Below are positions 1-39,703 of a stretch of DNA of 39,703 nucleotides, piece after piece. Below the pieces are notes generated by a model. The model made no database searches. It had not been told where the DNA came from and worked only from the letters and a program-made list of their open reading frames with translations. Each line of letters begins with the position of its first letter. The first letter of the stretch is position 1. This stretch comes from Candidatus Omnitrophota bacterium (GTDB lineage Bacteria > Omnitrophota > Gorgyraeia > 2-01-FULL-45-10), in assembly GCA_018823705.1 (NCBI GenBank), contig JAHJHP010000051.1:1-39703 (forward strand), given 5' to 3'. A program made the position numbers and the translations under genes.

Positions 1-1
1 C

Positions 2-2362
2 ATGTACAAGATAGCATTAGCCGATCAGGTCATGACTACACCGGCGTATCTATCGGCCATACAGGGCATCGCCTCATATATGACCGCTAACCCGACTTAC
101 ACTATCGCAAACTTCACCGCCGAGCTCTCGAAGTCAGCCGCGCTCCACAGCGCCATCATCTCCGGAAACCTGGGAGCGGCTCTTGAGATAGTATCAGGCA
201 TCTCTGTTGCCGACCAGACGAGCGTAACGGACACCTACAGAGCGTACTTAGCGGGTGTCGTAAACGGTACAGGTTACACGCTGGCAGGTTATATCGCCAC
301 ATTACAGACCACCGACTCGGCCAACCAGATAGATCTCGCATTAAATTCAGGGTCGTTGAGGGCTGACTTTGCTGCGATATATGGCATTGCTAATAATAGC
401 CAAGTTCTAACGGATGCTAGTTACCTATCTATATTACAGGGCATAGCGGGTTACATGGCCTCCAATCCCTCTTACACGATCGGAAGCTTCACGGCGGAAT
501 TGCAGGCTCTTTCCGCGATAGACGGCGCCATCGAGAGTAACAATCTGAGGAATGAGTTTGCTTCCATCTACGGTATAGCCGTGAGCGACCAGGTCTTCAC
601 CAATCAAAACTACAGGTACACTTTAGCAGGTACAGCGGGTTACATGGCCTCCAACCCCTCTTACACGATCGAAAGCTTCACGGCGGAATTGCAGGCTCTT
701 TCTGTGATAGACGGCGCCATCGCGAGTAACAATCTGAGGAATGAGTTTGCTTCCATCTACGGTATAGCCGTGAGCGACCAGGTCTTCACCAATCAAAACT
801 ACAGGTACATTTTAGCGGGTACAGCGGGTTACATGGCCTCCAATCCCTCTTACACGATCGAAAGCTTTGTAAATGAGTTATCGAAATCAGCTAGCTTGCA
901 TGCGGCCCTTGATTCGAACGGTTTGCGTGAAGCATTCGCCGCGGTTTCCGGCATCTCCGTTGCCGACCAGATCAGCGTCACGACAAAATACCGCGGATAC
1001 CTTGCGGGAGTGGTAAACGGCACAGGTTATACTGAGAATATGTATATCGCCGTACTAAAAGGAACGGATCTGGCCAATCAGATCGACCAGTCCCTGAGCG
1101 TCGGTACGCTTCGCGCGGACTTCGCTGCCATGTACAAGATAGCACAAGCCGATCAGGTTATGACTAAGCCAGCGTATTTATTGACGACACAGAGCATCGG
1201 TTTTTACATGGTCGCTAACCCTGATTACACCATCACTAAATTCACCGCCGAGCTTTCAAGCTCCGCTGCGCTTCACAGCGCCATCAGCGCAAACTCGCTG
1301 CAGGGGGCATTCGCTACAGTGTCCGGTATCTCGGCCGCCGACCAGGCGAGCGTAACCCCCGCATACAGGGGATACCTCGCGGGAGTGGTAAACGGCACAG
1401 GCTATACCATGAGTACTTATATTACATCCCTGAAGGATTTCGGCGCGGTCTATACCTATTACCAGCCTTCAGGTAGGATTCACACAAAAACCACTGTCGA
1501 TGGCAGTGTCTATACATACACTTACCAGGAGCCGTCCGGCGTCATGGCGTTGTGCGTCCTTACCTACGCTGACGGACGCACGGTCACATACACTTACGAT
1601 GATAACGGGCGCATTTCGTATTCCGTCCAGAGTTGGGATAACCTGAGAACCGATTACACCTACGACGCTTTTAACAGGGTCATCACGAAAAAACTTAGCG
1701 CCGCCGACACTAACGGCGCTAAGTCATTCGAATATATTTATTCTGATGACAGCGTCGGCCGTCTTATTAAGACGAGGTGTTTTGCCAATCAGGATTTTAC
1801 GGATCTGATAATCATTTACACCAACTACAATAACAGCGCCAATAAAACCGAGTCGAAAACTTTCATGCAAAACGATGCCCAGACATCCTATGTTTATCAG
1901 GATTCCGCGGCAGGTTATACCATAGAGAATATAATGGAGAAGCCGCAAACAGGGAGTGCGGACCCCGACGTTTATTTCAAATATATGGATAACGGAAGCG
2001 GCAAGTTCAGCTACTCTATACGCTCCGGTCTTAACGCCGATTCGAACGGCGCGTTTTCGTATATTTATGATTACTATTCTACCGGTGAACTTCATTACAA
2101 GTATTCTTATTCCGACCAGCTCTGGGGTGACGGTTTCGATACCGTGGTGAACTCGAAGCTTCTAGGCACATATGTTTTCGATATAACCGGCAGTTCTACC
2201 TGGACCGCGGAGTATATTGCGCCCGATACAGGTGAAGTCAACGAACTATTGCAGAGGATGGATGTTCAGAATAAAATCAAGGGATATGGCGTTACACCTG
2301 AAAAAGGGTTTACGTTTACCGCGGCTATGTCAGGAGAGCAGCAGAATCCGTTCAAGCAATAA
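2..2362 (+). CDS. Repeat protein, 5'-truncated: ~63-aa N-terminal repeats then YD/RHS-like repeats
   Basis: ORF open at the window edge. Repeats of form 'LRxxFAxxYGIAxxDQV...YMASNPSYTIxxFTAEL...SNN', alternating with a 'YLAGVVNGTGYT' variant. C-terminal half has 'VTYTYDDNGRI', 'TDYTYDAFNRVI' YD-type motifs. Confidence 0.75.
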   Translation: MYKIALADQVMTTPAYLSAIQGIASYMTANPTYTIANFTAELSKSAALHSAIISGNLGAALEIVSGISVADQTSVTDTYRAYLAGVVNGTGYTLAGYIATLQTTDSANQIDLALNSGSLRADFAAIYGIANNSQVLTDASYLSILQGIAGYMASNPSYTIGSFTAELQALSAIDGAIESNNLRNEFASIYGIAVSDQVFTNQNYRYTLAGTAGYMASNPSYTIESFTAELQALSVIDGAIASNNLRNEFASIYGIAVSDQVFTNQNYRYILAGTAGYMASNPSYTIESFVNELSKSASLHAALDSNGLREAFAAVSGISVADQISVTTKYRGYLAGVVNGTGYTENMYIAVLKGTDLANQIDQSLSVGTLRADFAAMYKIAQADQVMTKPAYLLTTQSIGFYMVANPDYTITKFTAELSSSAALHSAISANSLQGAFATVSGISAADQASVTPAYRGYLAGVVNGTGYTMSTYITSLKDFGAVYTYYQPSGRIHTKTTVDGSVYTYTYQEPSGVMALCVLTYADGRTVTYTYDDNGRISYSVQSWDNLRTDYTYDAFNRVITKKLSAADTNGAKSFEYIYSDDSVGRLIKTRCFANQDFTDLIIIYTNYNNSANKTESKTFMQNDAQTSYVYQDSAAGYTIENIMEKPQTGSADPDVYFKYMDNGSGKFSYSIRSGLNADSNGAFSYIYDYYSTGELHYKYSYSDQLWGDGFDTVVNSKLLGTYVFDITGSSTWTAEYIAPDTGEVNELLQRMDVQNKIKGYGVTPEKGFTFTAAMSGEQQNPFKQ
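437..870. repeat. Near-identical 189-bp tandem coding repeats
   Basis: 'aatctgaggaatgagtttgcttccatctacggtatagccgtgagcgaccaggtcttcaccaatcaaaactacaggtaca' at 542 and again at 731 (offset 189 = 63 codons), with flanking 'gggttacatggcctccaa[tc]ccctcttacacgatcg' repeated three times. Confidence 0.85.
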
Positions 2363-2381
2363 AAAAGATACCGCGACAGTG

Positions 2382-2419
2382 AAAAATGCGCTACACATTA
2401 ATTTGTTTGGCGCATTTTT
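2382..2419 (+). terminator. Intrinsic terminator after the repeat protein
   Basis: AAAAATGCGC (2382-2391) / GCGCATTTTT (2410-2419) inverted repeat ending in a T run, 20 nt after the stop codon. Confidence 0.7.
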
Positions 2420-2494
2420 AGTAATTCGGTAATTTTACCTGCCAAAACTCCTCTATACATTCCATATAATATTTGATATAATTATGAAATTCAT

Positions 2495-2568
2495 GGGGCT
2501 GTGGTGAAGAGGGATCACATCACAATGGCATTGTGAGGTCACGAGTTCGATTCTCGTCAGCTCCACCA
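2495..2568 (+). tRNA. tRNA-Ala (anticodon GGC)
   Basis: Acceptor GGGGCTG/CAGCTCC with the Ala-type G3:U70 pair; anticodon arm TCACA-ATGGCAT-TGTGA; T arm ACGAG-TTCGATT-CTCGT; encoded CCA. Confidence 0.88.
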
Positions 2569-2574
2569 ATGCAA

Positions 2575-2694
2575 ATTTGGCCTCAGCCAAAAAGAGATGT
2601 CTTGCTTTTTGGCTTCGGCCCGCCGGCAAGCAAATAAAGGCGGGGCTTGCGCCCAAATTTGTTTAAGGAAAACCTAAATCGGTTTTCCTTAAGG
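2575..2694. repeat. Intergenic mosaic palindromic element, copy 1 (blocks A-B-C)
   Basis: Block A 2575-2604 (30 nt) and block B 2608-2657 (50 nt) are identical to copy 2. Block C is hairpin TTAAGGAAAACC/GGTTTTCCTTAA (2663-2692). Confidence 0.85.
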
Positions 2695-2744
2695 ATCCTT
2701 TCCCTTATGTTGAAGTAACGGGAGAAGGACTCGAAGCTAGTATC

Positions 2745-2928
2745 ATTTGGCCTCAGCCAAAAAGAGATGTCTTGTCCCGCCCGGAACAGAACAAGGGGCG
2801 GGATCCCGCCCCGGGATAAACAGATGGTGGGGCTTCTTTGGCTTCGGCCCGCCGGCAAGCAAATAAAGGCGGGGCTTGCGCCCAAACGCTTTTAAAGAAA
2901 ACCTTTCTAGAAAAGGTTTTCTTTAAGG
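2745..2928. repeat. Intergenic mosaic palindromic element, copy 2 (blocks A-insert-B-C)
   Basis: Block A 2745-2774 and block B 2837-2886 identical to copy 1. A 62-nt spacer, against 3 nt in copy 1, contains the palindrome GGGGCGGGATCCCGCCCC (2795-2812). Block C hairpin at 2892-2926. Confidence 0.85.
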
Positions 2929-2967
2929 TTGTTATTAAGGTTTTTCTCAATGTTCCTTGAAATTTAT

Positions 2968-3053
2968 GCCGAAGTGGTGGAATGGCATACACGCCGGTCT
3001 CAAAAACCGGTAACCTCACGGTTGTGTGGGTTCGACTCCCACCTTCGGCACCA
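2968..3053 (+). tRNA. tRNA-Leu (anticodon CAA)
   Basis: Acceptor GCCGAAG/CTTCGGC; anticodon arm CCGGT-CTCAAAA-ACCGG; long variable arm; T loop GTTCGACTC; encoded CCA. Confidence 0.93.
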
Positions 3054-3068
3054 TTCTGCTTCGCCATT

Positions 3069-3177
3069 TAGTTGTCAGTTGACAGTTTTTAGTAAACACT
3101 TATTTCTGAGAACCACGATAAAATCATACAATACTAAACATAGTATCTAACAACCGACAACTGTTAACTGTCAACTA
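3069..3177. repeat. MITE-like element with imperfect 19-bp terminal inverted repeats
   Basis: TAGTTGTCAGTTGACAGTT (3069-3087) versus AACTGTTAACTGTCAACTA (3159-3177): 17/19 complementary. Confidence 0.5.
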
Positions 3178-3208
3178 TCGGTGCTTCGGTGGATAAAACC
3201 ATAAAATT

Positions 3209-4054
3209 ATGCGCATAGGATTGCACGTCTCGATCGCCGGAAAGATATATGAATCGCTTGAGCGGGCGAATGCCCTCGGCTGCAACACTATGCAGATATT
3301 CAGCCGTAATCCCCGCGGCTGGCAGTTCACAGAATTTGCGCCCTCCGACACAGCACAGTTCAGGAAACTAAAAGAGAAGTTAGAAATAAGGCCGGTAGTG
3401 GTGCACATTCCTTATTTGATCAATTTAGCGACGCCTGACGATGAGCTGCATAGAAGATCGATAAACGCTTACATAGATGATCTCAGGCGTACGGATGAAC
3501 TTGACGCGGAATGTTTTGTTACGCATCTGGGAAGCCATGTCGGCAGCGGAGAGGAAGGTGGAATTAAGAGGTTCGCTAGAGCTCTGAACGAGGTAATCGA
3601 CAAGGCCAGGCCGAAGACGATGATCCTTCTTGAGAATACGGCGGGCTCCGGATCGATGATCGGATACAGGTTTGAACACATAAAACGCATAATGGACAAT
3701 CTCGATAACGCTGAAAATATCGGCGTCTGTTTAGATACCGCCCATACCTTTGAAGCAGGCTATGATATTCGGACCAGGGCAGGCCTTGACTCCACATTGA
3801 AAACGTTCGACTCGCTTATCGGGCTTAAGCGCATAAAGGTAGTGCATTTTAATGACAGCCTTTCTTTGCTCGGTTCGCACGTCGACAGGCATCAGCATAT
3901 AGGAAAAGGCAATATCGGCCTGAGCGGCTTAAAGCGTATAATAAACCATCCGAAGCTTAAAGATGCCGCTTTTATTATGGAGACTCCGAAAAATACCGAG
4001 AAAGACGATCAGATGAATATGCGCTTGGCGCAAAAAATGCTTAAGGATAAGTGA
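3209..4054 (+). CDS. nfo: Deoxyribonuclease IV (AP endonuclease)
   Basis: MRIGLHVSIAGKIYESLERANALGCNTMQIFSRNPRGWQ; 'CLDTAHTFEAGYD', 'HFNDS' and 'HIGKGNIG' motifs of the EndoIV family. Confidence 0.93.
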   Translation: MRIGLHVSIAGKIYESLERANALGCNTMQIFSRNPRGWQFTEFAPSDTAQFRKLKEKLEIRPVVVHIPYLINLATPDDELHRRSINAYIDDLRRTDELDAECFVTHLGSHVGSGEEGGIKRFARALNEVIDKARPKTMILLENTAGSGSMIGYRFEHIKRIMDNLDNAENIGVCLDTAHTFEAGYDIRTRAGLDSTLKTFDSLIGLKRIKVVHFNDSLSLLGSHVDRHQHIGKGNIGLSGLKRIINHPKLKDAAFIMETPKNTEKDDQMNMRLAQKMLKDK

Positions 4055-6528
4055 TGGACGAGAAATTATTTCCGTTTGATACAATAGAACCGAAGTGGCA
4101 GGCCTTCTGGCGCGCAGAGAAGCTCTTCAATGTCGACACTAATAATGTCGCGAATAAATACTATTGCCTGATGATGTTCCCGTATCCTTCGGCGGCGCTC
4201 CATGTCGGCCATGGCCGGAACTATATAATAGGTGATGCTGTCGCGCGTTATAAGATGATGCGCGGGTTCAATGTGCTGACACCCATGGGGTTCGACGCGT
4301 TCGGTCTTCCCGCAGAGAATGCCGCCATAAAAGACGGTATCCATCCCGAGATCTCCACCCTTAATAATATCAGGACCATGAAAGAACAGTTTAACCGCTG
4401 GGGTGTTGAATACGATTGGGACAGGGAGGTCATCTCATGCCTGCCGGCTTATTACAAATGGACGCAGTGGATATTTCTTAAGCTGCATGCAAAAGGCCTC
4501 GCTTATAAGAAGAAGGCATTTGTCAATTGGTGCCCGTCCTGTCAGACGGTGTTGGCAAACGAGCAGGTAGTGGACAATGCCTGCGAACGTTGCTCGACTC
4601 CGGTGCAGCAAAAGGACCTCGAGCAATGGTTCTTTAAGATCACGGAATACGCGGATCGGCTGCTGAAAGATATTACGAAGCTTACAGAATGGCCGGAGCG
4701 CGTAAAGACCATGCAGCGCAATTGGATAGGCTCTAGCTGCGGAGTGGAGATAGATTTCAAGGTCGAAGGATCCGACGAGTTCCTTAAGTGTTTCACGACG
4801 AGGGTAGATACCATATACGGCGCTACGTTCATGGCCATAGCTCCCGAGCATCTCATGGTCCACACGCTGATAAAAGGCGCTAAGGGCAAGGAGCAGCTTT
4901 TAAAAGAGATACAGAAGATGCGGGATGTCTCCAGGATCGAGCGTTCCGACGCTAAAGTAGAGAAAGAAGGCGTATTTACTGGTCGATATGTGATAAATCC
5001 GGCTAGCGGAAACAGGATGCCGGTCTATGTGGCAAATTATATACTCATGGAATACGGCACCGGCGCTATCATGGCGGTTCCCGCACATGACCAGAGAGAT
5101 TTTGATTTTGCGAAGAAATACGACCTCCCGATAACGGTCGTTATAGACGATCCTGCATCCCCGCTTGATGGGGCCCGGATGAAAGAAGCATATACTGCCG
5201 AAGGCATCATGGCCAACTCCGGACAATTTAACGGTATGTCGTCGGAGAAAGCTATGGAAAAGATAGCGGATTATTTTGAGAACAAGGGGTTCGGAAAGAG
5301 AATGACCAGGTACAGGCTTCGTGACTGGCTTATTTCTCGCCAGAGATACTGGGGCGCTCCGATCCCTATCGTTTACTGCGGTAAATGCGGCACAGTCCCT
5401 GTGCCCGACAAAGATCTGCCGGTGCTATTACCCGGCAATGTGGAGTTCAGGCCGACGGGTGAGAGCCCGTTAAAGGCGGCTAAGGATTTTGTTAATACAA
5501 AATGTCCGCGTTGCGGAGGGCCCGCCGCGCGCGAGACCGACACCATGGATACGTTTGTCGATTCGAGCTGGTATTATCTGCGCTATATAACGCCCGGAAC
5601 AAACGATAAGCCGTTCGATACGGCCGCTGTGAATAAATGGCTTCCGGTCGATCAATATATCGGCGGGGTAGAGCATGCAATACTGCATCTTTTATATTCA
5701 CGGTTCATAACCAAATTCCTGCATGACATCGGCAGCGTCGGATTTGATGAGCCATTCAAAAATCTATTTACGCAGGGGATGATCACCAAAAACGGCGTAA
5801 AGATGTCGAAATCCAAAGGCAACACCGTCAGTCCGGATGCCTTGATCGGTGAATACGGCGCGGATACGGTAAGGCTTTACACTCTCTTTATAGGGCCTCC
5901 CGAAAAAGACGCCGAGTGGTCTGACAGAGGAGTCGAGGGCGCCTTCAGGTTCCTGGGAAGAGTCTGGCGCCTGGTGGAGAAAGTCCGTCTTTCCGGAATG
6001 AAGACTCGTCCGGAAGCGAAATTGTCACAGGCAGAAGCAGGGTTGAAGCGCAAGATACACCGGACGATAAAGAAGGTGACCGATGACCTGGACGGAGGGT
6101 TTCACTTCAATACGGCGATAAGCTCCATAATGGAGCTGGTGAATGAGTCGTATGACCTTATAGGCAAGGATGAGAATGCCTGCGGGTCCGCCGTTTTACG
6201 TGAGGCCGCGGAGAGCGTCATCATCCTGCTGGCGCCGTTCGTCCCGCATATCTCCGAAGAGATGTGGCAGCTGATCGGGAAGAAGAGTAGCATATTCCGT
6301 TCGAGCTGGCCTATCTTCGATAAAGATGCTATGGTCGAGGACAGGATCACTATACCCGTCCAGATAAATGGAAAACTCAGATCTACAGTGGAAGCCCCCC
6401 TTGATATAAAAGAAGAGGCTTTAAAGGAGCTGGTTCTGGCTGACTCTAAAGTCATAAAGTGGACCGCAGGAAACGCGATTAAAAAATTCATAGTTGTTCC
6501 CAAAAAACTTGTCAATATAGTAGTCTAA
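4054..6528 (+). CDS. leuS: Leucyl-tRNA synthetase
   Basis: HVGHGRNYIIGD (HIGH), KMSKSKGN (KMSKS), 'SSWYYLRY'; overlaps the nfo stop. ORF track start is GTG 4051. Confidence 0.96.
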   Translation: MDEKLFPFDTIEPKWQAFWRAEKLFNVDTNNVANKYYCLMMFPYPSAALHVGHGRNYIIGDAVARYKMMRGFNVLTPMGFDAFGLPAENAAIKDGIHPEISTLNNIRTMKEQFNRWGVEYDWDREVISCLPAYYKWTQWIFLKLHAKGLAYKKKAFVNWCPSCQTVLANEQVVDNACERCSTPVQQKDLEQWFFKITEYADRLLKDITKLTEWPERVKTMQRNWIGSSCGVEIDFKVEGSDEFLKCFTTRVDTIYGATFMAIAPEHLMVHTLIKGAKGKEQLLKEIQKMRDVSRIERSDAKVEKEGVFTGRYVINPASGNRMPVYVANYILMEYGTGAIMAVPAHDQRDFDFAKKYDLPITVVIDDPASPLDGARMKEAYTAEGIMANSGQFNGMSSEKAMEKIADYFENKGFGKRMTRYRLRDWLISRQRYWGAPIPIVYCGKCGTVPVPDKDLPVLLPGNVEFRPTGESPLKAAKDFVNTKCPRCGGPAARETDTMDTFVDSSWYYLRYITPGTNDKPFDTAAVNKWLPVDQYIGGVEHAILHLLYSRFITKFLHDIGSVGFDEPFKNLFTQGMITKNGVKMSKSKGNTVSPDALIGEYGADTVRLYTLFIGPPEKDAEWSDRGVEGAFRFLGRVWRLVEKVRLSGMKTRPEAKLSQAEAGLKRKIHRTIKKVTDDLDGGFHFNTAISSIMELVNESYDLIGKDENACGSAVLREAAESVIILLAPFVPHISEEMWQLIGKKSSIFRSSWPIFDKDAMVEDRITIPVQINGKLRSTVEAPLDIKEEALKELVLADSKVIKWTAGNAIKKFIVVPKKLVNIVV

Positions 6529-6548
6529 GGGCTCAATACATTTCCTAT

Positions 6549-6917
6549 ATGTTTAATCTGGAGAGACTGGAGAGAGGCCTTTTAATATTTTTATTGGGGA
6601 CGCTTCTCGTGGGCGCCGGCATAATAGCCTATAAGAAATCGTTCCCAACAGGCTATTTGCGCATAGAGCCTTCCGTGCCCTCACCTGAAACGTTCTCCGG
6701 CGGCAACGTCCCCAAAAAGCACAAAAAAATCAATATTAATGAAGCTTCTTCCGGGGAATTAACAGGCCTTAAAGGTGTGGGTCCGACCCTTGCCGCCCGG
6801 ATAGTGGAGTACAGGTCGACTAAAGGGATGTTTCTTTTCAAAGAAGACCTGAAGAAGGTTCCAAGGATAGGTGAGAAGCTTTTTTCGAAGATCAAAGACG
6901 ACATTTCGGTAGAGTGA
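6549..6917 (+). CDS. comEA: ComEA-like helix-hairpin-helix protein
   Basis: N-terminal TM segment plus 'ININEASSGELTGLKGVGPTLAARIVEYRSTKGMF...LKKVPRIGEKLFSKIK' tandem HhH. Confidence 0.85.
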   Translation: MFNLERLERGLLIFLLGTLLVGAGIIAYKKSFPTGYLRIEPSVPSPETFSGGNVPKKHKKININEASSGELTGLKGVGPTLAARIVEYRSTKGMFLFKEDLKKVPRIGEKLFSKIKDDISVE

Positions 6918-6925
6918 CCCGATAG

Positions 6926-9403
6926 ATGAGCCCCGTTATTTCTATATCGAGTGAAAACGGAGTAAGAAATAACGGGGTGAAGCGCCCCATCCTTTACATC
7001 CTTATACCATTTGCGCTCGGCATAGCTTCTTCAGCTATCTTTAAGACCGGGCCGGTTTACACCTTTTCCCTGAGCGTGCTCTTCCTGGCCTTTTCAGTTA
7101 TTTATTCCAGAAAAGCCTCTCTTTCGCATATCATGCTTTATCTTGCCCTGTTCTTCTTCGGAGTCTTCTACTTACAAAATTCCGTTATGCTTGCCGGAGA
7201 CCACATATCGAGATCCGTATCGGATGCTCCCAAAACGGTCTTTCTTCAGGGTGTGATCTCGGATGACCCGGTGGCCGGCCTGACGCCTTATCATAAGATC
7301 AAGACCAATTTTATATTAAATGTCGATTCCGTGAAAGAGTCCGGCGCCTGGCGTCGGACGAGAGGGCGCGTGAATGTGAGCCTGTATGGGCCGGTAAAGA
7401 AGCCTCTTCATTTTGGCCAGAAGATAGTTATGGAAGGAGTGCTGTCAAAGCCCATCGGGCTAAAGAATCCGGGACTCTTCGACTACGAGAAGTATCTGGC
7501 TATAAAAGATATATACGCCGTATTAAAAGTCAAGGAAGGGGGCGTAGTAGAAATAGTGGATGCTGATGCCGCTAATCGCGTTAAGGCCGCGGCTTATCGT
7601 TTACGAAATTGGATAAGAACGGCCGTGGACACGCATTTCGAAGCTCCATACAGCGGTTTTATAAAAGCGATAATGATAGGGGATAGGACAGATCTTAGAT
7701 ATAACCTGAACGACGATTTCATAAAGACGGGGACAGTCCATGCGATCGCGATAAGCGGCCTGCATGTCGGCCTTATCGCCGCTATCTTCCTGGGAGCGCT
7801 GGCGCTCTTAAGGTTACCGAAAAAAGTTAACCTGGTCCTGACGGCCTGCGCGCTGGTTCTGTATATGTTCATAGCCGGCTCAAGCCCACCGGTAGTGAGG
7901 GCGGTGATAATATTTGTGGTCTTCGTCGTGGGATATCTGATAAACAGGGAGTCGGATATGCTGAATTCCCTGGCGTTCGCCGCGTTCATAATGCTTCTGG
8001 CAAATCCGAAAGAACTGTTTAACCCGAGCTTTCAATTGTCATTCGCATCGATCGCCGGCATGGTGATCTTTATACCAGTGATCAATGTCTTCCTGCGGAT
8101 GGACGCGGCCAGGCGTCGTTCATTTTTTGGAAAAGCCGGAGCATATCTACTGAGCGCCGTATCCGTATCGGCGGGCGCATGGCTCAGCACATGGCCGATC
8201 GTGGCTCATTATTTCAATATCATATCTCCGATGGCTCTTGTGGCAAATCTTGTCGTGGTGCCGGCATTATTCGTATTGACTGCAGGGTCTTTTCTCTTTT
8301 TACTCGCGGTGCCGTTTTCCGGGTTCCTGTCGGGATCCCTGGCTCACGCATTAAGCGTATTTTGCAAAGCTCTCTTTACGGCAAACCATTTCCTGGCGGA
8401 TTTACCTTTTGCTTATTTCAGAATCTCTGCTCCGTCGGGCGTCATGATGGTGCTTTATTACGCGGCCATATTTTTAATAGTCCTTCCCCCTAAGATGGAA
8501 TTCAAAAAAATATGCGTGCGCAGAATCGATATCCTTATAGTGTTATTGATCGCTCTTAACGTGATGGTTTGGTCCGACGCCGCAGCGGTGAATAGAGATG
8601 CTCTTAAGATCACTTTTCTGGATGTCGGACAGGGGGATTCGGCTCTCCTGGAGCTTCCGGGAGGTAAAAATGTGCTTATCGACGCCGGTCCCGGCGGTGA
8701 TGAAGAGCGTTTTGACGCGGCGAGATCGGTAATCGCGCCGTATCTCTGGAACAGAAAAATTAACAAACTTGATGCGGTGATCGTTACTCATTTTCATGAA
8801 GACCATCTGGGAGGTATGTTGTATCTCGTCGACAACTTCAAAGTCATGAGCGTGATGGATAACGGCGCGACCTGCGAAAATAGCGAGATATTTGATAAGT
8901 ATAGGAGAGCGATAAAAAATAAAAAGATAAATCGCGTGACAATAGGCGACGGTGATGCGATCAATTTCAACGGCGGAAAAATAATTGTACTTAATCCTGC
9001 GAAGGGGAGCGCTCTCGCGGATAGCAATGAAAATTCACTTGTTCTCAAAATACATCGCAAACATTTCGACGCTCTGTTTTGCGGCGACGCGAGTAATGTC
9101 GCGCTTGCGAGGATGACGGCTCAATATGGAGATTTTTTGCGATCGGATGTAATCAAGATACCGCATCACGGTGGTAATGTGGGGAGCGATATTATTGTGA
9201 AGGATTTTCTCAATACAGCCGATGCCGATGCGGCTGTCATAAGCGTTGCCAAAATGAATAAATATAGGCATCCTTCAAAAAAGACGTTGGCGATTCTAAA
9301 TGCTTTAAATACACCTATTTATCAAACCAAAGATAATGGCGCTATAATGATATCGGTAGATAAGGATTCATACGATATAAAACCATACACAAAGAATAAC
9401 TAA
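6926..9403 (+). CDS. comEC: ComEC/Rec2 family competence protein
   Basis: 'GDRTDLRYNLNDDFIKTGTVHAIAISGLHVGL' competence domain and C-terminal metallo-beta-lactamase 'VIVTHFHEDHLGG'. Confidence 0.93.
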   Translation: MSPVISISSENGVRNNGVKRPILYILIPFALGIASSAIFKTGPVYTFSLSVLFLAFSVIYSRKASLSHIMLYLALFFFGVFYLQNSVMLAGDHISRSVSDAPKTVFLQGVISDDPVAGLTPYHKIKTNFILNVDSVKESGAWRRTRGRVNVSLYGPVKKPLHFGQKIVMEGVLSKPIGLKNPGLFDYEKYLAIKDIYAVLKVKEGGVVEIVDADAANRVKAAAYRLRNWIRTAVDTHFEAPYSGFIKAIMIGDRTDLRYNLNDDFIKTGTVHAIAISGLHVGLIAAIFLGALALLRLPKKVNLVLTACALVLYMFIAGSSPPVVRAVIIFVVFVVGYLINRESDMLNSLAFAAFIMLLANPKELFNPSFQLSFASIAGMVIFIPVINVFLRMDAARRRSFFGKAGAYLLSAVSVSAGAWLSTWPIVAHYFNIISPMALVANLVVVPALFVLTAGSFLFLLAVPFSGFLSGSLAHALSVFCKALFTANHFLADLPFAYFRISAPSGVMMVLYYAAIFLIVLPPKMEFKKICVRRIDILIVLLIALNVMVWSDAAAVNRDALKITFLDVGQGDSALLELPGGKNVLIDAGPGGDEERFDAARSVIAPYLWNRKINKLDAVIVTHFHEDHLGGMLYLVDNFKVMSVMDNGATCENSEIFDKYRRAIKNKKINRVTIGDGDAINFNGGKIIVLNPAKGSALADSNENSLVLKIHRKHFDALFCGDASNVALARMTAQYGDFLRSDVIKIPHHGGNVGSDIIVKDFLNTADADAAVISVAKMNKYRHPSKKTLAILNALNTPIYQTKDNGAIMISVDKDSYDIKPYTKNN

Positions 9404-9420
9404 CTTTTTTATATCTAACC

Positions 9421-9449
9421 TTGACAATATACATTATGTGTGGTATTGT
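9421..9449 (+). promoter_or_regulatory. Sigma70-type promoter for the PilZ gene
   Basis: TTGACA (9421-9426), 17-nt spacer, TATTGT (9444-9449). Confidence 0.5.
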
Positions 9450-9496
9450 TATAGCGTAATCGCAGGCAGTAATCGTTTTTCTCAACACCAGGAGAG

Positions 9497-9919
9497 ATGA
9501 ATAGTAAAGTGGACAATTTAGAAAGCGTAGAGAATAAACGGCGTTACAAGAGAGTGGACTTCAGCGTTCCCGTCGTCTATAAGAATCTTCGTGTGCCCAC
9601 AGAGCTTCCCGTAGGTTCCGTGACCAGAAATCTGAGTGAGGGCGGAGTCTGTTTTCAAACGAGCAAATTTATATCTCTGGCGTGTCGTCTCGTCGTGGAG
9701 ATCTCTATACCCACAGTGCTAAGACCGATCAAGGCAATTTCCAAGGTCGCGTGGATCAGAAGGATACCATTGAGCGATCAGTATGAACTGGGAAACCAGT
9801 TCCTTGAGATAACCAAAGAGGACAAGGCTAATATCCTTAGTTTCGTAAATCAAAGTTTGAGCGTTGATACCCAGAGCCCAAGCTCAACTCCAGCCCCGAA
9901 CCTTCCCCCAGAAATATAA
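9497..9919 (+). CDS. PilZ domain protein
   Basis: 'ENKRRYKRVDFSVPV' (RxxxR) and 'RNLSEGGVCF' (NxSxxG). AGGAGAG RBS upstream. Confidence 0.85.
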   Translation: MNSKVDNLESVENKRRYKRVDFSVPVVYKNLRVPTELPVGSVTRNLSEGGVCFQTSKFISLACRLVVEISIPTVLRPIKAISKVAWIRRIPLSDQYELGNQFLEITKEDKANILSFVNQSLSVDTQSPSSTPAPNLPPEI

Positions 9920-9937
9920 ACCGTTCATCAGATTCTT

Positions 9938-9967
9938 TTGACTCCTCCAATAATTACATGGTATAAT
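9938..9967 (+). promoter_or_regulatory. Sigma70-type promoter for the BamD-like gene
   Basis: TTGACT (9938-9943), 18-nt spacer, TATAAT (9962-9967), only 11 nt before the ATG. Confidence 0.5.
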
Positions 9968-9978
9968 CGTGCCCGATC

Positions 9979-11385
9979 ATGAAAAAATTTACTGCTATAA
10001 TAATAGTGATAAATCTGCTGTCCTTGCTTACGTTAGCGTCTACCGCCAGGGCATACTGGGTATGGACTCCCGAAACTAAGAAGTTTATAAACCCAAAATA
10101 TGCCGTAAAGGATACCCCGAAAGAACAGTACGACTGGGCGATGGATTTTTATAACAACAAAGATTATAAAAGATCCGCTGTAGAATTCGAGAAGCTTGTA
10201 AAGAACTATGAATATTCCGAATACGCAGCTTCATCCCAGTATTATGTCGGCCTCTCTTACGATAACATGGGTAAATACTACATAGCTTTTCAGAATTATC
10301 AGAAGGCGGTAGACAATTTTCCTCATGTGAGCAACATAGATGAGATAATAGCCAGAGAGTTCAATATAGGCAACGTATACGCATCAAAAAGTAACCCAAA
10401 AGTGCTGGGCGCGGAGATAATGACATCCTTTGACAGGGCGATAGAGATATATAAGAAAGTTGTCGACAACGCGCCTTTCGGGAAATTCGCCGATGAGGCC
10501 CAATTCAAGATGGCCGCGACGTTGAAAGAAGCGGGCAGGTACGATGAAGCCACGATAGCCTTCCAGAAGATACTTGATGATTATCCGGAGTCCAGATTAT
10601 ATGATCGGGCCAGATATGAGATGGCTAACAGCGCTTACAGAGCGTCGCTTTCGCCGGCTTATGATGCCGCCCCTACCGATAAAGCGTTAAAAGCCTTTGA
10701 GGAATTTGCCAGTACCAATGTCGATGAGAAGCTGACCAAAGAGGCTCGTACCACGATAAAGCGCCTTAAAAACAAGGCAGCGGAAAAGTCGTTCATGACG
10801 GCCGAATTTTACGAACAGCGAAAACATTATGTGAGCGCCATAATATATTACCAGGACGTGATCAATAAATATCCCGACAGCACTTCCGCCGAGATAGCGG
10901 AGGTAAGGATAGCGGATCTCAAGGCCGGTAACTATTCGCATAAAAAAGCTGCGGAATTTTCAGCGCCGAAGAAGGCCTGGACTCCATGGTTTAGCAAAAA
11001 GAAGAAAGCTCATGATGATGCTGTAGCGCGGAAAGTAGTTAAGGTTACCGAGCCGGCACCCTCTATGGCGGCACCTTCAGCGCCGGTATCTTCAGTGGCA
11101 GCACCTTCAGCGCCGGTTGCGGCGATAGCGACAGAACCGGCGGCCTCGCCGGCAACCGTTCAGCCCGAGCAGAAACAGGTCCAGGATCAGCTTTCCGAAA
11201 AAGCGGTCCTTGAGTCCACACCGGCTGAAGTTGTTAAAAGGCCCACCGGTAAAAGATGGTGGGATTACGGTCTCAAAAAGAAGGGAGCAGTAAAGACTGA
11301 AAAACTCCCCGAGAACAAAACCAAAAAAAGATGGACTCCCCTTAATTTTGACAATAAAACGAAAGGGATGAAGAAAGATGAGTAA
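9979..11385 (+). CDS. BamD/YfiO-like TPR outer-membrane assembly protein with Pro/Ala and Trp/Lys-rich C-terminal extension
   Basis: Signal peptide, then TPR segments 'DYKRSAVEFEKLVKNYEYSEYAASSQYYVGLSYDNMGKYYIAFQNYQKAVDNFP' and 'YDEATIAFQKILDDYPESRLYDRARYEM'. Confidence 0.75.
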   Translation: MKKFTAIIIVINLLSLLTLASTARAYWVWTPETKKFINPKYAVKDTPKEQYDWAMDFYNNKDYKRSAVEFEKLVKNYEYSEYAASSQYYVGLSYDNMGKYYIAFQNYQKAVDNFPHVSNIDEIIAREFNIGNVYASKSNPKVLGAEIMTSFDRAIEIYKKVVDNAPFGKFADEAQFKMAATLKEAGRYDEATIAFQKILDDYPESRLYDRARYEMANSAYRASLSPAYDAAPTDKALKAFEEFASTNVDEKLTKEARTTIKRLKNKAAEKSFMTAEFYEQRKHYVSAIIYYQDVINKYPDSTSAEIAEVRIADLKAGNYSHKKAAEFSAPKKAWTPWFSKKKKAHDDAVARKVVKVTEPAPSMAAPSAPVSSVAAPSAPVAAIATEPAASPATVQPEQKQVQDQLSEKAVLESTPAEVVKRPTGKRWWDYGLKKKGAVKTEKLPENKTKKRWTPLNFDNKTKGMKKDE

Positions 11386-11917
11386 GCTTCTCATGACATT
11401 GTCTTTAATATCGATTCTGGCCGTTTCCGGATGCGGGTACACTACGAGCTCTTTGCTGCCTTCCAAACTCAAGACCATATACGTGGAGAATTTTAAAAAC
11501 AGCATTAACGTCACTGCGGAACAGAGCGATCTGAGGATGTACAGAGGATATAGGCCCGGAATGGAAGTCGAGATCACAAAAGCCGTTATAGACAGGTTTA
11601 TGTTTGACGGAAACCTCAAGGCTGCGCCTGAAGAGAAAGCGGACCTCCTGTTAAAGAGCGAACTTATAGATTATAAGCGGGATTCCCTTCGTTACGACGC
11701 AAACGATAACGTGGAGGAGTACAGGATAAAACTTATAGTGAATATGGAGCTTATAGAAGCTTCGAGTGGCACGGTCCTCTGGAAGGAGAATGGATTCGCC
11801 GGAGAGACCACTTATCGTGTCTCAGGAAGCGGCGCCAGGAATGAGAACACGGCTATAAAAGATGCAGTATCTGACCTTGCCAGGCGCATAGTAGAGAGAA
11901 CTATTGAGGCATGGTAA
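11378..11917 (+). CDS. lptE: LptE-like LPS assembly lipoprotein
   Basis: Lipobox 'ILAVSGCGYTTSSLLPSKLKTIYVENFKN'; 'VLWKENGFAGETTYRV' LptE-like pattern. Confidence 0.78.
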   Translation: MSKLLMTLSLISILAVSGCGYTTSSLLPSKLKTIYVENFKNSINVTAEQSDLRMYRGYRPGMEVEITKAVIDRFMFDGNLKAAPEEKADLLLKSELIDYKRDSLRYDANDNVEEYRIKLIVNMELIEASSGTVLWKENGFAGETTYRVSGSGARNENTAIKDAVSDLARRIVERTIEAW

Positions 11918-12870
11918 CTCAGAGGCAATCGGTATTCTTCTTTATCGGAGACGATAAATATCTGAAAGAAGAAGCCTTAAAAGGCCTGGTATCAACCCTT
12001 ACGGGAAAATCCCCGCACCCACCAGACCAAATGACGTTCTATGGCGGCGAGCTTGACACAGAAAAAGTTCTAAGTCAACTCAACACTATACCTCTATTGT
12101 CCGATAGGCGTCTGGTCGTCATAAAGGATATAGAAAAAGTCTCCGACGAGTTCAGAGCTAGCCTGACAATCTACATAAAGAAACCTTCAAAGTCCGCGTA
12201 TCTGGTCCTGTATGCCAAAGATGATTCTGTATTAAAAGAATATGATGATGTTATCGGGCAGATCAACATACGGCGTTTTAGCCTGCTGTCCGGCGAACCG
12301 CTTACATCCTGGATTATGAGCTATGTCGAAAAAAGTGGCAAGACGATGGACCGCGACGCGATCGCTATATTTAATGAGCTTGAGGGCAACGACCTATCTT
12401 ATCTTTCACGCGAACTGGACAAATTGATCACATTTGCGGGAGACAAACGTGAGATAAATCCGGATGACGTGGAGGCCCTGATTGGCAAGAGCCTGATAAA
12501 GTCAGCATTCGATATAACCGATGCGATCGGCAGGCGGAATGTAGACGGAGCCATTAAGATCAGTACGGGATTAATGGCCGGCGGCAGGAAAGAATACGAG
12601 ATAATAGGGATCCTCTCATGGTACCTTAAGAGGCTGCTGAAAGCGGCGGTTTTAAGGCAGAAGGGCCAGAGCGATTACGCAATAGCTTCTATGCTCAAGA
12701 TCGGCCGAAAATTTCAGGATGAGTTTTTCAGGCAGCTTGCCAGATTTGGTCCGGAGAAGATAAAATCAAATATTGAGTTTCTGTTGAAGGCAGATCTGGA
12801 CATAAAAAGATCCAAATTTGACCCCGGCACAGTCCTGGAGCTTATGCTTGTAAGGTTATGTCTTCTTTAG
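11911..12870 (+). CDS. holA: DNA polymerase III delta subunit
   Basis: 'FFIGDDKYLKEEALKGLV', 'IPLLSDRRLVVIKDIEK', 'LEGNDLSYLSRELDKLITFAG'. Confidence 0.88.
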   Translation: MVTQRQSVFFFIGDDKYLKEEALKGLVSTLTGKSPHPPDQMTFYGGELDTEKVLSQLNTIPLLSDRRLVVIKDIEKVSDEFRASLTIYIKKPSKSAYLVLYAKDDSVLKEYDDVIGQINIRRFSLLSGEPLTSWIMSYVEKSGKTMDRDAIAIFNELEGNDLSYLSRELDKLITFAGDKREINPDDVEALIGKSLIKSAFDITDAIGRRNVDGAIKISTGLMAGGRKEYEIIGILSWYLKRLLKAAVLRQKGQSDYAIASMLKIGRKFQDEFFRQLARFGPEKIKSNIEFLLKADLDIKRSKFDPGTVLELMLVRLCLL

Positions 12871-13125
12871 GGAAGAGAGCTTCTTCATAAGGCGGGCTAT
12901 CTTTCTGGAAGCGGTATTACTCTTTAAAACCCCCTTTGACGCGGCTTTATCTACCTTGGATATAACAATATTAAGCGCTTTCTTCGCCTCATCCGGCTTA
13001 TTGCCTGTCGCAAGTTTTTCGAAATTCTTGATGAGGGTTCTTATCTCAGTCTTTGTGGAGATGTTCTTAAAATGTCTGAGCTTGGATTTCCTGAGCTCTT
13101 TAAACGCGGTTCTTTCGATCGGCAC
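12856..13125 (-). CDS. rpsT: 30S ribosomal protein S20
   Basis: 'AFKELRKSKLRHFKNISTKTEIRTLIKNFEKL...KAASKGVLKSNTASRKIARLMKKLSSLK'; GTG start with AAGGAG RBS. Confidence 0.92.
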   Translation of the reverse strand: MPIERTAFKELRKSKLRHFKNISTKTEIRTLIKNFEKLATGNKPDEAKKALNIVISKVDKAASKGVLKSNTASRKIARLMKKLSSLKKT

Positions 13126-13156
13126 TTGTAACTCCTTCGGTTTGAAATGTGTTCAA

Positions 13157-13206
13157 TTGACGGTGTAAAATCGAGTAATTATAGCATTTAGAATATTCGA
13201 GGTCAA
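13157..13206. promoter_or_regulatory. Overlapping divergent promoters for rpsT (minus) and murJ (plus)
   Basis: Plus: TTGACG (13157-13162)-17-TATAGC (13180-13185). Minus: TTGACC (complement of 13201-13206)-17-TATAAT (complement of 13178-13183). Confidence 0.55.
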
Positions 13207-13213
13207 TCTTTTT

Positions 13214-14752
13214 ATGAGTAATAAAAGTATGATGCGTTCTACAGGTGTTATTGGCTTTGCTACGACTCTGAGCAGAATCCTGGGCTTTATAAGAGATATC
13301 GTATTTGCCGGTTTTTTCGGCACCAGCATGATAGCGCAGGCTTTCGTGGTAGCTTTCAGGATTCCGAACACGATGAGAGACCTGGTAGGGGAAGGGGCTA
13401 TGAATTCGGCCGTAGTTCCCGTGCTCTCCGAATACAAAGCTTTACGCGATGATAAAGAGTTTGTGCACGCCTCCAGAGTCCTATTCAATGTAGCGCTGGC
13501 AACCCTTTCGGTATTAACAGTGTTGGGCATAATATTCTCTCCGCTTATCGTCCGTATAATAGCCCCCGGTTTCATGGCCGACCCTGAAAAGTTCCGAATG
13601 ACCGTCACTCTAAATCGTGTTATGTTTCCGTATTTGATCTTAGTAGGGCTTACAGCTTATTCTATGGGTATATTGAATTCGCTGAAGCATTTTGCGGCTC
13701 CGGCATTCGGCCCATGCCTGATGAACCTGATCCTGATCGCGTCGACAGTCTGGTTATTTCCGAGGATAGGCGCGATGGGCCTCGCCATCGGAGTGCTTGC
13801 CGGAGGTTTCGTTCAGCTGGCCGTGAATGTACCTTTTATGTACAGGAATGGAATCAGCATAAATATCAGGGACGGATTCAGGCATGCGGCTGTGAGTAGA
13901 ATAGGAAAGCTTCTTTTGCCCCGCGCGTTGGGCTCCGCTGTATATCAGGTAAATATATTTGTCGATATGATACTCGCCTCGCTTCCTATGATTGTTGGCG
14001 CCGGCGGCGTAGCGGCGCTGTATTACGCGAACAGGCTGATACAATTTCCGCTGGCTATATTCGCCCTTGCGCTTGCGCAGGCGGCGCTGCCGAAGATGAG
14101 CAGGGAATACGCGTCGAACGATATAACCCGCATGAAAGAGACCCTTTCGTTTTCTCTCCGCGCGGTATTCTTCGTTATGGCGCCGGCAAGTTTCGGGCTG
14201 GCTATGCTCGGTGAACCCATAATAAGACTGCTATTCCAAAGAGGAGCGTTCACGTCCTATTCCACCGCTATTACCCAAAGCGCCCTCTTCTTTTACGCGT
14301 TCGGACTCCTGGCTTTCGCCGGCATAAAGCTTCTGGTTGCGGCATTCTATTCGATGCATGACACGATGACTCCCGTTAAGACGGCATTTGCGGCCGTGAT
14401 CATGAACATCATTCTTAATCTTATTTTGATCTGGCCGATGAAGCTGGGTGGGTTGGCGCTGGCCACGAGCATAAGCGCGAGTTTTAATTTTATAATGCTC
14501 TACGTTTTACTCAGGGCCAAGCTTGGTGATTTCGGGGCCAAAATTATGATCGATTCATTCTTGAGGGTTTTAGCCGCGAGCCTGGTAATGGCGGCGGTAT
14601 TAAAGGTTTTATCGATGGCCATGGCTAATTCGGGCGTTACCGGACTTTGCGTGACAATAGCATCAGGCATTATTTCATTTCTTCTGGCCAGCTATATCTT
14701 CGGTGTGAAGGAGATGAGGGACCTTTCGGTATGGATATTAAAGAGAAGATAA
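13214..14752 (+). CDS. murJ: Lipid II flippase MurJ/MviN
   Basis: 'STGVIGFATTLSRILGFIRDIVFAGFFGTSMIAQAFVVAFRIPNTMRDLVGEGAMNSAVVPVL'. Confidence 0.95.
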   Translation: MSNKSMMRSTGVIGFATTLSRILGFIRDIVFAGFFGTSMIAQAFVVAFRIPNTMRDLVGEGAMNSAVVPVLSEYKALRDDKEFVHASRVLFNVALATLSVLTVLGIIFSPLIVRIIAPGFMADPEKFRMTVTLNRVMFPYLILVGLTAYSMGILNSLKHFAAPAFGPCLMNLILIASTVWLFPRIGAMGLAIGVLAGGFVQLAVNVPFMYRNGISINIRDGFRHAAVSRIGKLLLPRALGSAVYQVNIFVDMILASLPMIVGAGGVAALYYANRLIQFPLAIFALALAQAALPKMSREYASNDITRMKETLSFSLRAVFFVMAPASFGLAMLGEPIIRLLFQRGAFTSYSTAITQSALFFYAFGLLAFAGIKLLVAAFYSMHDTMTPVKTAFAAVIMNIILNLILIWPMKLGGLALATSISASFNFIMLYVLLRAKLGDFGAKIMIDSFLRVLAASLVMAAVLKVLSMAMANSGVTGLCVTIASGIISFLLASYIFGVKEMRDLSVWILKRR

Positions 14753-15975
14753 GCCAGCTGCCCGTAACGGCGGGTGTATACATAATGAAAGACTCTGCAG
14801 GTAACGTTCTCTATGTGGGAAAAGCGATCAATTTGAGGAAGAGGGTCTCGAGTTACTTCTATCCGCGCCGCGCGCTTTCCGAACGGCTAAAGATCATGAC
14901 GGGTAAGGTGATGGATATCGCTTACGTCGGGACTTCTACGGAGGCAGAGGCGCTCATATATGAAAACAGCCTCATAAAACGGCTTGCGCCAAGATATAAT
15001 GTCGCACTGAAGGACGATAAGAGCTACCCGGTCCTGAAGCTTACCATTAACGAGAAATTTCCCCGTCTGTTCATAACGCGCGTCAGGGCGAAAGATGGGG
15101 CGCTATATTACGGCCCTTACACAAACGCGAAACTGCTTAAGGAAGCTCTCGCAGCTCTGCGTCGTATTTTTCCGCTTCGTACGTGTGTAAAGCTGCCCAA
15201 TCGCGTATGCATCAATTATCATATTAAACAGTGCCCTGGTCCATGCGCAGGGAAAGTGGACCGAAAAAGCTACATGGATATGGTATTGGAGCTGAAATTA
15301 TTTATTGAAGGAAACCGGCCTGACCTTATAAAACATCTGACGGCTAAGATGCTTGAAGCCTCAAAGGCGGAGAAATACGAGGAGGCCACTCTGGTAAAGG
15401 CAAAGATAGAGGCCTTGAGTTCCATGAAAGAAAGGACGATAAGTTACACGCCGTGCGATGAAGTCGAGGAACTTAAAGCGATGCTTGGCATAAGAGGCCC
15501 GGTCGAAGTTATTGAGGCATTTGACGTATCGAATATAATGGGCGAGGCGGCCGTCGGATCGATGGTATATTTTTATAAAGGCCGGCCCAGAAAGAACGAA
15601 TATAGAAAATTTAAGATAAATAGCGTCGCCGGCGTAGACGACTATTCGATGATGCGTGAAATAGTGGCCCGTCGCTATACGCGGCTGCTGAAGGAGGGGA
15701 AGGCCTTGCCGGACCTGATTCTGATCGATGGCGGCAAAGGCCATTTGAGCGCCGCGCAGGGAGAGCTGGATAAGCTTGGCCTATCAAAAATACCGGTGGT
15801 AGGGATCGCGAAAGAATTTGAGCGTATTTACTGTAAAGACAAAAGCGAACCTGTGATATTACCTGAGGATTCCAAGTCGCTTCACTTATTGAAAAGAATG
15901 CGGGATGAGGCTCATCGTTTCGCCATTAATTTTCATAGAAGCCTTCGCTCAAAAAGGCTTCGACGAGATCAATGA
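14731..15975 (+). CDS. uvrC: UvrC excinuclease subunit lacking the C-terminal HhH region
   Basis: Start inferred at MDIKEKISQLP. GIY-YIG 'VTAGVYIMKDSAGNVLYVGKAINLRKRVSSYF'; UVR region; 'EAFDVSNIMGEAAVGSMV', 'LILIDGGKGH', then ends at 'FAINFHRSLRSKRLRRDQ*'. Confidence 0.88.
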   Translation: MDIKEKISQLPVTAGVYIMKDSAGNVLYVGKAINLRKRVSSYFYPRRALSERLKIMTGKVMDIAYVGTSTEAEALIYENSLIKRLAPRYNVALKDDKSYPVLKLTINEKFPRLFITRVRAKDGALYYGPYTNAKLLKEALAALRRIFPLRTCVKLPNRVCINYHIKQCPGPCAGKVDRKSYMDMVLELKLFIEGNRPDLIKHLTAKMLEASKAEKYEEATLVKAKIEALSSMKERTISYTPCDEVEELKAMLGIRGPVEVIEAFDVSNIMGEAAVGSMVYFYKGRPRKNEYRKFKINSVAGVDDYSMMREIVARRYTRLLKEGKALPDLILIDGGKGHLSAAQGELDKLGLSKIPVVGIAKEFERIYCKDKSEPVILPEDSKSLHLLKRMRDEAHRFAINFHRSLRSKRLRRDQ

Positions 15976-16007
15976 GATGACCGCAAGAGCCGGCCGACGC
16001 GAAGGCG

Positions 16008-16037
16008 TTGACTTAAGACGGATCGGACTGTTATAAT
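16008..16037 (+). promoter_or_regulatory. Sigma70-type promoter for prfB
   Basis: TTGACT (16008-16013), 18-nt spacer, TATAAT (16032-16037). Confidence 0.55.
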
Positions 16038-16067
16038 CATACAGCGAAAAAGGAGAAGATCATACAG

Positions 16068-17172
16068 ATGATAGAAGAGATGAAGGAAGATATAAGGGCC
16101 GTTGAAGAGAAGTTGGGCAGCCTAAGAGGTTATCTTTGACGTCGATCATAAGGATGAGCGCATAAAAGAGCTTGAGCGCGAGATAACCGGATGCGATTTC
16201 TGGAAAGATGACGCCCGCGCTAAAGAAGTCATTAGTAATCTAAAAGACCTTAAGTCCATAGCCGATCCCTTCCTTAAGATAGCGGGCGAATTCAAAGACA
16301 TTAAGGATATAATAGGCATCGCCGGGCCGGACGATAATGAGTCGCTTAAACATTTTAAGGATGAACTTGCGAAGCTTGCCTATAGGCTTGACCGTCTGGA
16401 ATTCAGCAGCTGGCTGTCGGAAAGAACGGACAGAAATAACGCGATACTTACGATAAACGCCGGCGCGGGAGGGACGGAGTCCTGCGATTGGGCGGCGATG
16501 CTCCTCAGGATGTATTTCAAATGGGCTGAAGGTAAACATTTTGCGATAGATACGATAGACCAGATGTCGGGCGAAGAAGCCGGGATCAAGAATGTCACGG
16601 TGCTTTTTAAGGGGGACTATGCTTACGGTTTTTTAAAATCAGAATCAGGCGTTCATCGCCTGGTCAGGATATCTCCGTTCGATTCTAACAAGCGCCGCCA
16701 TACATCATTCGCGTCGGTTGACGTCATTCCTGAGATATCGGACGATATTCAGATAGATATAAAGGAGTCAGACCTCAAGATAGATACGTACAGGGCCGGC
16801 GGTAAAGGCGGGCAGCATGTCAACAAGACAGATTCCGCGGTTCGGATCACGCATCTGCCCAGCGGGATAATCGTACAATGCCAGAACGAAAGGTCGCAAT
16901 TTAAAAATAAGCAAGTCTCCCTGAAGATATTGAAGGCTAAATTGTACGAAAGGGAGCGGCAGAAGAAAGCAAAGAAGATCGAAAGCGCTTATGAGGCAAA
17001 GAAGGAGATAGCGTGGGGAAGCCAGATACGGTCTTACGTACTGCATCCTTATTCCATGGTCAAAGACCACAGGACCGATTACGAAACGGGTAATTCGCAA
17101 GCTGTCCTGGACGGCAAGATAGATAATTTCATAGAGGCGTACCTTAAGATGACTAAAAACGAGAGAACGTAA
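16068..17172 (+). CDS. prfB: Peptide chain release factor 2, programmed +1 frameshift at codon CTT-TGA (16134-16139)
   Basis: ATG 16068 reads [23 protein letters not shown]; slippery 'CTTTGAC'; +1 frame continues [24 protein letters not shown] and joins the 16498 ORF frame, with '[25 protein letters not shown]' (GGQ). Confidence 0.95.
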
Positions 17173-17174
17173 AT

Positions 17175-19925
17175 ATGCTGAGGTTTATTTTAAAGAAGAT
17201 AATAGGTACGCAGAACGAGAGAGTGCTCAAATATGTCAGGCCGATAGTTGGCAGAATAAATTCGCTGGAATCCGGGATCTCGGCACTATCTGACGCCGAT
17301 CTTCGTAACAAGACGGCTGAATTCAAGGAAAAGATCGCTGCGAAATATAAAGACTGCCGGGAAGAACTCGAAGGAATAGATGCTTCTTATAAAGCCGCGA
17401 CTTCGCCGGGAGAGAAGGAGAAGTTCAGGCGCAAATACAGGGAAGTTAAGAATGGTATTTTTGAAGAGATATTGCCCGAAGCTTTTGCTGTAGTGCGCGA
17501 GGCGTCCAAGAGGACTGTCAAGATGCGTCATTTTGATGTGCAGCTGATGGGAGGACTTGTCCTGCACCAGGGCAAGATAGCTGAAATGACAACAGGAGAA
17601 GGGAAGACGCTCGTGGCGACGCTACCCGTTTACCTGAATGCTCTTACGGGCGAAGGAGTGCATGTTGTCACCGTAAATGATTATCTGGCTAAGCGCGATC
17701 GTAACTGGATGGGCCCTATATATGAATTTCTGGGGCTTACCGTGGGTGCCATACAGCATGATATGGACCAGCGTGTGCGAAAAGAGGCCTACGCTTGCGA
17801 TGTGACGTACGGAACGAATAACGAGTTTGGCTTCGATTACCTACGGGACAACATGGTAGTCGGTAAAGATGATATGGTCCAACGTCCCTTGAACTATGCG
17901 ATAGTGGATGAAGTTGACTCGATACTTATAGATGAATCCAGAACCCCCCTTATCATATCCGGGCCTGCCGAAGAATCTACCGATAAGTACTATATAATAA
18001 ACAAGATAGTGCCGAAGTTAAAAGGCAAGGTGATAACTGACAAGGAAGAGATCGAGGCAAAATATAAAGGGCTCGATATAGAAAAAGGTATAGATTACGT
18101 GGTAAATGAGAAGAACCACACGGTCAACCTTACCGAAGAGGGAGTGGTGCGTTGTCAGGACCTCGTAGGTGTCAAAAATCTATACGAGGATATCCAGTCT
18201 GAATGGGAGCATCACATAAGGCAGGCCATAAGGGCGCATGCGCTTTATCAGAAAGATGTCGATTATGTCGTAAAGGATGACGAGGTCATGATCGTTGACG
18301 AGTTCACGGGCCGCCTGATGCCGGGACGAAGATGGTCGGACGGCCTGCATCAGGCAGTCGAAGCGAAGGAAGGCGTTAAGATAGAACGGGAAAACCAGAC
18401 TTTAGCGACTATCACCTTCCAGAATTATTTCAGGATGTACAAGAAGCTTGCCGGCATGACCGGCACTGCGGAAACCGAGGCTCTCGAATTCGGCAGGATA
18501 TACGGGCTGGATGTAGTTGTGATGCCGACCAATAAACCGATGAAGAGGACCAATCATGCCGATGTCATATATAAGACTGAACGGGAAAAATTTAACGCGG
18601 TTTGCAACGAGATAGCCCAGCTTCACCAGGCCGGCAGGCCGGTCCTGGTCGGGACCATATCGATAGAAAAATCGGAACACCTGAGCAGTCTCCTGAAACG
18701 TATGAGTGTGCCTCACCATGTATTGAACGCGAAGTATCATGAGATGGAGGCCGAGATAATAGCGAAGGCCGGACAGAAGTACGGCGTAACGATCGCGACC
18801 AATATGGCAGGCCGCGGTACCGATATTGTGCTGGGCGAGACGGTTGCTGAACTGGGCGGCCTTCATGTGCTGGGTACGGAGCGTCATGAGGCGCGGCGCA
18901 TTGACAATCAGCTGCGAGGACGTTCCGGCAGGCAGGGCGACCCGGGGTCGAGCCGCTTTTTTCTGTCGCTGGAAGACGATCTCATGAGGATATTCGGTTC
19001 CGAGAAGATAAAGATGGTTATGGAAAGGATGGGGATGGAAGAAGGCCAGGATATCCAGCATCCCTTCATAACCAGAGCTATCGAAACTGCCCAGAAGAGG
19101 GTCGAATCGCATAACTTTGAAATACGAAAACATCTTCTCGAATACGACAACGTGATGAATAAGCAGAGAGAGGTCATTTACGATGAGCGGCATAAAGTGC
19201 TTTTTGGAGAGAACCTCAAAGAGTACATACACGAGATAATGGAGGAAGTCCTGGATGAGGCCTTAGACAGGTATATAAACGAGAAAGCGAGCGCCGATAA
19301 TTGGGATTTTGAGGGATTTAGGCAGTATCTGGATTCAAGGTTTGCCATAAAGGCCAAGGATTTGAAACTGGAAGATATGAAAAGGGATGAGATTCGCGAT
19401 ATTTTGACGGAAAGGCTGAAGACCGTTTACGATGATAAAGAGAAAGAGCTTGGCCCCGAAATGGCCAGGCATCTCGAAAAGATGATATTGCTCCAGGTGG
19501 TAGATTCAAAGTGGAAAGACCATCTGTACGCCATGGACTCCCTGAGAGAAGGTATAGGCTTAAGGGCTTACGGCCAGCGTGACCCTCTGATAGAATATCA
19601 GCACGAAGGCTACAACATGTTTATGGATATGATAGGCCGTATAAAGGAAGAGGCGATCGAATATCTGTTTAAGATAAAAGCCGTAAAGGAAACTAAAAAA
19701 GAGCCCTCGGTATTTGATTTTTCCAAGCAACAGCTTATGCATGAAGAGAAGACGCAGTTTGAAGGTGTATCGGCCGAAGGCAGAAGTAAAGAAGCCGCAA
19801 ATTATGCCGGACAACTGCCTGAGCAGCATACGGCCCCCTTTAAGAGGCAGGGCGATAAAGTCGGCAGGAACGATCCCTGTCCGTGCGGAAGCGGAAAGAA
19901 ATACAAGAAGTGCTGCGGAAAATAA
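17175..19925 (+). CDS. secA: Preprotein translocase ATPase SecA
   Basis: '[20 protein letters not shown]', 'GFDYLRDNM', '[20 protein letters not shown]', C-terminal '[18 protein letters not shown]'. Confidence 0.98.
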
Positions 19926-19944
19926 TACCCGACCAGGTAAGCTA

Positions 19945-19969
19945 CGTATTGAGGAGCAAAGCGACGAAG
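19945..19969. repeat. Degenerate relic resembling the 30684-30748 palindromic element
   Basis: CGTATTGAGGAGCAAAGCGACGAAG compared with CGTATTGCGAGGAG...GCCGACGAAG at 30681. Confidence 0.4.
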
Positions 19970-19983
19970 TGCGGAAAATAACA

Positions 19984-21528
19984 ATGATCCCCTTCCTTGT
20001 AATGCTCTCTTCAGTCCTCCTTATAATATCATTCCCGGATTTTAATTTATGGTTATTTGCCTGGGTCGGGCTCGTCCCGCTATTCTTTGCCATCGATGGC
20101 CAAAAACCCTTAAAAGCATTCATGACGGCCTATTTTATAGGAGCGTTATTTTTTCTCGGAACCGTTTATTGGCTAATACATGTTACTCTTCCCGGTATGG
20201 CAGCGGCTGCTCTATATCTGGCCGTATATTTCGGCATATTTGGCCTGACCATCTCCTTCGCCATTAATCGTCCGTCATACCTTTCGCTCTTTACGGTACC
20301 TTCTGTGTGGGTGGCGCTTGAATACGCCAGATCAAATATCTTTAGCGGTTTCGGATGGAATCTCCTGGCTCACTCTCAAAGCAGCAATCTTATTATGATC
20401 CAGATCGCGGATATAACAGGGTCCTACGGTGTAAGCTACCTGATAGTTTTGGTCAATACCGCTGTGTTCTTTGCTATCAAAAGCGCGCGGAAGAGAAAGT
20501 ACTCTACGTTTTATCCGGCGATCGCCATTGTAATCGTATTCTTTGCCGCAGGTTACGGCATCTTAAGGCTGAACAACATATTTACGGGCATGCCTCTTAA
20601 GGTGGCTGTAGTACAGGGCAATATAGCGCAGCACGAAAAATGGGATTCTCGGTTCCAAAGGATGATAATTGATAAGTACGAAACGCTGACGGCGGCTTCG
20701 GCAAAAGAGTCTCCGGATCTTATCATATGGCCTGAAACATCGGTCCCCGGTTTTTTCTCAGAGGGAGGGGATCTTCAGCGGAGAATTTCGGTCCTTGCCA
20801 GAAAAGCGAACGCGGCTCTCCTGGTGGGTGAACCCCGGCAGGACACGGGAGATGAAGACCTGTATTATAACAGCGCCACTCTTTTCGATAGAAGCGGAAA
20901 AGAGGTGGCCGTTTACGATAAGATCCATCTTGTTCCGTTCGGTGAATTTATACCGGCCAGGAATCTGTTTTCATTTGTTGAGAAATTTACGAAATCCACA
21001 ATCGGGGATTTTTCGGCCGGCAAAGAATACACGGTATTTAATTTTATCGTAGAAAGAAACCAAAAAGGCGAAACCTATAGCCAGAGGCTCATTAAGAAGG
21101 TCAGATTTTCGGTGCTGATATGTTTCGAAGATATATTTCCGGAGATAGCCAGGCAGTTTGTTAAGAAAGGCGCGAATTTTCTGGTCAACATCACGAATGA
21201 CGCCTGGTTTGGAAATACATGCGCTCCGTATCAGCACGTCCAGAACTCCGTATACAGGGCGGTAGAGAACAGGGTTAATGTTATCAGGTCCGCCAATACG
21301 GGGTTGTCTTGTTTTATTGATCAGAAGGGCAGGGTGTTCGGGACTGTGACATCTGGAGGAAAGAGCATATTTGTCGATGGTTACAGGACTGAGGATATTA
21401 TGCTCACCAATACACGGACCTTTTACACCGTATATGGAGACTTCTTTGCGTATTTGTGCATATTGATCGCCGCCCTGTACGTTCTGGCCATAGCGGGGAT
21501 TCAAGCTAAATCGGCGCGAAGGCCATAA
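19984..21528 (+). CDS. lnt: Apolipoprotein N-acyltransferase
   Basis: Start inferred at MIPFLVML (upstream ORF part overlaps secA). 'LIIWPETSVPGFF', 'YDKIHLVPFGEFIP', 'VLICFEDIFPE' give the E-K-C triad. Confidence 0.92.
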   Translation: MIPFLVMLSSVLLIISFPDFNLWLFAWVGLVPLFFAIDGQKPLKAFMTAYFIGALFFLGTVYWLIHVTLPGMAAAALYLAVYFGIFGLTISFAINRPSYLSLFTVPSVWVALEYARSNIFSGFGWNLLAHSQSSNLIMIQIADITGSYGVSYLIVLVNTAVFFAIKSARKRKYSTFYPAIAIVIVFFAAGYGILRLNNIFTGMPLKVAVVQGNIAQHEKWDSRFQRMIIDKYETLTAASAKESPDLIIWPETSVPGFFSEGGDLQRRISVLARKANAALLVGEPRQDTGDEDLYYNSATLFDRSGKEVAVYDKIHLVPFGEFIPARNLFSFVEKFTKSTIGDFSAGKEYTVFNFIVERNQKGETYSQRLIKKVRFSVLICFEDIFPEIARQFVKKGANFLVNITNDAWFGNTCAPYQHVQNSVYRAVENRVNVIRSANTGLSCFIDQKGRVFGTVTSGGKSIFVDGYRTEDIMLTNTRTFYTVYGDFFAYLCILIAALYVLAIAGIQAKSARRP

Positions 21529-21545
21529 AAAAAGGATTTTGTAGT

Positions 21546-22991
21546 ATGAATATTTCCAGGAATAGTAAGAAGCTCTGGGTGGGATTTCTTATAATTTCCG
21601 TTGTATTTATTTTGCTGCGGCTAAAAACGCTGAATCATCTTCTGATGTGGGACGAGGCATGGAACATCCTCTCCTTAAGGGCGTTTCTGAGTAGCGCCAA
21701 GGCGGACCCTTTTTATTGGGGATATTTTTTCCATCCGCCCATTTATATGACTTTCGCAAAATTTCTTGCTCCGTTCCAGGCCGGGATTGATGTGAGGCTG
21801 GAGGTTCTTTCTTTAGTATTTTCGTACGGTGCGCTCGTATCCGCTTATTTACTGAGTGCCAGGATCGGAGGCTGGAGGTATGCGTTCTTAAGCGGGCTCT
21901 TATTAAGCCTTATGCCGGCTTCCATAGGATATGATACATGGATCAAGAGGGATGGCCTGGCATCGGCATTATGTTATTTTGCTATTTTATTGTTGATCAA
22001 AAGAAGGTTCTTCTGGTGCGCCATAACACTCTCTTTCGCATTATTAAGCAAGGAGAGCGCGGTTTTCTTTATTCTGGCCGTATGGCCGATCTTATATATG
22101 TTAAAAGAGAAAGATGTATTAAAAAAGATTTTGGCGATGGGCGCTACGATATTTGTCATTACATCGTGGTGGTATATATATTTTAGTTCGCTCACCAATA
22201 CGGTGGTTAAGATTTATTTCAGGCCATCGGATTATTACGCGTTATGGGGTAACACCCCCAGTTATTACCTCAAAAAATTGCTGCCGGATATGGGAATGGC
22301 GGCGCTCTTCCTTTTTATTGTCGGAATAGGCTATTTTTCATATTTGATATTACGCAAGAAACAATTAAAATGGAGCATACCGCTTATCATCGTATTGGCT
22401 GTATATATTCCAAGCTCTTTGTTTATTACAGCCAAAGCGCCATGGCTATGTTTGTCCGCCAGGCCGGCTCTTGCTATGATAGCCGCCGGCGGCGTGCTCT
22501 TACTGGTGAAGCTCGCGAAAAAATCAAAGCTGTTTTTAGCGGCTCTGCTTATAGTGTCTTTATTCGCGGTCCATACGGGAATATCCTTTTCATATCCCCG
22601 GTACCATATGGCAACATATCCGAATGGATGGCCCGGAGCTGTCTCATCAAAAGCGCTTGCTTTATACCTCAATAAGCATATGAAGGATAGCGATAGATTG
22701 ATGATTACGGAATTTGCGTATTGGGGCATGCCTGTTTGCGCTGTATTCTACTATTACTGGAAGGGATGCCCCGTGCTGGTAATAAGGGGGGAGCAAAAGC
22801 CCGATAATGTAATAAAGGAGATAACTATGAATAAGATAGCGTGGTTTGTAATAGTCGACTCACTTCATCCGACTCTCAATTTTCATCCGTTAGTGGAAGA
22901 TATGGAGAAGACCATACTAGGAAAGCCCGATACGGCCGGATGGGCATATGTATGGGACACCAGGGCCTTGTGGTCTGGTGACGTTGATTAA
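21546..22991 (+). CDS. Polytopic membrane glycosyltransferase (ArnT/PMT-like)
   Basis: 'LLMWDEAWNILSLRAFL' luminal acidic motif and many TM helices. Confidence 0.6.
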   Translation: MNISRNSKKLWVGFLIISVVFILLRLKTLNHLLMWDEAWNILSLRAFLSSAKADPFYWGYFFHPPIYMTFAKFLAPFQAGIDVRLEVLSLVFSYGALVSAYLLSARIGGWRYAFLSGLLLSLMPASIGYDTWIKRDGLASALCYFAILLLIKRRFFWCAITLSFALLSKESAVFFILAVWPILYMLKEKDVLKKILAMGATIFVITSWWYIYFSSLTNTVVKIYFRPSDYYALWGNTPSYYLKKLLPDMGMAALFLFIVGIGYFSYLILRKKQLKWSIPLIIVLAVYIPSSLFITAKAPWLCLSARPALAMIAAGGVLLLVKLAKKSKLFLAALLIVSLFAVHTGISFSYPRYHMATYPNGWPGAVSSKALALYLNKHMKDSDRLMITEFAYWGMPVCAVFYYYWKGCPVLVIRGEQKPDNVIKEITMNKIAWFVIVDSLHPTLNFHPLVEDMEKTILGKPDTAGWAYVWDTRALWSGDVD

Positions 22992-22993
22992 TC

Positions 22994-23009
22994 AGTAGCC
23001 CGGGCTACT
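22994..23009. repeat. 16-nt perfect palindrome
   Basis: AGTAGCCCGGGCTACT immediately after the glycosyltransferase stop. Confidence 0.8.
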
Positions 23010-23042
23010 TCTGTGGAAAACTCATAATAAGAGGACTATGTA

Positions 23043-23966
23043 GTGAAAATATCATTTCCGCGATATGGCAAATATACTGACCTGCTTACCGAGCTGATCA
23101 TAAAACTGGGTGGGGATGTCATTGCCCCTCCATCAATAACCAAGCATACCGTAGAATTGGGCACTAAATATGCGCCCGGAGACATCTGCTATCCGTTTAA
23201 AATTACGCTTGGCACCATGATCGAATCCGTGGAAAAGGGCGCCGAAATAATCATAATGGCCAATTCTGACGGATGGTGTATTTTGCGGTGCTATAACGTG
23301 GTTCAGGAAGAGATAATGAAGAGTATGGGGTACAAGTTTTCAATGCGCGCCATCAATATCCGCAAACCTATAAAGTTTTTTCTTGATGTCAGACGGATAT
23401 CACCCAGTATCTCCCCATTGGCACTTATCAAAGGGATGAGGTGGTTTTTCAGGAAGGCAAGGGATATGGATGAGGCAGAGAAAGAGGTAAATAAAAACTC
23501 TGATATCAAGATAGGGATCATAGGCGAGGTATTTGTATGCAACGAGAATACAGTCAATATGGATATAGTTAAAAAATTGCAGCGAATGGGGATCTTTGTC
23601 GACAGATGGCTCTGCCTATCGAATAATGTGGCGATGCTGTTCAAGGATATGTTCGGGATCAGCAATATGAACAAATACAGCGCGATCGCCAGTAAATATT
23701 TTCCCGTGAGAATAGGCGGCCACGCCAATGAGAACCTGGTGAGATTGATCAGATACGCAAAGGAGGATTACGACGGCGTTATAATGCTCAGGCCTTTTAC
23801 GTGCACCCCTGAAACGGTCATCGAGCCTATCGTGGAACGTATAAGCCGGGACTATAACATACCTGTATTGAATCTAAGTATCGACGAGTCGACGCTCGAG
23901 ACGCATTTTCAGACGAGGATAGAATCATTTGTAGATATGCTGAAGATGGGAAGTTCCGCGCGATGA
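23043..23966 (+). CDS. DUF2229 / 2-hydroxyacyl-CoA dehydratase-like Fe-S protein
   Basis: 'MKISFPRYGKYTDLLTELIIKLGGDVIAPPSITKHTVELGTKYAPGDICYPFKITLG' and conserved Cys in 'GWCILRCYNV', 'VFVCNEN', 'FTCTPETVIEP'. Confidence 0.72.
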   Translation: MKISFPRYGKYTDLLTELIIKLGGDVIAPPSITKHTVELGTKYAPGDICYPFKITLGTMIESVEKGAEIIIMANSDGWCILRCYNVVQEEIMKSMGYKFSMRAINIRKPIKFFLDVRRISPSISPLALIKGMRWFFRKARDMDEAEKEVNKNSDIKIGIIGEVFVCNENTVNMDIVKKLQRMGIFVDRWLCLSNNVAMLFKDMFGISNMNKYSAIASKYFPVRIGGHANENLVRLIRYAKEDYDGVIMLRPFTCTPETVIEPIVERISRDYNIPVLNLSIDESTLETHFQTRIESFVDMLKMGSSAR

Positions 23967-24940
23967 AGTATTTCTTAGGTATCGACATAGGGTCGGTCTC
24001 GGTAAAGATGGCGGTGCTGGATGAAGACAAGAATGTGCGTGCCAGCGTCTACCTGGATACCTCCGGGGCTCCGATCAAGGCAATGAAACAGGCGCTGGAA
24101 GAGATAAGGAAGGCTTCGGAAAGCCACGGTTTCCAAATAGGCGGCGTCGGCGTCACGGGAAGCGGTAGAAAGATAGCCTCATTCCTTATAGGCGCAGATG
24201 TCATTAAAAATGAAGTGACGGCTCAGATAATAGCCGCTTTACACTACAACCCTGAAGTATCCTCCATTATCGAGATCGGAGGCCAGGATTCCAAAGTAAT
24301 ACTGCTAAAAAACGGAATACCCGTTTGGTTTAATCTAAATACGCTATGCGCCTCCGGAACCGGGTCGTTTTTGGCATCGCAAGCAGGCCGGTTGAAGATA
24401 CCCGTTGAAGAGTTTGGCGCATACGCGTTCCGGTCTACATTGAAGATGAATATTGCCGCAAAATGCACCGTCTTTTCAGAAAGTGACATGATACATAAAG
24501 CAGCATTGGGCTGTAAGAAGGAAGATATCATCAATGGCCTATGCGAAGGGCTGGTAAGAAATTTTATCAATAATGTTACAAAGAACAGGCCTCTGGGCGA
24601 TCCCATACTATTCGTGGGAGGAGTGGCGTCGAATCAGGGCGTAGTGAATGCGTTCGAGCGGGAATTGGGCCGAAAAGTTATAGTACCAAAAGAGCACAAG
24701 ATAACAGGGTGCATAGGAGCCGCTATCTTAGCATTGCAGGAGAATATAAAAGAAACGAAGTTCAAGGGGTTTGAAGTGGCGAAACATGATATAAGGACGG
24801 TATTTTTTATATGCGGAGATTGCCAGAACCGGTGTGACATTACCACGATTTCCGCTAATGATACCACGGTAGGCTATCTCGGCTCCCGATGCGAGAAATA
24901 CAATGAGAGGCAAAAAATATTGTTGGGTATCGCAGGATAG
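23963..24940 (+). CDS. Acyl-CoA dehydratase activase-like (BcrAD/BadFG/HgdC) ATPase
   Basis: 'GIDIGSVSVKMAVLDE', 'SIIEIGGQDSKVI', Fe-S ligands in 'LCASGTGSFL' and 'KCTVFSESDMI', 'GGVASNQGVV', plus C-terminal CxxCxxxC motif. Confidence 0.88.
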   Translation: MKYFLGIDIGSVSVKMAVLDEDKNVRASVYLDTSGAPIKAMKQALEEIRKASESHGFQIGGVGVTGSGRKIASFLIGADVIKNEVTAQIIAALHYNPEVSSIIEIGGQDSKVILLKNGIPVWFNLNTLCASGTGSFLASQAGRLKIPVEEFGAYAFRSTLKMNIAAKCTVFSESDMIHKAALGCKKEDIINGLCEGLVRNFINNVTKNRPLGDPILFVGGVASNQGVVNAFERELGRKVIVPKEHKITGCIGAAILALQENIKETKFKGFEVAKHDIRTVFFICGDCQNRCDITTISANDTTVGYLGSRCEKYNERQKILLGIAG

Positions 24941-24946
24941 AGTATA

Positions 24947-26641
24947 ATGCGTTCAGATCACATAACCGAAAGCCTATTTAAAATGAATATAGTACATCTA
25001 CTGCTTAAATGCCTGGCGCCTGTGGCGAGGAGGTTCGAGCTCCAGACCAAAGACCCGATTTGCGCCCAGAAGAAGATCCTCTTCGAATATCTTCGCCGAA
25101 ATAAGAATACGGAATACGGAAAGAAGTACAAATTCTCATCCATCAGATCGATAGAGGATTTTCAGGAACGCGTCCCGTTCAGCAATTACGAAAACTTGCG
25201 TTTAATGGTGGAGAGGATGGCCGCCGGGGCAAAGAATGTGCTCACCGCCGATCGTCCGGTATTTTTCGGCCGCACAAGCGGTACGACAGGCAAGCCTAAA
25301 TTGATACCCGTGACCAGGTATTCCCGGAACAAGAAAGCCCAGCTGATGGCGTTATGGACTTATTATATTTCCAGGGATCATCCGGGGACGACGAGCGGTA
25401 AGGTATTCGTAATAATCGACCCCGAAGTTAAGTTGACTACTAAGTCGGGGATACCGTGCGGACCGGAGAACGGACACGCCTATGTAAATTTACCAGCCAT
25501 AATAAAACGCGGCTGCGCTATTCCGTACGAGATATTTGAGATCGAGGGCTACAATGCCAGATACTACACGATACTCAGGATAGCGATCGAGCATGATGTA
25601 ACTACATTGGCAACCCTGAATCCGAGTGCCATAATAATATTGTGCCAAAAGATCAAGAGGTGGAAAGATAGAATAATAGACGATATAGAGAAGGGAACCC
25701 TGGACCAAAACTTTGACATTCCCGAGCGCATAAGAGCCATTGCCGAAAAGAGATTGAAGCCCAACCCAACAAGAGCGCGTGAACTGCGGCGGATATTGAA
25801 TGAAAAGGGCGAATTGTTGCCGAAAGATTTCTGGCCCAACCTGAAGCTGATAGAATGCTGGAAAGGCGGCACGATGAGGCTGTATCTGGAGGGTCTTGAC
25901 CGTTATTTCGGACAAACGCCGATACGGGATTTTGGCTGCCTTTCCACCGAGACGCGCAGCTCGATACCGATCACCGATGAAGGTGCCGGAGGCATATTGG
26001 CGATAAACACAAATTTTTACGAGTTCATCCCGAAAGAAGATATGCATAAGGCCGAAAGGCGCGCGGTGCTTTGTGACCGGCTGGAAAAAGATAAGGAATA
26101 TCTCCTGATAGTCACCACGCCGGGAGGCTTATACAGATACGATACGGATGATGTCATACGCGTCGATGGATTTTTTAATAAAACGCCCGTGATTGAGTTT
26201 ATGCAGAAGGGCCTTAACGCCATATCGCTAAGCGGCGAGAAGGTGTACGAATCGCATATAAACGAAGCTATAAACGCCGCGAATAAAGGATTGAAGCTGG
26301 TGATAAAATTCTTTTCCGCTTCCGTCCAGATGGAAAAGCCGCCGCGCTATATATTTCTGGTTGAATTCACCGACGACCCATCCCTGGACAAAAAGAAGGC
26401 TTTATTGAGATCCATAGAAGATGAATTATGCCTCATTAATCTCGAATACGAAGATACAAGGCAGCGCCAGGAACTGAATTCTCCTATCCTGAAAGTGGCC
26501 AGAAAAGACGAGTTCGAAAAGTTCCGTTCTAAAAGGGTCGCCGAGGGAGCTCACGAGACCCAGTTTAAAATCCCGCAATTGGTGCGTGATCCCGAATTCC
26601 AGAAAAATTTCATTATTGAGGAAGAGATATTTTTAGAATAA
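24947..26641 (+). CDS. GH3 family acyl-adenylate/amido-synthetase-like protein
   Basis: 'PVFFGRTSGTTGKPKLIPVT', 'YRYDTDDVIRVDGFFNKTPVIEFMQKGLNAISLSGEKVYESHI'. Confidence 0.85.
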   Translation: MRSDHITESLFKMNIVHLLLKCLAPVARRFELQTKDPICAQKKILFEYLRRNKNTEYGKKYKFSSIRSIEDFQERVPFSNYENLRLMVERMAAGAKNVLTADRPVFFGRTSGTTGKPKLIPVTRYSRNKKAQLMALWTYYISRDHPGTTSGKVFVIIDPEVKLTTKSGIPCGPENGHAYVNLPAIIKRGCAIPYEIFEIEGYNARYYTILRIAIEHDVTTLATLNPSAIIILCQKIKRWKDRIIDDIEKGTLDQNFDIPERIRAIAEKRLKPNPTRARELRRILNEKGELLPKDFWPNLKLIECWKGGTMRLYLEGLDRYFGQTPIRDFGCLSTETRSSIPITDEGAGGILAINTNFYEFIPKEDMHKAERRAVLCDRLEKDKEYLLIVTTPGGLYRYDTDDVIRVDGFFNKTPVIEFMQKGLNAISLSGEKVYESHINEAINAANKGLKLVIKFFSASVQMEKPPRYIFLVEFTDDPSLDKKKALLRSIEDELCLINLEYEDTRQRQELNSPILKVARKDEFEKFRSKRVAEGAHETQFKIPQLVRDPEFQKNFIIEEEIFLE

Positions 26642-26668
26642 AAGCGAGTGCATTCGGAGGGTCTTATT

Positions 26669-27793
26669 GTGGCAGATGGTAAGCGATACAGCAATGGGAA
26701 GATGAACGTTCTGGAATTATCCGGCGACTATCGCGAGATGGGCCGCCAGTACGGTAAGCTTTTCAAGGACCAGATCGTAAAGTTTTATGAGAGGGCCATC
26801 GAAGGATATTTCATCAAAAATGCGAATATGCCGTATTTAAGGCTGCTGGCCATATCGCGACTGATCTTTCGCCGCTATCCGCCGAAAATAAAAGAGATAT
26901 TCAACGGAATAAGTGAAATATCGGGCATCAGTTTGAACAGGATCATAATGCTCGACCAGATAAACACATTCGAATTCATAAGGAATCAAAATCTTGGGAG
27001 ATGTTCCAATATGGCCGTATGGGGAGATTATACAGAAGACGGCTCTCTCGTGTTCGGAAGGAATTTTGACCAGCCGGAGTATTTCAAAAATTTTAACGAT
27101 TTTCTGGCATTGACCATTTTCAGTCCGGATGACGGCATCCCGACTGCAAGCATTGGTTACGCCGGCCAGATAGGAATAAGCGCGGCTCTCAACAGGCAGG
27201 GAGTCTTCATAGCTAATAATGAAGCGCCAACCATGAAAAGCGACGGGATTGAGATAAAAACACCCAGCGTTCTCGTTCTGGAACTTGAATTTTTAATGAG
27301 CTCTTCAGATCTGGGCGGGCTTGACAGGCTCATTAAAGGCGCGAAAGCGAACTGTCCTATCATAGTCAGCGCCGGCGATAATAAAAGATCTTACACATAC
27401 GAATGGACGGTATCCGGTATGAAGCGGAGATCTGAAGATAAGAACGGGATATTGGTATCTACAAACCATTTCGCGCATCCGTCATGGTCGAGGCCGGCGC
27501 TTCTACCGGGTTCCTATGTAAAGACGCTCGAGAGGCGCGCTAACCTGCTGTCGCTCGGAGAAAAGCATAAAGGGAAATTTAACATACAGAAGATGAAAGA
27601 AGTCCTGGACACTACTGTGGATAAAGGCGGTGCCACTCATGTTGGACAGACCACCTTTCAGATGATAATCGTGCCGGACAGGCTTGAAATGCATGTGAAG
27701 ATCCCGGATTTTCAGGATTGGACAGAGTTTGACCTCAAGGCCCCGCTTACCAGGCATGCCCTCACCGGCGACGCCGCCCCGTCTCTCCAGTAA
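26669..27793 (+). CDS. C45-like Ntn hydrolase (acyl-CoA:6-APA acyltransferase/amidase-like)
   Basis: GTG start with GGAGG RBS. 'DYREMGRQYGKLFKDQI', nucleophile region 'GRCSNMAVWGDYTEDGSLVFGRNFDQPEYF', 'STNHFAHPSW'. Confidence 0.78.
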   Translation: MADGKRYSNGKMNVLELSGDYREMGRQYGKLFKDQIVKFYERAIEGYFIKNANMPYLRLLAISRLIFRRYPPKIKEIFNGISEISGISLNRIIMLDQINTFEFIRNQNLGRCSNMAVWGDYTEDGSLVFGRNFDQPEYFKNFNDFLALTIFSPDDGIPTASIGYAGQIGISAALNRQGVFIANNEAPTMKSDGIEIKTPSVLVLELEFLMSSSDLGGLDRLIKGAKANCPIIVSAGDNKRSYTYEWTVSGMKRRSEDKNGILVSTNHFAHPSWSRPALLPGSYVKTLERRANLLSLGEKHKGKFNIQKMKEVLDTTVDKGGATHVGQTTFQMIIVPDRLEMHVKIPDFQDWTEFDLKAPLTRHALTGDAAPSLQ

Positions 27794-27812
27794 GTCCGAC
27801 CCAAGCTTCTTA

Positions 27813-27953
27813 TGCGGATAACTTTAATTTCATCGATGTTTATCCCCATAAATTCCTGTCCAGTTTTATATTTCCCATAAGTTATCCACAATGTAGGTCA
27901 CCCTTAAGGGTGACCTACGTGTATACGTGTATTACATGTATTACGCGTATATG
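27813..27953. other. Convergent intergenic region with DnaA-box-like 9-mers, 26-nt palindrome and 9-nt degenerate tandem repeats
   Basis: TTATCCGCA (minus, 27813-27821), TTATCCCCA (27840-27848), TTATCCACA (27882-27890), GTAGGTCACCCTTAAGGGTGACCTAC (27893-27918), GTGTATAC/GTGTATTAC/ATGTATTAC/GCGTATATG (27919-27953). Confidence 0.6.
27893..27918. repeat. 26-nt perfect palindrome
   Basis: GTAGGTCACCCTTAAGGGTGACCTAC equals its own reverse complement. Confidence 0.9.
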
Positions 27954-27956
27954 TTG

Positions 27957-29489
27957 CTACCCCCACAAATTCCTGTCCAGGCTCCTGTACGAGATCGCCT
28001 CGGAGATGTGGTGCGCTTCGATCGTCTCTTTTCCATCGAGGTCCGCGATAGTCCTGGAGACCTTTAACAGTTTGTCGTAGGCTCTTGCCGATATACCGAG
28101 CTCCAGTATCGCGAGTTTCAATAATTCCTCACTTTCTTTATCCAATGTACAGTACTTTTCGAGCTGATCACTCTCCAGGCGGGAATTGAAATATACACCG
28201 TCATTTCTGTAACGCGATCCCTGCGTGCTCCGCGCCTTATCCACACGTTTCCTTATCGTCTCCGAGGGTTCGCCCCGTCGCTTATCCGTAAGATGCTCCA
28301 ACTTAAGCCGCGGCACTTCCAGATGTATATCGATCCTGTCGAGGAGAGGCCCTGATATTCTGGATAAGTAGTTTTGAATTTGTAGAGGGGAACAGTGGCA
28401 TTCTCGCTTCGGATCGGTGAAATAGCCGCACGGGCAGGGGTTCATTGCCGCTATCAGCATAAATTTGGCGGGGTAGGTGAAAGTGTTGGCGACCCTGGCT
28501 ATGGTCACCGAACCCTCCTCCATGGGCTGCCTCAAGACCTCGAGGACATTCTTCTTAAATTCCGGAAGCTCATCCAGGAACAGGACGCCGTTATGGGAGA
28601 GGCTGATCTCTCCGGGGCTCGGATTAGTTCCGCCCCCGACGAGCGCGGCGTCCGATATCGTATGGTGAGGAGAGCGGAAGGGCCTTGTGCCGACAAGGAC
28701 TTTATTTGACATGACCAGCCCCGCCACGCTGTGTATCTTAGATATCTCGAGCGATTCTTCGATCGTCATCTCAGAAAGGATTGTGGGCAGCCTTTTGGCG
28801 AGCATGCTCTTGCCGGAGCCGGGAGGGCCTATTAAGAGGACATTGTGGCCGCCGGCGGCAGCGACCTCCAGTCCGCGCTTGACGTGCTCCTGGCCTTTCA
28901 CGTCCCTGAAGTCCGTCCTATACTTTGAATTTCTCCTCAGCAGCTGGTCGCCACTGGAGAGCTCTCTTCTTATCGCTACCTTCTTATTCATAAAGTCAAC
29001 GACCTCTTTAAGCGACCGGGCAGGGTAGACCTCAATATCTTTTACCGCGGCGGCTTCTCTGGCGTTCTGCTCGGGCAATACAAATTTATCTTTGTCCATA
29101 GCTTTTAACCCGAGAGCTATGGCGAGAGCGCCCTTTATCGGTTTTAACCTGCCGTCCAGAGACAATTCCCCGCAAAATATGTACTCTTTTAAGTCCGCCT
29201 CTTCGATGACGCCTTCGCATAGAAGCACAGATAACGCGATGGGCAGGTCGTACGTTGCGCCCTCTTTCTTTATATAGGCAGGCGCCAGGTTTATAGTCAC
29301 CTTCCTGGGAGGAAATGAGAATCCGGAGTTCCTTATAGCGGCCTTTATGCGGTCGCGGGATTCTCTTATGGCGGTATCAGGCAACCCTACGATATTAAAG
29401 GCCGGCAGCCCACCGCCAATGTCAGATTCGACGGTGACTTCATAAGCATCAATCCCCAAAACACAGCTCGAATATATCTTTGCGATCAT
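27957..29489 (-). CDS. comM: YifB/ComM family Mg-chelatase-like AAA+ ATPase
   Basis: 'GGGLPAFNIVGLPDTAIRESRDRIKAAIRNSGF', 'GPPGSGKSMLAKRLPTILP'-like Walker A, 'NPCPCGYFTDPKRECHCS'. Confidence 0.93.
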   Translation of the reverse strand: MIAKIYSSCVLGIDAYEVTVESDIGGGLPAFNIVGLPDTAIRESRDRIKAAIRNSGFSFPPRKVTINLAPAYIKKEGATYDLPIALSVLLCEGVIEEADLKEYIFCGELSLDGRLKPIKGALAIALGLKAMDKDKFVLPEQNAREAAAVKDIEVYPARSLKEVVDFMNKKVAIRRELSSGDQLLRRNSKYRTDFRDVKGQEHVKRGLEVAAAGGHNVLLIGPPGSGKSMLAKRLPTILSEMTIEESLEISKIHSVAGLVMSNKVLVGTRPFRSPHHTISDAALVGGGTNPSPGEISLSHNGVLFLDELPEFKKNVLEVLRQPMEEGSVTIARVANTFTYPAKFMLIAAMNPCPCGYFTDPKRECHCSPLQIQNYLSRISGPLLDRIDIHLEVPRLKLEHLTDKRRGEPSETIRKRVDKARSTQGSRYRNDGVYFNSRLESDQLEKYCTLDKESEELLKLAILELGISARAYDKLLKVSRTIADLDGKETIEAHHISEAISYRSLDRNLWG

Positions 29490-29517
29490 CGACCATCTCC
29501 TTTAGATTGATAAAAGA

Positions 29518-29892
29518 TCAGTAAATATCCTCTACGGCATTTTCTATATGCTCTATATTTTCCAATATGCGATCATAACTTAACTTTACCGATATCACAT
29601 CGATCCTCCAGTAGGAATCGATGCCTCCGTATCTCTTGAGATAGAACAGGGCATTCTTTATGATATGCGCCTGTTTTACTCTCGTTACGGACTGTAGAGG
29701 TGGGCCGAGAGAGGAGGTCGTCCGGGTTCTCACTTCTATAAAGACCATCGAGCTTCCATGTCTGGCCACTATATCCAGTTCGCCGAAAGGCGTCCTGAAA
29801 TTTTTACACTTCAGCCTATAGCCTTTTTTCTGTAAGAACTCCAGGGCAAGTCTTTCGCCCAGGATACCGACCTCCCTTCTCTCCCGGCCCAT
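29518..29892 (-). CDS. YraN family (UPF0102) endonuclease-like protein
   Basis: 'GERLALEFLQKKGYRLKCKNFRTPFGELDIVARHGSSMVFIEVRTRT'. Confidence 0.9.
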   Translation of the reverse strand: MGRERREVGILGERLALEFLQKKGYRLKCKNFRTPFGELDIVARHGSSMVFIEVRTRTTSSLGPPLQSVTRVKQAHIIKNALFYLKRYGGIDSYWRIDVISVKLSYDRILENIEHIENAVEDIY

Positions 29893-29896
29893 CAGA

Positions 29897-30160
29897 TTAC
29901 CCTCCGTATGCTTCCAACACCACCTTCTCTATCTCATCCTTGATATCCCGACTTAACGGGATGACGGTGTTGTACCACTTGCCGTCTTTGCCGGCTTCGC
30001 GAGGCATGCTCACGAAGAGGCCGTCCTTGCCCTCCACCACTCTGAGGCCGTTTATGACCAGGCTGTCCATGACAGACATGTCGCAGAAAGCCTTTGTGGC
30101 GCCGTCGCCTTCCAGCTTATGTATGCGCGTTACGGCAAGTTTCAGGTCTTCTCTTACCAT
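29897..30160 (-). CDS. spoVG: SpoVG family protein
   Basis: 'FCDMSVMDSLVINGLRVVEGKDGLFVSMPREAGKDGKWYNTVIPLSRDIKDEIEKVVLEAY'. AGGAGG RBS places the start at MVRED. Confidence 0.9.
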   Translation of the reverse strand: MVREDLKLAVTRIHKLEGDGATKAFCDMSVMDSLVINGLRVVEGKDGLFVSMPREAGKDGKWYNTVIPLSRDIKDEIEKVVLEAYGG

Positions 30161-30179
30161 CTGTATCACCTCCTCTCTT

Positions 30180-30584
30180 TTAATCTAATGAAATCCTATC
30201 TCTCTTATACGCCTCGCGTATAGATATGAGCATCTTTGTCGATCTTGAGTCAGCCACCCACTTTATCCCAAAGAGCAGAGTAGCCGACAGTAACTGTAGA
30301 AAATAGCGCGGGACTATAAAGGAGAGAGAGAACGATATTACGGCCAGTAAAAGGTAGATATTTATCTTCTTCATGATAGCGTCCTTTATTTTTTTGCGAG
30401 ACTTCGTTTTATTAAATGCGGCGACAGCTTCATGAGCTGCCGCTATCCGATCCAGGCATCGACTGCAGGAGCTCAGGTGTTCCTCGATGCGCTCGCGGCC
30501 ATCTTTCAGGGCCCGGCCGGCAAGAAAGCCAGCTAGCGTAGCTTCGTCCGGATGAGTATCTGTCTTCATCTTGGTATCGGTCAT
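30180..30584 (-). CDS. Putative zinc anti-sigma factor (membrane)
   Basis: 'EEHLSSCSRCLDRI' HxxxCxxC plus hydrophobic segment 'INIYLLLAVISFSLSFIVPRYFLQLL'; downstream of an ECF sigma gene. Confidence 0.7.
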   Translation of the reverse strand: MTDTKMKTDTHPDEATLAGFLAGRALKDGRERIEEHLSSCSRCLDRIAAAHEAVAAFNKTKSRKKIKDAIMKKINIYLLLAVISFSLSFIVPRYFLQLLSATLLFGIKWVADSRSTKMLISIREAYKRDRISLD

Positions 30585-30683
30585 AAGTCTCCCCCTATAT
30601 AAGGACGCTAAAAATGCCAGATTTGTTGCAACCTATTTTAAAATAATTAGAGGCCATCTTATAAGCACATGCAGTGGCCTCGT

Positions 30684-30748
30684 ATTGCGAGGAGGCCTAA
30701 TTTAGGCCGACGAAGCAATCTTCGAGATTGCTTCGCTTCGCTCGCAAT
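30684..30748. repeat. REP-like three-stem palindromic element
   Basis: Outer ATTGCGAG (30684-30691)/CTCGCAAT (30741-30748); inner GGCCTAA/TTAGGCC (30694-30708); inner GAAGCAATCT/AGATTGCTTC (30712-30734). Confidence 0.8.
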
Positions 30749-30757
30749 GACTTGTAA

Positions 30758-31315
30758 TTACTCCGAGGCCTTTAAATGCGCCCTGAGCTTGTTCTTGGCT
30801 CTCTTCATACAACTGGAGACAGTCCCTACCGGAAGGCTCAAAATTTCGGCTATTTCCTTGTACTTCTTATCATGCAGTAGGTTCAATTTTATTATGAGTT
30901 TCTCTTTTACGGGCAGGCTCTCAATGGCGTCGTCTATCCTTCCGGAAAGCTCACTTTCATTGACTTCTTCGGATGGGCTTAGCCCAAAAGAGGGGATGAG
31001 ATCGATGAGTTCGGATTCCTCTACCTTGTCACAGAGCAAAATAGGGTTTTCCGGCTCAATGCGCCGCAGTTTACGCATATGTTGCATCGCCGCGTTACCC
31101 GACACTATAGCGATCCAATAAGGGATGCTCTCCGGATCACGGATCGCATCCAGTTTCCTATTCTCCCATATCGAGATAAATACTTCCTGCCGGATATCCA
31201 GGATCTCTTCTTGCGACAGGGTGATCCCGCATCCTTTCAATCGCCTATAGATCGCCGTATATACCAGGTGTGAGTAGGTCTTTACAAAATTTTCGTTAAA
31301 ATGGCCTTCATCCAT
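30758..31315 (-). CDS. ECF-type RNA polymerase sigma factor
   Basis: 'ILDIRQEVFISIWENRKLDAIRDPESIPYWIAIVSGNAAMQHMRKLRR' (sigma2) and 'LPVKEKLIIKLNLLHDKKYKEIAEILSLPVGTVSSCMKRAKNKLRAHL' (sigma4). Start taken at MDEGHFNEN; the ORF extends to 31366. Confidence 0.85.
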   Translation of the reverse strand: MDEGHFNENFVKTYSHLVYTAIYRRLKGCGITLSQEEILDIRQEVFISIWENRKLDAIRDPESIPYWIAIVSGNAAMQHMRKLRRIEPENPILLCDKVEESELIDLIPSFGLSPSEEVNESELSGRIDDAIESLPVKEKLIIKLNLLHDKKYKEIAEILSLPVGTVSSCMKRAKNKLRAHLKASE

Positions 31316-31403
31316 GAGAATAGGGTAGCATATAATATGATAAATTGTCAAATCAAATTTAATCAATCATCAATTTAATAGGCTTGACAAATCGCCTCTT
31401 TAT

Positions 31404-31431
31404 TTGACTTATTCGATTTATATAGTATAAT
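31404..31431 (+). promoter_or_regulatory. Sigma70-type promoter for the PocR/GGDEF/HD-GYP gene
   Basis: TTGACT (31404-31409), 16-nt spacer, TATAAT (31426-31431). Confidence 0.5.
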
Positions 31432-31477
31432 TAATATACTATCCTTACGTTTGTATCAAACCACAAGGAGCCATAAA

Positions 31478-34400
31478 TTGGCAGATTTGAATAGTGAGTG
31501 CCAGGGGCCGGCAGGCGATTATTTAGTAGACGGTCAATATTCGATAAGAGACCTTATCGATATTGAAGGGCTTCGTCGGATATTCGAAGCATTATCCCAG
31601 CTAGCCGGGGTTGCCATAGGGTTCACTTCTCATCCGAGCGAAGAGAACCTGATATCCATATCGTGGGCTGACATTTGCGCAAACTTCCATAGGGCTCATC
31701 CCGAATCTATCAAGGCTTGTCTTAAGAGTAATTTATCATTGGTCAATAAATTGAAGAAGGCTGGCGATATCAATATTGAAGTATGCGATAACGGATTGGT
31801 AGACGGAGGAACTCCGATAATCATTAAAGATAAGTATATCGCGACGCTCTATGCGGGGCAGGTCTTTCTACAAAAACCAGACATGGAGGTTTTTAAAAAA
31901 CGGGCCCAGGCTTACGGGTATGATGTGGAAAAGTATCTTGAGGCTGTCGGGAAAGTAAAGATCATTACGGAAGACAGGTTCAAGATGGTCGTTTCGTTAT
32001 TGGGCAGCATAGCATCGTTTATAACGGAACTGGGCTATATGAATCTTGAGGTCAAAAACAGGAATATGGCGCTTCAGGAAGATGTTGTTTACCGCGAGAA
32101 TGCAGAATTAAGGCTGAGACATTTAAATTCCGTACTTCGCGCCCTCAGCAGCATCTCGCAGCTTATCATCAAGGAAAAAGACGAGAAGGTTTTGGTCTCC
32201 GAGACCTGCCGGATATTGGTCGAGAGCAGGAATTACCGGATGGCATGGATAGGGCTGATCGAGGAGGGGACATTTGAGATCAAGCCGACTTCCAGCGCAG
32301 GGTACGAAGACGGCTATATCGGAAGCACTCATGTGACCTGGGACGATTCGCCGAGTGGTCAAGGCCCCACAGGTGCTACCATAAAGATGCGTAAGCCATC
32401 GGTTGTAAATGATATAGCGAATGATCCGGGTTTTGCCCTGTGGCGTGATGAGGCATTAAAACGCGGTTACCGGTCTATGGCCTCCGCGCCTGTTACAATG
32501 AAAGAGCACATTTACGGCGTTGTAAATGTATATTCGGATCGTCCTGACGTTTTCGATGAGCAGGAAGTCAACTTGCTTGCCGAGTTAGCGGGAGACCTGG
32601 GTTTTGCCCTGTATGCCGCGGCGGCTGCATCAGAACGGCAAAGATTCGAAGAAGCGCTGGTCGCGTCAGAGGAGAGCTATCGCTCTATCTTCGATTCGGC
32701 AAATGACGCCATCTTTATCCAGGATATAGAAACTGGCCGTATAATTGATGTCAATCAGAAAGCCTGCGAGATGTATCTGTATGGCGAAAATGAGCTGAAG
32801 AGATGTAGTTTCGGAGAGATAAGCCTGGGAGAAAGCCCTTATGGCCACGAAGACTTTATCGGCGTAATAAATAAGACCTCCGGAGGAGAGCCGCAGCTCT
32901 TCGAATGGGTTGCTAAGGACAGAGCAGAACGCTTATTCTGGGTTGAGATAAATCTTAAGAGAGCGGTTATAAACGGTAAATACCGTATTTTGGCGATCGT
33001 GCGCGATATCACCGATCGTAAGCGGTCCGAGGAGAGGTGGGAGAAGATACATGAGGCATTTTTAAGTTTCGGCGCCGAGCCGCTGGATAATATCAATAAG
33101 CTTACTGCTTTGTGCGGAGAGATCATGGAGGCTGACTGCACCTTATATAACAAGCTTGAAGGCGATACCTTGCGTTCCTGCGGGCAGTGGAACGCGCCTC
33201 CCGGGTTTCAGACGTCAGATGAGGCCAAAGGACATGTGTGCTATGATGTGATAAAGAAAGGTTCTGATAGCATAGTCATTTTCAGGAACCTCCAGGATAG
33301 CGAGTATGCCAGGACCGATCCCAATGTCAGGAATTACAATCTTCAGACATATGTCGGGCAGGCCGTAAAAGTCGGTGGCGAATATATCGGAACATTGTGT
33401 AACGTCTTTCAGCGAGATATCGAGCCTACAGATGAAGATAAGGAGATAATGGGGTTTATCGCGCACGCGATAAGTGTTGAAGAGGAGCGCAAGAGCGCCG
33501 GAGAGATAAACCGGATGGCGCAATTTTCGGTTGAACGCTCCGGCAGCGCCGTATTCTGGATAAACCCTGACGGGCGAATAATGCATGTCAATAATATGGC
33601 GTGTCTCTATCTGGGGTACTCACGCGAAGAGCTGATGACTATGAGCGTAGCCGATATAGGCATCAATTATTCCAAGGATGTCTGGCTGGAGCACTGGAAA
33701 GAGGTCAAGGAACGCGGCTCTTTTGTGCTCGAGTCAAAACAGCGGCGAAAAGACGGTACCGTGTTTCCCGTGGAGGTGACGGTTAATTATCTTGAGTTCC
33801 AGGGTAAAGAATATAGCTTCGCATCCGTCAGAGACATCACCGTGCGCAAGGCTCAGGAAGAAGAGTTGGTCAGGCGCGACTATCAGCTGGAGATCCTTTC
33901 GCGCACAAGCCAGCATATCAACGCGATACTGGAAGTGCCGACGATACTGAGAACACTGATCGCCGCGGCTATGGAACTCGTGGACGCTTCTGCCGGGACG
34001 GCCGGAGTGATGACGGGCGATAAATTGGTATTTAAAGAGTATCACAAAGACGGCAAGATTCATCCCCTCGACTACTCGTTCTCCCCTGGCGAGGGCCTTT
34101 GCGCGTACGTAACAAAAACATTAAAAACGCATATTTCAAACGATGTTGAGCGCGATCCGGGTGTGTTTCCTGAGTTCAAAGAGATGTTCGGACTGCGTAC
34201 AATGATCAGTATACCGATACTGAACCGCGAGGGAAAGCTGCTCGGATGCCTGGAGTTGCATAATAAGAAGGATTCGAAGCTGTTCGATGCTCAGGATGTT
34301 TTTATGCTTCAGGGTTTGGCGGCAGGGGCGGCTGTAGCTCTCGAGAACGCCAACACGCTGGTACAACGCAATAAAGGCCTGGAGGCGCTTGCGTGGCAAA

Positions 34401-35998
34401 AAGAGTATTACGAAAACCTTCTGAACGAGGCGAACGTCTGGATGGAAGTTGTGGATAGAGAGGGGAATACTCTCTTATGGAATAAAAAAGCCGAAGAGAT
34501 CGCAGGTTTTAAAAAGGAAGACCTTACAGGTAATCTGAAAAAATGGGATCTTGAGTATCCTCTTCCAAGGCAGAGAGCAAAAGTCCTGAATTTCGTAAAG
34601 AAGCTTATCACCTCCGGGAAGACCATAAAAGATCTGGAGACAGAGATCGCGACCTTGAACAACGGTAAGAAGACTATGTCATGGTCCTCCACGATGATCC
34701 GGGACATTTATGGCAAGGTAATCGGCAGTATGTTTATTGGCAATGATGTAACGGAGCGCAAGGCCATAGAAAAGGAGAGGGAGCTGCTTAATGAAGAGCT
34801 GATCAAGACCAACGAGCGCTTGAGCCAGCTCGCGCTGAAAGACGTCGAGACCGGGCTCCATAACCACCACTATCTGACAGAAGCCATAGAACCGGAATTC
34901 TATAGGGCCAAGCGTTATGTCCATCCTCTGTCGGTGCTGATGATAGATATCGATTATTTCAGATCGGTAAATGACCTTTACGGGCACGAATTCGGCGATA
35001 TGGTATTGAAACAATTTGCCACCCAATTAAAAAAAATGGTGCGTCGCTATGATGTGGTAGTGCGTTTCGGGGGCGAAGAGTTTGTTGTCCTCTCTTCGGG
35101 AGCGGACAGGGCAAAGGCTATAGCCCTTGCCCACAGGCTTATGGAAGCCTTATCCATCTTCAACTTTGGCGACGGTAAACATACCGTTAAACTCAGGATG
35201 AGCATGGCGGTAGCTTCGTATCCTGATGACCCTATCGAGAACGGGATGGACCTGATATATCTTGCGGAAAAGCTGTTGGATAAGGCTAAAGAGGCGGGCG
35301 GCAATAAGGTATTCTTCTCAGGAGACCTTAAAAAAAATGGTAAGAAGAACGGGAAATCAAGCGGGGAGCCGACCGATATTCGATACCTCAAGAAGAAGAT
35401 ATCGAGCCTTACGAAACGCGGAAGACAGAGCTTGATGGAATCGATCTTCGCCTTTGCCAAGACGATAGAGATGAGAGATCACTACACGGGCGAGCACGCG
35501 GATTCCACAGTTCACTATTCGACGCAGATAGCGAGAGCGTTGAAGTTGGACCAGGACGAGATAGACCATGTCAGGCAGGCGGCGATATTGCATGACCTGG
35601 GCAAGATCGGAATAAGCGACAAGATTCTGTTGAAGAAGTCCAAGCTTTCAAAGAAAGAATTTGATGAGATCAAAAAACATCCGCAGATAGCGGCAGATAT
35701 AATAAGGCCCATACAATTTATGAAGGATATAATTCCGCTTATCCTTTATCATCATGAAAAGTGGAATGGCACGGGTTATCCTATGGGGATAAAGGGCAGA
35801 TCCATACCTGTGGGCGCGCGGATCATTTCGATAGCCGACGTCTATCAGGCACTGACTTCGGATAGGCCTTATCGTAAGGCTTTTTCTAAAAAGAAGGCTA
35901 TGCAGATACTGAAAGAGAATATCGGGATACAGTTTGACCCTGCGATAGTCAAAGTCTTCATGAAGATATTGAAAGCGGAGAAAGACAGGCGCCGGTGA
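31478..35998 (+). CDS. Multidomain sensor: PocR - GAF - PAS - GAF-like - PAS - GAF - PAS - GGDEF - HD-GYP
   Basis: TTG start after AAGGAG. PocR-like 'LIDIEGLRRIFEALSQLAGVAIGFTS'; GGDEF 'RRYDVVVRFGGEEF' with I-site RxxD; HD-GYP 'HDLGKIG...HHEKWNGTGYPMGIKG...IADVYQALTSDRPYR'. Confidence 0.9.
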   Translation: MADLNSECQGPAGDYLVDGQYSIRDLIDIEGLRRIFEALSQLAGVAIGFTSHPSEENLISISWADICANFHRAHPESIKACLKSNLSLVNKLKKAGDINIEVCDNGLVDGGTPIIIKDKYIATLYAGQVFLQKPDMEVFKKRAQAYGYDVEKYLEAVGKVKIITEDRFKMVVSLLGSIASFITELGYMNLEVKNRNMALQEDVVYRENAELRLRHLNSVLRALSSISQLIIKEKDEKVLVSETCRILVESRNYRMAWIGLIEEGTFEIKPTSSAGYEDGYIGSTHVTWDDSPSGQGPTGATIKMRKPSVVNDIANDPGFALWRDEALKRGYRSMASAPVTMKEHIYGVVNVYSDRPDVFDEQEVNLLAELAGDLGFALYAAAAASERQRFEEALVASEESYRSIFDSANDAIFIQDIETGRIIDVNQKACEMYLYGENELKRCSFGEISLGESPYGHEDFIGVINKTSGGEPQLFEWVAKDRAERLFWVEINLKRAVINGKYRILAIVRDITDRKRSEERWEKIHEAFLSFGAEPLDNINKLTALCGEIMEADCTLYNKLEGDTLRSCGQWNAPPGFQTSDEAKGHVCYDVIKKGSDSIVIFRNLQDSEYARTDPNVRNYNLQTYVGQAVKVGGEYIGTLCNVFQRDIEPTDEDKEIMGFIAHAISVEEERKSAGEINRMAQFSVERSGSAVFWINPDGRIMHVNNMACLYLGYSREELMTMSVADIGINYSKDVWLEHWKEVKERGSFVLESKQRRKDGTVFPVEVTVNYLEFQGKEYSFASVRDITVRKAQEEELVRRDYQLEILSRTSQHINAILEVPTILRTLIAAAMELVDASAGTAGVMTGDKLVFKEYHKDGKIHPLDYSFSPGEGLCAYVTKTLKTHISNDVERDPGVFPEFKEMFGLRTMISIPILNREGKLLGCLELHNKKDSKLFDAQDVFMLQGLAAGAAVALENANTLVQRNKGLEALAWQKEYYENLLNEANVWMEVVDREGNTLLWNKKAEEIAGFKKEDLTGNLKKWDLEYPLPRQRAKVLNFVKKLITSGKTIKDLETEIATLNNGKKTMSWSSTMIRDIYGKVIGSMFIGNDVTERKAIEKERELLNEELIKTNERLSQLALKDVETGLHNHHYLTEAIEPEFYRAKRYVHPLSVLMIDIDYFRSVNDLYGHEFGDMVLKQFATQLKKMVRRYDVVVRFGGEEFVVLSSGADRAKAIALAHRLMEALSIFNFGDGKHTVKLRMSMAVASYPDDPIENGMDLIYLAEKLLDKAKEAGGNKVFFSGDLKKNGKKNGKSSGEPTDIRYLKKKISSLTKRGRQSLMESIFAFAKTIEMRDHYTGEHADSTVHYSTQIARALKLDQDEIDHVRQAAILHDLGKIGISDKILLKKSKLSKKEFDEIKKHPQIAADIIRPIQFMKDIIPLILYHHEKWNGTGYPMGIKGRSIPVGARIISIADVYQALTSDRPYRKAFSKKKAMQILKENIGIQFDPAIVKVFMKILKAEKDRRR

Positions 35999-36038
35999 GG
36001 CCGTTTCTACAGTACGTAAAGTGATCGAAAGGAAGAGC

Positions 36039-37514
36039 ATGACAGAGCATCAGGAAGAGAGTGAGTTAATAAAACAGAGAAGAGAGAAGCTTAAGGCGAT
36101 CATGGATTCAGGCGTTTACGCTTATGGCGGAAGATTCAACACAACGTCGAATATCGGCGCCCTGAAAAGTGATTTCTCCGAAAACAGGACCGTCACCGTG
36201 GCCGGCCGCATAATGGCGGTGAGGTTGCATGGTAAGAGTATGTTCTACGACCTGAAGGACTCTTCCGGCAAGATACAGGTTTATATAAAAGAAGATACGA
36301 TCAGCGCCGACAGATTCGCGGGCCTGAAGAAGAATATCGATATCGGCGATTTTGCCGGAGTGAGCGGGGAGACGTTCAAGACGCGCACGGGAGAGCCTAC
36401 GATCGTTGTGAAAGAATTCACCATACTATCAAAGAGCCTCAGGGGGCTTCCTGAGAAGTGGCACGGCCTGAAAGATGTCGAGACCAGATATCGCCAGCGC
36501 TACGTCGACCTTATAGTCAATGACGATGTCAGGAATACATTCATAACCCGGTCAAAGATAGTCTCCGGGATCCGGAAGTTCCTCGATGCCAGGGGTTTTC
36601 TGGAAGTGGAGACGCCTATGATGCAATCCATGGCCGGTGGCGCCGCGGGTAAGCCATTCAAGACTCATCACGAAGCGCTCGATATCGACCTCTTTTTAAG
36701 AATAGCTCCGGAGCTCTACCTGAAGCGGCTTCTCGTCGGAGGACTGGAGAAAGTATACGAGATAAACAGGAATTTCCGCAACGAAGGCATTTCGATAAAA
36801 CATAATCCGGAATTCACCATGCTCGAAGTTTACGAGGCCTATTCCGACTGTGCGGGCATGATGAAACTTACGGAAGATATGATTACTACGCTTGCTGCAG
36901 ATCTGCTCGGGAAGAAAGAGCTCGAGTATAACGGCAAGTCGATAGATCTCTCGAAGTGGGAGAGGGTTTCCTTTGCGGAGCTAATGAAAGAGCAGTTTGA
37001 CATAGTCCCTGAAGACCCTCCGCACGCCTGGATAAAGAAGCTTAAATCTAAAGGCGTAGAAATAGAGGGAAAAGAAGTCTCAAGGACCCAGTTGATCAAC
37101 ATAGTGGGCGAACTCGTCGAGCCGAAAGCGCACAACCATCCTGTCTTCGTGATAGACATGTTCAAAGAGATGTGTCCGCTTGCCAAGACCAAGCCCGATA
37201 ATCCTGCGTTGACGGATCGCTTTGAGCTCTACATGGGCGGCATGGAGATAGCCAATGCCTATTCCGAGCTGAATGACCCCACCGAGCAGAAGGTGAGATT
37301 TATGGATGAGATGGATGGCGCCGATGATAAGCGAAGGGTCATCGATGAAGATTTCGTAACGGCTTTAGAGTACGGCATGCCGCCCGCCGGCGGCCTCGGC
37401 ATAGGCATAGACAGGCTGGTTATGATACTCACGAACTCTTCCTCGATAAGAGATGTCATACTCTTCCCGCAGTTAAAACCTTTGCGCCGAGAAGACTCTG
37501 AATGCGCCCGGTAA
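36039..37514 (+). CDS. lysS: Lysyl-tRNA synthetase, class II
   Basis: 'RYRQRYVDLIVND', 'FLEVETPMMQSMAGGAAGKPFKTHH', 'RNFRNEGISIKHNPEFTMLEVYEAY', 'GLGIGIDRLVM'. Confidence 0.97.
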   Translation: MTEHQEESELIKQRREKLKAIMDSGVYAYGGRFNTTSNIGALKSDFSENRTVTVAGRIMAVRLHGKSMFYDLKDSSGKIQVYIKEDTISADRFAGLKKNIDIGDFAGVSGETFKTRTGEPTIVVKEFTILSKSLRGLPEKWHGLKDVETRYRQRYVDLIVNDDVRNTFITRSKIVSGIRKFLDARGFLEVETPMMQSMAGGAAGKPFKTHHEALDIDLFLRIAPELYLKRLLVGGLEKVYEINRNFRNEGISIKHNPEFTMLEVYEAYSDCAGMMKLTEDMITTLAADLLGKKELEYNGKSIDLSKWERVSFAELMKEQFDIVPEDPPHAWIKKLKSKGVEIEGKEVSRTQLINIVGELVEPKAHNHPVFVIDMFKEMCPLAKTKPDNPALTDRFELYMGGMEIANAYSELNDPTEQKVRFMDEMDGADDKRRVIDEDFVTALEYGMPPAGGLGIGIDRLVMILTNSSSIRDVILFPQLKPLRREDSECAR

Positions 37515-38743
37515 CGCTGATGAGCTGGCAGCTTTTAGTAAGCCTGCGGTATCTCACCTCAAAGCATAAAGAGAAATTCATATCCGCTATAAGTCTTCTG
37601 TCGATACTCGGGGTTGCCGTAGGTGTGGCGGCGCTCATAATAGTCATTGCGGTCATGAGCGGTTTCGACGAAGACCTGAAGTCGAAGATCATCGGCACGT
37701 ATTCACACCTTGAGATAATATCCGATTACGGAGTCAGTCCTTCAAAGGCTCTTACCGACAAGATCCTGAATACCAGGAATGTCAAAGCCGCCGCATATTT
37801 TTTAAATACCCAGGCGCTTATACGCTACAACGAAAGCGTTACGGGTGTTATCGTTAAAGGCATTGAGCCTAAAGATGAGATCCGCATAAGTAAACTTGGC
37901 GATTACATGAAGAGAGGATCTCTCGAACTGGACGGCGCCGGCATAGTCATAGGAAGTGAACTTGCCGATAAGCTGGATGTCAAAGTAGGTGATTTCATAT
38001 CTCTGATATCGCCGTCTTCGATAGACCTGAAGAAGATCGGTTTCCCCGGCACGTTCAAAGTCGAAGGCAGAAACTACAGGGTTTCCGGCATATTCACATC
38101 CGGCATGTATGATTACGATATGAATCTGGCCTATGTCAGTATTCCCGAGGCGCAAGCCCTCGCGGGGATCACCGGGAATATCGTCAGCGGAGTCGCCGTC
38201 AGGATAGATAATTCTGACGATGCCGATAGCGTGAAGCGCGAGCTTCAGGCGATGCTGGGCCTGCAATATGATGTCCGGACCTGGGTGGACATGAATAAGA
38301 ACCTGCTCATTGCTCTTAAGCTCGAGAAGACGGTGATGTTCATAATACTTATACTGATCGTGACGGTCGCTTGTTTTAATATTGCCAGCACTCTTATCAT
38401 GACGGTTCTTGAAAAGACCAAGGATATAGGGATATTGAAAGCTATAGGCGCTACCAATCTCAATGTTATGGCCATATTCGCTCTTCAGGGCGGTTTTATA
38501 GGGATTCTCGGCACCGCTCTTGGGGCTGGCCTGGGCGTAGGGATGTGCTATTTGTTGAAGACTTATAAATTTATCACCCTTCCGAAAGAGATATATTACA
38601 TCGACAAGCTGCCTGTGAAGATTGCCGAAGGCGACATCCAGCTTATAGTGATATCAAGCATACTTATAAGTTTCATAGCCACTATATATCCTGCTTATAA
38701 GGCTTCCAAGCTGCAGCCAGTGGAGGCGCTCAGGTATGAGTGA
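37502..38743 (+). CDS. Lipoprotein-releasing ABC transporter permease (LolC/LolE family)
   Basis: 'VSLRYLTSKHKEKFISAISLLSILGVAVGVAALIIVIAVMSGFDEDLKSKI'; C-terminal FtsX-type TM domain. Start may be ATG 37520. Confidence 0.92.
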   Translation: MRPVTLMSWQLLVSLRYLTSKHKEKFISAISLLSILGVAVGVAALIIVIAVMSGFDEDLKSKIIGTYSHLEIISDYGVSPSKALTDKILNTRNVKAAAYFLNTQALIRYNESVTGVIVKGIEPKDEIRISKLGDYMKRGSLELDGAGIVIGSELADKLDVKVGDFISLISPSSIDLKKIGFPGTFKVEGRNYRVSGIFTSGMYDYDMNLAYVSIPEAQALAGITGNIVSGVAVRIDNSDDADSVKRELQAMLGLQYDVRTWVDMNKNLLIALKLEKTVMFIILILIVTVACFNIASTLIMTVLEKTKDIGILKAIGATNLNVMAIFALQGGFIGILGTALGAGLGVGMCYLLKTYKFITLPKEIYYIDKLPVKIAEGDIQLIVISSILISFIATIYPAYKASKLQPVEALRYE

Positions 38744-39401
38744 TGTTATATTAAGCTCGAGAGATCTTTCGAAATCCTACCGCATGGGCGGCAAGGAAGT
38801 CAGGGCGGTCGATAAAGTCAGTTTTGATCTGGCGCCTGGGGCGTCGATATGTGTGGTTGGCCCTTCCGGAGCGGGAAAGTCGACTTTACTGCAGCTGCTT
38901 GGCGGCCTCGACTTTCCGACTACAGGCAACGTTATGCTCGACGGTATAGATATTTACAAGCTTTCGGATAAAGAGAGGGCCAGGATCAGGAATAAGCGTA
39001 TCGGATTTGTATTTCAGTTTTATCACCTCCTGCCCGAATTCAGCGCTATCGAAAATGTGATGCTTCCGGCCATGATAGGCCGAAGGAAAGCAAAGGAGAA
39101 GGCTCTCGATATATTGAAATCGGTGGGGTTAGCCGATAGAGCCGCTCATAGACCCGGTGAGCTGTCGGGCGGCGAGTCACAAAGAGTGGCCATAGCCAGA
39201 GCTCTCATAAACGACCCGGAGGTCCTGTTATGCGATGAGCCGACAGGTAACCTCGATTCGGCGACCAGCGAGTCCATCTATCAGTTACTCTCCGATATAA
39301 AGTCAAAATCCGGCGCTGCGCTTGTCATTGTCACTCATGATGACACCCTATCCAAACGCACAGATTCAACGCTTCGCCTCAAAGACGGCCGCATAGTATA
39401 G
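38736..39401 (+). CDS. lolD: Lipoprotein-releasing ABC transporter ATP-binding protein
   Basis: Walker A 'GPSGAGKSTLLQLLGGLD', 'ELSGGESQRVAIARAL', 'LLCDEPTGNLDS'. Confidence 0.92.
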   Translation: MSDVILSSRDLSKSYRMGGKEVRAVDKVSFDLAPGASICVVGPSGAGKSTLLQLLGGLDFPTTGNVMLDGIDIYKLSDKERARIRNKRIGFVFQFYHLLPEFSAIENVMLPAMIGRRKAKEKALDILKSVGLADRAAHRPGELSGGESQRVAIARALINDPEVLLCDEPTGNLDSATSESIYQLLSDIKSKSGAALVIVTHDDTLSKRTDSTLRLKDGRIV

Positions 39402-39497
39402 GGGACGTGTCACTTTGGGACACTCCACTTTTTGTAAATTATCTAGAGCTATCAGTATTGTTTAAAGTGGAGTGTCCCAAAGTGACACGTCCCCTAT
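39398..39497. repeat. Perfect 34-bp-arm inverted repeat (100 bp hairpin element)
   Basis: ATAGGGGACGTGTCACTTTGGGACACTCCACTTT (39398-39431) and its exact reverse complement (39464-39497), 32-nt loop. Confidence 0.95.
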
Positions 39498-39703
39498 GAC
39501 TCAGGCGAAAATAATTCATCGCCGCGAATGAAGACCTCAAGGTGTGGCAGTGCCGAAGTGTATTTTCGCTGTAGACGAGCGGGCATATAGGGAGCGGAAT
39601 AGACATCATACCCCCCTATAGCCTGATCGACAAGCTTTTTGTCGAGTAACGCGTCAAGGTCAACCGGAGGTAGCATAAGGGCTTCTTTTGGGATATCCGG
39701 ACG
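39494..39703 (-). CDS. C-terminal part of an unidentified protein running off the window
   Basis: Frame open to the window edge: '...RPDIPKEALMLPPVDLDALLDKKLVDQAIGGYDVYSAPYMPARLQRKYTSALPHLEVFIRGDELFSPES*'. Confidence 0.45.
   Translation of the reverse strand, partial: RPDIPKEALMLPPVDLDALLDKKLVDQAIGGYDVYSAPYMPARLQRKYTSALPHLEVFIRGDELFSPES

Follow-up and report, generated by a model that had tools for sequence, protein, structure and literature searches.

Do four closely packed genes on an Omnitrophota contig form one pathway, or do they only share a site? The genes encode an Fe-S reductase subunit, its activase, a GH3 acyl-acid amido synthetase and a C45/AAT-type Ntn hydrolase, and a sequence-only reading had proposed that together they make and turn over an acyl amide, possibly with a role in the cell envelope. 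The window analysed here is the whole 39.7 kb contig (C44); its source genome (G000, 1.70 Mb) is ~99% complete by estimate. Searches covered 145 Omnitrophota genomes, extended to 384, plus 26 genomes of the family. The block is probably composed of two independent two-gene modules brought together at the lnt–yifB site: GH3–C45 would be an intracellular N-acyl-amide module, with the reductase pair separate from it.

The gene block and its insertion site

The features of the block and its flanks are listed in Table 1. All four enzyme families named in the sequence-only reading were matched by profile models, beyond chance. The four genes lie on the plus strand with spacings of -4, 6 and 6 nt between the longest ORFs. 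GTG 26669 is likely the true start of the C45 gene, because GGAGGG is found at 26656–26661, and the GH3–C45 gap is then 27 nt; the earlier description, a same-strand block whose genes overlap or are separated by less than 30 nt, is correct with this start too. The GC content of the four genes (44–48%) is close to that of the whole window (47.6%), so that composition gives no mark of foreign origin. A scan for promoters and terminators returned no more sites than were found in shuffled sequences. A 26-bp inverted repeat (GTAGGTCACCCTTAAGGGTGACCTAC) is present within window positions 27793–27957, where the C45 and yifB genes converge, and is possibly a terminator shared by the two.

Spacing this tight, with no gap longer than 27 nt, is usually a sign of co-regulation. 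Co-transcription of all four genes in G000 is likely, and a functional link between the reductase pair and GH3–C45 may therefore have been acquired in this genome.

Table 1. Features of the gene block and its flanks (window coordinates)
Feature	Module	Coordinates	Strand	Remarks
Multi-pass membrane protein, PMT/GT39-like	Left flank	21546..22991	+	72% identical G020 orthologue directly beside yifB
BCR/HAD-type Fe-S reductase subunit (HGD-D, partial DUF2229)	A	23043..23966	+	307 aa
Acyl-CoA dehydratase-type activase ATPase	A	23963..24940	+	325 aa
GH3 acyl-acid amido synthetase	B	24947..26641	+	564 aa
GGAGGG Shine-Dalgarno of C45 gene		26656..26661	+	7 nt ahead of GTG 26669; read from sequence
C45/AAT-type Ntn hydrolase or acyltransferase	B	26669..27793	+	No signal peptide; longest ORF 26648-27793, 381 aa
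yifB/comM-type AAA ATPase	Right flank	27957..29489	-	Conserved lnt partner in family

The site itself was compared among relatives. The sister species G020, of the same genus as the window genome, has the order secA, lnt, a 1475-aa gene, the orthologue of the window membrane protein, and yifB; ~40 bp separate the stops of the GT39-like and yifB genes, where the window has its four genes. lnt lies almost next to yifB in G079 and G094, so that the interval is without the four genes in these two genomes as in G020, and in G115, G024 and G158 it is filled by unrelated genes. The lnt–yifB interval (window 21529–27956; L107–L112) thus varies across the family, each genome having its own cargo there, and the block is a putative insertion at this site in this lineage. 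Because the cargo varies, and the site is empty in G020, the lnt neighbourhood tells nothing firm on function, and the envelope role that had been read from the neighbouring lnt and glycosyltransferase genes falls away.

Distribution of the two gene pairs

Among the 384 Omnitrophota genomes, the reductase–activase pair was found in five (G000, G020, G094, G046 and G217), with the reductase first each time; G006 has a distant variant, in which a longer Red1+Red2 protein accompanies the activase. The window genome is the only one searched in which GH3 and C45 stand beside this pair. The pair has neither gene nearby in the other four, of which G020 and G094 carry a GH3 on other contigs, in a different context. 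The GH3–C45 pair was also found in G158 (L005/L113) and G160 (L004/L114), of two further genera of the family, and the 7.6–8 kb upstream of it contain no reductase in either. The pairing is known from three genera of one family. In G160 a frame break, possibly an assembly error, lies near the C45 start. The three C45-linked GH3s formed one clade in a tree of 24 GH3s, as did the three GH3-linked C45s in a tree of eight, each with a support of 1.0.

These patterns bear on whether all four genes serve one pathway, in which the reductase would act on the acyl chain, CoA thioester or amide handled by GH3 and C45, as PlsA and Ger act on glycerol esters. Such a pathway would account for the tight co-directional packing, and the reductase does belong to the superfamily of PlsA and Ger, which act on lipid esters; it is nevertheless very unlikely, since the four genes occur together only in the window genome, each pair standing alone elsewhere, and since PlsA-like proteins have Red1 and Act1 parts that the reductase lacks. 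A single four-gene acyl-amide pathway was rejected for want of conserved co-occurrence among the 384 genomes, an outcome that the earlier proposal had itself named as one that would count against it. The close packing in one genome had pointed to four steps, to which the relatives give no support. What stands of the earlier proposal is the combination of a GH3 maker with a C45 breaker, a conserved pair in three genera; its extension to the reductase module does not.

The GH3 synthetase

The N, middle and C domains of GH3 scored 267, 73 and 63 bits against a Pfam cut-off of 23.6 (N domain, 2e-79). The three nucleotide-binding motifs, for which those quoted in PMC12493201 served as reference, read TSGTTGKPK, GCLSTE and GLYRYDTDD and were aligned in all orthologues. 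The protein matched the plant enzymes JAR1 (4EPL) and GH3-1 (4B2G) over its full length (E ~1e-36) and with the same domain order, but its context is bacterial and a specificity for hormone acids is not to be assumed.

OlsH (Sinac_1599) of Singulisphaera acidiphila is a GH3-type N-acyl ornithine synthetase and, in 2025, gave bacterial GH3 enzymes their first lipid function (PMC12493201). Like the window GH3 it is a bacterial enzyme with the three nucleotide-binding motifs, and ATP-dependent amide synthesis is expected of the window enzyme; OlsH is the closest functional precedent of GH3–C45, at a distant relation. Motif III reads WSHLIGD in OlsH and YRYDTDD in the window GH3, and OlsH has OlsI and OlsG as partners whereas the window GH3 has C45. 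Membership in the OlsH equivalog was rejected (103 bits, 1.2e-29, against the NF052613 cut-off of 620); ornithine can therefore not be claimed as the substrate. No alpha/beta hydrolase is encoded in the window block; OlsI, the operon partner of OlsH, is one.

An ornithine-lipid-type route like that of OlsH, with C45 as a second acyltransferase replacing OlsI, would be in keeping with the weak but significant match to the NCBIfam OlsH model and with an S33 hydrolase that is divergent from GH3–C45 in G158 and recurs at other GH3 loci. Acyl transfer is known for the C45 fold, as in isopenicillin N acyltransferase. Given a score far under the equivalog cut-off and a C45 unrelated to the alpha/beta hydrolase OlsI, this route is unlikely.

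The C45 hydrolase

C45 scored 140 bits against a cut-off of 85 for NF040521 (C45_proenzyme), and the AAT model was also matched. Alignment with isopenicillin N acyltransferase (2X1D) placed the nucleophile at Cys119, in NLGRC-SNM after GR (residues numbered from the longest-ORF start, 26648). Cys119, N139-F-D141 and T272-N273-H274 do not vary among the three GH3-linked orthologues, and the nucleophilic cysteine is found in all eight C45 relatives. The Cys at the autocleavage position, the NxD and the TNH are as in isopenicillin N acyltransferase/AAT, C45 (2X1C/2X1D), although the sequence match to that enzyme is weak (E 1.3e-05). A structure model built from three sequences had a low pLDDT (33.6). 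The catalytic residues of both GH3 and C45, whose loss had been named as grounds against the earlier proposal, are present in the alignments. No precedent was found for a GH3 partner of C45/AAT enzymes, and a literature search on C45 with N-acyl amino acids returned nothing.

The five nearest C45 relatives that are not linked to a GH3 (G259, G263, G288, G151 and G025) all have a signal-peptide-like hydrophobic N-terminus. The maximum of the Kyte-Doolittle profile over 15 residues was 2.3–3.1 in these proteins versus 0.2–1.2 in the GH3-linked ones, and the window ORF can be extended upstream by two codons at most. The N-termini suggest that the partner of GH3 is a secreted amidase that moved to the cytosol when its export signal was lost. 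The best evidence that GH3 and C45 share a compartment is that this signal was lost in proteins whose genes are linked to that of a cytosolic ATP-dependent enzyme; a single evolutionary event underlies it.

The order of the two reactions could also be the reverse, C45 hydrolysing an imported amide (peptide-like, beta-lactam-like or an N-acyl amine) and GH3 re-conjugating the acid, in detoxification or salvage. Amide hydrolases do occur among C45/AAT enzymes, and free acids are detoxified through conjugation by plant GH3s. As no transporter or catabolic genes are consistently found beside GH3–C45, we consider this order quite unlikely.

The reductase–activase pair

The reductase matched HGD-D (1.4e-11) and part of DUF2229, and the activase matched BcrAD_BadFG (2.4e-45) and CoA_E_activ (1.7e-58). 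A second BcrAD_BadFG gene was not found elsewhere in the G000 genome, and no gene for a second reductase subunit accompanies the first. Both cysteines for the bridging [4Fe-4S] cluster of the activase (LCASGTG and KCTVF) are kept in all aligned orthologues, and the protein has a C-terminal extension of the form CxxCxNxC...GSRC. In the reductase, the canonical Cys49, Cys79 and Cys254 are kept across stand-alone and fused relatives. An extra Cys83 is found in four close stand-alone forms and an extra Cys166 in all five, the latter being absent from the G006 relative; the G094 gene model is truncated and misses the stretch with Cys49.

An AlphaFold model of the reductase (pLDDT 72) was matched by Foldseek to DCCP, 2-hydroxyisocaproyl-CoA dehydratase and BzdNO (E 7e-8 to 1e-6, TM ~0.57), which shows its fold class. 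Its least certain loops (75–83, 163–170 and 252–258) are those that hold the cysteines, as would fit a missing cluster. When solved structures were searched with a profile of aligned reductases, the C-terminal part alone was aligned, too little to fix which residues correspond to the cluster ligands of DCCP.

The window pair shares with the BCR/HAD enzymes (HadB of 2-hydroxyisocaproyl-CoA dehydratase, DCCP, BzdNO) the reductase fold, an activase partner with both cluster cysteines and the three canonical cluster cysteines; it differs from them in that the reductase is a single subunit. A [4Fe-4S]-OH2 site has three cysteines and an [8Fe-9S] cluster six (PMC11971306), and the five conserved cysteines of the window reductase lie between the two. 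By sequence, the window enzyme is a minimal version of the BCR/HAD reductases, made of one subunit and with two conserved cysteines beyond the canonical three; its compactness makes it useful for finding out what Fe-S cluster such a minimal enzyme holds. Membership in DCCP was rejected (19.5 bits against the NF040772 equivalog cut-off of 350; five conserved cysteines, not six).

The reductase corresponds to the Red2 domain of fused PlsA/Ger-like proteins, and the CxxCxNxC extension of the activase is likewise found in PlsA/Ger. PlsA/PlsR and Ger have the domain set Act1-Act2-Red1-Red2, and membership among them was rejected since one Act and Red2 are present and Act1 and Red1 are absent. Fused homologues with the PlsA/Ger architecture are encoded in other Omnitrophota (G025, G121, G030 and G104), with just ~20–24% identity to the window reductase. 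Recruitment of the pair in this lineage, so as to reduce the acyl part or the amide of the GH3/C45 product with a one-subunit reductase carrying a five-cysteine, non-standard Fe-S cluster, is highly improbable; the resulting reduced N-acyl lipid would parallel, for an amide, the conversion of ester to vinyl ether by PlsA.

Fused Act-Act-DUF2229-Red proteins of ~1430 aa, PlsA/Ger-like, were seen at four Omnitrophota loci (L116, L117, L118 and L119) and are candidate enzymes for making plasmalogens or alkyl-ether lipids. In G046 (L064:9535-12747) the reductase–activase pair is found two genes away from lgt, the gene for prolipoprotein diacylglyceryl transferase; its distance from lnt in the window is likewise two genes, which may be coincidence.

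Proposed explanation

Under the favoured reading of two separate modules, GH3 would use ATP to adenylate a carboxylic acid, for which a fatty acid is the most likely candidate, and would form an amide from the acyl-adenylate and an amine, the most likely candidates here being amino acids and polyamine-like compounds. C45 would activate itself by autoproteolysis at Cys119 and, in the cytosol, would cleave the amide made by GH3 or swap its acyl or amine part, so that the cycle would set the level or the composition of an N-acyl amide. In the other module an activase dimer would deliver ATP-driven low-potential electrons to the one-subunit, probably homodimeric, Fe-S reductase. The two modules would be linked by incidental co-transcription only.

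What is new is modest: a GH3–C45 pair with a relocalised C45, adjoining an unrelated minimal BCR/HAD reductase pair. A GH3 stably combined with an Ntn amidase whose export signal was lost suggests that both the making and the remodelling of N-acyl amides take place in the cytosol of some bacteria; as a set of just two genes, GH3–C45 lends itself to testing in E. coli.

Other GH3 loci

GH3 genes were also seen near, and mostly directly behind, a gene of the enolase superfamily (MR_MLE, epimerase/racemase-like) at L070, L076, L077, L080 and L081 in Omnitrophota and at L008 in a Nitrospirae MAG. Several of these loci, which come from six genomes of two phyla, have an S33 alpha/beta hydrolase and an SDR reductase nearby, and a possible role of the recurrent cluster is the synthesis and racemisation of N-acyl amino acids. 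The second GH3 of the window genome (L074, G000:C28:224-1897) and its orthologues in three relatives (L062, L066 and L071) lie in a housekeeping cluster with, among others, carB, pyrG, guaA, a purL-like gene, dus and UPF0047, an odd setting for an amide synthetase. A third GH3 type (L072 and L078), with SSGSTxxSK as motif I, is found in a repeated shared gene cluster with paralogous neighbours, including a radical SAM protein.
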